This document shows, piece by piece, positions 1-64,000 of a stretch of DNA of 64,000 nt (position 1 is its first letter; each line of letters opens with the position of its first letter). The position numbers and the translations under genes were made by a program. Origin of the DNA: Muricauda sp. MAR_2010_75 (GTDB lineage Bacteria > Bacteroidota > Bacteroidia > Flavobacteriales > Flavobacteriaceae); contig NZ_JQNJ01000001.1 in assembly GCF_000745185.1 (NCBI RefSeq), positions 3,888,501-3,952,500 on the forward strand, given 5' to 3'. The notes under the pieces are model-generated. The model worked only from the letters and a program-made list of their open reading frames with translations. It was not told the DNA's origin and searched no databases.

Positions 1-127
1 TTTTTAAAAAGTAAGTGTGAAATTAGCCAATAATGACCTTATGCTAAAATCAAGCTGTCAATATTTATAAACACGGAGGTGTTTTGATTTGAATTGAATA
101 TATTTAAGGCCATAACCCTTTTTATTG

Positions 128-667
128 ATGATGTACAACCGTTTCCCCATCTTGATATGTGCGTTTTTCAGTCTTTTTGCACTGTCCCAAGAAAAAAAAG
201 CAGGTCCAATCATCGAAAAATACGGTGAAGTATTCACCGTGGATGCCCCAGACTTTAAAACCAATGTCAACGAGGAGTTTAAGGTGGTTTTTGATGTAGC
301 CATCGGTCCGGAATCCCATGAAGAAATCAACAAACGGATTGAAACCGCTGCCCGTTTTTTAAACATGCATGCCCAAAATGGCGTGCCAGCTTCCCAATTA
401 AAGGCTGCTCTGATTATACATGGAACGGCCACGACCAATATTATGAACAATGAGGCCCATGAAAAACGGTTTGGTGTACCCAATCCCAATGCTGATCTAT
501 TACAAAGCCTTATGGATAATGGGGTTGAAATCATCCTTTGTGGACAATCCTCAAAATCCAGAAATGTTCCCAAGGAAGACCTTATTTCCGGAGAAAAAAT
601 TGCCCTTTCGGCCATGACAGCACTGATTCAATTACAAAATGACGGATACCGTCTTATTAAATTATAA
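128..667 (+). CDS. Exported DsrE-like family protein
   Basis: A protein of about 179 residues with a short hydrophobic N-terminus (roughly residues 5-20, ending near FALSQ) that looks like a signal peptide. The rest resembles the DsrE/DsrF-like sulfur-relay fold: an AALIIHG strand, a helix-rich middle and an EIILCGQS segment holding a cysteine near residue 138, where this family often has one. Family members in Bacteroidota are mostly uncharacterised; a periplasmic sulfur or redox role would be inference. TTG at 125, ATG at 128 and ATG at 131 are all possible starts; I chose the first ATG. The M20 amidohydrolase gene follows after 13 bases, so the two are probably co-transcribed. The 127 bases before it hold no gene I can support. 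Confidence 0.8.
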   Translation: MMYNRFPILICAFFSLFALSQEKKAGPIIEKYGEVFTVDAPDFKTNVNEEFKVVFDVAIGPESHEEINKRIETAARFLNMHAQNGVPASQLKAALIIHGTATTNIMNNEAHEKRFGVPNPNADLLQSLMDNGVEIILCGQSSKSRNVPKEDLISGEKIALSAMTALIQLQNDGYRLIKL

Positions 668-680
668 CTAACTCAACATT

Positions 681-1949
681 ATGAAGAAAATTTTAGCCCT
701 TACATTTTTAATTACAGGTGTTGCCGCCTTTGCGCAAGACTTGGGAAAAGATATTGCCGCAGTTGAATCCAAAGTGGTTGAATGGAGACGTGACATCCAT
801 GAACATCCCGAACTCAGTAACCGTGAATTCAAAACCGCCGAAAAAATTGCAACCCACCTGAAATCTTTGGGCATTGAAATTCAAACTGGGGTGGCTCATA
901 CAGGAGTGGTTGGCATTTTAAAAGGCAACAAACCGGGAAAAGTAGTTGGCCTACGAGCCGATATTGACGCCCTTCCCGTAACCGAACGCAATGATTTGCC
1001 TTTCAAATCAACCGTTACCTCCGAATTTTTAGGAAAAGAAGTCGGGGTGATGCATGCCTGCGGACATGATACCCATACTGCTATTTTAATGGGTGTGGCC
1101 GAAGTGCTTGCCAAGAACAAGGATAAAATCAAAGGAACCGTAAAATTCATTTTCCAGCCTGCTGAAGAAGGGGCACCTCCGGGAGAGGAAGGTGGAGCCA
1201 AATTAATGGTGAAGGAAGGCGCACTTACCAATCCCGATGTTGACGCCATTTTTGGGCTTCACATCAATTCACAAACACCTATAAACACCATCAAGTATAA
1301 ACCAGGCGGAGCTATGGCATCCGCTCAACGCTTTGTAATCAATGTAAAGGGAAAGCAAACCCACGGCTCCCAGCCATGGGCAGGCGTTGACCCCATTTTG
1401 ATCAGTGCCAAGATCATCAATGGGCTTCAGACCATCATCAGTCGAGAAACTGAGTTGACCAATGAAGCGGCCGTTATTTCCGTAGGAAAGATTACCAGTG
1501 GGGTTCGTTTTAACATCATCCCTGAAAGTGCAGAAATGATTGGGACCATCCGAACTTTGGATTACGACATGCAGAAAAAGCTGAACGACCGTATGATGGA
1601 AATGGTTCCTGCCATTGCCAAAGCCTATGGTGGTGATGCAGATATTGAAATCACTACTTCCACTGCGATTACGTTCAACGATTTGGATTTGACCGCTAAG
1701 ATGGCTCCCAGTTTAGAAAAGGCGGCTGGCAAGGATAATGTATCTGTCACTAAAGCAATCACTGGTGCCGAGGATTTTAGCTATTTCCAGGAAAAAGTAC
1801 CCGGACTCTTCTTTATTTTGGGAGGAATGGCGCCAGGTACCACAGAATCATTTCCGCACCACACGCCAGACTTTAAAATTGATGATAGTGGACTGTTGTT
1901 GGGCGTGAAAGCGATGACGCAACTTACTTTGGATTATTTGAACATGTAA
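681..1949 (+). CDS. Exported M20D amidohydrolase/peptidase
   Basis: This 422-residue protein starts with a clear signal peptide (MKKILALTFLITGVAAFAQ, cleavage after about residue 19). The mature part is an M20 family amidohydrolase of the hippurate/IAA-amino-acid hydrolase type. Visible metal-site motifs are MHACGHDTH (C127, H129, H132), the paired glutamates of PAEEG near residue 160, and a late HHTPDF histidine near 400. The lid/dimerisation domain lies roughly at 200-310. It should hydrolyse an N-acylated amino acid or a small peptide in the periplasm. It lies between the DsrE-like gene and the GltS-like flavoprotein, and its stop codon directly abuts the next ATG, so translational coupling is likely. 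The exact substrate cannot be read from sequence. Confidence 0.93.
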   Translation: MKKILALTFLITGVAAFAQDLGKDIAAVESKVVEWRRDIHEHPELSNREFKTAEKIATHLKSLGIEIQTGVAHTGVVGILKGNKPGKVVGLRADIDALPVTERNDLPFKSTVTSEFLGKEVGVMHACGHDTHTAILMGVAEVLAKNKDKIKGTVKFIFQPAEEGAPPGEEGGAKLMVKEGALTNPDVDAIFGLHINSQTPINTIKYKPGGAMASAQRFVINVKGKQTHGSQPWAGVDPILISAKIINGLQTIISRETELTNEAAVISVGKITSGVRFNIIPESAEMIGTIRTLDYDMQKKLNDRMMEMVPAIAKAYGGDADIEITTSTAITFNDLDLTAKMAPSLEKAAGKDNVSVTKAITGAEDFSYFQEKVPGLFFILGGMAPGTTESFPHHTPDFKIDDSGLLLGVKAMTQLTLDYLNM

Positions 1950-3509
1950 ATGGATTCCATTTTAGATTTTTTGAGTGACATTCCTTGGTGGGGGTGGCTA
2001 CTGAGCTTTCTTTTGATAGTTGCCATTCGGGATATCTTTTTCCAAAAGGCGCACACCATAAGTCATAATTTTCCCATTGTGGGGCATTTGCGGTATTGGC
2101 TGGAAAGCATAGGACCGGAAATGCGGCAATACTTTGTCGCCAACAATCGCGAAGAGTTGCCGTTCAACCGGATTGAACGCAGTTGGATTTATGCATCAGC
2201 CAAAAAAGAAAATAATTACGAGGGCTTTGGAACAGAACGGGATATCTATAAGCATCAGCACATTTTTGTAAAAAATGCCATGATTGCCTATCAAATGCCA
2301 GAAGGTCACCCGAACAGCAAAGACCCTTATTTTATACCCTGCGCCAAGGTGATTGGAGCTTATAACAAGAGGAAAAAGCCCTATCGTCCGGCTTCCATCA
2401 TCAATGTGTCAGCGATGAGCTTTGGTTCCTTGTCCGCTGCCGCCGTGGAATCCCTGAACAGTGGGGTGCAAAAATGTGGTGCTTATCACAACACGGGTGA
2501 AGGAGGCCTCTCTCCTTATCACAAGCAAGGTGGCGATGTTATTTTTCACTTTGGGACAGGTTATTTTGGGGTGCGTACCCGGGATGGGAACTTCTCCATG
2601 GAAAAAATGAAAATCCTTGTGGATGAAAATCCCTGCATCAAAGCCATTGAAATAAAACTTTCTCAAGGGGCCAAACCCGGAAAAGGTGGTGTTTTGCCTG
2701 GAGCTAAAATCACCCACGAACTTGCAGAAATTAGAGGCGTTGAGGTTGGGAAGGACGTCATCTCCCCTCCCACCCATAAAGCGTTTAGCACTATTCCTGA
2801 GCTTTTGGAACTGATCGAAGCCATTGCCGAAGAAACGGGACTTCCAGTAGGCATTAAAGGAGCTATCGGGAAATTGGACCAATGGGAAGAAATGGCCAAC
2901 CTCATGAAAAAAACAGGAAAGGGTCCGGATTTCATCACTATTGATGGTGGTGAAGGTGGCACAGGAGCAGCTCCGCCCAGTTTTGCAGACCATGTATCCC
3001 TGCCTTGGACCTATGGCTTTTCCTCGGTTTACAAAATTTTTAAAGACATGGGTTTAACGGAGCGTATTGTTTTTATCGGGAGTGGGAAATTAGGGTTCCC
3101 TGCCAAGGCGGCCATGGCCTTTTCCATGGGTGTTGACTGCATCAATGTGGCTCGGGAAGCCATGATGAGCATTGGGTGCATTCAGGCGCAGGTATGCCAT
3201 ACCAACCGATGCCCTTCAGGCGTGGCCACACAAAACAAATGGCTGCAGAAAGGCATCAATGTTCCGTTAAAGTCGGATCGGTTGGCCCAATATTTCAAGA
3301 CCTTTCGTAAGGAATTTTTGGAAATCACCCATGCTGCGGGCTATGAACATCCTTGTCAATTTAAGATGAACGACATTCAAGTGAATGTGGATGATGATTA
3401 TCTTAGTAGCGATTTGGAGGCCGTCTATGGCTACAAAAAAGCAGAGGTGCCTTTCACTTCCATGCAGGAACTTTATGAGTGTTCCCACCTAGGAGGTAAG
3501 TCAATTTGA
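1950..3509 (+). CDS. Membrane-anchored FMN-binding glutamate synthase family protein
   Basis: This 519-residue protein corresponds to the central FMN/synthase domain of glutamate synthase, standing alone. It begins with a hydrophobic segment (about residues 10-30, WWGWLLSFLLIVAI), so it is probably membrane-anchored. The synthase barrel includes the glycine-rich DGGEGGTGAAP stretch. The cysteine cluster C410-x5-C416-x4-C421 (CIQAQVCHTNRC) matches the spacing of the 3Fe-4S ligands in GltB. It lacks the glutaminase domain and the beta subunit, so it is not a complete glutamate synthase. Its ATG follows the stop codon of the amidohydrolase with no spacer. That pairing suggests coupled expression, but the reaction is unknown; archaeal-type ammonia- or ferredoxin-dependent enzymes are one parallel. 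Confidence 0.9.
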   Translation: MDSILDFLSDIPWWGWLLSFLLIVAIRDIFFQKAHTISHNFPIVGHLRYWLESIGPEMRQYFVANNREELPFNRIERSWIYASAKKENNYEGFGTERDIYKHQHIFVKNAMIAYQMPEGHPNSKDPYFIPCAKVIGAYNKRKKPYRPASIINVSAMSFGSLSAAAVESLNSGVQKCGAYHNTGEGGLSPYHKQGGDVIFHFGTGYFGVRTRDGNFSMEKMKILVDENPCIKAIEIKLSQGAKPGKGGVLPGAKITHELAEIRGVEVGKDVISPPTHKAFSTIPELLELIEAIAEETGLPVGIKGAIGKLDQWEEMANLMKKTGKGPDFITIDGGEGGTGAAPPSFADHVSLPWTYGFSSVYKIFKDMGLTERIVFIGSGKLGFPAKAAMAFSMGVDCINVAREAMMSIGCIQAQVCHTNRCPSGVATQNKWLQKGINVPLKSDRLAQYFKTFRKEFLEITHAAGYEHPCQFKMNDIQVNVDDDYLSSDLEAVYGYKKAEVPFTSMQELYECSHLGGKSI

Positions 3510-3560
3510 AAAAAACATTATACTTTAGCTCCAAATTTGAACGTCCAAATAATACTACTT

Positions 3561-4334
3561 ATGAGAAAAATACTACCCCTTATCCTCTTTCTTGCTGTTG
3601 CTACGTCGGCATTTGCACAACGAAAAAGCGACCTGATTGCTGAAATTGATGACTTAAAGTCCAAAATTTCTGAAGTAGAGCAGGAATTGGCCAAGGCCAA
3701 GCGTGAAATTTCTTCAAGCACTGCCAAAGCAGAAGCTTTAGAGGTTGAAAATGCAGGTTTGCGAGATGCCAATGCCACCTTGTTGGGGAATTTGAGCAAT
3801 TTCTCCGAGTTGTCCAAGCAGAGTTCCAATAATGTGAACAGGGCCATGGAAGCCTTGGCTCGCAAGGAAAAACAATTGAGCGGTATAAACGATATGATCT
3901 CTGCCAATGACTCCACAGCCATTGTTTCGTTGACCCGCATTAAGCAGACCTTGGGTGAAAATGCCAACGTGAGTGTTGCTGAAGGTACCATTGTTATCTC
4001 CAGTAGTCTGAGTAACCTTTTTGGTTCGGATACTTCCTCTGAACTCACCGAAACCGGAAAAGCTTGGTTGACCAATGTATCCAAAGTCATTTTGGCCAAT
4101 CCCAATTTTAAAACTGAAGTGGAGGGATTAAACATCACCGGAGAGTTTGGCCCCACCTTTGACCAAGTTGTTGCCGTTTCCAAAGAATTGGTTGGTGTTT
4201 TGGGCGTTCCCAGTGAAAAAATTGCCATCACTGCCAAGGATGGCAACTTTAAGGAAGGCGTAAATATCAAATTACAACCAGATTACAAGGGGTTTTATGC
4301 CCAAGCAAAGCAAAGTGTCAAGGCGATAAATTAA
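3561..4334 (+). CDS. Exported coiled-coil protein with OmpA/MotB-like C-terminus
   Basis: The protein has 257 residues from the ATG at 3561. The open frame extends 24 bases further upstream to a TTG, but the ATG gives a proper signal peptide (MRKILPLILFLAVATSAFAQ). Residues of about 20-105 are charged and heptad-like, a probable coiled coil. The C-terminal part, from about residue 125 (EGTIVISSSLSNLF through AWLTNVSKVI), resembles a degenerate OmpA/MotB peptidoglycan-associated domain. That would place it in the periplasm or outer membrane as a structural or anchoring protein. The family call is tentative, because the usual OmpA arginine and aspartate signature is not obvious to me. It converges with the following lipoprotein gene with only 10 bases between the stops. 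Confidence 0.75.
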   Translation: MRKILPLILFLAVATSAFAQRKSDLIAEIDDLKSKISEVEQELAKAKREISSSTAKAEALEVENAGLRDANATLLGNLSNFSELSKQSSNNVNRAMEALARKEKQLSGINDMISANDSTAIVSLTRIKQTLGENANVSVAEGTIVISSSLSNLFGSDTSSELTETGKAWLTNVSKVILANPNFKTEVEGLNITGEFGPTFDQVVAVSKELVGVLGVPSEKIAITAKDGNFKEGVNIKLQPDYKGFYAQAKQSVKAIN

Positions 4335-4344
4335 GTTAAATTAT

Positions 4345-6033
4345 TTATTCGGGATTTTGAGATTCTATTTCTGAGGTGTCTATTTTACTTTTTCCAGTAA
4401 CGGGGGTGTAATAGAAAATCATCTCCTTATAACCCTTTTCTTCAGTGGAGAGTGGAATTTTATTCAACCCCAACCATTCAACAGATTCATCGTAAGATTC
4501 TAAGTTGTCAAATTCAACGGCATAGGTTCGTTCCAATTCTAAATTCTCATTGTTAGCGTAATGGGCATCATTAATTTCGCTCACTAAATCCTCTGGCATT
4601 TCCAAAACTGGCATGGGGATGTTGTTATCGCCTGTTCCAAAAGCTCTGTAATTCCATGTCCAATATCTTAAGCTATTCAAGTCAGAAGTATCGTTACTCC
4701 TAAACTGGACCATATAATAATCCAAGTCATTGTTCTCCTCAATGAATATTTTATTGTTCTCAATACCAAAATTCAGCTCCCAATTGGGCATGGTAATATC
4801 CAAATTATTACCGAATAGGTATGCATAAAGTCCTTTTCCATCTATGAAATAGTTAATGGTATTCGAATATAACCCTAATCCTTCCACAACGGGAAGGTCC
4901 ACATAATCCCTATAGGTGTCATTGGGTTCGTGAACCACAAAAATTTCGTGGTTGGTGTTTGAGGCCAAATCTGTTTCATTTTCAAATCCATATCTATTAA
5001 AAACAAAACTGCCCGGCATGTGGTCCGGTACTTGAAGCGCTATGTATTCATTTGCGGGCATTAAATCACTTTCATCAATGGTAATGACCGGCATGGATAA
5101 TTCCGGTACAAATCGGTAATATCTATAGTTTTCTTTTTTTCCATCAAAAAGTTCTGGCAGCCCTCCAAGAAAATATGTTTTTAAATAGATGTAATCCGGG
5201 AAGTCATATTTAAAACCGACTATCTCCAAAAAACTTCCCCCTCCACTTTTATAAAGATCATATTCAGAACCTGACCCATTATAGAGTGGGTACCCTTCAA
5301 CATTATCCTCTTCTAAATTAACCTCTACATCAACATAGTTTTGGAGGTTATATGTAGGGTAGTATTGCAATTCATTTCTAGTTTCCCCCAAATTGAACCG
5401 ATACGTAGTATTTCTTAGGGCCCGATTCTGTCCTTCAATTCCCAAGATTTCATACTTGGCAATGGTATATAGTACATAGTCATCTGGAACGATTTCATCC
5501 GTATAGATTCTAGTGGACCCAATCTCTGCTTTTTGGGATTGCAATAGATTGCCATCAGAATCATTGAAGAAAGTCCAGATAGCCGTATATCTTTCATCCT
5601 CGTCAGGTGCCATGTTGAATTCCATTAAAAAGTGCTTTATCTCTATCTGAAAATCCTGTGTAGTAACATTTCCAAACTCATCTTCTGAAACAACCTGAAT
5701 TTGAGCAATACCAACAGGAATGACATACGGATTCAATTGATAATTGAAGTGAAGCTCTGAAGTGGTGAAGATTTCCTCGTCATTGATCACAATTTTGGTC
5801 TCAACAGAAGATTCATCTGAAATTACAGCTTCAATATCCGTATAGATTTCAATAGGTCCATCTAAACCAGTTATGGTCAATGTAGGTGCTGTCTCATCCG
5901 TGATCTCGACTTCATCATCATCGATTGGCTCTTGCGTAACATCATCATCTGGCAGGTCTATTTGTCCATTTTCACTGTCACATGACATAATTAGGGCTAC
6001 CAAAAAAAGTAACCAGAAAGATTTAAAATTCAT
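4345..6033 (-). CDS. Large lipoprotein with Ig-like domain, function unknown
   Basis: This 562-residue protein starts with a lipoprotein signal peptide (lipobox LIMSC, lipidated Cys18). A short acidic linker rich in D and E follows (about residues 25-45), a common feature of lipoproteins exported to the flavobacterial outer membrane or cell surface. Residues of about 48-135 look like a bacterial Ig-like domain that starts at ETAPTLTI. The remaining 420 residues are rich in aromatic residues, Asp and Asn and look beta-rich; I recognise no catalytic motif. It is probably a surface-exposed adhesion, binding or structural lipoprotein. It stands alone: the neighbour downstream is convergent and the neighbour upstream is divergent. 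Confidence 0.85.
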   Translation of the reverse strand: MNFKSFWLLFLVALIMSCDSENGQIDLPDDDVTQEPIDDDEVEITDETAPTLTITGLDGPIEIYTDIEAVISDESSVETKIVINDEEIFTTSELHFNYQLNPYVIPVGIAQIQVVSEDEFGNVTTQDFQIEIKHFLMEFNMAPDEDERYTAIWTFFNDSDGNLLQSQKAEIGSTRIYTDEIVPDDYVLYTIAKYEILGIEGQNRALRNTTYRFNLGETRNELQYYPTYNLQNYVDVEVNLEEDNVEGYPLYNGSGSEYDLYKSGGGSFLEIVGFKYDFPDYIYLKTYFLGGLPELFDGKKENYRYYRFVPELSMPVITIDESDLMPANEYIALQVPDHMPGSFVFNRYGFENETDLASNTNHEIFVVHEPNDTYRDYVDLPVVEGLGLYSNTINYFIDGKGLYAYLFGNNLDITMPNWELNFGIENNKIFIEENNDLDYYMVQFRSNDTSDLNSLRYWTWNYRAFGTGDNNIPMPVLEMPEDLVSEINDAHYANNENLELERTYAVEFDNLESYDESVEWLGLNKIPLSTEEKGYKEMIFYYTPVTGKSKIDTSEIESQNPE

Positions 6034-6220
6034 TTTAATAGTTTAGCTCAGTAAGATATTGCCTACAATAAACAGATATTTTTTTAAATAGTAAACAAAT
6101 TCCGTTGAAGCGTTCTGTTAATCTTATATGTTTGGTTTTTTATTTCACTTTAGCGAAAAATACTTTTTGCAGCTTTGGTTCGTTCTTGTTGTGTAAAATC
6201 AACAAAAACCAAACTATCTT

Positions 6221-6742
6221 ATGAGTGGAGATGACATCCTTCAACTTTTTGCGTATTTAATGCCAGCCGTCGTGACTGGCGCCGTAGCCTTTTATTTTTT
6301 TAGACTGCACACCCGGAATGAAGATGGTCGCAGACGATTTCTTTTGCACAAAGACGCCCAAGCAGAGACACTTCCCGTTCGACTTCAAGCCTATGAGCGA
6401 ATGGCTCTCTTTTTGGAACGTATTGCCATCAACAGTCTTGTGGTGAGGGTGGCTCCCAAAGGAAAAAACAAAAGGGATTACGAAAATTTGCTGATCAATC
6501 AAGTTGAAACGGAATTCGAGCACAATCTTTCCCAGCAGATTTACATGTCGGAAGAATGCTGGAACATCATTAAAGCAGCCAAAAATGCCACCATTCAGAT
6601 TATTCGTTCCGCGGGCATGAGTGAAACGGATTCTCCAGATAAATTAAGGGAAGACATCCTTAACCAGACCATGGAGAAACAATCACCTTCCAATACCGCC
6701 CTCGCTTTTGTAAAAAAAGAAGTGAGCGAGCTTTGGGATTAG
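6221..6742 (+). CDS. DUF7935-type membrane protein
   Basis: A 173-residue protein with one N-terminal membrane segment (about residues 10-27, AYLMPAVVTGAVAFYFF). A cytoplasmic, mostly helical domain follows, containing LPVRLQAYERMALFLERI, and I recognise this layout from DUF7935-family proteins of Bacteroidota. No enzymatic motif is visible and the function is unknown. The 187 bases in front of it separate it from the divergent lipoprotein gene. They contain T-rich stretches such as TACTTTTTG near 6161, a near match to a -7 element that is not convincing alone. Its stop lies three bases from the stop of the convergent patatin gene. Confidence 0.82.
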   Translation: MSGDDILQLFAYLMPAVVTGAVAFYFFRLHTRNEDGRRRFLLHKDAQAETLPVRLQAYERMALFLERIAINSLVVRVAPKGKNKRDYENLLINQVETEFEHNLSQQIYMSEECWNIIKAAKNATIQIIRSAGMSETDSPDKLREDILNQTMEKQSPSNTALAFVKKEVSELWD

Positions 6743-6745
6743 CGT

Positions 6746-7660
6746 CTATTCTTGATGCTCTGGGTCTATAGGGCTGGTCTCTTCATTTTTATTCTTAGCA
6801 TAAAGGTAGCCTCTTTTCCACCATAAGGTCATACGTTCCTTGTTGAAAATCAAGGAGTTTGTGGTCAGCACTGTAGGGGTGTAATAGAAATTGATAATCG
6901 CGTCTTTTTGGTTGGCCACTAACTTGCCAATTCTAATGTTTTGGTTTTCAATCCGATCCAACATAAAGCTGAAAATGGTGGTAATCAAATCAAAAGGGTT
7001 TTTGGTGGACATGCGGTTCAAGTGGTTCACCTCGGTATGCAATACCACCACATCCACTTCGGTGGCGCCTCGATTAAGCGCTTCTTCAATAGGAACCAAA
7101 GTACCAAGTCCTCCATCGGCATACTCACAGCCATTCTTTTTTACCAAGCTCATAAAGGGCGTATAATTGGAGGAAATCCAAATCCAGTCACAGAATTCAT
7201 CGTAGGTACAATCGTTGATGGATTTGTACTCCACTTGGTTCAAGGACAGATTGGATACCGTGACCACCACATCCATATCACTTCGTTTTAATTCCTCAAA
7301 TTCCTCAACAGTGATGGATTGGCGGATGAGTTTACGTAGGTTTTCACTTTCCCCAAACGTTTTTTTCCCTCTGATAAAATTCTTTACAACGTTCCAGTGG
7401 TTGATGGCAATGATTTCAACCCCATGCTTTTTCTTGATTAAAAAGGGACAATTGTTGAAAATGCTTTCTTGATTTACCGAGGAATAAATTTCCTTGATCT
7501 TATCCAGTTTATTGAGTGCCAAATGGGATATTAATAGACTTCCGGTGGAGGTGCCCACAAAAATATCATACTTATGTCGGGCCTCCTGAATCAAAAACTG
7601 CGCAACACCACCTGCAAAAGCACCTTTGCTTCCACCTCCAGAAATGACCAATGCCCTCAT
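6746..7660 (-). CDS. Patatin-like phospholipase
   Basis: This 304-residue protein carries all patatin landmarks. They are the oxyanion glycine loop GGGSKG at residues 8-13, the nucleophile elbow G36-T-S38-T-G40, and the catalytic aspartate D182 in the DGG motif. This is the Ser-Asp dyad of patatin-type acyl hydrolases, so it should hydrolyse phospholipids or other acyl lipids. No signal peptide or membrane segment is seen, which suggests action in the cytoplasm or at the inner face of the membrane. Its ATG overlaps the stop of the M1 peptidase gene by four bases (ATGA), so the two are translated in a coupled way. The substrate is not predictable. Confidence 0.93.
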   Translation of the reverse strand: MRALVISGGGSKGAFAGGVAQFLIQEARHKYDIFVGTSTGSLLISHLALNKLDKIKEIYSSVNQESIFNNCPFLIKKKHGVEIIAINHWNVVKNFIRGKKTFGESENLRKLIRQSITVEEFEELKRSDMDVVVTVSNLSLNQVEYKSINDCTYDEFCDWIWISSNYTPFMSLVKKNGCEYADGGLGTLVPIEEALNRGATEVDVVVLHTEVNHLNRMSTKNPFDLITTIFSFMLDRIENQNIRIGKLVANQKDAIINFYYTPTVLTTNSLIFNKERMTLWWKRGYLYAKNKNEETSPIDPEHQE

Positions 7661-9747
7661 TTGCCCAAAGTTTTATCCAAATATTGCTGTTCTTCTTGAT
7701 TTAGCAAAGGATAAAGCGCCTTTAATCGAGCCATGCTGCCCTCACTCTTCAAAAATTCCTTTAAAATTTGGCGGGACGATTTTTTAAAATGCCAAACATG
7801 ATGGCTACAGGCCTCGACCAAGTTTTTCAGTGAAGCATCGTTGAACCCTCCAATGCTCTTCAGATATTGAAACGCCAACAAACGAACTTCAAAGTGATAT
7901 TCTGAACTGGTATAATTGCTCAATTCTTCAAAATAACTTGGCTTTAGGTCAGCATTGTACTCTGGGGTCACCAAGGCCAAGGTCAACCAAAGCAAGCGGA
8001 TATTTTTATTGGAAAATCCGATAATACCATCGGTGTTGTCCAAATATTTCTTTCGGTTTTCCGGAAAATCCGTCCAAAGTTTGTACAATGCTGATTCCAA
8101 GGTGACATAGCTTTCATCCTCCAACAAAGTCTCAAAATTTAGTTGGATTTCTTGCGGTATTCTGTCCATAGATAATGCCACAGCTTGCCGTACTTTCAAG
8201 TTTTCGGTGTTCAGCATTTTGGAAATGATGGGAATGGAAAGCTTACTGCCATAATCCAAGACAAGATGATGCTTCAACTGCTCAGAGTGCAACATGCCCC
8301 ATGTATCCTGCAAAATGCTCTCCGCGGATTCCAAATCCTCACCAATTTGGTTTTGTAACTCAAAATAGGTTTTAATGGATGGACTTTTTTCCATTAAAAA
8401 GGTTTTCACCGCTTCAAATGGAAATTCCGATTCTTGAAGCCAAGTTTCCTCAAAATTCGAAAGGTTCATTCCTGAGGTCTTTTCCATTTCCAGCATAAAA
8501 TCGGAAATGGTGACATTTTTATAAGCATATTTGTTCAGGTAGTTCTTTATGGCATTTTTAAAGTTGATATCCCCCACTCTTTCCTTTAGCATAACCAAGG
8601 CCCAGGCCCCTTTTTCATAAAAAGTAAGACTTCCAGCACTTGAACTGGTCAGTGCCTCTCCATTACCGTCACCAGAAAAATTGTCCAATGCCTGTGCGGT
8701 TTCCAAAAGGTGCCAGTAGTAATAGTCATCCCCAAAAATGTCCTTCTCAGCCAAATAGGCATAGAAGGTGGCAAAACCTTCATGCAACCAATGGTGTTCC
8801 CCACTTTTCTCCGTAACCAAATTACCAAACCATTGGTGCGCCAACTCATGGGCATTGACATTTACATAGTTTTTGTCCTTAAACGCAATGGAATCCACCG
8901 CAAGGGTATTGGAAAAAATAGTGGCACCCGTATTTTCCATTCCCGCATACAAAAAATCTTGAACAGGAATTTGTTTGTAATTCTGCCAGGGATATCTAAC
9001 GCCAATCTCCTTTTCCAAAAAGTCGAAAATATGTTGGGAGTATCGATAGGTGGGTTCAACTTTTAGGCTATCCTTGGGCTCGTAATACAGTTCTATGGGT
9101 ACTCCAGAGGTAGAGTGAACGGTCTCCTTTTCAAAATTGCCGATGGCAAAAGCTACAAGGTAGCTGCTCATGGGTTTTTGCATATCAAACTGCCATAAAA
9201 AAGCCTTTGAATCAGGGAGTGTATCTTTCTTTACTAATTTACCATTTGAAACTACCTGATAATTCTCTCTTAAAATAAAATTCAAGTTGAACTGCACTTT
9301 TTCAGTCATGTCGTCAAAACTTGGTAACCAATGACTGGTATATTTCCCTTGGCCTTGCGTCCAAATTTGCTCATCACCCATGATGTTATCGTCCCAACCC
9401 AAAAAATAAACCGTTTGTGTAGGGTGGGCCGTATATCGCAGTTCTATGGAATGGGTATTTCCTTTTTTGAATTTTTCTGAAATAGAAACTGTTCTTCCTG
9501 TGCTCGTATAGGGTACACTTTTTTTGTCCAAAAGAACAGAAGAGAAATCTATGCCCTGGGCATTTAAAAAGATGGAATCCACGTCTTTGAGCACATCAAA
9601 TGTATAAATGACCGATCCATTTATTTTCTTTTCCTGCGGAATTGGTTCGACAAAAACCTCTGCATGGGTAAAGTCCACCTTATCCTGAACCTGGGCGGAG
9701 AGCAACTGCGTGAGTAGAAAAAAAATAAGAAATGGGCTTCGCTTCAT
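7657..9747 (-). CDS. M1 family zinc aminopeptidase, exported
   Basis: A 696-residue protein with an N-terminal signal peptide (MKRSPFLIFFLLTQLLSAQ). The gluzincin site is complete: H300-E301-L-A-H304 with the third zinc ligand E323 eighteen residues later. About 35 residues before the HEXXH is GMENTG, the flavobacterial version of the GAMEN exopeptidase motif. The N-terminal 200 residues form the beta-rich saddle domain and the last 250 are helical, HEAT-like repeats. It should release N-terminal amino acids from peptides in the periplasm. It is the first gene of a two-gene unit with the patatin, and is divergent from recG with 46 bases between the start codons. Confidence 0.94.
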   Translation of the reverse strand: MKRSPFLIFFLLTQLLSAQVQDKVDFTHAEVFVEPIPQEKKINGSVIYTFDVLKDVDSIFLNAQGIDFSSVLLDKKSVPYTSTGRTVSISEKFKKGNTHSIELRYTAHPTQTVYFLGWDDNIMGDEQIWTQGQGKYTSHWLPSFDDMTEKVQFNLNFILRENYQVVSNGKLVKKDTLPDSKAFLWQFDMQKPMSSYLVAFAIGNFEKETVHSTSGVPIELYYEPKDSLKVEPTYRYSQHIFDFLEKEIGVRYPWQNYKQIPVQDFLYAGMENTGATIFSNTLAVDSIAFKDKNYVNVNAHELAHQWFGNLVTEKSGEHHWLHEGFATFYAYLAEKDIFGDDYYYWHLLETAQALDNFSGDGNGEALTSSSAGSLTFYEKGAWALVMLKERVGDINFKNAIKNYLNKYAYKNVTISDFMLEMEKTSGMNLSNFEETWLQESEFPFEAVKTFLMEKSPSIKTYFELQNQIGEDLESAESILQDTWGMLHSEQLKHHLVLDYGSKLSIPIISKMLNTENLKVRQAVALSMDRIPQEIQLNFETLLEDESYVTLESALYKLWTDFPENRKKYLDNTDGIIGFSNKNIRLLWLTLALVTPEYNADLKPSYFEELSNYTSSEYHFEVRLLAFQYLKSIGGFNDASLKNLVEACSHHVWHFKKSSRQILKEFLKSEGSMARLKALYPLLNQEEQQYLDKTLGK

Positions 9748-9793
9748 ACCGTCATACTATCAAAAGTCCTTCCAAATTACATATTTTAGTTTG

Positions 9794-11935
9794 ATGAATC
9801 CCAATTTTCTGCAAACTCCTATTCCCTATCTAAAAGGTGTTGGCCCCAACAGGGCCGACATACTCAAGGCTGAGCTGGGAATTGAAACCTACAGGGACCT
9901 GCTCCATCTGTTTCCCAATCGGTATTTGGATAAGACACAGTACTACAAAATTGCTCAGTTACAACCCAGTGGTGCCGATGTGCAAGTAGTTGGAAAAATA
10001 ATCCATCTCAAGACTGTGGAACAAAAACGGGGCAAGCGACTCGTGGCCACTTTTGTGGATGACACCGGACAAATGGAGCTGGTTTGGTTCCGTGGGCATA
10101 AGTGGATTCGGGAGAACTTAAAAATCAATGAACCGTATGTGGTCTTTGGTCGAATTTCCAAATATGGCAGCACCTTTTCCATGCCCCACCCCGAAATGGA
10201 GCTACTTTCCGAACATCAAAAAGGACTGAAAGTGGCTATGCAGCCCATTTATCCCTCCACAGAAAAATTGAGTGCGAAGGGAATTACCAATCGGGTGGTG
10301 GGAAAGATGATGCAGCAATTGTTTTTGGAGTCCAAAGGACAGTTTTTAGAATCGTTACCTAAAAATATTTTGGAAGAATTACGATTGATTTCCAAAAGTG
10401 AAGCACTGTTAAACATCCACTTTCCCAAAAATCAGGAACTATTGGCCAAGGCCCAATTTCGATTAAAATTTGAGGAACTGTTCTTTGTGCAATTGCAGCT
10501 GATTTCCAAAAAACTGGTTCGAAAACAAAAAATAAAAGGTTTACCATTTGAAAATGTCGGGGAAAATTTCACTTCCTTCTTTGAAAACCATCTCCCTTTT
10601 GAGCTGACCGACGCCCAAAAACGGGTCATTAAGGAAATCCGAGGGGATTTGGGCAGCAATGCACAAATGAACCGCTTGCTTCAGGGCGATGTGGGCTCTG
10701 GTAAGACCATCGTGGCTTTAATGTGCATGTTATTGGCCATGGACAACGGATTTCAAGCCTGTTTGATGGCCCCCACAGAAATCCTCGCCAATCAACATTA
10801 TAATGGTTTAAAGGAGTTATTGGGTAAAATGGATGTTAAGATTGCCTTGCTGACGGGTTCCACAAAAAAATCGGAACGTACACTGCTCCATAATCAATTG
10901 GAAAATGGGAATCTGAATATTCTGGTCGGTACTCATGCCCTTTTGGAAGATAAAGTGCAATTCAAAAACTTAGGCCTAGCCATTGTGGACGAGCAACATC
11001 GGTTTGGGGTGGCACAACGCTCCAAACTTTGGCATAAAGGTAGCTCACCCCAAAGCCCGGATGGGGAGGATGGAGGGGCCATTCCGCCTCATATTCTGGT
11101 CATGACCGCCACGCCAATTCCACGCACCTTGGCCATGAGTCTGTATGGTGATTTGGATGTTTCGGTCATTGATGAACTTCCACCGGGGCGAAAACCAGTG
11201 AAGACGGTTCATCGGTATGACAGTAATCGTTTAAAAGTGTTCAGATTCATCAAAGATGAAATCAAAAAAGGACGACAGGTTTATATTGTTTACCCCTTGA
11301 TTCAGGAATCCGAAGCCTTGGATTACAAGGATCTCATGGATGGATATGAAAGTATTGCCCGTGAATTTCCCATGCCGGAATATCAAATTTCCATTGTTCA
11401 CGGCAAAATGAAACCTGCCGACAAAGATTATGAGATGGACCGCTTTGTAAAAGGTGAAACGCAGATTATGGTAGCCACCACAGTCATTGAGGTTGGAGTG
11501 AATGTCCCCAATGCTTCGGTAATGATCATTGAAAGTGCCGAGCGTTTTGGGCTATCACAATTGCACCAGCTTCGGGGGCGTGTAGGTAGAGGTGCTGAAC
11601 AGAGCTTCTGTATTCTGATGACTGGTCACAAACTATCTGAAGATGCCAAAACCCGACTGCAGACCATGGTGCACACCAACGATGGTTTTGAAATTGCCGA
11701 GGTGGATTTAAAACTACGTGGTCCTGGGGATTTAATGGGCACTCAGCAAAGTGGATTGCTTACCTTGAAGATTGCCGACATTGTAAAGGACAACCAAATC
11801 CTAAAAACAGCACGCTACCATGCCCTGCAATTGCTCAAGGATGACCCAAGACTGGAAAAGGAAGAAAATCGGCTAGTTCGTATCGCCTATGCCAAAATGA
11901 TGGCCAACAAGACGATTTGGAATTATATCAGTTAA
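9794..11935 (+). CDS. recG: ATP-dependent DNA helicase RecG
   Basis: The protein has 713 residues from the ATG at 9794, where the sequence MNPNFLQTPIPYLKGVGP begins as RecG proteins do; the open frame runs a further 84 bases upstream. An N-terminal wedge/OB domain is followed by the helicase core. Walker A is GDVGSGKT (298-305), motif II is DEQH (399-402) and motif III is TATPIPRT. Motifs V and VI are in the TTVIEVGVNVPNA and QLRGRVGRG segments. It remodels stalled replication forks and Holliday junctions. An oddity is the Gly/Ser/Pro-rich insert GSSPQSPDGEDGGAI at 416-430, between motifs II and III, longer than I expect at this site. A strong terminator follows directly. Confidence 0.97.
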   Translation: MNPNFLQTPIPYLKGVGPNRADILKAELGIETYRDLLHLFPNRYLDKTQYYKIAQLQPSGADVQVVGKIIHLKTVEQKRGKRLVATFVDDTGQMELVWFRGHKWIRENLKINEPYVVFGRISKYGSTFSMPHPEMELLSEHQKGLKVAMQPIYPSTEKLSAKGITNRVVGKMMQQLFLESKGQFLESLPKNILEELRLISKSEALLNIHFPKNQELLAKAQFRLKFEELFFVQLQLISKKLVRKQKIKGLPFENVGENFTSFFENHLPFELTDAQKRVIKEIRGDLGSNAQMNRLLQGDVGSGKTIVALMCMLLAMDNGFQACLMAPTEILANQHYNGLKELLGKMDVKIALLTGSTKKSERTLLHNQLENGNLNILVGTHALLEDKVQFKNLGLAIVDEQHRFGVAQRSKLWHKGSSPQSPDGEDGGAIPPHILVMTATPIPRTLAMSLYGDLDVSVIDELPPGRKPVKTVHRYDSNRLKVFRFIKDEIKKGRQVYIVYPLIQESEALDYKDLMDGYESIAREFPMPEYQISIVHGKMKPADKDYEMDRFVKGETQIMVATTVIEVGVNVPNASVMIIESAERFGLSQLHQLRGRVGRGAEQSFCILMTGHKLSEDAKTRLQTMVHTNDGFEIAEVDLKLRGPGDLMGTQQSGLLTLKIADIVKDNQILKTARYHALQLLKDDPRLEKEENRLVRIAYAKMMANKTIWNYIS

Positions 11936-11940
11936 AAAAA

Positions 11941-11962
11941 GCCCGGCTTTCGCCGGGCTTTT
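11941..11962. terminator. Bidirectional intrinsic terminator between recG and DUF2911 gene
   Basis: Perfect 7-bp GC stem GCCCGGC / GCCGGGC with a TTTC loop (11941-11958). It is flanked by seven A on the left and TTTTATTT on the right. It therefore has a T-run on both strands and can stop both recG (+) and the convergent DUF2911 gene (-). Confidence 0.9.
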
Positions 11963-11968
11963 ATTTCT

Positions 11969-13081
11969 TTAGTTAATATCTTTTTCTTCCTCCAACTGAG
12001 TGATATAGGCCGCAATGGCATCTTTATTTGGTTGATCGGGAGCTCTACTTGCTGCTATCTTGAGGTGTTTTAGAGCCGTTTTATAATTACCAACTGCTGA
12101 ATATCCTCTGGCCAATCCAAAATCAACGGGCCACGTACCCTTGTGTTCTTTGGCATTCCATTTAAAAACTTCAAGTGCATCGTCCTTTTTGCCTTGGGCA
12201 ATTAATTGACGACCATATGAATGTATTTCAAATACAGTACCCAATGGCATGGCTTCATCCATAATTGCTTTCGCCTCAGCAGTTTTGCCCTGTCGCTCTA
12301 AAATCTGTGCCTTTAAGCTCAGATTATTGAAGTTCTTCTGACTAAAAAACTGTCCTTCAATGGCACCATTCACCCATCCTAAGGCTTCATCCAGATTACC
12401 TCCATTGTTCAAGGCGTACCCTGCTGCTTGTTCCCAAGTTTGGCGGTTAAATCCTGGGGAAGTTTGTAGTTGTTGACGGATTTCAGCCATTACATTCGCA
12501 GTGACATCGGTTTCAATGGTAAATGGAATCTGCTTTTTCTCCCATTTCAAAGATGCCACAGCTGAATTTGCCCCTACTTCATCAAATGAATAGGTCAACA
12601 GTTCGGTATGAGGAATTTCGTTGGTCGTCACATCCACCCGAAGCGCATCTTCCGATGGGTCATAAAAATAACTGCCCCACGCTCCATGATTTTTGGAAAA
12701 AATCACTGTTGCCGTGTTGTCTTCGTTGACAATCATGTGCAATCCGTATTTTCCGGCGGGTAGGGCTTTTCCGCCAATGGTAAGGTCGTGTGTGGTCTTG
12801 AAAACCGTGTTTTCATTGGCCCCAGCTCTCCATGGAGACTCTGTGGCCGTTCCAAATCCAAAATTGTTCATACCATAAGGCACCAAAGCGCCCCAGATTT
12901 CCCTTTCGTTTACACTTGGCCTTGAATAAATGATGCTAACATCGGTGTTACCGATACGTTGGGACACACTTGCCGCTTGGCTACCTCGTGGTAAAAAGTC
13001 CAATTGTGCTGTTGCAGTAGCTGATATAAAAAGAACTGCGGTTAGAATTGTGGCCGAAATGGCCGAGTAGAATTTTTTCAT
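11969..13081 (-). CDS. Exported DUF2911 protein with TPR-like C-terminus
   Basis: This 370-residue protein has a signal peptide (about residues 1-25). Residues of about 30-175 match the DUF2911 family, recognisable by QRIGNTDVSIIYSRPSVN, the PWRAGANENT segment and the GKALPAGKYGLH strand. The C-terminal 150 residues contain alternating helices (ALGWVNGAIE, KAIMDEAMPLG, ALKHLKIAASRAP) that look like tetratricopeptide repeats. DUF2911 proteins are common exported proteins of Bacteroidota with no known reaction. The gene is monocistronic: its 3' end shares the recG terminator, and the 332 bases upstream separate it from the leu operon. Confidence 0.88.
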   Translation of the reverse strand: MKKFYSAISATILTAVLFISATATAQLDFLPRGSQAASVSQRIGNTDVSIIYSRPSVNEREIWGALVPYGMNNFGFGTATESPWRAGANENTVFKTTHDLTIGGKALPAGKYGLHMIVNEDNTATVIFSKNHGAWGSYFYDPSEDALRVDVTTNEIPHTELLTYSFDEVGANSAVASLKWEKKQIPFTIETDVTANVMAEIRQQLQTSPGFNRQTWEQAAGYALNNGGNLDEALGWVNGAIEGQFFSQKNFNNLSLKAQILERQGKTAEAKAIMDEAMPLGTVFEIHSYGRQLIAQGKKDDALEVFKWNAKEHKGTWPVDFGLARGYSAVGNYKTALKHLKIAASRAPDQPNKDAIAAYITQLEEEKDIN

Positions 13082-13413
13082 TGTAAGTTGTTTGATTTAA
13101 TTAATGAATATGTTATTGAGTAGAATTTCCCTAAAGTATGGAGGTTGTTGTTCTGGCAACGTTACAGCTATGTTAAAAAATATCAGACTTTGTTAAAAAA
13201 CAACATACCACATTAAATTTCAATAGCTTACCTTATATTTTTAAGTGATGTATCCAAACCAAAGTGATATTTGAAAATGTGGGGCGAACATTTGTTAGCA
13301 TTCCGTGAATTTCATGAAAATCGTGGTTGAACATCGTAATTTTACAGACAACAAGAAGACAGGTTTTAAATCAAATTTTAACTTTGTTTGCTTACAAATT
13401 ATTGAATCTGACA
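13082..13413. other. 332-base intergenic region upstream of leuC
   Basis: This AT-rich gap divides the DUF2911 gene (-) from leuC (+) and must hold promoters for both. I looked for an attenuator like the one upstream of ilvD and saw neither a leucine-rich short frame nor a hairpin with a T-run. The only regulatory element I can point to is the -7-like TAACTTTG at 13379-13386. The sequence TTAAAAAA occurs twice (near 13173 and 13193) without obvious meaning. Confidence 0.5.
13379..13386 (+). promoter_or_regulatory. Candidate leuC promoter -7 element
   Basis: TAACTTTG matches the Bacteroidota sigma-A -7 consensus TAnnTTTG and ends 27 bases before the leuC ATG, implying a 5' leader of about 20 bases. 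No TTG-type -33 element is seen at the expected 17-23 base spacing, so this is a candidate only. Confidence 0.35.
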
Positions 13414-14829
13414 ATGAGTAAAACACTATTTGACAAAGTATGGGATTCCCATGTGGTGAAGCATATTGAAAACGGTCCGGATGTACTGTTTATAGACCGA
13501 CATTTGGTGCATGAAGTAACGAGTCCCGTAGCTTTCTTGGGATTGAAGAACAGGGGCATTAAAGTGCTATATCCTGAACGTACCTTTGCAACTGCCGATC
13601 ACAATACACCAACTCGAAATCAACATTTACCTGTTAAGGATCCTTTGTCCGCAAATCAGTTAAAGGCATTGGAAGAAAACGCCAACGCCCATGGCATACC
13701 CTATTGGGGGCTTGGACATAAGAAAAATGGAATCGTACACGTAATTGGCCCAGAAAACGGAATTACCGTTCCCGGAGCCACTATTGTATGTGGAGATTCC
13801 CACACATCAACCCATGGAGCCTTTGGTGCCATTGCCTTCGGAATTGGAACCAGCGAGGTTGAAATGGTGCTTTCCACCCAATGTATCATGCAACCCAAGC
13901 CCAAACGGATGCGCATCAATATTAATGGCTCATTGAATAAAGCGGTTACTCCTAAAGATGTAGCGTTGTTCATCATTTCACAGTTGACCACCTCTGGAGC
14001 CACCGGATATTTTGTGGAATATGCCGGGGATGTGTTTACCAGCATGTCCATGGAAGGTCGTATGACGGTTTGCAACCTGAGTATAGAAATGGGTGCCCGT
14101 GGCGGGATGATCGCTCCGGATGAAACTACATTTGAATATATCAAAGGACGCGAGTACACCCCAAAAGGCAAGGATTGGGACACCGCAATGGAATACTGGG
14201 AAAGACTGTATTCCGATGACGATGCTGTTTTTGACAAAGAATTGACTTTTGATGCGAACGAGATTGAACCGATGATTACCTTCGGAACGAATCCTGGAAT
14301 GGGAATGGGAATAAGCAATAACATTCCCTTGGCTGAAACCATTGATGGTGCTGTCGCCACCTTTAAAAAATCCTTGGAGTACATGGATTACAATGAGGGC
14401 GAAGCAATGATTGGTAAACCTATCGACTTTGTGTTCCTGGGAAGCTGCACCAATGGTAGGATTGAGGATTTCAGAGCTTTTGCATCCATCGTAAAAGGTA
14501 GAAAAAAGGCTGATGATGTGACTGCATGGTTGGTGCCTGGTTCCCATAAAGTGGAAGAGGCCATTAGGGAAGAAGGCATTCTGGATATTTTGGAAGAAGC
14601 GGGTTTTGAACTTCGTGAACCAGGATGTTCTGCTTGTTTGGCCATGAACGATGATAAGATTCCCGCTGGAAAATATGCTGTGAGTACCTCAAACCGAAAC
14701 TTTGAGGGAAGACAAGGTCCCGGAGCGCGTACACTGTTGGCAAGTCCACTGGTGGCCGCTGCTGCTGCTGTTACTGGAAAAGTGACCGACCCAAGGGAAC
14801 TCATGCAAGAAGAACTTCAAGAAGCATAA
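13414..14829 (+). CDS. leuC: 3-Isopropylmalate dehydratase large subunit
   Basis: The protein has 471 residues from the ATG at 13414 ([10 protein letters not shown]), where LeuC proteins normally begin; the frame stays open 87 bases further upstream. It is the large, Fe-S-containing subunit of isopropylmalate isomerase, converting 2- to 3-isopropylmalate in leucine synthesis. The 4Fe-4S cysteines are C345 (GSCTNG), C405 and C408 (PGCSAC). The [14 protein letters not shown] segment is the family's substrate-binding signature. It is the first gene of leuC-leuD-leuA-leuB and works with LeuD, encoded 54 bases downstream. Confidence 0.98.
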
Positions 14830-14883
14830 TAACATTCAGGAAACAATAACTTATAACTGTCAACTGAAAACTTAGAACTATAC

Positions 14884-15480
14884 ATGGCTTACGATAAATT
14901 CAACATACTAAAAAGCACTGCGGTGCCCATGCCCATTGAAAATGTGGATACCGACCAAATCATTCCAGCGCGATTTCTAAAAGCGACGGAGCGCAAAGGC
15001 TTCGGTGATAACCTTTTCCGCGATTGGAGATACAATTCCGACGGAACCCCAAAAGAGAACTTTGTACTGAACAATCCCATTTACAGCGGAAAAATTCTGG
15101 TGGGCGGTAAAAACTTTGGTTCCGGTTCTTCCAGAGAGCATGCTGCCTGGGCGGTTTATGATTACGGTTTTAGATGTGTGGTTTCCAGTTTCTTTGCTGA
15201 TATTTTCCGAGGAAACTGCCTAAATATTGGGGTTCTTCCGGTACAGGTAAGTCCAGCGTTCTTGGACAAAATCTTCACTGCCATTGAAGCTGACCCAAAT
15301 ACCGAATTGGAAGTCAATCTGCCTGAGCAGAAAATCACCATTTTGGCAACCGGGGAAAGTGAAAGCTTTGAAATCAACGATTACAAAAAACAAAACATGC
15401 TCAATGGTTTTGATGATATCGATTACCTATTGAACATAAAAAAAGGCATTGAAGAGTTTGCTGAAAACACCCCGCTCTAA
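14884..15480 (+). CDS. leuD: 3-Isopropylmalate dehydratase small subunit
   Basis: This 198-residue protein is a full-length LeuD, the swivelling small subunit that completes the isopropylmalate isomerase active site with LeuC. Typical landmarks are [12 protein letters not shown] near the N-terminus and the [13 protein letters not shown] loop near residues 75-90, which contacts substrate. The gene lies 54 bases after leuC and 28 bases before leuA, so it belongs to the same operon. Confidence 0.98.
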
Positions 15481-15508
15481 TTAAGGCTTTTAGAACACCA
15501 CATCGAAA

Positions 15509-17026
15509 ATGAAAGCACGCACCATTGAAATCATGGACACCACCCTGCGGGATGGTGAACAAACTTCTGGGGTTTCCTTCTCCGCTTCTGAAAAACTCAC
15601 TTTGGCAAAATTGCTATTGGAAGAGCTGAAAGTGGACCGCATTGAAGTAGCCTCTGCACGAGTTTCGGAAGGCGAACTGAAAGCTGTTCAGAATATAACG
15701 GAATGGGCAGCTTCTGAAGGATACCTTTCAAAAGTAGAAGTACTGACTTTTGTGGACAATGGAGTTTCCTTGAAGTGGATGCAGGAAGCGGGTGCCAAGG
15801 TCCAAAATCTGTTGACCAAAGGGTCTTTGAACCATTTGACCCATCAGCTGAAGAAAACACCAGAGCAACATTTCAACGAAATTGCAACGGTCATTTCCAA
15901 AGGACAGGAGTTGGGCATCGAGACCAATGTATATTTGGAAGATTGGAGCAACGGAATGCGCAATTCCGAGGACTATGTTTTCCAATTTTTGGATTTTTTG
16001 ACCTCCCAACCTATTAAGCGGATTTTATTGCCAGACACCCTTGGAGTTTTGACCCATTTTGAAACGGGTGAGTTTATCAAAAAAATTATTGAGCGCTATC
16101 CAGATACCCATTTTGATTTTCATGGGCATAACGATTACGACCTGAGCGTCGCCAATGTCATGGAAGCCGTAAAGGCGGGTTGTCATGGTTTGCACCTTAC
16201 CGTAAATGGTATGGGCGAACGTGCAGGCAACGCTCCTTTGGCCAGTGTGGTGGCCGTCATCAACGATTTTTTGCCCGAAATCAACATCGGCGTCAAAGAA
16301 TCTTCACTTTATAAAGTGAGTAAATTGGTATCTGCCTTTACCGGTTTCAACATCCCTGACAACAAACCCATTGTTGGTGATAATGTATTTACACAAACTG
16401 CTGGTATACATGCAGATGGGGATAGTAAAAAGAATCTTTACTTTAACGACTTGTTACCGGAAAGATTCGGTAGGAAGCGTAAATATGCACTAGGAAAAAC
16501 ATCTGGAAAAGCCAACATCCAAAAGAACCTGCAAGAATTGGGGTTGACCTTGAATGATGATGAGCTCAAAAAAGTCACTGAGCGAATCATCGAATTGGGC
16601 GACAAAAAGGAACGGGTCACCAAGGAGGATTTGCCCTATATCATTTCGGATGTGTTGGATAGCAATCTGCATCAGCAAAAGGTGTTTGTAAAGTCATACG
16701 TGCTTACCCACTCCAAAGGATTAAAACCCTCCACTACCCTTTCCATTGAGATTGATGGGAAGACCTATGAGGAAAACGCCCAAGGGGACGGACAGTTCGA
16801 CGCCTTCATCAACGCGCTGAAGAAAGTGTACAAAAAAGAGAATCGGGAACTGCCCAAATTGGTGGATTATGCTGTGCGAATCCCTCCAGGAAGTAATTCG
16901 GACGCCCTTTGTGAGACCATAATCACCTGGCAGACCAAGGAAAAGGATTTTACTACCCGCGGACTGGACTCGGACCAAACGGTATCTGCCATTAAGGCGA
17001 CAGAAAAAATGCTTAACCTTGTTTAA
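15509..17026 (+). CDS. leuA: 2-Isopropylmalate synthase family enzyme with regulatory domain
   Basis: This 505-residue protein has a catalytic HMGL-like TIM barrel: MDTTLRDGEQ at residues 9-18, metal ligands H205 and H207 in HGHND, and NGMGERAGNAPL shortly after. A linker and a C-terminal LeuA regulatory (allosteric) domain follow, roughly residues 385-505. Its place between leuD and leuB supports the condensation of acetyl-CoA with 2-oxoisovalerate, the first step of the leucine branch. The DGEQTSG sequence after the catalytic start differs from the DGEQxPG of many 2-isopropylmalate synthases. Family members of this type include (R)-citramalate synthases, so the acceptor keto acid is not certain. 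The gene symbol rests on operon context. Confidence 0.88.
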   Translation: MKARTIEIMDTTLRDGEQTSGVSFSASEKLTLAKLLLEELKVDRIEVASARVSEGELKAVQNITEWAASEGYLSKVEVLTFVDNGVSLKWMQEAGAKVQNLLTKGSLNHLTHQLKKTPEQHFNEIATVISKGQELGIETNVYLEDWSNGMRNSEDYVFQFLDFLTSQPIKRILLPDTLGVLTHFETGEFIKKIIERYPDTHFDFHGHNDYDLSVANVMEAVKAGCHGLHLTVNGMGERAGNAPLASVVAVINDFLPEINIGVKESSLYKVSKLVSAFTGFNIPDNKPIVGDNVFTQTAGIHADGDSKKNLYFNDLLPERFGRKRKYALGKTSGKANIQKNLQELGLTLNDDELKKVTERIIELGDKKERVTKEDLPYIISDVLDSNLHQQKVFVKSYVLTHSKGLKPSTTLSIEIDGKTYEENAQGDGQFDAFINALKKVYKKENRELPKLVDYAVRIPPGSNSDALCETIITWQTKEKDFTTRGLDSDQTVSAIKATEKMLNLV

Positions 17027-17073
17027 ATCGATAAAACTAGTAACCAGAAACAAATAACGAACAACCTGAATAC

Positions 17074-18132
17074 ATGAAATTGAACATAGCCCTTTTGGCC
17101 GGGGATGGAATCGGCCCGGAAGTGATAGATCAAGCTGTAAAAGTATCCGATGCCGTTGCCGAAAAATTCGGACATGAAATATCATGGACACCTGCTTTGA
17201 CCGGTGCCGCCGCCATTGATGCCGTGGGAGAACCATATCCAGATGAAACCCATGAAATCTGTGTAGCTGCCGATGCCGTGCTGTTCGGAGCTATTGGCCA
17301 TCCTCGTTTTGACAATGACCCGTCCGCTAAGGTCCGACCAGAACAAGGCTTATTGAAAATGCGTCAAAAATTGGGACTTTTTGCCAATGTACGTCCAACT
17401 TTCACCTTCCCTTCCTTGATTGACAAGTCACCTTTGAAAAAGGAGCGCATTGAAGGAACCGATTTGGTTTTCTTGCGAGAACTTACTGGAGGCATTTATT
17501 TTGGAAAACGAGGTCGTGAGGACAACGACAATACCGCTTACGACACCTGTACCTATACACGTGCCGAAGTGGAGCGTTTGGCCCGCAAAGGCTTTGAAAT
17601 GGCCTTACAGCGTTCCAAAAAGCTTTGTTGCGTGGACAAGGCCAATGTTTTGGAAACTTCCCGTCTATGGCGCGAAACCGTCCAGAAATTGGAAAAGGAG
17701 TATCCTGAGGTGGAAGTTTCCTATGAATTCGTGGATGCTGTTGCCATGCGCTTGGTGCAATGGCCAAATTCGTATGATGTTTTGATCACGGAAAACCTTT
17801 TTGGAGATATTTTGACCGATGAAGCCTCGGTAATCTCAGGTTCTATGGGATTGATGCCATCCGCATCTTTGGGCGAGAAAACATCCCTGTTTGAGCCTAT
17901 ACACGGTTCCTACCCGCAAGCTTCAGGAAAGGACATTGCCAATCCATTGGCTACTGTTTTGTCTGCTGCCATGATGTTTGAAACTGCTTTTGGATTGCAG
18001 GATGAGGCAGATGCCATTCGTACCGTGGTCAATAAATCGTTGGCCGAGGGCGTTGTGACGGAAGACCTTGCCGAAGGAGGCAAAGCCTACAAAACCAGTG
18101 AAGTTGGTGATTGGCTGGCATCGAATATCTAA
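17074..18132 (+). CDS. leuB: 3-Isopropylmalate dehydrogenase
   Basis: This 352-residue protein is full length for LeuB, the NAD-dependent oxidative decarboxylase that forms 2-oxoisocaproate in leucine synthesis. It shows the family N-terminus (LNIALLAGDGIGPEV), the LRELTGGIYFG segment and a NLFGDILTDEASVISGSMGLMPSAS stretch carrying the metal-binding aspartates. EPIHGSYPQASGKDIANP follows, the NAD-recognition region. It ends the leu operon, 47 bases after leuA, and a clear terminator follows 24 bases downstream. Confidence 0.98.
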   Translation: MKLNIALLAGDGIGPEVIDQAVKVSDAVAEKFGHEISWTPALTGAAAIDAVGEPYPDETHEICVAADAVLFGAIGHPRFDNDPSAKVRPEQGLLKMRQKLGLFANVRPTFTFPSLIDKSPLKKERIEGTDLVFLRELTGGIYFGKRGREDNDNTAYDTCTYTRAEVERLARKGFEMALQRSKKLCCVDKANVLETSRLWRETVQKLEKEYPEVEVSYEFVDAVAMRLVQWPNSYDVLITENLFGDILTDEASVISGSMGLMPSASLGEKTSLFEPIHGSYPQASGKDIANPLATVLSAAMMFETAFGLQDEADAIRTVVNKSLAEGVVTEDLAEGGKAYKTSEVGDWLASNI

Positions 18133-18156
18133 TTAAAATAACCAATTGAAATACTG

Positions 18157-18180
18157 AAGCCCCATTATGGGGCTTTTTTT
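18157..18180 (+). terminator. Intrinsic terminator of the leu operon
   Basis: Perfect 7-bp stem AAGCCCC / GGGGCTT with an ATTAT loop (18157-18175), followed by a run of T to 18180. It lies 24 bases after the leuB stop and closes leuCDAB. Confidence 0.92.
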
Positions 18181-18311
18181 ATACTAGTATTTTATTTTTT
18201 CGCAATTCGCCAGGTGATTGGTCAATGCATATTGTTCATTTATAATTGTCTATCCGTCAACTCAAATAAAGCATCCCTCAAATAACAGGCATTCACCCAT
18301 AATCCATCAGT

Positions 18312-18319
18312 TACTTTTG
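18312..18319 (+). promoter_or_regulatory. Candidate -7 promoter element
   Basis: TACTTTTG matches TAnnTTTG exactly and lies 27 bases before the ATG at 18347, a spacing that fits transcription of the following gene. It is downstream of the leu terminator. No TTG is seen at the -33 position, so the call is weak. Confidence 0.35.
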
Positions 18320-18346
18320 GTGTTGGGTATTCAAAAACAACCTGTT

Positions 18347-19486
18347 ATGAAAAAAATTATACTCGCTATTTTATTCATCACGTCTTTACTGGCCATAGGA
18401 CAAAAAAAGATAAAAACCAAAACAAACCCTGTTGGATGGTCCTACACCATTGCTCCGCTCATCAATTTACCCGATGAAACAAAAACCTATTCCATAGCTG
18501 TTGAAACGGACTTGGACCCGATGGATTTTTGGGATGAACTCAATTGGAATATGCAGGTATCAGAAAAAAATTCAGAAAAACGCCAGTTACTGTACCAGCA
18601 GGCGGTACAAGACACGCTAAACAAATGGACCGAAAATTATCTGGAACTGAGTGGCTCCACCTTTAATCGAACCAACTCTTCTCCAGACTTCATCATAACA
18701 CTTGTTACCGATACTTTTACCATGGATAGTATTCCGGAAATAATGGATTATTCCGACTCAGATGCTGTTTTGGGGGAAATCAATGTGTCTGCGACGCTCA
18801 CCGTTCGGACTTCACAAGGTGAAACTATACTTGAGGAAAATATCCCATTTTATATTGATGACCCGGAAGGACCAACCTCCACGCTACAACTTCGTCATTT
18901 TGTTTTGAATCCAGCATTCAAACTAAAGTTGAAGCTTACCAAAAAGCCAGAAAAGCGTAGACGACTATTGACCAATCGTATAAAACGTTTTGAAGCCGAT
19001 ATACTGGAAACATTCATGCAAAGAGCAGGAGATTTGCTAAAAGACAATTTTCTCTACCAAAATAGAACTGCTTATGGCGCTATGTTTTCCTTTAAGGACA
19101 AAGAATATGACGAATTCAATGAACATGCGGAAACTGTTCAAGAATCCATAAACTCCCTTTCTGCATTGAGTAAAAAGAAACGTAAAACGTTGGATGAGAT
19201 TCGCCCAGCTCTTGAATCTGCAGTGGTCCTTTGGCAGCAAGAACTCCCAAAAAGCGATTATCCCGATGTGCAGGATGCACTCAACGCCAATATCGCCCTA
19301 ACCTCGCTTCTATTGAATGACATGATAGCCGCAAAGCTCCATTTTAGCAATATACCGGATACTGAGAATTTGGAGAGGGAGATGATGGTCGCTGGAAGTT
19401 CCAATTACTATCTAAAAGGGCTTCAGGATGCCATTGTGGTAAAAGAACTTAGTGGTGACCGCGCACAAGTATACCAATCAGAATAA
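18347..19486 (+). CDS. Exported protein of unknown function
   Basis: The protein has 379 residues from the ATG at 18347. The open frame begins 129 bases earlier, but only this ATG gives a proper signal peptide (MKKIILAILFITSLLAIGQ). There is no lipobox cysteine, so it is probably periplasmic or secreted. The mature part is charged, with a run of helices after about residue 230 (FKDKEYDEFNEHAETVQESI) and no motif I recognise. It stands alone between the leu terminator and another terminator. Its position inside the branched-chain amino-acid region gives no clear hint of function. Confidence 0.75.
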   Translation: MKKIILAILFITSLLAIGQKKIKTKTNPVGWSYTIAPLINLPDETKTYSIAVETDLDPMDFWDELNWNMQVSEKNSEKRQLLYQQAVQDTLNKWTENYLELSGSTFNRTNSSPDFIITLVTDTFTMDSIPEIMDYSDSDAVLGEINVSATLTVRTSQGETILEENIPFYIDDPEGPTSTLQLRHFVLNPAFKLKLKLTKKPEKRRRLLTNRIKRFEADILETFMQRAGDLLKDNFLYQNRTAYGAMFSFKDKEYDEFNEHAETVQESINSLSALSKKKRKTLDEIRPALESAVVLWQQELPKSDYPDVQDALNANIALTSLLLNDMIAAKLHFSNIPDTENLEREMMVAGSSNYYLKGLQDAIVVKELSGDRAQVYQSE

Positions 19487-19512
19487 AAAATTCCCAACCT
19501 AACCAAAAAACG

Positions 19513-19546
19513 AAGGCCATCGGAAAATTTCGGATGGCCTTTTTTA
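19513..19546. terminator. Bidirectional terminator
   Basis: A 9-bp perfect stem AAGGCCATC / GATGGCCTT (19513-19521 and 19533-19541), with a further short inner pairing, is followed by TTTTT on the plus strand. On the minus strand it is followed by CGTTTTTT. It separates the convergent exported-protein gene and the GAPN-type gene. Confidence 0.88.
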
Positions 19547-19548
19547 TT

Positions 19549-21141
19549 CTATAGAATATAATCCGTACTCAAAAAGTTGCTCACTTTGGCTTCCATCAAT
19601 TGCTCAATGGCACTGGTATTCAACTCATTATCCTTAAAGGCCACAAAAGTCCGAATGGAAAATGAGCGCAAGGCATCATGTACACTTAATGTCGATTGGG
19701 CAGAGTCTTTTCGTCCCGTAAAAGGATACACATCCGGACCACGTTGACAAGAACTGTTCAGATTCACACGGCATACCAAGTTGGCCAAGGTATCAATTAA
19801 GGGTGATAAGGTATACACATCCTTTCCAAAAAGACTTACTTGTTGTCCGTAGTTGGATTCGGCCATATCATTCAAGGGCTCTTCAATATCTTTAAAAGAC
19901 AGTACAGGAATCACAGGGCCAAACTGCTCTTCTTCATACACTCGCATGTCCTTAGTAACAGGATACAACACTGCTGGCCAGATGTAATTATCAAAATGCT
20001 TGCCTCCCTTTTTATTCTTTATTTTGGCACCTTTGGTTTGGGCATCATCCAACAATTCTTGAATGTAAGCTGGTTTCCCTGGCTCTGGCAACGGTGTCAA
20101 ATTCACCCCCTTCTCCCACGGATTTCCAAACTTAAGGGAGTCCACTTTTTCAGAGAATCGTTTTAAAAACTCATCCTTGATGTCCTCATGCACGTAAACC
20201 ACTTTGAGAGCAGTACAACGCTGTCCGTTAAAGGAAAGTGTTCCAGAAATACATTCGTTGATGGTAAGGTCCAAATCGGCATCAGGTAAAATAATGGCGG
20301 GGTTTTTGGCTTCCAATCCCAACACCAAACGAAGACGGTTGCTCTTTGGGTGCTGTTCCTGTAACGCGTTGGCCGATTTACTGTTGCCGATCAAAGCCAA
20401 AACATCTACCTTGCCAGTTTTCATAATAGGTGCTGCAACAGCCCTTCCCCTGCCAAAAAGAATATTCACCACTCCTTTTGGAAAACTGCTTTTAAAAGCT
20501 TCTAAAAGCGGTGTGATCAACAATACGCCATGCTTGGCAGGTTTGAATATGGTGGTATTCCCCATGATAATAGCCGGAATCAACAAGGCAAAAGTTTCAT
20601 TGAGCGGATAATTATAGGGACCCAAACAAAGTACTACCCCCAAAGGGCCCCTTCTGATATGGGCATACACTCCATCATGCTTTTGAAACTTGGCCGAATC
20701 ACGGTCTAACTGCTTGTAATCCTCAATAGTGTCATAAATATACTCAACGGTACGATCAAACTCCTTGTACGAATCCGGTTCGGACTTACCAATTTCCCAC
20801 ATGAGCAACTTTACAACTTCCTCACGTTTTTGCTCCATTCGCTTCACAAAGGCCTCCATGCATTCAATACGGTCCTTCACCTTCATGGTAGGCCACACCC
20901 CTTGTCCTTGGTCATATGCACCCAAAGCGGCTTCCAATGCTTCCAATGCTTCGGGTTCGCCCATATCGGGAATGCTTCCCAAAGTAGTGGGGGCATACGC
21001 TTCCGTTGAGGAAATGGTAGAAACTACTGGGGTAGTACTTCCTTCCCATTTTCGGAGTTCGCCGTTTACCAAATACGTCTTTTGATGGATTTCTTGCGTT
21101 ATCTGAAGTGCTTCAGGAATTGCTGTTGTTGTAGCTGGCAT
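19549..21141 (-). CDS. NADP-dependent non-phosphorylating glyceraldehyde-3-phosphate dehydrogenase type ALDH
   Basis: The protein has 530 residues from the ATG at 21141 ([16 protein letters not shown]); the frame extends 45 bases upstream, but that part looks unlike a protein start. It is an aldehyde dehydrogenase superfamily member with the catalytic cysteine in [10 protein letters not shown]. The C-terminal signature [19 protein letters not shown], followed by [18 protein letters not shown], is what I associate with plant-type GAPN enzymes. The expected reaction is oxidation of glyceraldehyde 3-phosphate to 3-phosphoglycerate with NADP, giving cytosolic NADPH. It lies between the leu and ilv clusters; IlvC consumes NADPH, but a functional link is only a suggestion. 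Confidence 0.85.
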
Positions 21142-21274
21142 GTGTAGTTGTTTTAAGTGTTTTATCCAAAATGAACCCTCGTTCACTTACTGCAAAGCTA
21201 ACACAAAAACAGCTGAAAACGACCTCATATACATTGTCTTAAAATCGCAAACGATTGAAAATTTGTTATAGCAA

Positions 21275-22537
21275 TCACACGAGGTATTGAAACAGGTCTG
21301 GCTTGTCGTTGAGGTAGTCGCCAAAAAAGTTGTTAGCCTTCATCCGTTGAATCAAAGGTTCCAAATCAGCAGAGGACTTTAACTCAATCCCCACAACAGC
21401 GGGTGCATTCTCCCGACTGGACTTTTTGGAATATTCAAAATGGGTGATGTCATCATCTGGTCCTAAAATATCCGCCACGAATTCTTTTAGGGCTCCAGGA
21501 CGTTGAGGAAATCGAACAATAAAATAGTGTTTCAAATTAGCATAGAGCAAGGCCCGTTCCTTTATTTCCGCAGTACGCGTAATATCATTATTGCTCCCAC
21601 TGATGATACAGACCACGTTTTTCCCTTTGATCCCTTCGGCATAATCATCCAAAACAGCAATGGTCAAAGCTCCAGCTGGTTCCACCACAATGGCATCGCG
21701 ATTATAGAGATCTAATATGGTCTGACATACTTTCCCTTCGGGAACGGTGGATACTTGATAGAGGTGGTCCTTACAAATCGGGAACGTCAATTGCCCCACT
21801 TTTTGTACTGCAGCTCCATCAATAAACTTATCAATATGCTGCAATTCGACCAATTCTCCTTTTTCTATTGATTTTTTTAAGGAAGGTGCTCCCTCTGGTT
21901 CTACGCCAATGATCTTGGTTTGTGGAGATAACGCCTGAAACGTTCCGCACAATCCAGCTGCAAGTCCTCCGCCACCAACGGCAGCAAAAACGTAATCGAT
22001 AGGCTCATTGGATTGTTGCAAGATTTCCAATCCTACCGTAGCCTGACCTTCAATGATTTTTTCATCATCAAAGGGATGCACAAAGGTCTTGCCTTCCCCC
22101 TCGCAGAACGCTTGGGCAGCTTTATTGGAATCGTCAAAGGTGTCGCCTTCCAACACTACGCTCACCCATTCCCCTCCAAACATTTTGGTCTGGTCAATTT
22201 TTTGTTTTGGTGTGACGACAGGCATGTAAATAGTTCCCTCCACCTGCAAATGGCTACAGGCAAAGGCCACTCCTTGGGCATGGTTTCCTGCGCTGGCACA
22301 GACCACTCCCCTTTTCAGCTCATCCTGGGTCAGTGAACTGATTTTATTGTACGCACCGCGAATCTTGTAACTACGGACGCGGTGCAAATCCTCTCGTTTC
22401 AAAAGGATATTGGCCCCATATTTTTTGGAATAGCGGATACTTTGCTGCAAAGGTGTTTCGTCAGCAACCTGCCGAATCGTCTTCGCTGCCTGATAAATAT
22501 CCGCTATTTGTGGAAAATAGGTGTCCACCGTTTTCAT
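21275..22537 (-). CDS. ilvA: Threonine ammonia-lyase (biosynthetic threonine dehydratase)
   Basis: This 420-residue PLP enzyme makes 2-oxobutyrate from threonine, the entry to isoleucine. The PLP lysine is K58 in RSYKIRGAYNK, and the phosphate-binding glycine loop is in AAVGGGGLAAG. The C-terminal 85 residues (from about 335, KHYFIVRFPQRPGALKEF) form one ACT-like regulatory domain, so this is the short, single-ACT form, not the two-ACT enzyme of E. coli. That domain is the likely site of isoleucine feedback control. It is the last gene of the ilv operon, 16 bases after ilvC. I see no clear terminator in the 133 bases after it. Confidence 0.96.
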   Translation of the reverse strand: MKTVDTYFPQIADIYQAAKTIRQVADETPLQQSIRYSKKYGANILLKREDLHRVRSYKIRGAYNKISSLTQDELKRGVVCASAGNHAQGVAFACSHLQVEGTIYMPVVTPKQKIDQTKMFGGEWVSVVLEGDTFDDSNKAAQAFCEGEGKTFVHPFDDEKIIEGQATVGLEILQQSNEPIDYVFAAVGGGGLAAGLCGTFQALSPQTKIIGVEPEGAPSLKKSIEKGELVELQHIDKFIDGAAVQKVGQLTFPICKDHLYQVSTVPEGKVCQTILDLYNRDAIVVEPAGALTIAVLDDYAEGIKGKNVVCIISGSNNDITRTAEIKERALLYANLKHYFIVRFPQRPGALKEFVADILGPDDDITHFEYSKKSSRENAPAVVGIELKSSADLEPLIQRMKANNFFGDYLNDKPDLFQYLV

Positions 22538-22553
22538 GGGGCCAATGGGTTGT

Positions 22554-24029
22554 TTATCCGATAGGTTTCATGGCGGTCATGGATGCACGCAAACGAGCTC
22601 CAACCACTTCCACATCGTGTGTACGGATGGCTTTGTTCACGGCAATCAGCTTAATGTTATCCACGCCCGTATCTTTCCCTTCTCCGAAATGCTTTCCAAT
22701 GACATCGGTTTCGATTTTCTTCATGAAATCGGTCAACAATGGCTTACAAGCATGGTCAAATAAGTAGCAACCATACTCAGCGGTATCGGAAATAACACGG
22801 TTCATCTCGAACAATTTCTTTCTAGCAATGGTATTGGCGATCAACGGGGTTTCGTGAAGCGACTCGTAGTACGCAGATTCACCAATAATTCCGGATTCTG
22901 TCATGGTTTCATAAGCCAATTCAACTCCGGATTTTACAAAAGCGACCATCAACACGCCGTTGTCGTAGTATTCTTGTTCAGAAATGGACATATCGCCGGC
23001 AGGAGTCTTTTCGAAAGCAGTTTCTCCGGTAGCGGCACGCCAATCCAATAGATTTTTATCGCCATTGTTCCAGTCTTCCATCATGGTTTTGGAAAAATGA
23101 CCGCTCATGATATCGTCCATATGCTTTTGGAACAACGGACGCATAATTTCTTTCAATTCTTCGGCCAAATCAAAGGCTTTGATTTTGGCAGGGTTGGACA
23201 AACGGTCCATCATATTGGTGATACCTCCTTGCTTCAATCCTTCGGTAATGGTTTCCCATCCGTATTGAATCAATTTGGAAGCGTATCCGGCATCAACGCC
23301 CTTTTCAATCATTTTATTGAAAGAAAGGATAGATCCTGTTTGCAACAAACCACAAAGAATGGTCTGCTCCCCCATCAAATCTGACTTTACTTCAGCTACA
23401 AAGGAAGATTCCAGTACACCAGCTTTGTCGCCACCAGTACCTGCAGCATAGGCCTTAGCCTGCTCCAAACCTTTGCCCTCTGGGTCATTTTCTGGGTGAA
23501 CGGCGATTAAGGTAGGTACCCCGAACCCTCTTTTGTACTCCTCACGCACCTCAGAACCCGGACTTTTTGGTGCCACCATGATTACGGTAAGGTCCTCACG
23601 TATCTGCATTCCTTCTTCTACGATGTTGAATCCGTGGGAATACGACAATGTCGCCCCCTTCTTCATCAATGGCATTACCGTACTCACCACATTGGTGTGC
23701 TGTTTATCTGGAGTTAGGTTGATGACTAAATCCGCGATGGGAATCAACTCTTCATAAGTTCCTACGGTGAAATTGTTTTCCTTGGCGTTTTTATAGGATT
23801 GTCTTTGTTCTTTAATGGCGGCGGCGCGTAGTGCATAGGAAATATCCAAACCGGAATCCCTCATGTTCAAACCTTGGTTTAAGCCTTGAGCACCACAGCC
23901 CACAATTACAATTTTTTTGCCTTTTAGGGCGGTAACACCATCGGCAAACTCGCTGGGGTCCATAAACCTACATTTTCCCAATTGGGTCAATTGCTCGCGA
24001 AGTGACAGTGTGTTGAAGTAATTTGTCAT
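22554..24029 (-). CDS. ilvC: Ketol-acid reductoisomerase (class II)
   Basis: This 491-residue protein is the long, class II form of acetohydroxyacid isomeroreductase, as in E. coli and plants. The NADPH-binding motif is VGCGAQG near residues 43-49. Two knotted C-terminal repeats carry the metal-binding acidic residues; [12 protein letters not shown] is the first such segment. It converts acetolactate or acetohydroxybutyrate into the dihydroxy acid used by IlvD. It sits in the ilv operon 22 bases after ilvN and 16 before ilvA. Confidence 0.97.
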
Positions 24030-24051
24030 TTTTAGTATCTGATTTTGCTAT

Positions 24052-24579
24052 TTATTGATTTTGAAATTCTGCTAAAATATTAGTGATGGGCATTGCCACT
24101 TTGCTCACAGCAATTCTGCCGGTGCGCACAAACTGCATAATACCGTAAGGCTCCAAGGCGTCATGCATTTCATCAATCTCATGGCGACGGCCTGTTTTTG
24201 CCAACACAAAGAATTCACGACTTACGGTAACAATCTGCGAATGGTGCTCTTTAATGATATTTTGGATTTGACGCTCATCAAACAACAAAGCAGAGGCTAT
24301 TTTGAACAATGCAGACTCTTGATAAATGGTCTCATCATCCGTATGGTAATACGCCTTGATGACCTCTACCTGCTTCTCTATTTGATTGACAATCTTTACG
24401 GCCCAATCTTCGGTGGAGTAAATTACTATTGTAAATTTAGAAACTCCATCAATCTCTGATTTTGAAACATTTAGACTCTCTATATTGATGTGTCGCTTTA
24501 AGAATATCCCCGATATTCTATTAAGCAATCCCACATGATTTTCGGAATATACCGAAATGGTAAACCATTGTTTTTCCAT
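24052..24579 (-). CDS. ilvN: Acetolactate synthase small (regulatory) subunit
   Basis: This 175-residue protein has an N-terminal ACT domain (WFTISVYSENHVGLLNRISGIF, residues about 4-80) and a C-terminal domain typical of IlvN/IlvH. It binds the IlvB catalytic subunit and gives valine feedback inhibition. The C-terminal half (EFFVLAKTGRRHEIDEMHDALEPYGI) is the part that stimulates catalysis. Unusually, ilvN does not follow ilvB directly: a methyltransferase gene lies between them, with a 2-base gap to ilvN. Confidence 0.95.
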   Translation of the reverse strand: MEKQWFTISVYSENHVGLLNRISGIFLKRHINIESLNVSKSEIDGVSKFTIVIYSTEDWAVKIVNQIEKQVEVIKAYYHTDDETIYQESALFKIASALLFDERQIQNIIKEHHSQIVTVSREFFVLAKTGRRHEIDEMHDALEPYGIMQFVRTGRIAVSKVAMPITNILAEFQNQ

Positions 24580-24581
24580 GC

Positions 24582-25163
24582 TTATTTTATTTTAACTGCA
24601 AGGATAAGCCCGGTGGACCAATCCATCTTTGTAAGTGTTATATCTTCTCTCTTTTCCAGTATTTGAATCAATTCTTTGACCTTTTCTTCATGTCCTGATG
24701 GCCAATTGGGCTGTTTGCGCATATCATCAATCACATAAAACCCACCGATTTTCAGCAATTTCAACGCTTTGTCCAAATGGCTGTATTTCCCGGGCCAAGC
24801 ATCAGCGAAAATCAAATCGAAAGCTGCTCCGTTATACGATTCCAGCCATGCACCACCATCCGCGCAAACCAATTTAAGTCTTGATTCGCCGTGAAAAAAG
24901 GCGTTGGCAATCTGGATAAGCTCCGAATCGTTATCAACACTGATAATTTGGGATTTTTCATCCATGCCTTTGATCATCCAAGCCAAGGACAGACCAATTC
25001 CCGTACCCAACTCCAAAAAATTCCCATTGGGCTTGGAGGCTGTCAAAGTCTTCAGCAATGTGCCAATGTACACGTCAGAAGACATGCCAAAACCTATTTC
25101 TCTTGATTTCTCAAGCAACGCCGGATACCTACCCGGCATTTTTAAAATATTCGCTTGGTCCAT
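24582..25163 (-). CDS. Class I SAM-dependent methyltransferase (O-methyltransferase-like) inside ilv operon
   Basis: A 193-residue Rossmann-fold methyltransferase. The SAM-binding motif I is FLELGTGIG (residues 49-57), the acidic ribose-binding residue lies in ISVDND, and a DLIFADAWPGKY segment follows as motif IV. The length and layout fit the catechol/caffeoyl-CoA O-methyltransferase-like group. The substrate is unknown. The gene lies between ilvB (1-base gap) and ilvN (2-base gap), so it must share their mRNA and is probably translationally coupled to both. Methyltransferases are not part of branched-chain amino-acid synthesis, so the placement is odd. It may be a passenger, or act on something linked to the pathway. 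Confidence 0.9.
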   Translation of the reverse strand: MDQANILKMPGRYPALLEKSREIGFGMSSDVYIGTLLKTLTASKPNGNFLELGTGIGLSLAWMIKGMDEKSQIISVDNDSELIQIANAFFHGESRLKLVCADGGAWLESYNGAAFDLIFADAWPGKYSHLDKALKLLKIGGFYVIDDMRKQPNWPSGHEEKVKELIQILEKREDITLTKMDWSTGLILAVKIK

Positions 25164-25164
25164 G

Positions 25165-26898
25165 CTATTTTAGTATGATGTCGGAAATAGAAGCCCCTGT
25201 TGGCACCATTGGGAACACATTGTCTTCCTTCTCTACCCGAACTTCCAAGAAGTAAGGGTCTTTGGAAACCATCATTTCTTCCACGGCTTCCTTCAATTTT
25301 GAACGTTCCACTACCCTTCTGGATTTGATGTGGTACCCCTCGGCGATTTTCACAAAATCGGGGTTAGTCATAACGGTTGAAGCGTAACGCCTTTCAAAGA
25401 AAAGTTCTTGCCATTGACGCACCATTCCCAAGTGGTCGTTATTCAATACCACAATTTTTACGGGAAGATTATGTTGGAAGATGACCCCAAGCTCTTGAAT
25501 GGTCATTTGATAGCCCCCATCCCCAATAATAGCTACAACCTCGCGGTCCATGGCGCCCATTTTGGCCCCAATGGCTGCCGGAAGGGCAAAACCCATAGTG
25601 CCTAAACCTCCTGAAGTGATATTACTTTTGGTCTGTTTGAATTTGGCATAACGGCAAGCAATCATTTGGTGCTGGCCAACGTCAGATACAATAACTGCCT
25701 TGTGTCCAGAAGCCACATTGATTTGCTCAATAACCTCACCCATGGTAAGTCCCGGTTTGGTTGGGTGAATATCTTTTTCGATTAAGGTGTCATATTCGAT
25801 TTTGTGCTTTTTATCAAACTCGGCCAACCATTCCTTGTGCTCGTTTTTGTTCACCAATGGAAGCAGTAAGTCCAAGGTTTGCTTGGCATTACCCAAAACG
25901 GCAACTTCCACTTTTACATTTTTATTGACTTCGGCTGGGTCAATCTCAAAATGAATGACCTTGGCCTGCTTGGCATAGGTTTCCAGATTTCCTGTTACCC
26001 TATCATCGAAGCGCATGCCGATGGCAATAAGCACGTCGCACTCGTTGGTAAGCACATTGGGCCCGTAATTTCCATGCATACCTACCATACCCATGTTCAA
26101 TGGATGGTCCGTATCCATGGCAGAAAGTCCCAAAATGGTCCAAGCCGCTGGAATTCCAGCCTTTTCAACCAAAGCTTTTAACTGCTCTTCGGCCTCACCC
26201 AAAATCACCCCTTGTCCAAAAACAATATAGGGCTTTTTGGCATTGTTTATCAATTCAGCCGCCTTTTCAATGGCAGTTATATCTGGGTCTGGAGCCGGTT
26301 TATAGCTTCGTACACCTGTACATTTCTCGTATGTGAAATCCAACTCATCAAACTGGGCATTCTTGGTGATGTCCACCAATACAGGGCCCGGTCTACCTGA
26401 TCTAGCGATATAGAACGCCTTAGCCATGATCTCTGGAATTTCTTCGGCACGGGTAATCTGATAGTTCCATTTGGTTACCGGGGTTGAAATACCCACGATG
26501 TCCGTTTCTTGGAAAGCATCAGAACCTAATAGATGTCGTGCTACCTGTCCGGTGATGCACACCATTGGCGTAGAATCTATCTGCGCATCGGCAATACCTG
26601 TCACCAAATTAGTGGCACCAGGACCGGAAGTGGCCATGGCCACACCCACTCTTCCACTTACTCGCGCATACCCTTGAGCTGCGTGGGTAGCCCCTTGCTC
26701 ATGTCGGGTAAGAATATGGGTGAGTTTATCTTGAAATTTGTATAACTCATCATACACTGGCATGATGGCCCCTCCGGGGTAACCATAAATCAAATCGACC
26801 CCTTCCGCCAACAAACAATGTATTATGGCCTCAGCACCAGTAATGCGAATAGAAGTGCTTTTTTTCTTGTCTTTCTTTTGTGCTTTTAACGTCTCCAT
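25165..26898 (-). CDS. ilvB: Acetolactate synthase large (catalytic) subunit
   Basis: This 577-residue thiamine-diphosphate enzyme forms acetolactate from pyruvate, and acetohydroxybutyrate from pyruvate plus 2-oxobutyrate. The catalytic glutamate lies in RHEQGATHAAQGYAR. The ThDP/Mg motif runs from GDGGYQMTIQEL to VVLNNDHLG, with the asparagine NN as metal ligand. The middle FAD-binding domain lies at about 195-340. The N-terminal 20 residues are a lysine-rich extension (KAQKKDKKKSTS) before the conserved start at TGAEAIIHCL. It is the second gene of the ilv operon, 53 bases after ilvD. Confidence 0.97.
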   Translation of the reverse strand: METLKAQKKDKKKSTSIRITGAEAIIHCLLAEGVDLIYGYPGGAIMPVYDELYKFQDKLTHILTRHEQGATHAAQGYARVSGRVGVAMATSGPGATNLVTGIADAQIDSTPMVCITGQVARHLLGSDAFQETDIVGISTPVTKWNYQITRAEEIPEIMAKAFYIARSGRPGPVLVDITKNAQFDELDFTYEKCTGVRSYKPAPDPDITAIEKAAELINNAKKPYIVFGQGVILGEAEEQLKALVEKAGIPAAWTILGLSAMDTDHPLNMGMVGMHGNYGPNVLTNECDVLIAIGMRFDDRVTGNLETYAKQAKVIHFEIDPAEVNKNVKVEVAVLGNAKQTLDLLLPLVNKNEHKEWLAEFDKKHKIEYDTLIEKDIHPTKPGLTMGEVIEQINVASGHKAVIVSDVGQHQMIACRYAKFKQTKSNITSGGLGTMGFALPAAIGAKMGAMDREVVAIIGDGGYQMTIQELGVIFQHNLPVKIVVLNNDHLGMVRQWQELFFERRYASTVMTNPDFVKIAEGYHIKSRRVVERSKLKEAVEEMMVSKDPYFLEVRVEKEDNVFPMVPTGASISDIILK

Positions 26899-26951
26899 AA
26901 GCGTATATTTTAGGGAAATACACCCTTGTTCCTATATTGGAACTTTATCTA

Positions 26952-28628
26952 TTAGAACATATCGGTAACACAGCCTTTGGAAGCTGATGATACCATTTTT
27001 GCGTATTTGTATAAATTTCCTGATTTGATCTTCAACTCAGGTTGTTTCCATTCTTTTCTTCGTTGTTCAAGCTCTTCGTCTGAAATATTGATGTTGATGG
27101 TATTGTTCACAGCATCGATGGTAATCTCATCACCATCCTTCACCAAGGCAATACCTCCACCCACTTGAGCTTCGGGTGAAACGTGACCCACCACAAATCC
27201 GTGGGAACCACCGGAGAAACGACCGTCGGTAATCAAGGCGACATCTTTCCCCAAACCAGCACCCATAATGGCAGATGTAGGCTTCAACATTTCGGGCATT
27301 CCGGGAGCTCCTTTTGGTCCTTCATACCGAATGACCACCACATCCCCTTTTTGTACTTTGCCCGTATGAATCCCTTCGTTAACGGCAGTTTCACTATCAA
27401 AAACACGGGCAGTTCCGGTAAATTCAAGTCCCTCTTTTCCTGTGATTTTTGCGACAGCGCCTTCGGTTGCCAAGTTTCCATAAAGGATTCGGATATGTCC
27501 CGTTTCCTTGATGGGTTGGTCTTTCTTTCGGATAATATCCTGACCTTCTACCAAGTCTGGGGCATCCAATAGGTTTTCGGCCAACGTTCTTCCGGTCACG
27601 GTCATACAGTCGCCATGCAACATGCCTTCTTTCAACATATATTTTAGTACTGCTGGAACACCACCTACTTTATGAAGGTCTTCCATCAGGTACTTTCCAC
27701 TTGGTTTTAAATCCGCCAACAAAGGGGTGGTTTCACTGATGCGGGTGATGTCCTCTAAGGTAAAATCCACATCCCCGGCATGGGCAATGGCCATAAAGTG
27801 CAGTACCGCGTTGGTAGAACCGCCCAACACTGTTACCAATCGGAAGGCATTCTCCAACGACTTCTTGGTGACAATGTCACGAGGTTTAATGTCCTCGCGC
27901 AGCAAGTGCAACATAGCTTCACCTGCAGCCTCGCAATCGGCACCTTTTTTGGCATTCACAGCAGGAATGGATGAGTTAAAGGGCAATGACATTCCCATTG
28001 CTTCAATGGCCGAGGCCATGGTATTGGCCGTGTACATTCCGCCGCAAGCCCCGGCTCCTGGGCAGGCTTTGTGAATCACTTCCTTGAATTCAGTTTCGTC
28101 TATGGTTCCCGCTACGCGCTGTCCGTAGGCCTCAAAAGCAGAGATTATGTCCAATTTCTTATCCTTATGGCATCCAGGAGCAATGGTTCCGCCATAGACC
28201 AAAATGGAGGGGCGGTTCAATCGCAATTGCGCCATCAAGGCACCGGGCATATTTTTATCACAACCCACCACGGTTACCAAACCATCATAAGCCATGGCCT
28301 GCACCACAGTTTCCATGGAATCGGCAATAATATCCCTTGAGGGCAGTGAATAGCGCATTCCAGGGGTACCGTTGGAGATACCATCACTCACACCAATGGT
28401 ATTGAAAATTAGCCCGACCAGGTTGGAAGCCTCTGCTCCTCTTTTGACATCAAGGGCCAGTTTGTTCAAATGCATGTTACAGGGGTTGCCCTCGTAACCG
28501 GTACTGGCAATTCCTATAAAGGGCTTTTGTAAATCTTCATCTGTCAGCCCTAGTGCATGCAACATGGCTTGTGCAGCAGGTAGCGTAGGGTCTTGGGTCA
28601 CAGTCTTGCTAAACTTGTTCAATTCCAT
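26952..28628 (-). CDS. ilvD: Dihydroxyacid dehydratase
   Basis: This 558-residue Fe-S enzyme dehydrates dihydroxyisovalerate and dihydroxymethylvalerate to the keto acids for valine and isoleucine. Cysteine ligands are visible in [12 protein letters not shown] and in [16 protein letters not shown], and the C-terminal [14 protein letters not shown] signature is intact. It is the first structural gene of ilvD-ilvB-methyltransferase-ilvN-ilvC-ilvA. Upstream lies a predicted attenuator with its leader peptide (28819-28934), and a second possible promoter element lies close to the ATG (28678-28685). Confidence 0.97.
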
Positions 28629-28677
28629 TGTAAAATTTCATTCAAATACAGAATTCCATTGAATTTAATCTGTCATT

Positions 28678-28685
28678 CAAAGATA
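28678..28685 (-). promoter_or_regulatory. Candidate proximal ilvD promoter -7 element
   Basis: On the minus strand TATCTTTG matches TAnnTTTG exactly and ends about 49 bases before the ilvD ATG. If used, it would start transcripts downstream of the predicted attenuator and give unattenuated expression. No TTG is seen at -33, so it may be a chance match. Confidence 0.3.
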
Positions 28686-28818
28686 AATGTTTAAAAAGGC
28701 CCATATTTTTAACAGTTTCGGGCGGTTTAAATCCATTTAAAAAATAATCATGTTAAATACTTGTAATTCAGATACTTAGGTTAATTCAAAATCCAACATT
28801 CATTTATTTTTATTCGTA

Positions 28819-28856
28819 AAGAAAAAGGGCCTGTATCGTTTTGATACAGGCCCTTT
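28819..28856 (-). terminator. Intrinsic terminator/attenuator upstream of ilvD
   Basis: Read on the minus strand, a perfect 14-bp stem AAAGGGCCTGTATC / GATACAGGCCCTTT with an AAAAC loop is followed by TTCTTT. The arms are plus-strand 28843-28856 and 28824-28837. It lies about 190 bases before ilvD and 120 bases after the pxpC stop. It could simply end the pxp operon, but the leader frame in front of it makes an attenuator more likely. Confidence 0.88.
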
Positions 28857-28879
28857 CCCAGAAATAGTGCGACTGTATC
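28831..28879 (-). promoter_or_regulatory. Candidate antiterminator pairing of the ilv attenuator
   Basis: On the minus strand GATACAG occurs twice: at 28879-28873, overlapping the stop codon of the leader frame, and at 28837-28831 as part of the terminator 3' arm. The first copy can pair with CTGTATC of the terminator 5' arm (28849-28843) and so prevent the terminator. A ribosome reaching the leader stop would cover this copy and let the terminator form. A ribosome stalled on the Val/Ile codons upstream would leave it free. The palindrome TTCCCAATTGGGAA (28881-28894) just before it may add a pause structure. This is inference from sequence complementarity. Confidence 0.65.
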
Positions 28880-28934
28880 ATTCCCAATTGGGAACAATAA
28901 TGACCACACCGTTGACTAGGATATTTCTTTTCAT
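28878..28934 (-). CDS. Predicted ilv leader peptide (attenuation)
   Basis: An 18-codon frame from ATG (28934) to TGA (28880-28878) encodes MKRNILVNGVVIIVPNWE. Three Ile, one Leu and four Val make 8 of 18 residues, with VVIIV consecutive. It lies directly upstream of an intrinsic terminator hairpin and of the ilvD operon on the same strand, like the ilv leader peptides of enterobacteria. The role would be to sense charged tRNA for Ile, Val and Leu through ribosome stalling. No strong ribosome binding site is seen, which is normal in this phylum. Only 42 bases separate it from the pxpC stop. The near-consensus TATTTTTTG (28955-28947) could be its -7 element, giving a very short 5' leader. Confidence 0.75.
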   Translation of the reverse strand: MKRNILVNGVVIIVPNWE

Positions 28935-28976
28935 ACGTCAATGTTACAAAAAATAAATCTTAAAAAGAGGGAAAAC

Positions 28977-29816
28977 TTAAATCAATTTAAGGGAAAGGGA
29001 ATCTCCTGCCTTTTTCTGGGCCAAAACACAAATAGCTGCTTCGGAAAGTTGCAAGATTCTAGGATATCCGCCCGTGGTCTGCCCATCTTTCATCAGGATG
29101 ATCAAACGGCCTGCCGGGGTAAGTTGAACGGTTCCAGGCAATGTTCCGGAGGTGAGCATGGAATGGGAATGTTCTGCAATAAGTTCGTTGAGCTGATACG
29201 CCATTCGGTCGTTGGCCTTAGAAACGGTAAACGGTTTTGAAAAGATTTCAGCCAATTGTTTATCCGTCAGAAGTGAGAACTCAGGCCCTTTAAACACTTC
29301 CAACTCATCCATGAGAAAATGGTCCTCAATCTTTACTTCCGAAATGATGGGTTTGTACGATACTGTTTCCACATATGGGATTTCATCCCCATCCTTGATG
29401 CGCTTTTTCTTGGTTACCGGAAAATATTGTGAGCGACTTTCAAGCACCTTTTCGGTCAAAAAACCTCCCTTTACAGCCAAATAGGTTCTAAATCCATTTT
29501 TCAACTTTCCAAAAGACAATATGTCTCCTTTGGACACCTGAACCACTTGATGGTTTTCAATGGAAGTGTCATTCAATTTGGGCTCAAGATGAGCTCCAGA
29601 CAAACTAATGGCAGTAGGCTCCTCAAATTGCAATTTTGGGCCCATCATAGCAATCTCCAGCACAGCATCGTAGGGGTCGTTCTCCAATAAGAGGTTTGCT
29701 TTTTTCACTGATTCCACATCCATGGCTCCCGAAATGGGAACACCAATGTCTCGGTGACCGAAACGGCCCAAATCTTGAATAGTGGCAAAAAAGCCCGCTT
29801 TTAGCACCTTAAGCAT
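28977..29816 (-). CDS. pxpC: 5-Oxoprolinase subunit C (biotin-dependent carboxyltransferase family)
   Basis: This 279-residue protein belongs to the KipA/PxpC family, recognisable by the N-terminus MLKVLKAGFFATIQDLGRFGH and by PISGAMDVESVKKANLLLEN. With PxpA and PxpB it forms the prokaryotic ATP-dependent 5-oxoprolinase that opens 5-oxoproline (pyroglutamate) to glutamate. The start overlaps the pxpB stop by 8 bases, so the two are translationally coupled. It is the last gene of the Nramp-pxpABC unit. The B. subtilis homologue was first described as KipA, but the pxp context favours the oxoprolinase role here. Confidence 0.93.
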   Translation of the reverse strand: MLKVLKAGFFATIQDLGRFGHRDIGVPISGAMDVESVKKANLLLENDPYDAVLEIAMMGPKLQFEEPTAISLSGAHLEPKLNDTSIENHQVVQVSKGDILSFGKLKNGFRTYLAVKGGFLTEKVLESRSQYFPVTKKKRIKDGDEIPYVETVSYKPIISEVKIEDHFLMDELEVFKGPEFSLLTDKQLAEIFSKPFTVSKANDRMAYQLNELIAEHSHSMLTSGTLPGTVQLTPAGRLIILMKDGQTTGGYPRILQLSEAAICVLAQKKAGDSLSLKLI

Positions 29817-30543
29817 CCAACAACACTTTTTCTGGTTTATAAATCCCTACTTCACCTTCTATCTTATGCAGGTCATACTCTGCTCTAGATATTTTTTGAA
29901 ACTGTATCTTGTCCCCCACTTTCACAAAGCAAGGATCTTTTAAACTTGGATTGAACAGGGGAATTGGACAGTTGCCGATGATATTCCACCCACCCGGAGA
30001 ATCTTGCGGATATATCCCGGTCTGCTTTCCTGCCAATCCCACGGAACCCTTGGCCACTTGAAGGCGTGGTTCTGCTCTTCTGGGAATCTCCAGGGATTCT
30101 GGTAACCCGCCCAAATACATGAATCCTGGTAAAAATCCTATTCCATAGACAATGTATTGATAAGAGGTGTGCTGTTTTATAAGTTCATCCTTGGATAACT
30201 TTAAGGTTGAACAGACTTCCTCTAAATCGATACCAAACTCGGCATCGTAACAGACGGGGATTCGCCATAAATGCTGAACACGTTTGGTCTTGGAAGCGGC
30301 TTGTTTTTCATGACACTCAAGGATGACCCTTCTTATATTATCAAAATCCAAATGTTCATCGTTGCACACCATGGTAAGGGAATTATAGGCAACGGACATT
30401 TCCCATCCAGGAAGCTTTAGTTCCTTAAACGCATCCATGAAATCGAGGATATCAGCCAAAATAGACACCTCTACCTTGCTGGGCCATTCTACTAAAACGG
30501 CTCGCTCACCAAAGGGTTTGATGCTTATGGGGTAACTTTTCAC
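29809..30543 (-). CDS. pxpB: 5-Oxoprolinase subunit B
   Basis: The protein has 244 residues when started at the GTG at 30543, which overlaps the pxpA TGA stop as GTGA. The frame is open for a further 87 bases inside pxpA, but homology starts at KSYPISIKPFGERAVLVEW. It is a KipI/PxpB family protein with a KPFGERA start, the IPVCYD strand and the GFLPGFMYLGGL and PRRAEPRLQVAKGSVGLAG segments. It pairs with PxpC and supports the PxpA hydrolase in ATP-dependent cleavage of 5-oxoproline. Confidence 0.93.
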   Translation of the reverse strand: MKSYPISIKPFGERAVLVEWPSKVEVSILADILDFMDAFKELKLPGWEMSVAYNSLTMVCNDEHLDFDNIRRVILECHEKQAASKTKRVQHLWRIPVCYDAEFGIDLEEVCSTLKLSKDELIKQHTSYQYIVYGIGFLPGFMYLGGLPESLEIPRRAEPRLQVAKGSVGLAGKQTGIYPQDSPGGWNIIGNCPIPLFNPSLKDPCFVKVGDKIQFQKISRAEYDLHKIEGEVGIYKPEKVLLDA

Positions 30544-31283
30544 TGTAGTAATTGCACCTGGTGTTTGGATAATTCTTGGGAAAGATACATTAATATTTCC
30601 AATGCGGAGGGGGTATCCCCATGGATACAAAGGGTTTTTGCCTCAATTTTGACCAACTCGCCTGAAACCGCCCGTACCTTGCCTTCCTTTATAATCGGGA
30701 GCATGTGTTGTAATACTTGTTCGGGGTCTTGAATAAGTGCATTACCCTGCTTTCGGTTCACCAAACTTAAATCTCTGTTATAATTTCTGTCGCCAAAGGC
30801 CTCATACCAAATTTCAAATCCTTGGTCAAGGGCCTCCCTGGCAATCTCTGAGCCGTAAGGAACATAAAGTAGGGCTCGCGTTTTATATTCCTGAACGGCC
30901 TCCAGATAGGTTTTAGCCAAGCTCTTATCCTTTGCCGATTGATTGTACAAAGCGCCATGTGCTTTAATGTGATGCAACTCCCCTTGTTCGTTGACGAGAA
31001 TCGCATCAAAATTCTTCAGTTGCTCTGTGATACTTCTTTGTAATTCCTGTTTTGAAATATCCATCACCTGCCTTCCAAAATTCTTTCGGTCTGGATAGGA
31101 AGGATGCGCGCCTATCTTAACTTTATGTTGATTGGCCAGTTTCACGATTTGGGTCATGGTTTCAATATTACCCGCATGGCCACCACAAGCAATATTACAT
31201 GAACTGATATAGGGAAAGATTTCGGTTTCATTACCTACACCTTCCCCCACATCACAGTTGATATCTATTGTCCAATTCGCCAT
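30540..31283 (-). CDS. pxpA: 5-Oxoprolinase subunit A (LamB/YcsF family)
   Basis: This 247-residue protein is a full-length LamB/YcsF family member. Visible landmarks are the N-terminal DINCDVGEGVGNE motif and CNIACGGHAGN, followed by KIGAHPSYPD and then the HIKAHGALYN segment. These supply the acidic and histidine residues of the polysaccharide-deacetylase-like active site. It is the catalytic core of the PxpABC 5-oxoprolinase. It lies between the Nramp-like transporter (ATG and TAA share one base, TAATG) and pxpB (4-base overlap), so the whole unit is tightly coupled. Confidence 0.95.
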   Translation of the reverse strand: MANWTIDINCDVGEGVGNETEIFPYISSCNIACGGHAGNIETMTQIVKLANQHKVKIGAHPSYPDRKNFGRQVMDISKQELQRSITEQLKNFDAILVNEQGELHHIKAHGALYNQSAKDKSLAKTYLEAVQEYKTRALLYVPYGSEIAREALDQGFEIWYEAFGDRNYNRDLSLVNRKQGNALIQDPEQVLQHMLPIIKEGKVRAVSGELVKIEAKTLCIHGDTPSALEILMYLSQELSKHQVQLLQ

Positions 31284-32479
31284 TAATACACTCCCATTAC
31301 TTTAAGAATGCTCTTTACCCCCAAAAAGATGGCAAATCCCACTATTGTCAATCCCAATATGTTTTGAACTACGGTATTCTTATGTTGTCCCATCACTGTT
31401 TTTTGATTCACTATCCATAATAATAAGATAGCCATAATCGGCAACAGCAATCCATTGGCCACTTGGGCAAATTGAATGACCTCGATGGGCTTGATGTCAA
31501 AAGACAAAAAGAACACCCCACAAAAAAGTACTACTGCCCAAACCAACTTAAATCTTTTGTCCTCCATTTCTCCGCCCCAATCAAAACAACTGCTCGCCAC
31601 AAAGGCCGCTGCAAGTGGAGCCGTTATTGCCGATGTGATACCTGCAGCCAACAAGCCGATGGCCATAAAGAACCCTGCCATTTTTCCAAAGAGGGGTTCC
31701 AAACCTTTGGCCATATCCAATGCACTGTAAACGTTGTCTATGGGAGCTGAAGCCGCAGTGACCAAAATGGCCATGGATACCAATCCGCCCAAAGCGATGG
31801 AAATTATGGTATCCCACTTTACGGTTTTGAGTTCTTGGCTCGATTTCCATTTCTGCTTCACCAAAGAGGCGTGTAAGAACAAATTGTAGGGTACCACTGT
31901 AGTGCCTACCAATGCGATGACCGTAAAAAGTCCTCCTTCTGGCATTGTGGGCAAAAGTGCTCCTTTTACTATATCTACAAATGAAGGTTTGGTCATGATA
32001 GCACAGATTAGGAAGCTCACCCCCATAATGCCCACAAGTCCAACAAAAACCCGTTCCAAAATTTTATAGCTGCTGAACCACAACAACATGAAAATGAATA
32101 TGCCCACAATGGCCGGGTAATAGGATGTCATTGTTGTACTTGGAAAGAGTTGCTCCAATCCCAAAGTGGCGCCTCCTATGTTTCCTGCCTCATAAGCCGC
32201 ATTGCCAATTAGAATAGCAGCAAGGACCACGAGGATGACAAACTTTTTAATCCATAGTGTTTTTAGTTTGGTACGGACCACATCTACGAGACCTGTTTGG
32301 GCCACCACCCCAATTCGTCCTGCCATGCCTTGAAGTACAATGGTGGCCAAAACCGATACCAACAAGGCCCAGATCAAAGCATAACCAAACTGCGCTCCTG
32401 CCAGTGTACACATGGTAAGGGTCCCTGGGCCTACAAAGGCAGCTGCCACCAATACACCGGGACCTATTTTTTTGAGCAT
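31283..32479 (-). CDS. Nramp-family transporter with altered metal site, linked to 5-oxoprolinase
   Basis: This 398-residue membrane protein has about 11 hydrophobic segments and the overall Nramp layout. The first helix reads FVGPGTLTM, where metal-transporting Nramps have DPGN: Asp is replaced by Gly17 and Asn by Thr20. The sixth helix reads V196-P197-Y198-N-L, where the family has M-P-H. Both key metal contacts are therefore missing. It is the first gene of a unit with pxpA, pxpB and pxpC. In B. subtilis an Nramp-like gene (ycsG) also sits beside the pxp/kip genes. I infer uptake of 5-oxoproline or a related compound rather than Mn/Fe, but this is not shown. Two direct repeats lie upstream (32529-32560). 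Confidence 0.88.
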   Translation of the reverse strand: MLKKIGPGVLVAAAFVGPGTLTMCTLAGAQFGYALIWALLVSVLATIVLQGMAGRIGVVAQTGLVDVVRTKLKTLWIKKFVILVVLAAILIGNAAYEAGNIGGATLGLEQLFPSTTMTSYYPAIVGIFIFMLLWFSSYKILERVFVGLVGIMGVSFLICAIMTKPSFVDIVKGALLPTMPEGGLFTVIALVGTTVVPYNLFLHASLVKQKWKSSQELKTVKWDTIISIALGGLVSMAILVTAASAPIDNVYSALDMAKGLEPLFGKMAGFFMAIGLLAAGITSAITAPLAAAFVASSCFDWGGEMEDKRFKLVWAVVLFCGVFFLSFDIKPIEVIQFAQVANGLLLPIMAILLLWIVNQKTVMGQHKNTVVQNILGLTIVGFAIFLGVKSILKVMGVY

Positions 32480-32528
32480 AGTTACGGAGGGTTTTAGGGT
32501 TTGAATTTAAGAGGATATTAGGATAAAT

Positions 32529-32560
32529 AATGCATTTCATCCAAAAAAATGCATTTCGTC
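32529..32560. repeat. Direct repeats upstream of the Nramp-pxp operon (candidate operator)
   Basis: AATGCATTTCATC (32529-32541) and AATGCATTTCGTC (32548-32560) are 13-base direct repeats with one mismatch, 19 bases apart start to start. They lie 50-80 bases upstream of the Nramp-like ATG, where a regulator could bind across two helical turns. Each contains the palindrome ATGCAT. The rest of the 182-base gap between the divergent genes shows nothing else I can name. Confidence 0.5.
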
Positions 32561-32661
32561 TAAAAGTGGGATGTTTTACATCGAGTTTTTATACGAATAT
32601 GAAAAAACAGAAGTTATAATAGTCCCAAATCATACTTAGACCTAAAACTTGACAAACACTT

Positions 32662-33105
32662 ATGACATGTAAGGATTGCGAGAAAAGTATTGGACATCAG
32701 CAATATAAAGAATCTATGGATTCATTGGGTGTTCAACTTTGTGAAAGACATACACGACTTATAAAAAAAGTCATTCTAGATAACAATACTCCCCTAGAAG
32801 CCATCCATTTATTTTACGCACTAAAAGAAGCCGGTGCCTATCCCATGTTGGAATGGTGGGATGGAAAAAAATCGGTTGACATTGCCATTTCAAGAGTAAA
32901 GCTCAATATTGAAATTGATAAGGACTATAACATGATTACACATGAACAGGCCATAAGTGATCTTGAAGATGCGATGCATTCCTTTAAAAATGGGTTTACC
33001 ACGGTTAGGATACCGCACTTGGCGGTTAAATATTATCTAGAAGATACAGTACAGAATATTTTGGGCATTATCTCTGGACTTAAGGCCAATATCAAGGCCA
33101 TTTAA
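32662..33105 (+). CDS. Small protein with zinc ribbon and nuclease-like (DUF559/Vsr-like) domain
   Basis: A 147-residue soluble protein. Residues C3 and C6 (CKDC) with C27 and H30 (CERH) make a C-x2-C-x20-C-x2-H set, a likely zinc-binding site. The C-terminal part (about 45-147) has a helix ending in LKEAGAYPMLEWWDG. It continues with the strand pair SVDIAISRVKLNIEID, then helices and a GFTTVRIPH strand. This order resembles the DUF559/Vsr-like branch of the PD-(D/E)XK nuclease fold, with the DIAI aspartate and the IEID acidic residues as candidate active-site positions. The fold call is from pattern only. Its last four bases overlap the end of the convergent cupin gene. Confidence 0.6.
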   Translation: MTCKDCEKSIGHQQYKESMDSLGVQLCERHTRLIKKVILDNNTPLEAIHLFYALKEAGAYPMLEWWDGKKSVDIAISRVKLNIEIDKDYNMITHEQAISDLEDAMHSFKNGFTTVRIPHLAVKYYLEDTVQNILGIISGLKANIKAI

Positions 33106-33551
33106 TTGCTAAACTGCAATCGCTTGTCCATCCTGGTCTCTTTGTATTCCAAAATATTGATGACAACGGATTCCTCCCCTATGTTTTCTAGATCGTTCAC
33201 ATAGTTTTTGCCCCTATTCTCAAAATATTCGGTGTCTCCGGAATCAAGCTTTATCATGTCTATTTTGCCATTGCCATATCGGGTAAGGACAAGGCCCCCG
33301 GTAGTACAGACCCAACCATAGTTTGTATTGTGCCTTCTAAAAGGGATACGCTCGCCCGGAAGCAAGCATAATTCCCATAGTTTGACACTTTCATTTTCAA
33401 ACACCAATCGATCACTCAACGATTGTGTAATTTCCTGATGCAGCAACTCATCAATCTTCTCCTGCTCCCACGGGTCAAAATTACCAGCGGGATTCAATTC
33501 AACACATTGCATTCCATGAACTTTTAAAAAACGAGCGCGAAAGTACCTCAT
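33102..33551 (-). CDS. Cupin-like protein
   Basis: A 149-residue soluble protein whose central part looks like a single cupin barrel: ELCLLPGERIPFRRHNTNYGW as the first motif, with PGE and a histidine, followed by GLVLTRYGNG and LDSGDTEYFENRG. Only one histidine is obvious in the first motif, so metal binding is uncertain. The role is unknown. The stop overlaps the end of the convergent nuclease-like gene. The 242 bases upstream, shared with the divergent M20 peptidase gene, contain AT-rich runs and ATCGATT elements but no promoter I can defend. Confidence 0.7.
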   Translation of the reverse strand: MRYFRARFLKVHGMQCVELNPAGNFDPWEQEKIDELLHQEITQSLSDRLVFENESVKLWELCLLPGERIPFRRHNTNYGWVCTTGGLVLTRYGNGKIDMIKLDSGDTEYFENRGKNYVNDLENIGEESVVINILEYKETRMDKRLQFSN

Positions 33552-33793
33552 ATTTAAATCAATAATCGATTGATTAGCAATGTTTAACGATTTTTTTGCA
33601 CTTCTAATTCAATTATTGCAATCGATTTCCTTTTTTTACCGAAATAGCCGCTAAAATTGTCATTTTCTTAATCTTGCCGTTTTTTATGTCAACCAACTAA
33701 AAATTTATATAATTTGTAGAGCATTAATGTATTTGTAATCATGTTACGCTAGATATTCAATAACCAAACTACAAACCAACCACCAACCAAACC

Positions 33794-35221
33794 ATGAAAA
33801 AAATACTACTTGCCCTTCTTGCTATCACTATAGTGCTAGCTGCTATTTTAGTATTCAACACCCTATCATTGACCTCCAAACAAGTGGAACCTGAACCCCT
33901 CACTGAAGTTCAATTTCCAGAAACTATTTATCAAAATCTCTCCAAGGCCATACAATACCCTACCATTTCGCATAACGAAGAGGCCATCCCCGACTCCACA
34001 GCCTTTAATGGGTTTCACCGGTTTTTAAAGGAGACTTTTCCATTGACGCATGAAAATTTAAGTCTTGAAAAAATCAGCGATTATAGTTTATTGTACAAAT
34101 GGGAGGGTTCAGACCCATCAAAAAAGCCCATTATCCTCATGTCTCATCAAGATGTGGTTCCTGTTGACCAACCCACGTTGCAGGATTGGGAAGCAGCTCC
34201 CTTTGAAGGTATAATTACCGACACCCACATTATAGGTCGCGGTACTATGGATGATAAGAGTTCCTTAATTGCTTTAATGGAATCTGTAGAAAAGCTATTG
34301 AGTGAATCGTTCGTTCCTTCCCGCACCATTTATCTGGCTTTTGGGCATGATGAAGAGCTTGGCGGGTCTAATGGTGCTAACAAGATTGCGGCCCATCTAA
34401 AAGCCAAGGGAATTCATGCCGCCATGACTTTGGATGAAGGTGGCATGCTTGCCGAAAACATGGTTCCTGGAGTTGAAGAAACGGTTGCCATGCTGAATTT
34501 GGCTGAGAAAGGGTATGCATCCTTCCGCCTAACGGTAGAAACCACAGGAGGTCATAGTTCTGCTCCACCTAAAGAAAATACTATCGGAATGCTTGCCAAG
34601 GCCATTGTTGACCTTGAAAATAACCAACTCCCCTACAAACTGGTAAAACCAATTGACTACCAATTTGAATACATGGGTGCGGAACTTCCGTTTTTCAAAA
34701 AGATGGCATTTGCCAATCCTTGGTTGTTCAAAAAACCCGTTCTGGAGGCTTTGAATGCCCATACCACTACTGCCCCAACAATAATAAATGGTGGAGTCAA
34801 GGACAATGTGATTCCTACTGTGGCTGAAGCGACCATTAACTTTCGGATTTTACCGGGAGAGACGATTGCATCAACAAAAGAACATATTCAAAGTGTAGTG
34901 AGTGATAAAATTAAGGTTGAGGAAGCCGGTTTTGTTACCAACCCATCCCCTGTTTCGGGAATTGATTCTGAAGCATTCAAGACCTTGGAAAAAACCATTC
35001 GCTCTGTATTTCCAGATGCTATCGTAGTTCCGGGACTGATTGGCGGTGGTACGGATGCCCGGTATTTTTATGAGGTTTCTGATGATGTATACCGATTTTA
35101 CCCTATTCGCATCAATCCAGAAAGCATGACCCGATTCCATGGCATTGATGAGAAGATAAGCAAGGAAAATTATAAGGAAATTGTCACCTTTACGTATTAC
35201 CTCATCCGAAAGTTTGGGTAG
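33794..35221 (+). CDS. M20 family peptidase, membrane-anchored or exported
   Basis: This 475-residue protein has an N-terminal hydrophobic segment (about residues 4-26) that acts as signal or anchor. The catalytic domain shows the M20 metal motifs: MSHQDVVPVD with the first zinc histidine, GRGTMDDKSS with the bridging Asp, and HDEELGG with the catalytic and ligand glutamates. A late FHGIDEKI histidine follows. Size and motifs fit the PM20D1/carboxypeptidase S-like group, which cleaves or forms N-acyl amino acids or removes C-terminal residues. It stands alone, so the substrate is open. It is distinct in sequence from the M20D amidohydrolase at the start of the window. Confidence 0.92.
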   Translation: MKKILLALLAITIVLAAILVFNTLSLTSKQVEPEPLTEVQFPETIYQNLSKAIQYPTISHNEEAIPDSTAFNGFHRFLKETFPLTHENLSLEKISDYSLLYKWEGSDPSKKPIILMSHQDVVPVDQPTLQDWEAAPFEGIITDTHIIGRGTMDDKSSLIALMESVEKLLSESFVPSRTIYLAFGHDEELGGSNGANKIAAHLKAKGIHAAMTLDEGGMLAENMVPGVEETVAMLNLAEKGYASFRLTVETTGGHSSAPPKENTIGMLAKAIVDLENNQLPYKLVKPIDYQFEYMGAELPFFKKMAFANPWLFKKPVLEALNAHTTTAPTIINGGVKDNVIPTVAEATINFRILPGETIASTKEHIQSVVSDKIKVEEAGFVTNPSPVSGIDSEAFKTLEKTIRSVFPDAIVVPGLIGGGTDARYFYEVSDDVYRFYPIRINPESMTRFHGIDEKISKENYKEIVTFTYYLIRKFG

Positions 35222-35235
35222 AGCACTGGTTAAGT

Positions 35236-36771
35236 TCAACCCAACCACCCTTCACGATCCAAACTGCGGTACTGAATGGCCTCTGATATGTGGTTGGTAT
35301 TGATTTCAGTCACATTCTCTAAATCTGCGATTGTTCTGGATACTTTCAAAATTCGATCATAGGCCCGGGCTGAAAGGTTCAACCGCTGCATGGCATTTTT
35401 CAACAGCTCTTTTGAATCTTCATTCAAGGGACAGAATTTTCGAATCAATTTTGTACCCATCTGGGCGTTGTAATGAATGTTTTCCAGTTCGGTAAAACGC
35501 TCAGCTTGAATTTTCCGAGCGGCCACCACCCGTTCCCGAATAACGGCACTATCCTCTCCTTTTCGGTCGTCCGATAGTTTTTCAAACGGAACCGGGGTTA
35601 CTTCAATATGAATGTCAATCCTATCCAACAAAGGACCGGAGATCTTGCCTAAATACCGCTGCATCTCCACAGGAGAAGAAGACAGTGGGGCATCAGGGTC
35701 GTTAAAATAACCGCTTGGACTCGGGTTCATACTGGCCACCAACATAAAGCTACTGGGGTAGGTTATGGTATATTGTGCACGTGCAATGGTTACTTCCCTA
35801 TCTTCCATGGGTTGGCGCATTACTTCCAACACGCGACGTTCAAATTCGGGGAGTTCATCCAAAAAGAGCACCCCATTGTGGGACAAGGAAATTTCCCCGG
35901 GCTGGGGATAGCTTCCACCTCCTACCAAAGCAGCTGCGCTGATGGTATGGTGAGGATTCCGAAAGGGCCGTTGGCTCATCAAACCTCTATTCTTGACTTT
36001 GCCCACCACGCTGTGTATTTTTGTCGTTTCCAACGCTTCGTGTAGGGTCATGGGCGGCAAAATGGAAGGCAAACGCTTGGCCAACATGGTCTTTCCCGCT
36101 CCCGGTGGGCCGATCAATATGATGTTGTGTCCACCAGCAGCCGCTATTTCCATACAACGTTTTATGCTTTCTTGGCCCCTAACATCCGAAAAATCAAATT
36201 CAAGGTGGCCGTATTGCCCATTAAATTCCTCTTGGGTATCCACTAAAGTTTCAGTCAAAGGTTTCTCGGAATCGAAAAAGTCGATGACCTCTTTAATGTT
36301 ATCCACGCCATACACCTTAAAATCTTCCACCACAGCAGCCTCCATAGCATTCTCATTGGGAAGAATAAATCCTTTGAAACCTTCTTCCTTGGCTTTGATG
36401 GCTATGGGCAAGGCCCCTTTTATTGGTTGCAGGCTTCCGTCCAACGACAGTTCCCCCATAATTAAGTAATCCTGTATTTCTTCGGAATTGATTTGGTTGG
36501 AGGCTGCTAGTATCCCTAGCGCCAAAGTGAGGTCGTAAGCGGAACCTTCCTTACGCAAATCGGCTGGGGCCATATTAATGGTAATCTTTTTACCGGGAAT
36601 TTTGTAGCCAATATTCTGAAGGGCAGCCGCAATACGATAATTACTTTCCTTAATGGCATTATCCGGGAGACCCACCAAATGATAACCAATCCCTTTATCT
36701 ACATTTACTTCTACCACTACAGTTGTGGCCTCAATGCCAAAAACGGCACTTCCATAAACTTTTATGAGCAT
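35236..36771 (-). CDS. YifB/ComM family Mg-chelatase-like AAA+ ATPase
   Basis: This 511-residue protein has the three-part layout of YifB/ComM: an N-terminal ChlI-like domain (residues 1-170, from KVYGSAVFGIEA), a central AAA+ domain and a C-terminal Mg-chelatase-like domain. The AAA+ domain has Walker A GPPGAGKT, Walker B in GVLFLDELPEF and the MRQPMEDREV segment. ComM homologues act as helicases that help branch migration during natural transformation in Gram-negative bacteria; whether this organism is transformable is not known. The gene follows the MG2-domain protein gene by 43 bases on the same strand and could be partly read through from it. Confidence 0.94.
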   Translation of the reverse strand: MLIKVYGSAVFGIEATTVVVEVNVDKGIGYHLVGLPDNAIKESNYRIAAALQNIGYKIPGKKITINMAPADLRKEGSAYDLTLALGILAASNQINSEEIQDYLIMGELSLDGSLQPIKGALPIAIKAKEEGFKGFILPNENAMEAAVVEDFKVYGVDNIKEVIDFFDSEKPLTETLVDTQEEFNGQYGHLEFDFSDVRGQESIKRCMEIAAAGGHNIILIGPPGAGKTMLAKRLPSILPPMTLHEALETTKIHSVVGKVKNRGLMSQRPFRNPHHTISAAALVGGGSYPQPGEISLSHNGVLFLDELPEFERRVLEVMRQPMEDREVTIARAQYTITYPSSFMLVASMNPSPSGYFNDPDAPLSSSPVEMQRYLGKISGPLLDRIDIHIEVTPVPFEKLSDDRKGEDSAVIRERVVAARKIQAERFTELENIHYNAQMGTKLIRKFCPLNEDSKELLKNAMQRLNLSARAYDRILKVSRTIADLENVTEINTNHISEAIQYRSLDREGWLG

Positions 36772-36814
36772 TTAGTATTTTTCTTGTTAAACGAGAACGA
36801 AAAAGTAAACGATC

Positions 36815-38566
36815 TCACTCAACTATCAGCCCCCTTTTGACGGATACCGGGTTTCCATTTGACGTAAACCCTTCTAGAACCAACTCGTAGGTTCCAGCGA
36901 CATCTGAGGTATAAAAAACAATCTCTTGTGTTTTCTTAGATAAATCCACGTTCGGTTGCCAAAGCAATTGGTATCTAAAATCCGGAATGTGTGCTTGTTC
37001 ATCACCTTCAGTATATTCTTGTTTAAAGTACTTTTTTTGTAATTCAGGCTTGAACAATTCTGCGCTCTTAATATCGGGAGAATAGTACTCATTATAAAAG
37101 TTCCCTTCTATAGTTTTAAAAGAAAGTATCCCTTGAAAAGCTTGTGAACCAATCATTACATTATCCCTTGAGAAACTGATAGACTTTACTTTTTTGGCAC
37201 TATACCCGATAAAATCCTCATGTTTTTTAATGAAAAGTCCATCCACAAAGACCGCTGCAGTAAGGTTATCATTGGACAATCCCACATTGGGGCGTACTTC
37301 AAAAATCCTGTTTCCATCATTCAGCGTCTTGATGGAAAGATGATCTGTGACCTCAATTATTGTTTCCGTGAGCGTATTGAACCTCGTATATGCGTCCAAA
37401 TCATACACTATGGGCAGATCCCTGTAAAATGGAGCGATCTGTTCTACATGAATCACTGAATCCAATCTAATTTCACTATAAGCGTTTTCAATCTGATTAT
37501 GAACACTTCGCTGTAAAATGGATTTTTCCAAGATTTGTGGAATTACAAACTCTGGAAAGACCAGATCATTATACTCATTTGCTCCTGCATCCAAATTCAC
37601 CTCATATTGGTCCGCATCTTCGGCCATCACCTGAAGAGCTGCTGCTGTATTATTGTATTTCCTATCTAAAATAAAACTGAACTTGCCCTCTTCATTAGAG
37701 GTTGCCACTTTAAAAAGAAATGCCTCTCCCGGGAGAGACAGGCCAATCCTCTGGTTCTCCACAGGCAACCGCGTATCCTTCTTTACAATGGTTCCAGAAA
37801 TTACTTCTCCCCGAATCTCTGGGAGGTGAAAGTCTTCTGAATGTGTTTCTTGACCTATTCTTCTGTTGAGGTCTCTTAAAAAGATTTCTGAAGACAATGG
37901 CTTTCCAAAAGAAACAGAATCTTTTTTTCTAACGGAAATGGAGTAGCTACCAGTTATTTTGGATTCATTTATTCCTTTAAGGGAGATTGTAACCTTATCT
38001 CGTTTTGCAGCGCGACTTTTATCCAAGACCATATCTATGAAAGGGCTGTTTTTTACTTGTCCGGTAGCAGCAAAACTTTTGAGTTTGGATGGGGTATTTT
38101 CTTGGAGTGAATCAGCGGATTTCTCCAAATATGCCTCTGGTATGGTCTCATATGGATTTATGATAAAGATGTCGGCCTTAAAAAAGTTTTTCTGACCAAA
38201 GTTTTGCATCCACTGGGTATAGCCCAATAATTTATAGGTTCCTGTGGGAAGAGAGACTGGAATAAAAAAATCACCAGAACCCGAACCAGATTCCAGTCGT
38301 ATTTTATGTGAGAAAACAACTTTTCCAATACTGTCAATGAGGGAAACGTAGCCTATTTTACTGATTTCAGTAAGTTGTTTGGTGGTGTTGTCCAGACCAT
38401 AGAATTTGTACAAAAGTTCCTCACCAGAAAGCACTGTTGATTGATTATAGTGTACATAAGTACTTTCTTGTGGCAGGGTCTGTAACAATTGCGCATTGGA
38501 TTGCCCGAACAGTAAACTTTGAGCCATGCACAAGAGAGCCATAGTTACGATATAGTTATTTTTCAT
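36815..38566 (-). CDS. Exported MG2-domain / TonB-plug-like protein
   Basis: The protein has 583 residues from the ATG at 38566, which gives a signal peptide (MKNNYIVTMALLCMAQSLLFGQ); the frame is open 24 bases upstream. Residues of about 25-140 resemble a macroglobulin MG2-type domain (LSGEELLYKFYGL through GTYKLLGYTQW). A second beta-domain lies near residues 240-300 (GEVISGTIVKKDTRLPVENQRIGLSL). The C-terminal part has a plug-like stretch (AAVFVDGLFIKKHEDFIGYSAKKVKSI). Such proteins occur beside TonB receptors and DUF4249 proteins in Bacteroidota, without a defined function. It ends the five-gene unit that starts at 44506. Confidence 0.8.
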   Translation of the reverse strand: MKNNYIVTMALLCMAQSLLFGQSNAQLLQTLPQESTYVHYNQSTVLSGEELLYKFYGLDNTTKQLTEISKIGYVSLIDSIGKVVFSHKIRLESGSGSGDFFIPVSLPTGTYKLLGYTQWMQNFGQKNFFKADIFIINPYETIPEAYLEKSADSLQENTPSKLKSFAATGQVKNSPFIDMVLDKSRAAKRDKVTISLKGINESKITGSYSISVRKKDSVSFGKPLSSEIFLRDLNRRIGQETHSEDFHLPEIRGEVISGTIVKKDTRLPVENQRIGLSLPGEAFLFKVATSNEEGKFSFILDRKYNNTAAALQVMAEDADQYEVNLDAGANEYNDLVFPEFVIPQILEKSILQRSVHNQIENAYSEIRLDSVIHVEQIAPFYRDLPIVYDLDAYTRFNTLTETIIEVTDHLSIKTLNDGNRIFEVRPNVGLSNDNLTAAVFVDGLFIKKHEDFIGYSAKKVKSISFSRDNVMIGSQAFQGILSFKTIEGNFYNEYYSPDIKSAELFKPELQKKYFKQEYTEGDEQAHIPDFRYQLLWQPNVDLSKKTQEIVFYTSDVAGTYELVLEGFTSNGNPVSVKRGLIVE

Positions 38567-38577
38567 AGTCTTTACTT

Positions 38578-39771
38578 TTAATCTATCCAAAATTCCGGGG
38601 CTTCAGACGGGCCCAATACCGTACAGTCGCCACAAACACGATCCACAACAATATATGGCCCTGGCCTATACAAATTTTCGCCATCATAATCCTTAACATA
38701 TTTTACAAGATTATATCTTACCTGATCGATCAAAAATCCGCGTAATGGAGCAATTATCTCACATGGACTTACATAAGGCGGTAGGGATTCTCCAGGGAAA
38801 AAATCAACATAATTGAAAAAAATCCGTTTTTCATCTACAGAAGCTACATCAAAATAGCCCAAGACTTTTTCATTTCTATCCTTTTGGGAAATTATATTCC
38901 CTATTAAGTAACCCGGCTGCGTTTCTGAAAAAAGGCTTTCTGATGTTGCAAAATTTTTCAGTGTCTCATAAAACCTGTATGCTGTTTGTGAATGCACATA
39001 CTGTTTTACCAAAATACTGTACCTGTACGAAAGGATATAGTCTTCACTGTTGATAAAACGGACATTATAGTTTTCGAATCGATCTATGCCTAAATCTTCT
39101 GTGTCATTAAGCAATAAATTGGTTGAACGATGTGAAGGATAACAAACAAACTCATCTGGCGACCTTGGCCCAAATTCTAAGATTGGGGGCAATGGAGGAG
39201 ACTGATCCACTACTATCAAATCTTCATCCCTAAACATTGGTGCTACAACCTTATAGGTTTCCTCATATTCATATTGATAATATCCTGGATCATCCCCTGA
39301 ACTGGAACCGTCCACAAAAACACCCATGCCATCCTCCCCAAAATCGTTCAACATACGAACGGCATAGAGACTATCAATGCTCGATTTCCCAGCCATTTGG
39401 ACCGTATGGGAAGCATATTGGCGGCCATCTTTGGTAGTTATCTCCAATGTGTAATCCAAGTTAGGCTCTGCCGAAAATAGTTGGTTGGATACATATGTGC
39501 CTGCCTCTCCTTCGGTAAAATCATAGGCATTTCCATTTCCTGTCAACACCTTAACCCTTGCTCCCGATTCTCCTGTTGGCCCGTCGGCTTCAAACTCATA
39601 GGTGCGTGAAATATAGATTTCCTGGTGCTTGGGTTCATCGGTGATGGTCGCATCTATAACTAGGGCACTTTCAAAATCTACATAGGAAGTGTCAAAAGGT
39701 TCAATACAACCAGATAGTAGTATCATTCCGTACCCTATGAATAGTGACCCTAAGTTCCCTGCTTTTTTCAT
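38578..39771 (-). CDS. DUF4249 lipoprotein (second copy)
   Basis: This 397-residue lipoprotein has the lipobox LLSGC (Cys22), followed at once by IEPFDTSYVDFESALVIDATIT, the hallmark start of DUF4249. A beta-rich N-terminal domain (about 30-130) and a mostly helical and loop-rich C-terminal part follow. The C-terminus keeps a CGDC motif and ends PEFW plus two residues, as in its neighbour. It is probably exposed on the outer membrane and works with the TonB-dependent receptor encoded two genes upstream. It is a paralogue of the preceding gene (7-base gap) and probably arose by tandem duplication. Confidence 0.9.
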   Translation of the reverse strand: MKKAGNLGSLFIGYGMILLSGCIEPFDTSYVDFESALVIDATITDEPKHQEIYISRTYEFEADGPTGESGARVKVLTGNGNAYDFTEGEAGTYVSNQLFSAEPNLDYTLEITTKDGRQYASHTVQMAGKSSIDSLYAVRMLNDFGEDGMGVFVDGSSSGDDPGYYQYEYEETYKVVAPMFRDEDLIVVDQSPPLPPILEFGPRSPDEFVCYPSHRSTNLLLNDTEDLGIDRFENYNVRFINSEDYILSYRYSILVKQYVHSQTAYRFYETLKNFATSESLFSETQPGYLIGNIISQKDRNEKVLGYFDVASVDEKRIFFNYVDFFPGESLPPYVSPCEIIAPLRGFLIDQVRYNLVKYVKDYDGENLYRPGPYIVVDRVCGDCTVLGPSEAPEFWID

Positions 39772-39778
39772 TTTTCAT

Positions 39779-40978
39779 CTATTCGGTCCAAAATTCGGGT
39801 ACCTCTGCGGTGCCCAATACGCTGCAATCCCCACAAATACGGGGTGCAATAAAATAGGGGCCTTCATTAGCTCCCGGTGGAGCATTATGACCTACAAAGG
39901 CAGCTGTTCCGCTTTCTAAAATAGGACGTAAAACACATCCTCCTGGGTTAGCTATTACCGGGGCGCTTGGGCTACAATTCTGTACGTAGGGTGGCAATGG
40001 TTCATCCGGATAAAAATCTGAATAGTTAAAAAATATTCTTTTTTCATCCACAGCGGATACATCAAAATAACCCAAAACCTGCTCATCCCGGTTTTCTCTG
40101 GAAAAAACATTGCCCTGTAAAAATCCAGTTTGGAGTTGGGAAAATAGATTTTCAGTAGTTGATATTTCTCCAAGTGTTCTATAAAAGGTATAAGCCTCGT
40201 TGGATTCTACATATTGTCGTACTAGAATGCTATAGCGATAAGAAATGATATAATTGTTTCTATCTATAAAACGAACCCTAAACTGATTCACCCGATCTTC
40301 CGCCAAATCTTTGGTGTTGGTCAGTATTATTCGGTTGGAAAACGCTGTTGGGTAACAGACCTCCTTATAATCTTCATTTACCGCTTCTAAAACCCCACAT
40401 CCTCCTTGTGGATCTCCAATTAAGGTTAAGAAGTTCCAATCTGGAGCTACAACCCGATAAGTTTCCTCATATTCATATCTATAGTTAACTGAGTTTCCGG
40501 TAGGATCATAGCTATCCACAAAAATGGCCATCCCATCTTCCCCAAAGTCGTTTGTGATACGCTCAGCAGTAATTTGGTCAATTGTGGTTGTGCCCGTGGT
40601 CAGTTGCACTGGTTCCGATCCATACGCCCTCCCATCTTGGGTAGTAATGGAGAGTTGATACTCCACTCCCAACTCCGCAGCGAAGGCCTGGTCTGAAAAA
40701 TAGACCCCGTTTTCACTATCCGAAAAAGTGTAGGTATTTCCGTTTGAGTCCATTACAGTAACGTTGGCATTTGATTCTGCAGAGGGTCCCTCTTCTTCAA
40801 ACTCATAGGTGCGGGTCAAAACAATGCGTTGTTGTTTCATGTCATTGGTTAGCACCGCATCGATTACCAAAGCGCTTTCAAAATTCACATAGGAGACATC
40901 AAAAGGTTCAATACATGAATTGATTAAAACCGATACAGACACCCAAAACATAAGTCCATATTTTCTCTTGAAATCCAT
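39779..40978 (-). CDS. DUF4249 lipoprotein (first copy)
   Basis: This 399-residue lipoprotein has the lipobox LINSC (Cys22) and the DUF4249 start IEPFDVSYVNFESALVIDAVLT. It shares with its downstream paralogue the NDFGEDGM segment, VDEKRIFFNYSDFYP and a C-terminal CGDC...PEFW end. An extra cysteine pair (VQNCSPS and PGGCVL, near residues 335-350) is not fully mirrored in the paralogue, so the two copies may bind different ligands. It follows the TonB receptor gene by 4 bases. DUF4249 proteins are regular partners of a subset of TonB-dependent receptors in Bacteroidota, with no known ligand. Confidence 0.9.
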   Translation of the reverse strand: MDFKRKYGLMFWVSVSVLINSCIEPFDVSYVNFESALVIDAVLTNDMKQQRIVLTRTYEFEEEGPSAESNANVTVMDSNGNTYTFSDSENGVYFSDQAFAAELGVEYQLSITTQDGRAYGSEPVQLTTGTTTIDQITAERITNDFGEDGMAIFVDSYDPTGNSVNYRYEYEETYRVVAPDWNFLTLIGDPQGGCGVLEAVNEDYKEVCYPTAFSNRIILTNTKDLAEDRVNQFRVRFIDRNNYIISYRYSILVRQYVESNEAYTFYRTLGEISTTENLFSQLQTGFLQGNVFSRENRDEQVLGYFDVSAVDEKRIFFNYSDFYPDEPLPPYVQNCSPSAPVIANPGGCVLRPILESGTAAFVGHNAPPGANEGPYFIAPRICGDCSVLGTAEVPEFWTE

Positions 40979-40982
40979 AGTC

Positions 40983-43760
40983 CTAAAACTTAAAATTATA
41001 GGTTATTGTGGGCACGGGAACGGAAAATATAGAGCTTTGATATGCCTTTATATCCCCATCTTCAGTGACAAAAAACACGGAATAGGGGTTGTTCCGCCCC
41101 AACACATTGTAAATGGAGAAACTCCAAAAGCTGTGTGCAAATTTTTTAATCTTATGGTTGCCTTCCATTTGAAAACTAAGGTCCAAGCGATAATAATCCG
41201 GAATTCTGAACTTGTTCCGGTCGCTGTAAAAAACATATTCAGAATTGTTCAGGGCAAAACTTCCAATAGGAAAAGTCACCGGCCTCCCCGTTTGATACAC
41301 AAAATTGGCTGAGGCACTGAACCTTCGGGTAAATTTATAGTTTGCCACCAAGCTGATGTCGTGCGGCTTATCATAGTTGGATGGAAAAAATTCACCGTTG
41401 TTTATGCGTTCTTCATTGAATTCGCTGTCCAATTTCACAAACGAACGGGAATAAGTGTATCCCAACCAGCCATTCAATTTACCTTCGTTCTTTTTGATAA
41501 GAAATTCAATACCATAGGCTTTTCCATCGCCTTGAAGCACCTCGGCCTCAATAGTCTCATTCAGTAAAAGCTGGGCACCGACCTTATAGTCCAAAAGATT
41601 TTTTTGCTTTTTGTAGTAACCTTCCAGACTCAGTTCATATATACTTCCGTCAAAATTTTTGTAAAAGCCCAAGGTAGCCTGATAAGCTTCCTGTGGTTTT
41701 ATATTGATATCCGATAATTTCCATGTATCCGTTGGGGACACTGTGGTATTGTTGGAGAGCGTATGAATATATTGGAAAGCATTGTTCAAGCTTGCCTTTA
41801 CCGAAAAATCTGGACGAATGAAATAACGAGCAGAAAGCCTAAGCTCGGGGCCGCCATACGTTTCTATGACCTCATTCTTATCAAATTGACGGGTTTCTTC
41901 CAATGTTTCTTCATTTTTTGGGGCATCGTCTTCGTAAATACGCTGTTCTCCTTCGCCCAATGAGGCATAAAAGGAATAGCGAAGGCCCATACCTATCAAC
42001 AATTTATCATTGAACTTAAATTGATCGGAAAGAAAAAGTGCCGACTCCAGCCCCTGTTCCCTGGGTATGATCAATGTTGATACATCTGAATCAGGGCCCA
42101 TGGGGTCCTTTCTCCCAGGGTTCACCACATAATACTTGCTGGCTATTCCAAAATCCAAAGTGTGCTTGTCATTGTACAAATACTTCATTTTGTATTTGAA
42201 CTCGGTTTCATTGTTTTTGTACCCCAAATCAAAATCGTCATTGGCCTGCCCATCAAATTCAATCCCAAATTGGTACTCACTATTCGAAAGAATAAGGTTA
42301 CTAGTGATCTTTTCACTGAATTTATGGTCCCAACCCAATGAAAATAATCTATTGCTATAATCGTATATGGAATCTGAGGTTATGCTGAAATCATCATGGC
42401 TGTAATACCCCGTGGCTTTAATTTCATTGTTCTCATTGATGGTGTGGTTGTATTTGGCCATGATGTCGTAAAAAGATGCGGAACTGTTGCTCAACTTTTT
42501 TTCATCCAGTGCTCCCAAAATCCAGTCAGAATATGTTGCTCTACCGCCAACCATAAGAGCCGATTTATTCTTTATGATCGGAGTTTCCAACACCACATTT
42601 GCTGTAACGGGCCCTATGGAAGCTTCTCCCGAAAATTTTTCTGTATTTGCATCTTTGCTTGTAATATCAAAGACTGAGGAAAGCCGCCCTCCGAACTCCG
42701 CAGGGATATCGCCTTTATAGATTTCCGCTGACCCGGTTGTATATGGATTGATGGTTGAAAAGATTCCGAAAAAATGTGCAGGGTTATAGACTACACCGTT
42801 ATCCAATAATATAAGGTTTTGATCTGTTCTCCCTCCCCGAACATTGAACCCAGACGCTCCCTCACCTGCTGTAGTAATTCCCGGCAGAGCGACAGCGGCT
42901 TTCAAAATATCCCGTTCACCCAAGACTTGGGGAATGTTTTTTATGCCTTCCACATCTATAACTGTCACCCCTGTGGTTACTGCCTCCACATTTCGGTTGC
43001 GGTTGCCTTCCACAACCACCTCATCTAGGCTCTCTACACTTTCATTCAGTTGAAAATCATGTGAACCATCTCCATAAAGTATGATTCTGGTTCGTGAATC
43101 TTGAATGGCCAATCCTCTGGTTTGAATGATATGCTCTCCGGCAGATAGTCTCAAGCTGTAGTTCCCGTTAGAGTCCGTTGAAGTTCCAATATCTTCCCCT
43201 TCAACCAATATGGCTAAATCTGGTATTGGTTGGCCGTTTGTTTGGTTTATCGCCTTCCCTTGAAGCGTAAATGTCGTTCTCCTATTATTTTGGTCGGCCC
43301 TTCCTATTCGAACAGTTTCCATTACACGAACAGCATTTTGGTCTGTTTGGACAAATACAGGGGCTACTGGTTCCAAGTCTTCGTCAACATTTTCCTGATC
43401 TTTAGATAATTGTTCTCCTCCTTCTCCAAAAAAACCCTCGGGTAAACCGGCATAAATCTGACTGTTCCTTAGCAGAAACACCCTGCCATTATCCATAATA
43501 AAATAGTTGATGACGGTCTCTTTTAAAAGGTCATCCAAAACAGTGGTTACGGCCACATTGTCAAAAACTCCCGATACCCGTATCTCCGAAACCCAATTCT
43601 CAAGGTAAAAAAAGGATAACCCGGTTTGCTCCTCAATATCCTGAAGCACCTCTGTGAAAGACCTATTGGTAAATGAAAGGGAAACCTTTGGAACTTCATT
43701 TTGTCCAAAAATGAATTGAATGCTGAAGAGAAGTATGATAAAAACTATTTTATTTCTCAT
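40983..43760 (-). CDS. TonB-dependent receptor with STN and carboxypeptidase-like domains
   Basis: This 925-residue outer-membrane protein has a signal peptide (residues 1-19). An STN domain (about 25-95) begins at KVSLSFTNRSFTEVLQDIEEQTG, followed by a carboxypeptidase-regulatory-like beta domain (about 170-245). A plug follows from about residue 265 (IPQVLGERDILKAAVALPG, GFNVRGGRTDQNLILLDN), then a C-terminal beta-barrel ending in F. It imports a substrate across the outer membrane using TonB energy. STN domains usually signal to a FecR anti-sigma factor, but no FecI/FecR pair lies in this window. It is encoded with the exported protein upstream (2-base gap) and two DUF4249 lipoproteins downstream. 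The substrate is unknown. Confidence 0.93.
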   Translation of the reverse strand: MRNKIVFIILLFSIQFIFGQNEVPKVSLSFTNRSFTEVLQDIEEQTGLSFFYLENWVSEIRVSGVFDNVAVTTVLDDLLKETVINYFIMDNGRVFLLRNSQIYAGLPEGFFGEGGEQLSKDQENVDEDLEPVAPVFVQTDQNAVRVMETVRIGRADQNNRRTTFTLQGKAINQTNGQPIPDLAILVEGEDIGTSTDSNGNYSLRLSAGEHIIQTRGLAIQDSRTRIILYGDGSHDFQLNESVESLDEVVVEGNRNRNVEAVTTGVTVIDVEGIKNIPQVLGERDILKAAVALPGITTAGEGASGFNVRGGRTDQNLILLDNGVVYNPAHFFGIFSTINPYTTGSAEIYKGDIPAEFGGRLSSVFDITSKDANTEKFSGEASIGPVTANVVLETPIIKNKSALMVGGRATYSDWILGALDEKKLSNSSASFYDIMAKYNHTINENNEIKATGYYSHDDFSITSDSIYDYSNRLFSLGWDHKFSEKITSNLILSNSEYQFGIEFDGQANDDFDLGYKNNETEFKYKMKYLYNDKHTLDFGIASKYYVVNPGRKDPMGPDSDVSTLIIPREQGLESALFLSDQFKFNDKLLIGMGLRYSFYASLGEGEQRIYEDDAPKNEETLEETRQFDKNEVIETYGGPELRLSARYFIRPDFSVKASLNNAFQYIHTLSNNTTVSPTDTWKLSDINIKPQEAYQATLGFYKNFDGSIYELSLEGYYKKQKNLLDYKVGAQLLLNETIEAEVLQGDGKAYGIEFLIKKNEGKLNGWLGYTYSRSFVKLDSEFNEERINNGEFFPSNYDKPHDISLVANYKFTRRFSASANFVYQTGRPVTFPIGSFALNNSEYVFYSDRNKFRIPDYYRLDLSFQMEGNHKIKKFAHSFWSFSIYNVLGRNNPYSVFFVTEDGDIKAYQSSIFSVPVPTITYNFKF

Positions 43761-43762
43761 GC

Positions 43763-44506
43763 TTACTCTGTATTTAGGGCTCGATTCATAAGAAGTTCAA
43801 TACGTTTAGCCAAACTGATTTTAAAACCATCAGGGTCAGATTTGCTCTGTCTTCTGGCCAAAGCGTAAAATGCTTTAATTTCCTTTTTTAAATCAGGAAA
43901 TAAGTCAATCGCTTCTTTCTTGGAGTTAAATGAATGGTATTGACCTTTGTAGAAAAGTGCATATTCACTGGGCCCATCCAAAAACTCATAATAGAGAAAT
44001 CTTCTGTCTTTTTTATCGAAACCTCTTTTGGTATACTTGGTGTAGAGCGTAAAATAGGTCCCTTCCATGGAAATGGTATAGAATCCATGCTCATTTAACA
44101 ATGGTGCTTCTTCTTCCAAAATTTTCACAAAGTGTTCCCCATCCAAAACAAAACCTTCCAAATATTCCTTATACAGCTGCATAGTGCCTCCTCCTGCTTC
44201 TGTGATCAATCGTAATAGAACCTCGTCATCATAGACGTCATACTTTAAAGCTAGGTTATAATACCATTGACCAGCATAATGGACACTTCCTGGAAAGAAG
44301 TCCACTCCTTTGTAAAAATGTACCCTTTCATTGATGGTCCTATATTTTTCCACATATACCATCCCTTGATAAAGTCCCGTGTTTTCAACACCTACTGCTT
44401 CGTCGAAGGAATTAAGCTGCTGTATTTGGGACAAATCTTGCCCATAAATTGAGATAGAGAAATTGAAAACTAGGAAGAGAAAAAAATGATTTACGCTATG
44501 ACTCAT
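43763..44506 (-). CDS. Exported protein of unknown function, first gene of TonB/DUF4249 operon
   Basis: A 247-residue protein with an N-terminal signal peptide (to about ISIYGQ, residue 23). I recognise no family. It is rich in aromatic residues, with GVDFFPGSVHYAGQWYYNLALKYDVYDDEV in the first half and a helical, Lys/Arg-rich C-terminus (KEIKAFYALARRQSK). The gene precedes the STN-TonB receptor by only two bases, so it is part of that transport system and probably periplasmic. It has no recognisable FecR domain. The 175-base gap upstream holds no clear promoter; TATTTTTTG near 44560 on the minus strand is a near match only. Confidence 0.75.
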   Translation of the reverse strand: MSHSVNHFFLFLVFNFSISIYGQDLSQIQQLNSFDEAVGVENTGLYQGMVYVEKYRTINERVHFYKGVDFFPGSVHYAGQWYYNLALKYDVYDDEVLLRLITEAGGGTMQLYKEYLEGFVLDGEHFVKILEEEAPLLNEHGFYTISMEGTYFTLYTKYTKRGFDKKDRRFLYYEFLDGPSEYALFYKGQYHSFNSKKEAIDLFPDLKKEIKAFYALARRQSKSDPDGFKISLAKRIELLMNRALNTE

Positions 44507-44681
44507 TCGTGTTCTGAATTGAATTTATGGCATGAAACACCGGTTCAAAATCAAAAAATATTGGTGGGGGAAGTCTTAAAACATTTAAAATTTAACCCAT
44601 TTCACTGAATCGTCACAGAATAAAGAAAGTTTTTTCTGTCTTTTAATTAAAAAATAATGGTTTCGTAATAAAAGATAAGGT

Positions 44682-47078
44682 TTATTGGGTATTAGTGAAG
44701 GTCAAAACCGATTCTGCCCTTTCATGGATTTCTTCGGTGTTCATCATCATTTTACGGAACTTGCCTTGGATGTACATTTCAGCCTGGTCTTTGTAGTGCT
44801 TACTGAAAGGATTACCTGATTGCCCCGTTGGCAATATACTAATACTGTTCTCAATGTCCGAAAAATCGATGATGCGCCGTGTGGATGGGCCAGAATTTAC
44901 TTTATAATACCCTGTGCTGTCATAAGGAAACCCCATATTGTTAATGACTTCCCGGGTTCCATTTACAGGGAATGGTCCAACGTTAAAGTATTTCCGAAGC
45001 GATTCCACTTGACCTATGGGATGTTCGTGCTCCAAGGTATGCACTTTGTCCCATGTCCATTGGTTGGGATCGGGTCCAAAATCTTCCACCAAGGAATTCC
45101 ATGCATCGGAAAAAGATTTTAAAATAATGTCTTGTCGGGTTTCCACCCTGTCCGTTGTATGGATATTATCCCACCACTTTCCATTTTCCATTTTGGCGCC
45201 CCATGCAATCTGTCGTTTAAAGAGGTGGGTGGTTAAAAACTGATTGAACAGTTCCGGACCCAATTCATCTTCCATGGTGTTTTTGGCCACAAAATATTCA
45301 CACCGGTGGTACAGGGTTGGGTTTGTGCTTTTCAATGAATAATGCCCGTCCCAATTTTCCAAAGAATCCACCTGCACCAATTGCTCATTGGACAACTGGG
45401 TGACATCAAAAAGTTTGATGAGTTCTGTGATCAATAAAGGGTTGACCGAAGAGGTTGCATCCAAAATCATTTCAGAAGTTGATTCCTTGTCCCAATCATT
45501 CCTGGCCTCCAAAAACTGGACAATCCGTTTTGCCCTGTTTTCCGGCAAATAGTAACCGGGATAGAGCATGCCCGCAATGGAATCGGGTTGGTTATTTGCG
45601 GAATACACATAATACCAAGGCGGATTTATGGCACTTGGGTTTTCTGAAAAATCCAAGAACCGTATCGGTTCTTCTTTTCCCGAAGTACCATCCAAAATGA
45701 ATTTTGTGGACACGCTGTCCGGCATTTGGTACAATTTGGCCGTGGCCCACCACGCCACATTCCCTTCAGCGTCACCGTACATTACATTGAGGCCCGGAGC
45801 GTGGATTTTGGGCAGTGCACTTTTGAATTCATTGATATTGGTAGCATGGCTGATACCATACAATCCGCCTAGTATCTCATTTTTCTCTTTGGTATAAATC
45901 CAAGACATGGCTACAGGTCGCTCTCCAGAAATTTGATCGGCAATGTGATTCAAAACAGGTCCATGCTGTGTTCTGGAGTAGGTGAATTCCACATCTTCCC
46001 CATCCTTTACTTTGATGGTTTTGGTTACATATTCAAAATTCTTCCAACCATCAGCGGTTTTATATTGTGTGCTATCGGAGGGATTGATCTCTTCATAATA
46101 GAAATCGATGTCGTCATTCTCGAACATGGTCAATCCGTAGGCCAAATCTCTATTGTGACCCAACAAAGGAAAAGGGACCCCTGCCAAATGGTATCCGTAT
46201 TTTTCATAGGTTGGCGTATTCACATGGGCCTCGTACCAAACAGAAGGTTGCGCAAAACCAATATGGGGGTCATTAGCCAAAATCACCTTTCCGCTCTTGG
46301 TCTTTTCTGGGGCTATCACCCAACTATTACTCCCAATAAATTGGGGAATGGGGAGTTTGTCCAAAAGAGCTGTCACCGTTGCGCTAATGTTCCCCGCCAA
46401 GGAGTCAACATCATTTTTTGTATAGTTTTTTATCCAAACTGTTGAGCTATCTGAACCAATAGCTAGGTCATTCAAATATTCCTCCCCCAACTTATCCCGT
46501 ATATTGGTCAACAAGGGGTCGGTTTTGTGTGCCATGGCAAAACTGAAGGCCATATATCCCACTGCATTATGTACATCCTCCAAAGTAAAGGTTTCTTTTT
46601 CCAGTCCGGTAAGGTAAAACTCAATTGGGGTAGGTCCTTTTTCAATGAATTCGTTGATGCCGTCCAAATAGGCTTGGGAAAGTGAAACCATCTTACTTTG
46701 CCTATCCAAATTAGCTACGGTTTCGGACGTATGGTCATCTATACCCAAGGAAAGAAAGAATTTGTCAGTCTTTACCAAATCCTGTCCAAAGACTTCCGAA
46801 AGTCTCCCTTTGGCCACCCTCCGCAACAATTCCATTTGCCACAATCGGTCTTGTGCGTGCACATAGCCCAATGCTTTTAGGGCATCGGTTTCCGTTTCTG
46901 CATAAATATGTGGAATGCCGTAGGCATCATAGTAGACATTGACCTCACTCTGTAGTCCCGGAAGTGTTTTTTTTCCTGAATAATCCGGTTTTAAGGCGTT
47001 GATAAACAGAGCTATACCGATGACTGTCAATAGAACAAGACCAGCCAGCACCAAAAGTACTTTTTTAAGTTTTTTCAC
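44682..47078 (-). CDS. Penicillin acylase family protein (Ntn-hydrolase), exported
   Basis: This 798-residue protein starts with GTG at 47078 and has an N-terminal membrane or signal segment (about residues 6-28). It is a precursor of the penicillin amidase family: a short alpha part, a spacer and a large beta part that starts at the nucleophile S250 in IGSNSWVIAP, exposed by self-cleavage after G249. ILANDPHIGF and the Asn-rich segments of the beta subunit are typical. Members hydrolyse amide bonds of penicillins, N-acyl homoserine lactones or other acyl amides; the substrate cannot be told. The gene is 79 bases after the DsbD-type gene and is probably transcribed on its own. Confidence 0.93.
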   Translation of the reverse strand: MKKLKKVLLVLAGLVLLTVIGIALFINALKPDYSGKKTLPGLQSEVNVYYDAYGIPHIYAETETDALKALGYVHAQDRLWQMELLRRVAKGRLSEVFGQDLVKTDKFFLSLGIDDHTSETVANLDRQSKMVSLSQAYLDGINEFIEKGPTPIEFYLTGLEKETFTLEDVHNAVGYMAFSFAMAHKTDPLLTNIRDKLGEEYLNDLAIGSDSSTVWIKNYTKNDVDSLAGNISATVTALLDKLPIPQFIGSNSWVIAPEKTKSGKVILANDPHIGFAQPSVWYEAHVNTPTYEKYGYHLAGVPFPLLGHNRDLAYGLTMFENDDIDFYYEEINPSDSTQYKTADGWKNFEYVTKTIKVKDGEDVEFTYSRTQHGPVLNHIADQISGERPVAMSWIYTKEKNEILGGLYGISHATNINEFKSALPKIHAPGLNVMYGDAEGNVAWWATAKLYQMPDSVSTKFILDGTSGKEEPIRFLDFSENPSAINPPWYYVYSANNQPDSIAGMLYPGYYLPENRAKRIVQFLEARNDWDKESTSEMILDATSSVNPLLITELIKLFDVTQLSNEQLVQVDSLENWDGHYSLKSTNPTLYHRCEYFVAKNTMEDELGPELFNQFLTTHLFKRQIAWGAKMENGKWWDNIHTTDRVETRQDIILKSFSDAWNSLVEDFGPDPNQWTWDKVHTLEHEHPIGQVESLRKYFNVGPFPVNGTREVINNMGFPYDSTGYYKVNSGPSTRRIIDFSDIENSISILPTGQSGNPFSKHYKDQAEMYIQGKFRKMMMNTEEIHERAESVLTFTNTQ

Positions 47079-47157
47079 GGTTTTTTAGGTACGTCAATTC
47101 GTCTCGAAGGTAAACTATTTTCCGAAATCGAGGATAAAAACACGTTGAAAAACCAAC

Positions 47158-49137
47158 TCACTTATTCATGGAAAGTTGATGTTTCTCCAAACCTGATTTG
47201 AGCCACGCTTCATACGTTTCCACATCTACATATTGAACGGCATCGTTCAATATTTCCAAATTTGGGGATAAAAGTACGTAATAGGGTTGCGAAGCCGCAT
47301 TGAAATTCACCGTTTGGAACGTGCCCCATTTTTGACCTATGGTCTCAATGGATTTTATCCTTCCAGAATCGAATTTAAAATCAAATTTTTCGCTCTCTGG
47401 GAGTTCCTTACGGTCGTCCACATATAATGAAATGAGCACGTACTCATCTTTTAACAAGGGATAGACACTGGAATGGCTCCAAACATTTTCTTCCATTTTC
47501 CTGCAATTGACGCAGGCCCATCCTGTAAAATCCAACAGAATAGGTTTGTTGTTCTCCTTGGCATAGGCCACCCCTTCCTCAAAATCCTTGAAGCAATCCA
47601 ATCCCAATGGACAATCGCTCTCGGTTTCGACCACACTATAAAAATCCGGTGGGGGAAATCCGCTCAGCAATTTTAAATGCGTAACGTTCAACACGCCCAA
47701 AATTAAATAGACTGAAAAAGCCAAACTCAACACTCCAAATAATTTCCGGGTTGGAGAAAGTTTCTTTTTGGGACCATCATGTGGAAATCTAAAAATACCG
47801 AACAGGTACAGCGTCATCAATACGAAAAGTACGATCCAAATGCCCAAGAAAATTTCCCGTTTGAATATGCCCCAATTTCCCACCAAATCGGCATTGGAAA
47901 GGAACTTAAAGGCCAAAGCGAGTTCCAAGAAGCCCAATACCACTTTTACGGTGGTCATCCATCCTCCCGATTTCGGCAAGGAATTCAACCAAGTTGGGAA
48001 TAGCGCAAACAAAGCAAATGGCAGCGCTAAGGCCAACCCAAAACCTACCATTCCCATGGTGAGATTGGTGGCTACGTTACCCTCAGCGAGCGTTGTACTT
48101 CCCAGAAGTCCTCCCAAAATAGGTCCAGTACAAGAAAAAGAGACAATGGCCAGGGTCAATGCCATAAAAAAGATGCCCAAGCCTCCTCCCACTTTTGAGG
48201 ATGCGGAATCCATTCTATTGGCCCATGAACTGGGCAGGGTCAACTCAAAATAACCGAAAAAGGAAAATGCGAACACTACAAAAACAACAAAGAAAAAGAT
48301 ATTGAGCCAAATGTTGGTAGCGATGGTATTGAGTATCTGGGAGTCCACCGAATTAAACAAATGGAACGGCAAACTCAACAGAAAATAAATCAATACAATG
48401 AAAAAACCGTAGAGTACCGCATTGGCAATTCCCTTGGATTTCTGCTGGGACTGTTTGGTGAAAAAGGAAACGGTCAATGGAATCATCGGGAAAACACAAG
48501 GTGTCAACAAAGCAATAAGCCCTCCCAAGAAACCCAGACCAAATATCATCCATAGGTTCGAATTGCCCTCAGAATTGGTTAAACCTCCTTGGTTGAGCAA
48601 GTTCTTGTTCTTTAAATCCAACTTTAAGGACTCACCAATGGCCAAACTTTTTTCATCGAGCTCTTTTTGGGCTTCTACAAAGGCTTTACCATCTAAGGAA
48701 ATTTGAAAAAGATAATCTTTGGGAATACAGACTTCCTTACAGATTTGATAGAATAGATTCACGGAAACCTGCCTTACTTCAGGGTTTAAAAGTTTGATTT
48801 TTTGGGTGAAGATGGCTTCTTTTTTAAAAAAAGTCTCCTCTACCTCAAAAATATCACTGTACTCCTTTATGGTCTCGCTTTCTTCAGTTTTTCCAACAAG
48901 CTCGTAATCCTCTCCAGCTTTTTCAAAGGTAAACTCACTCGGAAGGGAACCTCCCTCGGCCGTATATTGGGAATATACATGCCAACCATCCATGATTTTT
49001 CCTTTAAAGACCAGTTCATATTCTGTGTCGGAAATTTTGTTTACCTCATGGCTCCAAACCGCTGGGTTGGCCTCGGTTTGGGAAAAGATATAAAAGGGAA
49101 TCAGCAAGAATCCTAAAAGGGGGACTAAAATTCTCAT
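47158..49137 (-). CDS. DsbD-type protein-disulfide reductase / thiol:disulfide interchange protein
   Basis: This 659-residue membrane protein has the full DsbD layout. It has a signal peptide, an N-terminal beta-rich DsbD-alpha-like domain (about 25-165, including QICKEVCIPKD), and a central CcdA-like domain of eight membrane segments (about 190-490). A C-terminal thioredoxin domain carries C542-V-N-C545 in GWACVNCRK. It passes electrons from cytoplasmic thioredoxin to periplasmic thiol proteins, supporting disulfide isomerisation and cytochrome c maturation. The start overlaps the tilS stop by four bases, so the two genes are translationally coupled. Confidence 0.94.
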   Translation of the reverse strand: MRILVPLLGFLLIPFYIFSQTEANPAVWSHEVNKISDTEYELVFKGKIMDGWHVYSQYTAEGGSLPSEFTFEKAGEDYELVGKTEESETIKEYSDIFEVEETFFKKEAIFTQKIKLLNPEVRQVSVNLFYQICKEVCIPKDYLFQISLDGKAFVEAQKELDEKSLAIGESLKLDLKNKNLLNQGGLTNSEGNSNLWMIFGLGFLGGLIALLTPCVFPMIPLTVSFFTKQSQQKSKGIANAVLYGFFIVLIYFLLSLPFHLFNSVDSQILNTIATNIWLNIFFFVVFVVFAFSFFGYFELTLPSSWANRMDSASSKVGGGLGIFFMALTLAIVSFSCTGPILGGLLGSTTLAEGNVATNLTMGMVGFGLALALPFALFALFPTWLNSLPKSGGWMTTVKVVLGFLELALAFKFLSNADLVGNWGIFKREIFLGIWIVLFVLMTLYLFGIFRFPHDGPKKKLSPTRKLFGVLSLAFSVYLILGVLNVTHLKLLSGFPPPDFYSVVETESDCPLGLDCFKDFEEGVAYAKENNKPILLDFTGWACVNCRKMEENVWSHSSVYPLLKDEYVLISLYVDDRKELPESEKFDFKFDSGRIKSIETIGQKWGTFQTVNFNAASQPYYVLLSPNLEILNDAVQYVDVETYEAWLKSGLEKHQLSMNK

Positions 49138-50441
49138 GCAACAAATGTAATCTTTATAATAGTTTGGGTCGATTCATCAACCTTAAAACGTTCATCCGCT
49201 CTACGGCCCACCACCCAAACAATTTCGTCGTTGGAGCAAAGTAGCCATTGTTTCTCCTTGGAAAATACGTCCATCTTCTCATCTTTGAAAAATTTGGACA
49301 GTTTTTTTCCGCCTTTCATCCCGTAGGGATAAAAATAGTCGCCTTTTCGCCAATTTCTTAACACTAAAGGAAAGTTTAACTTTTTCTTATCCAAAAAGAT
49401 AGTGTCTTGGTCTGACTTTTCAGCGGTTTTTACGTTTTCCAGTTTTAGTTTTATGGGAAATCTTAATAGACCTTCCCTGTTAAAGACAGGATAGGATTCC
49501 TCTACCCTATTTTTATTTTCTGAAAGTATTAAATATTCCCGGTCTTTCAACAACCTATGGGTCTTGGAAATAACCTCTTTACCGCTCATGGCATTCAGCA
49601 AACCTTTTACATCTTCCCATTGGGTGAAACCATATTCCTTGAAAAGTCCATAGAGATAAGCTTCAATTGGGTGTAACTCTTTTAAAGGTTCAATCGCTAT
49701 TCTGATGACATCCCCGTCATCAGCAAACAACATGGATTTGATTTCCTGAAGGTGGTTTTGTACGAGAACTTGAGTGTCCTGTAAATGAATCTGGGTCCGC
49801 TTGAAATTTTCCAGAAAAGCGGGGTGCAACTCCTTTAATTTAGGAACAATCTCCAACCGGATTTTGTTCCGAAGGTATTTTTTGTCCGAGTTACTGCTGT
49901 CTACCCGCCATTGCAAATTTTCCCGTTTCGCATAGTCTTCAATGTTTTTTTGTGAAAAATCCAGCAAAGGCCGAACCACTTTTCCATTTTGTTCCGGAAT
50001 CCCGGAAAGCCCATCGATACCAGTTCCGCGGGACAAGTTGATGAGAAAAGTCTCCAGACTGTCATCCAGGTGATGGGCCGTTAACAGATACTCAAAACCT
50101 TTGGCTTCCAATAGTTCATTAAACCATTGATACCGCAGTTCGCGTGCTGCCATTTGGATGGAACCTCTGTTTTGGTCTCTAAATTTTTTGGTTTTGAACG
50201 ATTTTACCTCTGCCTTAATGCCCAACTTCTTGGCAAAATTCCGAACAAAATGCTCATCGCCATCACTTTCCGAACCTCGTAAATGAAAATTACAGTGGGC
50301 CAAGGTCACATTTAACCCAGCATGAACGGCAAGGTGAGCCAGAACCACGCTATCCATTCCTCCACTACAAGCAACCAACAACCTTGCTTTCTGCAGGAAA
50401 GGCAAATTGGCTTTTAAATGTGCTTTGAACTGTGGAAACAT
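49134..50441 (-). CDS. tilS: tRNA(Ile)-lysidine synthase
   Basis: This 435-residue protein is the ATP-dependent enzyme that puts lysine on C34 of tRNA-Ile(CAU), so that it reads AUA. The PP-loop motif SGGMDS lies at residues 26-31, followed by AHCNFHLRGSESDGDEHFV and the LTAHHLDDSLETFLINLSRGTG segment. The C-terminal region (YPYGMKGGKKLSKFFKDEK) is the TilS C-terminal domain. The gene is essential in most bacteria. It lies between pabB (19-base gap) and the dsbD-type gene (4-base overlap). Confidence 0.97.
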   Translation of the reverse strand: MFPQFKAHLKANLPFLQKARLLVACSGGMDSVVLAHLAVHAGLNVTLAHCNFHLRGSESDGDEHFVRNFAKKLGIKAEVKSFKTKKFRDQNRGSIQMAARELRYQWFNELLEAKGFEYLLTAHHLDDSLETFLINLSRGTGIDGLSGIPEQNGKVVRPLLDFSQKNIEDYAKRENLQWRVDSSNSDKKYLRNKIRLEIVPKLKELHPAFLENFKRTQIHLQDTQVLVQNHLQEIKSMLFADDGDVIRIAIEPLKELHPIEAYLYGLFKEYGFTQWEDVKGLLNAMSGKEVISKTHRLLKDREYLILSENKNRVEESYPVFNREGLLRFPIKLKLENVKTAEKSDQDTIFLDKKKLNFPLVLRNWRKGDYFYPYGMKGGKKLSKFFKDEKMDVFSKEKQWLLCSNDEIVWVVGRRADERFKVDESTQTIIKITFVA

Positions 50442-50460
50442 ACTGCAAAATTACAAATAA

Positions 50461-51759
50461 TCATCCGCCTGTTTCCAAAACACTCCGCATGGCCTTGGCT
50501 TTCAGCAAACATTCTTGGTATTCCCGTTCAGGGTCCGACTTGGCCGTAATGGCACTCCCCACGGAAAAGGAGACATACTTGTTGGTTGCGTTGTACAGAA
50601 TGCTTCGGATAACTACGTTGAAATCGAAATTGCCCTCTGGGTCAAAATACCCCACAGCACCGCTGTACAGCCCCCGTTTGGTCTCTTCCAATTCTTCAAT
50701 AATCCCCATGGCCGAAATTTTAGGGGCACCCGTCATACTACCCATTGGAAAGGTTTCTTCAATGAGTTCCACAGGGTTTTTGTACCCTGTAACTTTGGCC
50801 ACCACAGTTGAAATCAGTTGATGAACTTGCTTATAAGTATATACTTTGCACAATTCTTCCATCACAACACTGCCCTTTAGTGCACTTTTGGAAAGATCGT
50901 TCCGTACCAAATCGGTGATCATAATGTTCTCGGCGCGTTCCTTCTCATCAAGGGCGAGTAGTTGCTTCAACTTTTCGTCCTCAGCTTCATTTTCATCCCT
51001 CCGGGCCGTGCCTTTAATGGGTTGTGAGATGATTGTTGTTCCCTGCTTCCTGATATATCGCTCGGGAGAGGCGCACATTAAATAGTTTTCCCTCAATTGC
51101 ATAAAAGCGGCAAAAGGCGGTTCAGAAATGGCATTTAAACGCTTATAGGTTTGCCAAGGATTGATGGATACGTCTTCGGCATAGAATTCTTGACAGAAAT
51201 TAGCCTCATAAACATCACCTCTGTGAATGTGTGCCAAAAGTTTGTTGATTTTTTCAAAGTAGGCGTCTTTATGAATCCGCATTTTTATTTTGATGGGGTC
51301 ATGCACCCCATTCGTTTCCTCAAAACCCATCAGTGCTTTGATCTGGGCATGATCTTCTTGGATTGCATTGGCATACTCATCCAAATACAAGAAATGAATT
51401 TCTTGCCCGATACACTTGATAATCTTACTAGGCTGAAAAAAATGAAGGACAGGAAAGTCCAGTCCATCAAAATTATGGGAAACCAGGTCTTCCAACTCAT
51501 TTTTCAAATCATAGGAAAAGAAACCGAACAGCCAATCCTGTTTTTTACCCACAAAGCTCTTCAGTGGGCTCAGGGAATCAAAAGAAATGGACTTATCAGT
51601 CTGTTCATGAACCGCAACCAAAAAATCGAACGAGCTATATTTTGCCACATGCTCATTGCCATCCAACCACACCACTTTCTTAAATGCCTTAGACCATTCA
51701 AAAAGTGCATTTTTATATCTGAATGGGTTTGAGATTGTGAAAGAGCAGTGTCGCCGCAA
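50461..51759 (-). CDS. pabB: Aminodeoxychorismate synthase component I family protein
   Basis: This 432-residue chorismate-binding enzyme has the conserved PIKGT, DLVRNDLSK, GSMTGAPK and GAVGYFDPEGNFDFNVVIRS segments. The PIKGT lysine is the residue that marks aminodeoxychorismate synthases rather than anthranilate synthases, so 4-amino-4-deoxychorismate for folate synthesis is the likely product. No glutamine amidotransferase gene is adjacent. The frame has no nearby ATG: the best start is TTG at 51759, 7 bases after the stop of the upstream FMN reductase gene. A slightly different start is possible. Confidence 0.9.
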   Translation of the reverse strand: MRRHCSFTISNPFRYKNALFEWSKAFKKVVWLDGNEHVAKYSSFDFLVAVHEQTDKSISFDSLSPLKSFVGKKQDWLFGFFSYDLKNELEDLVSHNFDGLDFPVLHFFQPSKIIKCIGQEIHFLYLDEYANAIQEDHAQIKALMGFEETNGVHDPIKIKMRIHKDAYFEKINKLLAHIHRGDVYEANFCQEFYAEDVSINPWQTYKRLNAISEPPFAAFMQLRENYLMCASPERYIRKQGTTIISQPIKGTARRDENEAEDEKLKQLLALDEKERAENIMITDLVRNDLSKSALKGSVVMEELCKVYTYKQVHQLISTVVAKVTGYKNPVELIEETFPMGSMTGAPKISAMGIIEELEETKRGLYSGAVGYFDPEGNFDFNVVIRSILYNATNKYVSFSVGSAITAKSDPEREYQECLLKAKAMRSVLETGG

Positions 51760-51766
51760 GTGGAAC

Positions 51767-52300
51767 TTACTTTAAGGTGTCAAGAAAAGTGTCCAAAGCA
51801 GATGCATGCTCTTTTTTAAGAGCTTCATCTTTAATGTCCTCCTTTGCAAAATTTTCATGGAAAGAGGGAAGGGAAAATGTTGTTATAATCTCACCGCCAA
51901 ATCTTGGCAAGAGGTTTTGGGTAACTTCAAGAGCACCTTTTGCTCCTCTTTTTCCACCGGAGGTTGACATGAGGAACACTTTTGTGCCTTCCAAAAATTT
52001 ACGGTCCAATCGAGACAACCAGTCCAACACATTCTTAAAATAGGCGGATGGGTTTCCGTTATGCTCATTCACGGAAAGAATAAGCCCCTCCGCTTTTTGG
52101 ATATCACCTTTCAACTCAACCAAAGAATTGGAATACCCCTTTTGCTTTTCATCATCCTCACTGTACATGGGAAATGGGTATCGCGTCATGTTTAGGAGTT
52201 GAAAATCGTGCTCTCCCAACAAAGAAGTAGTGTATTGTACAAGTCTGTAATTAATGGATGTTGAAGAATTGCTTCCGGCAAATGCCAAAATTGCAGCCAT
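51767..52300 (-). CDS. NADPH-dependent FMN reductase family protein
   Basis: This 177-residue flavodoxin-like protein has the phosphate-binding loop GSNSSTSINYRL near residue 9. Later come the family's GLILSVNEHNGNPSAYFKNVLDWLSR segment, which contacts the flavin ring, and STSGGKRGAKGAL. It should reduce FMN, quinones or similar compounds with NAD(P)H in the cytoplasm. It is the first gene of a minus-strand unit that continues into pabB (7-base gap), tilS and the DsbD-type gene. The link to folate synthesis may be accidental. The 129 bases upstream are shared with the divergent acyltransferase-like gene. Confidence 0.92.
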   Translation of the reverse strand: MAAILAFAGSNSSTSINYRLVQYTTSLLGEHDFQLLNMTRYPFPMYSEDDEKQKGYSNSLVELKGDIQKAEGLILSVNEHNGNPSAYFKNVLDWLSRLDRKFLEGTKVFLMSTSGGKRGAKGALEVTQNLLPRFGGEIITTFSLPSFHENFAKEDIKDEALKKEHASALDTFLDTLK

Positions 52301-52365
52301 ATAGAAAAATATTTGATTGTTTTGCTAAAATACCCCAATTGATGCTTAGATGCGAGTATTTTGTA

Positions 52366-52373
52366 TAATTTTG
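52366..52373 (+). promoter_or_regulatory. Candidate promoter of the acyltransferase-like gene
   Basis: TAATTTTG matches TAnnTTTG exactly. A TTG lies upstream at 52339-52341 (24-base spacer, one more than the usual upper limit). It sits 56 bases before the ATG at 52430 in the divergent intergenic region. Confidence 0.45.
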
Positions 52374-52429
52374 GCACCGAAAGCATCCAAATACACTGTT
52401 AAACAAGTATATAGGGTATTGATTATTGC

Positions 52430-53626
52430 ATGAAACCACAAACAAACAGATTGTTTTTTATTGATGCCATGCGTGCATGGGCCATCTTGATGATGCTTCA
52501 AGGTCATTTTATTGACGGGCTATTGGACCCTATTTTTCGGGACCCGGGAAATATGGGCTTCAATATTTGGCTTTATTTTAGAGGAATCACCGCACCTGTT
52601 TTCTTTACGGTTTCAGGGTTTATTTTCACCTATTTGTTGATTCGTGTACCCCAGAAAGGATTTGATAATCCAAGAGTGAACAAAGGAATCCGCCGCGGTC
52701 TACAATTACTGTTTATTGGGTACCTGCTTCGGTTGAACCTCTTTGGACTTTTTAAAGGGGAGCTTTATAATTCATTTTACCAAGTGGATGTGCTCCACTG
52801 CATTGGGTTGTCCATTTTGGCCTTGATTGGCGTGTATTTGTTCTCCATCAACCGAAAAAAGTTTCTTTTTCCAACGTTGCTAATGGGTATTACACTGGTA
52901 CTTTTCTTGTTTGAGCCAATCTATAAACAATGGTCGTTCTCATTTTTGCCCGACCTTTTTGCAAACTACCTTACTAAAGCCAATGGCTCTGTTTTTACCA
53001 TTATACCATGGTTGGGCTACACCACACTGGGTGCATTCATTGCGGTGCTATTTACCCGATATAAAGATTTCAAATATTTGTACCCGGTTGCCATTTCCAC
53101 TGCAGTGCTGAGTGGTTCCGCTCTGATTTACCTTTCCTCGCTAACATTTATTGCACTTTATGAGTGGACAGGACTGGAATTGTTCCAATTGATTCAGGAT
53201 AACAATTACCTGTTCATCCGATTGGGGAATGTCCTTATTGTTTTTGCGGTTTTTATGCTGTTGAGACGCTTTTTGACCAACAAAACAGTGTTGCAGCTTG
53301 GAGCCAGTACACTTTCCATTTACATAATTCACTTTATTATTCTTTATGGAACCTTTACAGGACTGGGTCTGTATCGCTTTTTCAACCACTCCCTAATGCC
53401 CAGTATTGCAATACCTGGAGCATTGCTGTTCATGATCGCCTGTTCCTATTTGGCCTTGAAATACAATCGACATGAAGCAGAAATCAAATCACAGATTTCC
53501 TTGGCCTTTATCACTGCCAAGATTCAATTGCTCGAATTCAAGGACGCATCCATTCCTGTTCTTAGAGAGCTTATCTCTCGGATAAGGTTAGTACTTAGAA
53601 GGGTTTTTAGAACCGTCCGAAGCTAA
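52430..53626 (+). CDS. Heparan-alpha-glucosaminide N-acetyltransferase-like (DUF1624) membrane protein
   Basis: This 398-residue protein has about ten membrane segments and the family start RLFFIDAMRAWAILMMLQGHFIDG, whose histidine is the proposed acetyl carrier in this group. PVFFTVSGFIFTYLL follows. Members move acetyl groups from cytoplasmic acetyl-CoA across the membrane to sugars, or have related acyltransferase roles. The C-terminal 50 residues form a soluble Arg/Lys-rich tail (from about 345). The gene is monocistronic, with a candidate promoter at 52366 and a terminator at 53639. Confidence 0.88.
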   Translation: MKPQTNRLFFIDAMRAWAILMMLQGHFIDGLLDPIFRDPGNMGFNIWLYFRGITAPVFFTVSGFIFTYLLIRVPQKGFDNPRVNKGIRRGLQLLFIGYLLRLNLFGLFKGELYNSFYQVDVLHCIGLSILALIGVYLFSINRKKFLFPTLLMGITLVLFLFEPIYKQWSFSFLPDLFANYLTKANGSVFTIIPWLGYTTLGAFIAVLFTRYKDFKYLYPVAISTAVLSGSALIYLSSLTFIALYEWTGLELFQLIQDNNYLFIRLGNVLIVFAVFMLLRRFLTNKTVLQLGASTLSIYIIHFIILYGTFTGLGLYRFFNHSLMPSIAIPGALLFMIACSYLALKYNRHEAEIKSQISLAFITAKIQLLEFKDASIPVLRELISRIRLVLRRVFRTVRS

Positions 53627-53638
53627 AAATATATTCAC

Positions 53639-53672
53639 AAAAAAAGCACCCAACCAAGTTGGATGCTTTTTT
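53639..53672. terminator. Bidirectional terminator
   Basis: Stem AAAAAAGCA-C-CCAAC / GTTGG-A-TGCTTTTTT with one C/A mismatch and a CAA loop. The A-run and T-run on both sides let it stop the acyltransferase-like gene (+) and lpdA (-). Confidence 0.88.
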
Positions 53673-53704
53673 AGAATATCAAATTCTTCCGAATTTAGAA
53701 ACTT

Positions 53705-55111
53705 CTATGCGTGTATTGCTCTATCCGCAGTGGCGGCCAAAGCAGCTTCTTTCACCGCTTCCGCATAAGTTGGGTGGGCATGGCTCATTCGGGCAATATC
53801 CTCTGCAGAGGCCCTGAATTCCATGGCCGTAACACCTTCCGCAATCAAATCTGCGCAACGTGCCCCAATCATATGGACGCCAAGAACCTCATCAGTCTTT
53901 TTGTCAGCTAAGATTTTTACAAATCCATCCAAGTCCATACTGGCTCTGGCCCTACCCAAGGCACGCATGGAGAATTGACCTACTTTGTAGTCAACCCCCG
54001 CTTCTTTGAGTTCTTCCTCAGTTTTACCCACTGCTGCCACTTCAGGCCAAGTGTAAACAACACCGGGTATCAAGTTGTAGTTGATGTGCGGTTTTTGACC
54101 TGCCAAGATTTCGGCCACCATGGTTCCTTCTTCCTCGGCCTTATGGGCCAACATGGCCCCTTTAACCACATCTCCAATGGCATAAATGTTGGACACACTG
54201 GTCTGTAGATGATCGTTGACTTCTACTCTACCCCTGTCATCCAATTTAACCCCTGTGGCTTCGGCGTTCAAGCCATCAGTATAGGGTCTTCTTCCGACGG
54301 AAACCAAACAATAGTCACCTGTAAACGTTACTTCTTCACCTTTCTTATCATCAGCTTTTACAATGACTTCATTCCCTTTACGCTCAACGGATTTTACCTT
54401 GTGGGACAAATTGAACTTCACCTTCTGCTTTTTCAATACCTTCATCAATTCCTTTGAAAGCGCACCGTCCATCCCTGGGATAATTCGGTCCATGAACTCT
54501 ACCACGGTAACCTCGGCACCCAAGCGCTTGTATACCTGGCCCAATTCCAGTCCAATGACACCACCTCCAATAACAATCATATGCTTGGGCACTTCCTTAA
54601 GCTTTAGGGCTTCTGTTGAAGTAATAATGCGTTCCTTATCCAATTTGATGAACGGCAAAGTGGATGGTTTGGAACCTGTGGCGATGATAGTATTCTTCGC
54701 TTCTATAGTTTCGGTCTTTTCATCCTCTTTATCAATATTGATGTGTGTGGCATCCTTAAAACTGCCCAAACCGTGGTACACATCAATCTTATTTTTATTC
54801 ATCAAAAACTCGATGCCCTTGGTGTTTTGGTCAACCACATCTTGCTTTCGGGCAATCATTTGCTTCAAATTGACCTTGACTTCTCCAGGAATGTCAATTC
54901 CATGCTCCTCAAAATGCTTTACCGCATCTTCATAGTGGTGCGAAGAGTCCAGCAGTGCTTTTGAAGGAATACAGCCCACATTAAGGCAGGTGCCCCCCAA
55001 GGTTGGATATTTTTCAATGATCGCGGTCTTCATTCCCAATTGGGCGCATCGAATTGCCGCTACATAACCTCCAGGTCCGGAGCCAATAACGGCCACATCG
55101 TATTGATTCAT
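53705..55111 (-). CDS. lpdA: Dihydrolipoyl dehydrogenase
   Basis: This 468-residue flavoprotein is the E3 component that reoxidises the lipoyl groups of 2-oxoacid dehydrogenases and the glycine cleavage system. It has the FAD-binding GSGPGG near residues 10-15, the redox-active pair C42 and C47 (TCLNVGCIPSK) and an NAD-binding GGGVIGLELG near residues 180-190. The C-terminal catalytic HAHPTYAE holds the His-Glu pair. No E1 or E2 genes lie nearby, so it is a stand-alone, probably shared E3. The minus-strand TATTTTTG at 55159-55152 is its candidate -7 element. Confidence 0.97.
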   Translation of the reverse strand: MNQYDVAVIGSGPGGYVAAIRCAQLGMKTAIIEKYPTLGGTCLNVGCIPSKALLDSSHHYEDAVKHFEEHGIDIPGEVKVNLKQMIARKQDVVDQNTKGIEFLMNKNKIDVYHGLGSFKDATHINIDKEDEKTETIEAKNTIIATGSKPSTLPFIKLDKERIITSTEALKLKEVPKHMIVIGGGVIGLELGQVYKRLGAEVTVVEFMDRIIPGMDGALSKELMKVLKKQKVKFNLSHKVKSVERKGNEVIVKADDKKGEEVTFTGDYCLVSVGRRPYTDGLNAEATGVKLDDRGRVEVNDHLQTSVSNIYAIGDVVKGAMLAHKAEEEGTMVAEILAGQKPHINYNLIPGVVYTWPEVAAVGKTEEELKEAGVDYKVGQFSMRALGRARASMDLDGFVKILADKKTDEVLGVHMIGARCADLIAEGVTAMEFRASAEDIARMSHAHPTYAEAVKEAALAATADRAIHA

Positions 55112-55151
55112 AGTAAATGCTTAGAGATAATTATTCGTTCTATTATCAGCA

Positions 55152-55159
55152 CAAAAATA
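55152..55159 (-). promoter_or_regulatory. Candidate lpdA promoter -7 element
   Basis: TATTTTTG on the minus strand matches TAnnTTTG and lies about 40 bases upstream of the lpdA ATG. No TTG is seen at the -33 position. Confidence 0.4.
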
Positions 55160-55241
55160 ACAATGTTTCTCCGATGCACCATGCTTTCCCTTAACATATC
55201 CTTACCAATAAGTTATGCAATTTTGCCTGTATATTTACCTT

Positions 55242-56291
55242 ATGCGAAGTTTACGGTTAAATCAAGAGGTGGAAGTTTTTATTGCAGGAATTGCAGCGGC
55301 CCAGAGTTTTCTACTTTCGATTTACAGCTTTTTTGAACGGAAGAAGGATTTTAGGAATCTTTTGCTTTCGGTCTTTTTTATGGCCATTACGCTTCGTTTG
55401 GGCAAATCTATTCTTTGGGTCTATTTGGATGATTCCCCACTTTGGATGATTAATTTGGGATTTACGGCCCATGCCATTACTGGACCCATTTTGTTCCTGT
55501 ATACTTTATATTTTCTGTTTCCCCGCAAATGGTCGCGATGGAATTGGGCGCATTTTGTACCGGCCTTTTTTATGCTGGCTGAGAGTGACTCCCTTACCTT
55601 GGATGGGTTTTGGTACCACGGTGGGTATACCGCACTACTTGCCCACCAGTTGGTCTACAGCGGCCTTACGCTTTATGTATTAGGGAAATACTTTGGGTTG
55701 AAACAAGCAAGGGTTCCAATGAGTCGGTCTGCTCTTTTTTGGATCATTGCCCTTGTTGTAGGCACCACAGTTTGGCAACTGTTGTATTTCTCCAATTATT
55801 TTCTGGGATGGACCCCTTATTTGTTAGGCCCTATAATTTATCTCCCCTTTGTTTATTTTATGGCCTTTTTGTTGTTCAAGAATCCTACGCTCTTAAAACA
55901 ACCACTAAAGACCAAGCACCAAAATATTCGGCTGACCCAAAAGGAACTCGATGGGCATGCCATAGAATTGGAGAACTGCATGACCGAGAAACAACTCTAT
56001 ATGGATTCCAATTGTACGCTGTCCACGGTGTCCAATGCCATGAAACTACCGCCTTATCTAATTTCACATGTGGTCAATAATGGTATTGGAAAAAGTTTTC
56101 CGGATTTCTTGAATGGCTACCGTATTGAGGAGATAAAACGTAGATTGGCCCATCCTGATTTCCAAAATACCAAGATTGCCAATATTGCTTATGATTGCGG
56201 CTTTAACTCGCTTTCCTCATTCAATAGCGCCTTTAAAAAAGCCACTGGCACCACTCCTTCTTCCTATTTAAAGCAACACCTTCCCATTTAG
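55242..56291 (+). CDS. Membrane-bound AraC family transcriptional regulator
   Basis: The protein has 349 residues from the ATG at 55242 (MRSLRLNQEVEVF); the frame stays open 27 bases further upstream. The first two thirds hold about seven hydrophobic segments, including the VFIAGIAAAQSFLLSIYSFF and ITGPILFLYTLYFLF regions. The last 95 residues are an AraC-type helix-turn-helix domain (FPDFLNGYRIEEIKRRL, IANIAYDCGFNSLSSFNSAFKKATGTTPSSY). This layout joins a membrane sensor directly to a DNA-binding domain and is common in Bacteroidota. The signal and the target genes are unknown. It is divergent from lpdA, 130 bases apart. Confidence 0.93.
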   Translation: MRSLRLNQEVEVFIAGIAAAQSFLLSIYSFFERKKDFRNLLLSVFFMAITLRLGKSILWVYLDDSPLWMINLGFTAHAITGPILFLYTLYFLFPRKWSRWNWAHFVPAFFMLAESDSLTLDGFWYHGGYTALLAHQLVYSGLTLYVLGKYFGLKQARVPMSRSALFWIIALVVGTTVWQLLYFSNYFLGWTPYLLGPIIYLPFVYFMAFLLFKNPTLLKQPLKTKHQNIRLTQKELDGHAIELENCMTEKQLYMDSNCTLSTVSNAMKLPPYLISHVVNNGIGKSFPDFLNGYRIEEIKRRLAHPDFQNTKIANIAYDCGFNSLSSFNSAFKKATGTTPSSYLKQHLPI

Positions 56292-56383
56292 CGATTCATA
56301 AATCCGTCAGACTTTTTTATCAACCTTTAAGGACTTTGGTTTTTAAGCGTGCAGTTTCGTGTTGAAATTTAGCCTGCACCTGT

Positions 56384-57703
56384 ATGAAGTCGAATTTTTC
56401 AAAGAAAATCCATACGCTTTTTCATAGCTCCAAAAAAAATGAACTAACCGTAGTAGCCCTCTCTTGCTGCTACTTTTTCTGTTTGCTTTGCGCCTATTTT
56501 ATTTTACGTCCGCTAAGGGATGAAATGGGGATTGTAAACGGTGCCGTGAACATGCAATGACTGTTCACTGGAACATTTGTTTGCATGGTTTGTCTAGTTC
56601 CCATTTTTGGCTTTTTCATTTCACGAATGTCCCTTAAAAATCTATTGATCTATACGTATTCCTTTTTCTTGGCCAATCTCTTGATTTTCTTTTTCTTTTT
56701 TGAAACCTACGGTCCCTTTAAAATCTTGGCCATAACCTTCTTTATCTGGCTCAGTGTGTTCAACCTTTTCATCGTTTCGCTTTTTTGGAGTTTCATGTCA
56801 GATGTGTTCAGTAGTCTTGATGCAAAAAAATTCTTTGGAATCATTGCGGCAGGTGGCAGTCTTGGAGCATTAACAGGTCCCATAATTGCACGTTGGCTGA
56901 GTACTTTGCCATCCTTTGGCACACTCTTGCTTGCCGCTATTTTCTTTTTGGCTATGGGGTTGTGCTGCGTTTTGGGAATTTTTGGTCTTTCTGCAAAAAA
57001 GTCCCATTTCACCCAAAAAAAACAGGCTTCAAAAATTACTTTGGGTGTTGTCTTGGAGGGAATTCAACACATCGCCAAGTCCTCATACCTACAACGCATT
57101 GTAGGTTTTATTCTTTTGTACACCTGTATCTCCACAGTACTCTATTTTGAGCAGGCCCATCTTGTGGAAAGAAGTTTGGGGGATTCTGCGGAACGAATCC
57201 GCTATTTTTCCAGCATAGACCTTACCGTCAATACCATTGCCATTTTTGGGCAGTTCTTCCTTACAGCCAGAATCATACAAAAAATAGGACTCTCCCTAGT
57301 AATGGCCTCCATTCCTTTTCTAATGGGATTGGGATTGATTTTTTTGGGATTCCATACTTCATTGGAAACTATTGCATTTTTAATGGTGCTTCACCGAGCG
57401 GGAAACTTCATTTTGCTGCGCCCTGGAAGGGAAATTTTATTCACCGTCACATCAACCTCGGAAAAATACAAGGCCAAAAACTGTATTGACACTGCAGTAT
57501 ATAGAGGTGGGGATGCGTTAGTGGGTTGGGCTTTCTCTGGCTTGGTCGCCCTTGGATTGGGTTTGGGAGCCATAGCATTTTTAGCTATTCCATTAGCTTT
57601 TCTTTGGAGCGTTTTAGGATACAAATTGGGGAATCATCAGGCTGAAAAAGAGAATGTAGTACCTTTAAAACAAATCCGTTATGAAAACAAAATACAATCG
57701 TAG
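56384..57703 (+). pseudogene. NTP/NTP exchange (Tlc-like) transporter gene with in-frame stop
   Basis: One continuous frame from ATG 56384 to the stop at 57703 would encode about 439 residues. It is interrupted only by a TGA at 56558-56560 (codon 59). The sequence before it (YFILRPLRDEMGI, then VNGAVNMQ) continues without shift after it (LFTGTFVCMVCLVPIFGFFISR). The Tlc/NTP-exchanger and MFS-like family typically has Trp (TGG) at this point, so one G-to-A change explains the stop. About 12 membrane segments are visible across both parts. The remaining 372-residue part could restart at the ATG at 56585 but would lack the first helix. The following aldo/keto reductase gene overlaps its end by 23 bases. 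I call it a recent pseudogene, with sequence error or readthrough as alternatives. Confidence 0.8.
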
Positions 57704-58610
57704 GGAAGCCCTGCAACTATCGGTATTAGCAGGTTTAGGATTATCGCTGAGCGGTTATTCCTCAGCATTCAACAAACCGGGAAAAATTCAAATGCGGCCC
57801 ATACCTTCTTCCGGTGAGCCATTGCCCATAGTTGGTTTGGGTACCTGGCAATCTTTTGATGTAGGCAACTCTAAAGAGCAAAGAGATGTTTTAACACAAG
57901 TGTTGATTGAGATGAATCGTCTGGGTGGTAAAGTTATAGATTCATCGCCCATGTATGGAAGTTCAGAACGGGTTGTAGGAGATTTAACCTCTCAATTGGA
58001 TTTTGGGAACGAACTTTTCTATGCCACCAAAGTTTGGACCTCCGGGCAAACTGCAGGTATTCGTCAAATGCAGGATTCCATGGCGAAAATGCAGCGAAAA
58101 TCCATGGATTTGATGCAAGTCCATAATCTAGTGGATTGGAAAACCCACGTAAAGACCCTTAAAGGCTGGAAAGAAGAAGGGAGGATTCGATATTGGGGCA
58201 TTACACATTATGTAGATTCAGCGCACAATACTTTGGAAAACATTATTAAGACGGAACGGCCAGATTTTGTGCAATTCAACTATTCCATAAGCTCTAGACA
58301 TGCCGAAACATCACTTTTTGAAACGGCTGAAAAATATGGTGCGGCCACCATTATAAATCAACCTTATGAAAGTGGATCATTGTTTAGAAAGGTAAAAGGA
58401 GAATCACTTCCACAATGGGCCAAAGAAAATGACATACACAGTTGGGGACAGTACTTTTTGAAATTCATTTTGTCCCATAAAAACGTAACCTGTGTTATTC
58501 CTGGCACCTCAAAACCCCACCACATGATTGATAATATGACTGCGGGCTTGGGACAGATGCCGGATAAGGACTTCAGAAATAAGATGGTTTCTCACCTGAA
58601 CTCCCTCTAA
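57681..58610 (+). CDS. Exported aldo/keto reductase
   Basis: This 309-residue protein starts with a Tat-like signal (NRREALQLSVLAGLGLSLSG, residues 6-25). The catalytic tetrad of the aldo/keto reductase family is present: D87, Y92 (SSPMYGSSE), K117 (YATKVWT) and a histidine in LMQVHNLVDW. The TIM-barrel fold, NADPH-binding region included, seems complete. Export of an NADPH-dependent enzyme is unusual, because NADPH is cytoplasmic. Export already folded with its cofactor through the Tat route is one explanation. It overlaps the broken transporter gene by 23 bases, so the two were probably co-transcribed. Confidence 0.9.
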   Translation: MKTKYNRREALQLSVLAGLGLSLSGYSSAFNKPGKIQMRPIPSSGEPLPIVGLGTWQSFDVGNSKEQRDVLTQVLIEMNRLGGKVIDSSPMYGSSERVVGDLTSQLDFGNELFYATKVWTSGQTAGIRQMQDSMAKMQRKSMDLMQVHNLVDWKTHVKTLKGWKEEGRIRYWGITHYVDSAHNTLENIIKTERPDFVQFNYSISSRHAETSLFETAEKYGAATIINQPYESGSLFRKVKGESLPQWAKENDIHSWGQYFLKFILSHKNVTCVIPGTSKPHHMIDNMTAGLGQMPDKDFRNKMVSHLNSL

Positions 58611-58616
58611 AACTAT

Positions 58617-59006
58617 CTAAACAGGTGCCAACGGAAATTTTTCAGCGCCATACCAACCCAACCAAAGCCCTGTCAAAAGTGAGAAATGGATGCCCACTTC
58701 AAACCACAGGGGTGCACCCCACTGGGCACAAAGTGCTGCAACTGAAAGCTTACCAATGATGAAAAGTGAAATAAAAAAATGTGGCCAAAAATTATCCCTA
58801 ACCACTATCAATGATGCCAAAAATCCAGAGAAAGTAGCCGAAATAAACAAGGCCATGGTACCCAAGGCCAAATCGCTATTGGAGGAAGTGCAGAACTGAA
58901 TCCCATTAAAAAGAACATCTTTGGAAAGTGTGGTATACAACTGCAGGGAAAGCCCGCCAATTACCGTTGCCAAAACGATGAGGAAGATACGTGTACGCAG
59001 TTTCAT
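58617..59006 (-). CDS. Small four-helix membrane protein, unknown function
   Basis: A 129-residue protein with four hydrophobic segments (about residues 7-28, 46-68, 75-95 and 103-122) joined by short loops. I recognise no family. It is encoded 98 bases after the Lrp-type regulator on the same strand and could be read through from it. Its stop lies 6 bases from the end of the convergent aldo/keto reductase gene. Confidence 0.72.
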   Translation of the reverse strand: MKLRTRIFLIVLATVIGGLSLQLYTTLSKDVLFNGIQFCTSSNSDLALGTMALFISATFSGFLASLIVVRDNFWPHFFISLFIIGKLSVAALCAQWGAPLWFEVGIHFSLLTGLWLGWYGAEKFPLAPV

Positions 59007-59104
59007 GACGCTTTTTTGATGATTGATGGTTACTTAGCATCGTCAAATTAGCCATCCCGCACATAGAGAAGCATCATTTTAACATCGCTTTAGGTTAAAG
59101 TTTG

Positions 59105-59557
59105 CTAAATATAAACCGATGGGCGGTTCTTCACCTCACTGATTACAAAAGAACTTTGGGTGTTTCCAATATTGTTGATGGCCGTAAGCTTGGTCACCAT
59201 AAACTCCCTATAACTTTTCATGTCTTCCACATTGATTTTTAGGATGTAATCGTAATCACCACCCACATGAAAGCACTCCGATACTTCTTCCAGCTTTAGC
59301 ACCTCTCGTTCAAACTTCAAGACATTTTCTTTGGTGTGCTGCACCAATCTGATTTGACAGAGTACCGTAAAATCACGTTTTACCTTTTCCTTGTCCACTA
59401 AGGCCACATAATCGGTGATGATACCGGTTCGTTCCAATCTCCTTATCCGCTCGTATACTGCGGTTTTGGATAATTGCAGTTGGTCAGCATAATATTTAGT
59501 GGTCTTCTTACAATCTTGCTGAAGTAGTTGTATCAGTTGTTTATCCAAGGCATCCAT
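59105..59557 (-). CDS. Lrp/AsnC family transcriptional regulator
   Basis: This 150-residue protein has an N-terminal winged helix-turn-helix (about residues 1-60, LDKQLIQLLQQDCKKTTKYYADQLQLSKTAVYERIRRLERTG). A C-terminal RAM/ACT-like ligand domain follows (about 65-145, FHVGGDYDYILKINVEDM). Members usually sense an amino acid and regulate its metabolism. It is divergent from the Cys/Met lyase gene with a 147-base AT-rich region between them, so it probably controls that gene and itself. The ligand is likely a sulfur or hydrophobic amino acid, as an inference from the neighbour. Confidence 0.95.
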   Translation of the reverse strand: MDALDKQLIQLLQQDCKKTTKYYADQLQLSKTAVYERIRRLERTGIITDYVALVDKEKVKRDFTVLCQIRLVQHTKENVLKFEREVLKLEEVSECFHVGGDYDYILKINVEDMKSYREFMVTKLTAINNIGNTQSSFVISEVKNRPSVYI

Positions 59558-59620
59558 GACGAATATTCTATTTTATTGAAATCAATTCTACCGAACTAGT
59601 ATATAATTCTATATAAATAA

Positions 59621-59651
59621 TTAAATATAGACTTATATTCTTTAAATATAG
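59621..59651. repeat. Direct repeat in lrp / lyase intergenic region (candidate Lrp sites)
   Basis: TTAAATATAG occurs at 59621-59630 and again at 59642-59651, exactly 21 bases apart (two helical turns), just upstream of the lyase promoter elements. Nearby is the further AT-rich element TATATAATTCTATATA (59600-59615). Lrp-type proteins bind such phased AT-rich sites, so this is a plausible operator; the match is not to a known consensus. Confidence 0.45.
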
Positions 59652-59658
59652 CTATTAA

Positions 59659-59689
59659 TTGACTTTCAAACCAGTATTTTCTATTTTTA
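59659..59689 (+). promoter_or_regulatory. Candidate promoter of the Cys/Met lyase gene
   Basis: TTG at 59659-59661 and TATTTTTA at 59682-59689 are separated by 20 bases, within the TTG-N17-23-TAnnTTTG pattern of Bacteroidota, with one mismatch in the last base of the -7. The gene's ATG is 15 bases after the -7. Confidence 0.5.
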
Positions 59690-59704
59690 CGAAAATGGAC
59701 AACT

Positions 59705-60925
59705 ATGGACTACAAAGCATCAGAACACATTCAAGATCTTCAATATTTTGGTGAATTTGGTGGGGTGAACCCTTCCATTTCTGATTCATCCACCTACACC
59801 TTTCTTTCGGCCAAAACCATGTTCGATACCTTTGAGGGAAACACTGAGGGCTGCTACCTCTACAGCCGGCACTCCTCCCCTTCCAACCTGTATTTGGGTG
59901 AAGCCATGGCGCAATTGGAGGGAACCGAATCGGCCAATGTGTTTGCCAGCGGAATGGGAGCCATTACCTCGATTATTTTTCAATTGTGCGATGCTGGGGA
60001 TCATATTGTTTGTAGCCGAACCATTTACGGAGGCACCTATGCCTTCCTGAAAAACTTTGTGAAAAAGTTTAATATCTCCACTTCGTTTATCGACATTACG
60101 GATTTGGATGTGGTTGAAAAGTCCATCACCCCAAAAACCAAAATGATCTATTGTGAGGCCATCAGTAACCCCTTGTTGGAAGTGGCCGATATTCAAGCCC
60201 TGTCTAAACTGGCTAAAAAACATGGTATTCCTTTGGTCGTGGACAATACCTTTTCTCCGTTGAGCATCAACGCGGCCCAACTGGGAGCTGATATTGTGGT
60301 GCACAGCCTTACCAAATTCATCAATGGGAGCAGCGATTGTGTGGCCGGTGCGGTTTGTGCTTCTTCGGATTTTTGCCTCGGACTAAAAGATGTTAATGAT
60401 GGTGCCGGAATGCTGCTGGGCAGTACATTGGACAGTTTGCGGGCGGCTTCCATCCTAAAAAACATGCGAACGCTTCACATCCGTATTAAAAAACATAGTG
60501 AAAATGCCTTCTATTTAGCCCAACAATTTGAAAAAGATGGACTCAAAGTGGTCTATCCCGGATTGAAAAGTCATCTTGGACACCAAACCATGAAAGCCCA
60601 AATGAATAAAGAATATGGATTTGGCGGACTCCTTACTTTGGATGTAGGCTCCTTGGACAAAGCCAATGCGCTAATGGAGATGATGCAAAAAGAGAAGTTG
60701 GGCTATTTGGCCGTGAGTCTTGGTTTTTACAAAACCCTATTTAGTGCATCGGGATCCTCCACTTCTTCGGAAATTCCTTTGGAAGAACAGCAAGCACTTG
60801 GATTAACGGAAGGTTTAATCCGATTTTCCATTGGATTGGACAACGATATCCATGAAACCTACCTGGCCATGCATAGATGCATGGAAGCCTTGGGAATTAT
60901 GGCCAACAATACCACTTTAGCTTAA
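59705..60925 (+). CDS. Cys/Met metabolism PLP-dependent enzyme (methionine gamma-lyase/cystathionine gamma-synthase type)
   Basis: This 406-residue PLP enzyme of fold type I has its PLP lysine at K204 in VHSLTKFINGSSD. The active-site tyrosine/arginine segment YSRHSSPSN lies near residues 50-60, and VVDNTFSPL near residue 180. It acts on sulfur amino acids. I lean to gamma-lyase or a related trans-sulfuration enzyme, but substrate choice within this family cannot be read with confidence. An Lrp-type regulator is divergent and an NhaC antiporter gene follows after 71 bases, a likely operon. The pairing suggests amino-acid breakdown or uptake control. Confidence 0.9.
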   Translation: MDYKASEHIQDLQYFGEFGGVNPSISDSSTYTFLSAKTMFDTFEGNTEGCYLYSRHSSPSNLYLGEAMAQLEGTESANVFASGMGAITSIIFQLCDAGDHIVCSRTIYGGTYAFLKNFVKKFNISTSFIDITDLDVVEKSITPKTKMIYCEAISNPLLEVADIQALSKLAKKHGIPLVVDNTFSPLSINAAQLGADIVVHSLTKFINGSSDCVAGAVCASSDFCLGLKDVNDGAGMLLGSTLDSLRAASILKNMRTLHIRIKKHSENAFYLAQQFEKDGLKVVYPGLKSHLGHQTMKAQMNKEYGFGGLLTLDVGSLDKANALMEMMQKEKLGYLAVSLGFYKTLFSASGSSTSSEIPLEEQQALGLTEGLIRFSIGLDNDIHETYLAMHRCMEALGIMANNTTLA

Positions 60926-60996
60926 TGGGAAGCTGTTAGCTGTTTGGAGAACATGCTTCAAAGTTGTAATATTACTTCTTAACAAACTCAGACCAC

Positions 60997-62727
60997 ATGC
61001 CAAACCAAGAGGAAGAACCTAAGTACAGGGAAAATGAACACATTGTAGAAAATAAAGAACTCAATATTTGGGAAGCCCTCATTCCCGTTTTTGCCTTGGT
61101 AGGTATGTTGGCCTACAATGTTTTTGTCTTTGGCGATGATGCGCTCAGTGGTTCCAATCAATTTATCTTGTTATTGGGAGGTGCTGTGGCCGCCATAGTT
61201 GGTTTTTTCAATAAGGTCTCCTATGAAAAGATGATTGCGGAAGTGGCCGAAAACATCCGTTCCACTACCGGAGCTTTGCTCATTTTGTTGATGGTCGGCG
61301 CCCTTTCGGGAACGTGGTTGGTCAGTGGTATCATTCCTGCCATGATTTATTATGGACTTCAAATTTTGAATCCCACCATTTTTTTGGCGGCCTGTGTGGT
61401 AATTTGCGCCATCATTTCAGTAGCCACGGGAAGCAGTTGGACCACTGCGGCTACGGTTGGGATAGCCCTCATTGGCATTGGTGAGGCATTGGGCATTTCA
61501 CTCGGCATGACGGCAGGTGCCGTACTATCCGGAGCCTATTTTGGGGATAAAATGTCACCTTTGAGCGATACCACCAATCTGGCTCCAGCCATGGCCGGCG
61601 GAGATTTGTTTTCCCACATAAAGTACATGGCCTTGACCACAACCCCCACCATTATTGTCACCTTGATTGTGTTTATTATTCTTGGGTTTACCATCGATAC
61701 AACCGGCGTTGCCGACACCAGTTCCATTTTGGAAAATATAAGCGGAACTTTTAATGTGAGTGGATGGCTTTTTCTAGTGCCTGTAGCGGTTATCTTTTTG
61801 ATTGTAAAAAAAGCACCTCCGCTTTTGGCATTGTTGATTGGTACGCTATTAGGAGGGCTTTTTGCTGTGTTTTTTCAAAGTCAAATCATTTGGAGTAATG
61901 GTCTCAAGTATAGCATTAATTCAATTCCTTCGGATTTACAGGAATATGTACAATGGGATGCAGGTAAGAAAAACTTCTATGGTCCAGGCATCTATGAACT
62001 TGTAAAAAGCAAGGAAAATGTGAGTTTAGAGAATAAACTCATATTGGAATTGCCAACATCTAAGACTGAAGTAACTCAAACCTTTAGTAAGACATCCAAG
62101 GTCTATGTTGATGGCAACTTAGTTGGCGAATATCATGCAACTGCAACTCCAACTTCATTTTTACAGAGTTCTTATTTTGCAGTCATCGATGCCATCACTG
62201 TAGATACCAATATAGCTACAGATGATCCCGCATTGAATGATTTGTTTTCTTCCGGAGGTATGTCTGGCATGTTGGGTACCATTTGGCTGATCATGTGTGC
62301 CATGGTCTTTGGCGGTATCATGGATGGCATTGGAGCCCTGGAACGCATTACGGAGTCGCTCTTGAAAATGGCCAAGACCACTTTTGGGCTTTTTGCAAGT
62401 ACCGTGGGAAGTTGTCTGGCACTCAACGTCACCGCATCTGACCAGTATTTGGCCATTGTGGTTCCCGGGAAAATGTTCTCCAAAGCTTATGAAGAACGCG
62501 GATTGGCCCCAGAGAACCTTAGCCGGACCTTGGAAGATTCTGGAACAGTTACATCGGTACTTGTGCCGTGGAACACCTGTGGTGCCTACCACAGTAGTGT
62601 ATTGGGTGTGGGTGTTGGCGAATATGCATTGTATGCCATTTTCAATTGGTTGAGTCCATTCATGACACTCCTTTTTGCAGCATTGAAGATTAAAATCAAG
62701 ATGTTGACAACTACCAAAGTGTCCTAA
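60997..62727 (+). CDS. NhaC family Na+/H+ antiporter with large extramembrane insert
   Basis: This 576-residue membrane protein has 10-12 hydrophobic segments and NhaC family signatures, such as GSSWTTAATVGIALIGIG near residues 148-165 and GAYFGDKMSPLSDTTNLAPA near 180-200. Compared with the 450-500 residues I expect for NhaC, it is long. The extra part lies at about residues 300-390 (LKYSINSIPSDLQEYVQWDA through VDGNLVGEYHATATP), a hydrophilic stretch between two membrane segments. It should exchange Na+ for H+, though some relatives carry organic acids or amino acids. Its position behind the Cys/Met lyase gene makes an amino-acid or counter-ion role possible. Confidence 0.92.
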   Translation: MPNQEEEPKYRENEHIVENKELNIWEALIPVFALVGMLAYNVFVFGDDALSGSNQFILLLGGAVAAIVGFFNKVSYEKMIAEVAENIRSTTGALLILLMVGALSGTWLVSGIIPAMIYYGLQILNPTIFLAACVVICAIISVATGSSWTTAATVGIALIGIGEALGISLGMTAGAVLSGAYFGDKMSPLSDTTNLAPAMAGGDLFSHIKYMALTTTPTIIVTLIVFIILGFTIDTTGVADTSSILENISGTFNVSGWLFLVPVAVIFLIVKKAPPLLALLIGTLLGGLFAVFFQSQIIWSNGLKYSINSIPSDLQEYVQWDAGKKNFYGPGIYELVKSKENVSLENKLILELPTSKTEVTQTFSKTSKVYVDGNLVGEYHATATPTSFLQSSYFAVIDAITVDTNIATDDPALNDLFSSGGMSGMLGTIWLIMCAMVFGGIMDGIGALERITESLLKMAKTTFGLFASTVGSCLALNVTASDQYLAIVVPGKMFSKAYEERGLAPENLSRTLEDSGTVTSVLVPWNTCGAYHSSVLGVGVGEYALYAIFNWLSPFMTLLFAALKIKIKMLTTTKVS

Positions 62728-62751
62728 CCAATAGCCCGTAATTTTTCAAAG

Positions 62752-62788
62752 AACCTTTTCCAAATCAGTCTAAAAGAAGGTTTTTTTT
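62752..62788 (+). terminator. Possible terminator after the NhaC gene
   Basis: Weak stem AACCTT (62752-62757) / AAGGTT (62777-62782) with a long loop, followed by TTTTTT. The T-run is good but the stem is short. Confidence 0.4.
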
Positions 62789-62791
62789 AAG

Positions 62792-62799
62792 TATTTTTG
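62792..62799 (+). promoter_or_regulatory. Candidate tpx promoter -7 element
   Basis: TATTTTTG matches TAnnTTTG and ends 23 bases before the tpx ATG. No clear -33 TTG is seen. Its position just after the T-run of the possible NhaC terminator fits a separate start for tpx. Confidence 0.45.
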
Positions 62800-62822
62800 G
62801 CCTCGAACCAAAATATAAAAAC

Positions 62823-63329
62823 ATGGCTACTGTTACCTTAAAAGGAAACGAAATACATACGCTTGGCAACCTTCCAAAAAACGGTTCCCAAGCCCCCGAT
62901 TTTACATTGACCAAGACAGACCTTTCCTCGACCTCGCTTTCAGATTACAAAGGAAAAAAGGTGGTCTTGAACATTTTTCCAAGCATTGATACTGGAACTT
63001 GTGCCCAATCGGTTCGTCAGTTCAACCAAGAAGCCGCTGAATTGGACAACACCACCATATTATGCATCTCAAAAGACCTTCCATTTGCACAGGCACGTTT
63101 TTGCGGAGCTGAAGGAATCGACAAGGTGGAAACCCTTTCTGATTTTAGGGATGGTAACTTCGGAAAAGCATACAATGTGGAATTCATCGATGGACCTTTG
63201 CAGAGTTTGTTGTCTCGTTCCGTTGTGGTCTTGAATGAAAATGGCGAGGTAATCTATTCGGAACAAGTCTCTGAAACGGTGGATGAACCCAACTATAAGG
63301 CTGCGCTTGAAGCATTGATGGATGCCTAG
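62823..63329 (+). CDS. tpx: Thiol peroxidase (atypical 2-Cys peroxiredoxin)
   Basis: This 168-residue protein is a full-length Tpx. The peroxidatic cysteine is C60 in SIDTGTCAQSVRQF and the resolving cysteine is C94 in ARFCGAEG. It reduces hydrogen peroxide and small alkyl peroxides with electrons from thioredoxin in the cytoplasm or periplasm; no signal peptide is visible. It has its own candidate promoter. The following diacylglycerol-kinase-type gene starts inside its last codons (8-base overlap), so expression is coupled. Confidence 0.97.
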   Translation: MATVTLKGNEIHTLGNLPKNGSQAPDFTLTKTDLSSTSLSDYKGKKVVLNIFPSIDTGTCAQSVRQFNQEAAELDNTTILCISKDLPFAQARFCGAEGIDKVETLSDFRDGNFGKAYNVEFIDGPLQSLLSRSVVVLNENGEVIYSEQVSETVDEPNYKAALEALMDA

Positions 63330-63687
63330 GGAATCTTTTTTTAAGAATAGGATTCGCAGTGTGGGCTTCGCACTGAAGGGGATGTTTTTGCTCCTACGAA
63401 CCGAGGCCAGCATACAAATCCAATTTTGCATTGCCATTGTAATGACCATTGCAGGATTCTATTTTGAGATTTCCAATACGGAATGGATTCTGCAGCTCTT
63501 TGCCATTGGTTTGGTCATGGGCATTGAAGGGGTCAACACGGCCATTGAGAAAATATCGGACTACATTCAACCAAAAAACGACCCCAAAATTGGTTTGATA
63601 AAAGATATTTCCGCAGGCGCCGTTATGATAGTGTCCATTGTGGCAAGTATCATTGGACTCATCATCTACGTGCCCAAATTAATGTAA
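63322..63687 (+). CDS. Diacylglycerol kinase family (DagK/undecaprenol kinase-type) membrane protein
   Basis: This 121-residue protein has three membrane segments (about residues 30-48, 53-70 and 95-117). It carries the DagK signature EGVNTAIEKISDYI (residues about 72-85), with KDISAGAVMI following; these hold the acidic and Asn residues that bind the substrate and Mg-ATP. It should phosphorylate diacylglycerol or undecaprenol at the inner membrane. It overlaps tpx by 8 bases and precedes ftsK by 64 bases, so the three may share a transcript. Confidence 0.93.
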   Translation: MPRESFFKNRIRSVGFALKGMFLLLRTEASIQIQFCIAIVMTIAGFYFEISNTEWILQLFAIGLVMGIEGVNTAIEKISDYIQPKNDPKIGLIKDISAGAVMIVSIVASIIGLIIYVPKLM

Positions 63688-63751
63688 GCAACGGCAAAGC
63701 TTAATTGAAGCATCGTAAATTTGTAAATTAGCCCCGCATAAACCATGATCA

Positions 63752-64000
63752 ATGGCAAAAAAAAGGACAAAATCTAAATCCAAACCTACTGCTGCCAAAA
63801 GGAAGGTTTCCCTGAAACCCTCCAAACAGAACAAGATTATCTTTGGCAGTTTACTTATTGTCCTCAGCATTGCGCTGTTCTTTTCCTTCATGTCATACTA
63901 TTTCACTTGGCAAGCGGACCAAAGTTTATTGTCCGAGTTTGCCAACAGAAATGCAGAAGCCAGCAACCTCTTGAACAAGTTTGGCGCCAGTGTGAGCCAT
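63752..64000 (+). CDS. ftsK: DNA translocase FtsK, N-terminal part (cut by window end)
   Basis: The frame from the ATG at 63752 runs to the end of the window, 83 codons. It starts with a lysine-rich head (MAKKRTKSKSKP), followed by a hydrophobic segment at about residues 32-50 (IIFGSLLIVLSIALFFSF). Then come FTWQADQSLLSEFANRN and LLNKFGASVSH, the N-terminal membrane region of flavobacterial FtsK as I know it. FtsK moves the chromosome terminus into daughter cells at the division septum. The motor domains lie beyond this window. Confidence 0.9.
   Translation, partial: MAKKRTKSKSKPTAAKRKVSLKPSKQNKIIFGSLLIVLSIALFFSFMSYYFTWQADQSLLSEFANRNAEASNLLNKFGASVSH

Follow-up and report, generated by a model that had tools for sequence, protein, structure and literature searches.

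The region preceding ilvD on the minus strand of the window, as the whole 64-kb stretch of Muricauda sp. MAR_2010_75 DNA analyzed here is called, can be read with high confidence as a ribosome-mediated transcription attenuator of the ilvDBNCA operon, driven from a predicted upstream promoter (P1), with a second predicted promoter (P2) probably adding leader-independent transcription. Leader-peptide attenuation is a classic form of gene control that has been described mostly in bacteria of other groups. The enterobacterial ilv leaders (ilvGMEDA and ilvBN) combine a run of Ile, Val and Leu codons, a terminator, and an alternative pairing near the leader stop codon, and they have ordinary 5' untranslated regions. 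Judged from the genome comparisons given below, the Muricauda attenuator is conserved and very probably works as a sensor of amino acid shortage.

The features of the locus are collected in Table 1. I, L or V make up 8 of the 18 residues of the leader peptide, and a short ORF rich in cognate codons is thereby found before ilvDBNCA. The hairpin that follows it has a perfect 14-bp stem and the loop AAAAC. TTCTTT comes next, and the T-run extends into the stem with three of its bases; the leader region folds with a z-score of -7.12, and 0 of 200 shuffles folded equally well. An earlier note on this DNA had described the 18-codon Ile/Val/Leu-rich frame, the 14-bp hairpin and the copy of GATACAG at the stop codon, and direct reading of the minus strand confirmed all three. 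A terminator scan of the window listed no site in this region (28819-28934) and thus gives the hairpin no support, which comes instead from the alignment described below, and a sigma-70 promoter scan of the window produced chance-level output that is uninformative for the flavobacterial promoter type. The products of ilvD, ilvB, ilvN, ilvC and ilvA pass their NCBIfam cut-offs, and the tight same-strand spacing from ilvD to ilvA suggests one operon. The upstream gene, called pxpC in the earlier note, does match the PxpC model, but at 190.7 bits it stays below the cut-off of 500 bits, and it is referred to here as pxpC-like. Between ilvB and ilvN lies a methyltransferase-like gene of 193 aa (24582-25163, minus strand) with a weak family match of 20.5 bits.

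Table 1. Features of the ilv leader locus and of other amino acid leaders read in the same genome. Coordinates are positions in the window unless a locus or contig is named.
Feature	Position	Strand	Remarks
pxpC-like gene	28977-29816	minus	precedes the leader region
P1, promoter-like -7 box TAACATTG	28939..28946	minus	4 nt 5' of the leader ATG
Leader ORF, 18 codons, peptide MKRNILVNGVVIIVPNWE	28878..28934	minus	ATG at 28934; TGA at 28880-28878
Anti-antiterminator hairpin, 5' side (region 1)	28891..28899	minus	within codons 12-15; RNAalifold consensus
Anti-antiterminator hairpin, 3' side	28876..28884	minus	overlaps the stop codon and region 2; RNAalifold consensus
Region 2, GATACAG, antiterminator strand	28873..28879	minus	overlaps the leader stop codon
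Terminator 5' arm AAAGGGCCTGTATC	28843..28856	minus	pairing across the alignment
Region 3, CTGTATC	28849-28843	minus	in the terminator 5' arm; common to antiterminator and terminator
Terminator 3' arm GATACAGGCCCTTT (28837-28824, with region 4) and U-rich tail	28818..28837	minus	
P2, consensus -7 box TATCTTTG	28678..28685	minus	between terminator and ilvD
ilvD, dihydroxy-acid dehydratase	26952..28628	minus	TIGR00110, 760.2 bits, above cut-off; first gene of the operon
ilvB, methyltransferase-like gene, ilvN, ilvC, ilvA	21275..26898	minus	downstream of ilvD
trp leader MNNRIVNTWWWINLRKMS, WWW	L255, G000:C1 near 2654256-2654411	minus	before a trpE-like gene
phe leader MTRTYFWNGFYFYFFFQRGTGLF, FYFYFFF	L252:1357-1488		before a prephenate dehydratase gene; terminator-like hairpin
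his leader MRNKNTYHHLYTCPQAR, HH	L243:1195-1350		before hisG (above cut-off); terminator-like hairpin

Among 60 same-genus genomes, the window's own counted, ilvD is present in 59, and upstream DNA was taken from all of these. The frame, GATACAG at its stop codon and the 14-bp terminator occur together in 46 of the 59 regions, own copy included, 45 of them found by a first pattern and L022 by a wider one. As for the 13 regions without a counted leader, the sequence of L007 stops after 99 bases, only a remnant of the terminator survives in L021, L035 is decayed, and in the others the leader is absent; because 12 of the 58 regions long enough to judge (L007 excluded) have no intact copy, the leader is dispensable. 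The 46 copies encode 41 different peptides. Codon statistics were made on the 45 leaders of equal length (42 different sequences), in which codon 11 is Val without exception and at codons 12, 13 and 14 the share of I, L or V is 93, 93 and 98%, respectively; wide variation is seen at codons 3, 9, 16 and 17 across the same-genus leaders. Over codons 6-15 of these 45 leaders, pS is 0.44 against a pN of 0.22 in the leader frame, and the two other frames (0.27 and 0.25; 0.18 and 0.27) have no comparable pS excess. GTG serves as the start codon in 9 of the 45, and the leader of L020 has gained one whole additional Ile codon, in frame. On codon content and the comparison of pS with pN, the reading of the leader ORF as a chance frame was rejected.

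The RNA structure is likewise shared among these leaders. Unguided folding of the 46 sequences with RNAalifold returned two hairpins, one formed by codons 13-18 and the stop codon and the other being the terminator. In the terminator, 643 of 643 alignment cells are paired, with changes on both sides in 30 cells, at two pairs; none of 500 shuffles had 30 double-change cells, nearly all had two such pairs, and slid versions had at most 13 such cells. A U-rich tail follows in the alignment, and by its pairing and its tail an intrinsic terminator is predicted between the leader ORF and the first gene. The antiterminator, in which GATACAG at the stop codon pairs with CTGTATC of the terminator 5' arm, is paired in 321 of 321 cells (at most 44.4% in slid controls) and varies only by G-U variants, the shuffle control being empty here (500 of 500 reach the observed value) because the 5' arm hardly varies. 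The anti-antiterminator is paired in 97.3% of 414 cells, and its 8 double-change cells, all at one pair, are weak evidence, since sliding by one column gives the same number. Covariation of the terminator lies outside the antiterminator pairs while the shared arm is near-invariant, as is expected of a strand with two partners, and across the leader RNA covariation is limited. The alignment of relatives that the earlier note had proposed as a check of its reading therefore gave a conserved I/L/V-rich frame, a covarying hairpin and a conserved alternative pairing.

The effect of ribosome position was computed for the 46 leaders with the polymerase placed just past the terminator 5' arm and a ribosome footprint of 27 bases. 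For stalls at codons 7, 11, 12, 13 and 14, the antiterminator was the best fold in 45, 45, 44, 42 and 39 of the 46 leaders, respectively; without a ribosome this was so in 1 of 46, and with a ribosome at the stop codon in 0 of 46. By computation, then, an antiterminator that excludes the terminator is set by the position of the ribosome. When the 3' arm was included for the window leader, the terminator won in every folded state, and control would have to be kinetic because the terminator wins at full transcript length.

These foldings suggest the following mechanism. RNA polymerase would initiate at P1, and a ribosome would start the leader frame at the RNA 5' end or about one nucleotide from it. 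With ample charged tRNA-Ile and tRNA-Val, and perhaps tRNA-Leu, the ribosome would come to stand at the stop codon and cover region 2 (GAUACAG), the terminator would form, and the RNA would end near 28820. When charged tRNA is short, a stall in codons 7-14 would mask region 1 and leave region 2 free to pair with the terminator 5' arm, and the polymerase would continue into ilvD. If the leader were not translated, the 1:2 hairpin would mask region 2 and lead to termination. P2, behind the terminator, would probably provide ilv transcription independent of the leader. Both promoters, the coupling and the response in vivo are the elements of this scheme that we infer.

The flavobacterial promoter box TAnnTTTG is located at -12 to -5 in the transcriptome study of Flavobacterium psychrophilum (PMC9723704). 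In 44 of the 46 leaders, the distance from the end of a box of the form TAnn(A/C/T)TT(G/A) to the start codon is exactly 4 nt, and in one it is 5 nt; L027 has no matching box, and the background for this type of box is 279 of 76710 positions (0.0036 per position). Most of these P1 boxes have ATTG instead of TTTG and are thus near the consensus without being perfect. With the box 4 nt away and the spacing given in PMC9723704, the predicted P1 start is the A of the ATG (28934), and by this box spacing the leader mRNA looks leaderless or nearly so. Diversity per site 5' of the start codon is 0.62-0.69 between 60 and 21 bases, 0.16 between 20 and 11 bases, and 0.33 in the last ten, and the -33 region of P1 is without conservation in the same-genus alignment.

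Near-leaderless leader ORFs are not new in kind, since they are described for trpL of Sinorhizobium meliloti, an attenuator leader ORF that begins with the first nucleotide of its RNA (PMC7298713), and for ilvL of the Corynebacterium glutamicum ilvBNC operon (PMC11857589). The latter is also an Ile/Val/Leu leader (15 aa there), its transcription starts one nucleotide from the start codon, and it shares the terminator, antiterminator and anti-antiterminator hairpins as well as further promoters in the operon. In contrast to the Muricauda leader, it belongs to another phylum, its operon order and sequences are different, and mutations were used there to test its dependence on translation and the effects of its codons (PMC11857589).

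In every one of the 59 same-genus regions, the 13 without a counted leader among them, a P2 box TAnnTTTG stands with its first base 56-60 nt upstream of ilvD, as TATCTTTG in 55 and TATATTTG in 4. In the window, about 130 nt separate the terminator from this box, and the predicted start at 28673 would give a 5' UTR of about 45 nt. With P2 placed behind the terminator throughout the 59 regions, a start site belonging to ilvD itself is most likely present downstream of the attenuator, and the gene can probably be expressed without passing the latter. The attenuator probably governs only part of ilv transcription, as one of two inputs, and is likely a booster under amino acid shortage; P2 is the main point against a simple attenuation picture. 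On the 5' side of the P2 box, a conserved noncoding block (28686-28815, minus strand) contains TTGAATATnnnATTTT and AACTGTTAAAA; it persists in same-genus genomes without the leader, has look-alikes by eye in other genera (L065, L066), and is perhaps the binding region of a regulator.

The P2-like box in 59 of 59 regions would also be expected if the hairpin merely ended the pxp operon, the short frame were a product of chance and ilvD were transcribed from P2 alone, and the hairpin does lie 3' of pxpC in the window, with a pxpC-like gene directly upstream of 34 of the 46 leaders. In the other 12, however, a different neighbor or no known one stands there (by tblastn, pxpC lies 589-797 bp farther up in 9, and 3 have none in the upstream DNA compared), whereas 6 same-genus regions have a pxpC-like frame directly before ilvD and no intact leader. 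Frame, stop position and 2:3 pairing are all conserved, and 40 other genera have strong matches to a covariance model of the leader (R1) upstream of ilvD. On the neighbor comparison, the hairpin was rejected as a mere pxp terminator, and the explanation as a whole is very improbable. The earlier note had set against its own proposal that the hairpin only ends the pxp operon and that ilvD starts downstream of it: the 12 leaders with another neighbor or none known speak against the first part, but a promoter-like box does stand behind the terminator in every one of the 59 regions, which is half of what the note had named as refuting it.

R1 replaced a rigid DNA pattern that, being too strict, matched only the window's own copy among 299 family genomes. 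It has one strong match in its own genome (122.6 bits; the next has 31.1), and 95 of the 299 sampled family genomes, own counted, have a match at E 0.001 or better. Outside the genus, 48 genomes from 41 genera reach at least 45 bits, and in 39 of them the match is on the strand of ilvD and no more than 300 bp upstream of it, in 8 the distance is 1.03-1.13 kb, and one (G142) is unplaced. The gene between leader and ilvD was examined in four of the 8 distant loci; it is ilvE in L159, where it was tested, and the frames look alike in L158, L166 and L174. Matches below about 45 bits were not counted. Those compared by eye were mostly not beside ilvD, several of them match both strands, and they look like generic terminators, although the coordinates of G176 (42.5 bits) and G259 (38.7 bits) place these two upstream of ilvD. 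Conservation, codon content, the pairings and the linkage to ilvD are documented by comparison and computation and, with the stall folding, support the claim of a ribosome-mediated ilv attenuator made in the earlier note. From the 41 further genera, it is very probable that branched-chain amino acid synthesis is under classic attenuation in much of the Flavobacteriaceae.

The attenuator might also work as described while its main product was the short terminated RNA or the peptide, with a function in trans like the one proposed for S. meliloti rnTrpL/peTrpL. In that organism the leader is a Trp leader, unlike here, and its terminated RNA and peptide have been assigned trans functions (PMC7298713). 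The predicted terminated leaderless RNA of about 115 nt would fit such a role, and P2, whose start lies about 150 nt beyond the end expected for P1 transcripts, could supply ilvD without help. Nevertheless, the peptide is free to vary at several positions, but its I/V run and the pairing that overlaps the stop codon are maintained, which fits control in cis, and 47 of the 48 strong R1 matches are upstream of ilvD, with one unplaced; a main function in trans is accordingly judged unlikely, if less so than a mere pxp terminator.

Structured RNA that ends in a terminator ahead of biosynthetic genes could also be a metabolite- or tRNA-binding RNA, such as a riboswitch or T-box with an accidental frame. 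This is the least credible of the alternatives, as no Rfam family is reached at the gathering cut-off (best Thr_leader RF00506, 37.1 of 55 bits), and the frame, the two hairpins and the antiterminator explain most conserved positions, with no further aptamer-sized fold in the consensus. The likeness to the enterobacterial ilvGMEDA and ilvBN leaders, which the earlier note had drawn, is one of logic and not a demonstrated one of sequence, as the Rfam search brought up no family at cut-off.

Attenuation of this kind had been regarded in the earlier note as little documented in the Bacteroidota. It was already reported as probable, on "strong clues", before amino acid biosynthesis operons of F. 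psychrophilum, a member of the same family (PMC9723704), where pheA and hisG are named among the conserved 5' elements and ilv is not named in the main text. Long 5' regions with short frames are mentioned for Bacteroides thetaiotaomicron (PMC7366714). In the open-licence literature searched, an ilv or ilvD leader peptide was not found for Flavobacterium or the Bacteroidota, which is weak evidence of absence, and leader-peptide attenuation was tied to the Flavobacteriaceae only in PMC9723704. The noteworthy parts of the present system are its predicted near-leaderless start, its probable second promoter, and its serial duplication in relatives.

The ilv leader is accompanied by other candidate leaders in the same genome (Table 1). 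The terminator-like hairpin of the trp leader ends about 20 nt before the trpE-like gene, whose best model is TIGR00564 (440.8 bits, below the cut-off of 517.7); this leader region was matched in 58 of 60 same-genus genomes, and WWW together with a perfect -7 box 5 nt before the ATG was found in 30 of the 30 loci read. The phe and his leaders were read in the own genome only, and the prephenate dehydratase gene behind the former is above the cut-off for Pfam PDT and at 196 against 219 for NCBIfam. Upstream of two homoserine dehydrogenase genes (L253, L254) of this genome, no terminator was seen in the stretches examined, and an HMGL-like gene (L256) has a weak hairpin upstream without a short frame. 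The trp, phe and his leaders alongside ilv suggest a general attenuation strategy in this genome.

Leader-like units with other sequences were sought with a strict detector, defined as a frame 10-40 codons long, with I/L/V at 6 of 8 positions, followed by a terminator, in a set of 140 loci made up of 80 named ilvD loci and 60 family genomes that lack a strong R1 match beside ilvD (taken in order from a longer list). It was positive in 34 of 140 (18 of the 80 named loci and 16 of the 60 family genomes), in 1 of 140 reverse complements, and in 0 of five sets of 140 shuffles, an excess which indicates that such units stand before ilvD more often than by chance. The detector misses frames that are acceptable by eye (L070, L099, L133) and takes a few doubtful ones (e.g. 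L084, L227). Positives include records of Flavobacterium, Lutibacter, Winogradskyella, Algibacter, Gaetbulibacter, Dokdonia and Aquimarina, as well as two Saprospiraceae MAGs and one MAG labelled Ignavibacteriae; the set's records of Chitinophaga, Mucilaginibacter, Chryseolinea and Fulvivirga gave no positive. Most positives carry other hairpins, commonly CCTTCC with GGAAGG.

Hairpins of this second type also occur in front of the type found in the window. In 9 of 29 R1 loci read outside the genus, an I/V-rich frame with a GGAAGG-type terminator lies 12-140 nt before the GATACAG-type unit (L158, L159, L166, L167, L171, L173, L174, L176 and L178), and two units are also present in L081, L082, L091, L093 and L217; the two units stand upstream of ilvD or, where read, of ilvE-ilvD. 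Relatives of the Gaetbulibacter or Lutibacter type are among those with two. We know of no described pair of leader-peptide attenuators for the same amino acids in series. The tandem attenuators of Salmonella mgtCBR (PMC3641672) are similar to the arrangement in these relatives in having two short ORFs in one long leader region, but they control a Mg2+ transport and virulence operon, whereas the units described here are I/V-rich and precede ilv genes. Tentatively, and with somewhat more doubt than confidence, the window may carry the second half of a two-stage ilv control ancestral to the Flavobacteriaceae, with Ile/Val leader-peptide attenuators of the GGAAGGC type and then of the GATACAG type, SD-less ribosome starts at the very 5' end of the RNA or just after the first terminator, and a separate floor-setting promoter behind. 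If this were true, serial attenuators for the same amino acids would sharpen the response or widen its range. The tandem cases offer a natural test of attenuators in series, and the leader set as a whole offers natural reporters for transcription-translation coupling in the Bacteroidota.

Two of the loci compared have labels from distant lineages: L116, labelled Candidatus Planktophila, which we take to be an actinomycetotal lineage, and L087, labelled Thalassovita, presumably of the Alphaproteobacteria, have an ilvD 66-70% identical to that of the window, and these MAG contigs are perhaps misbinned.
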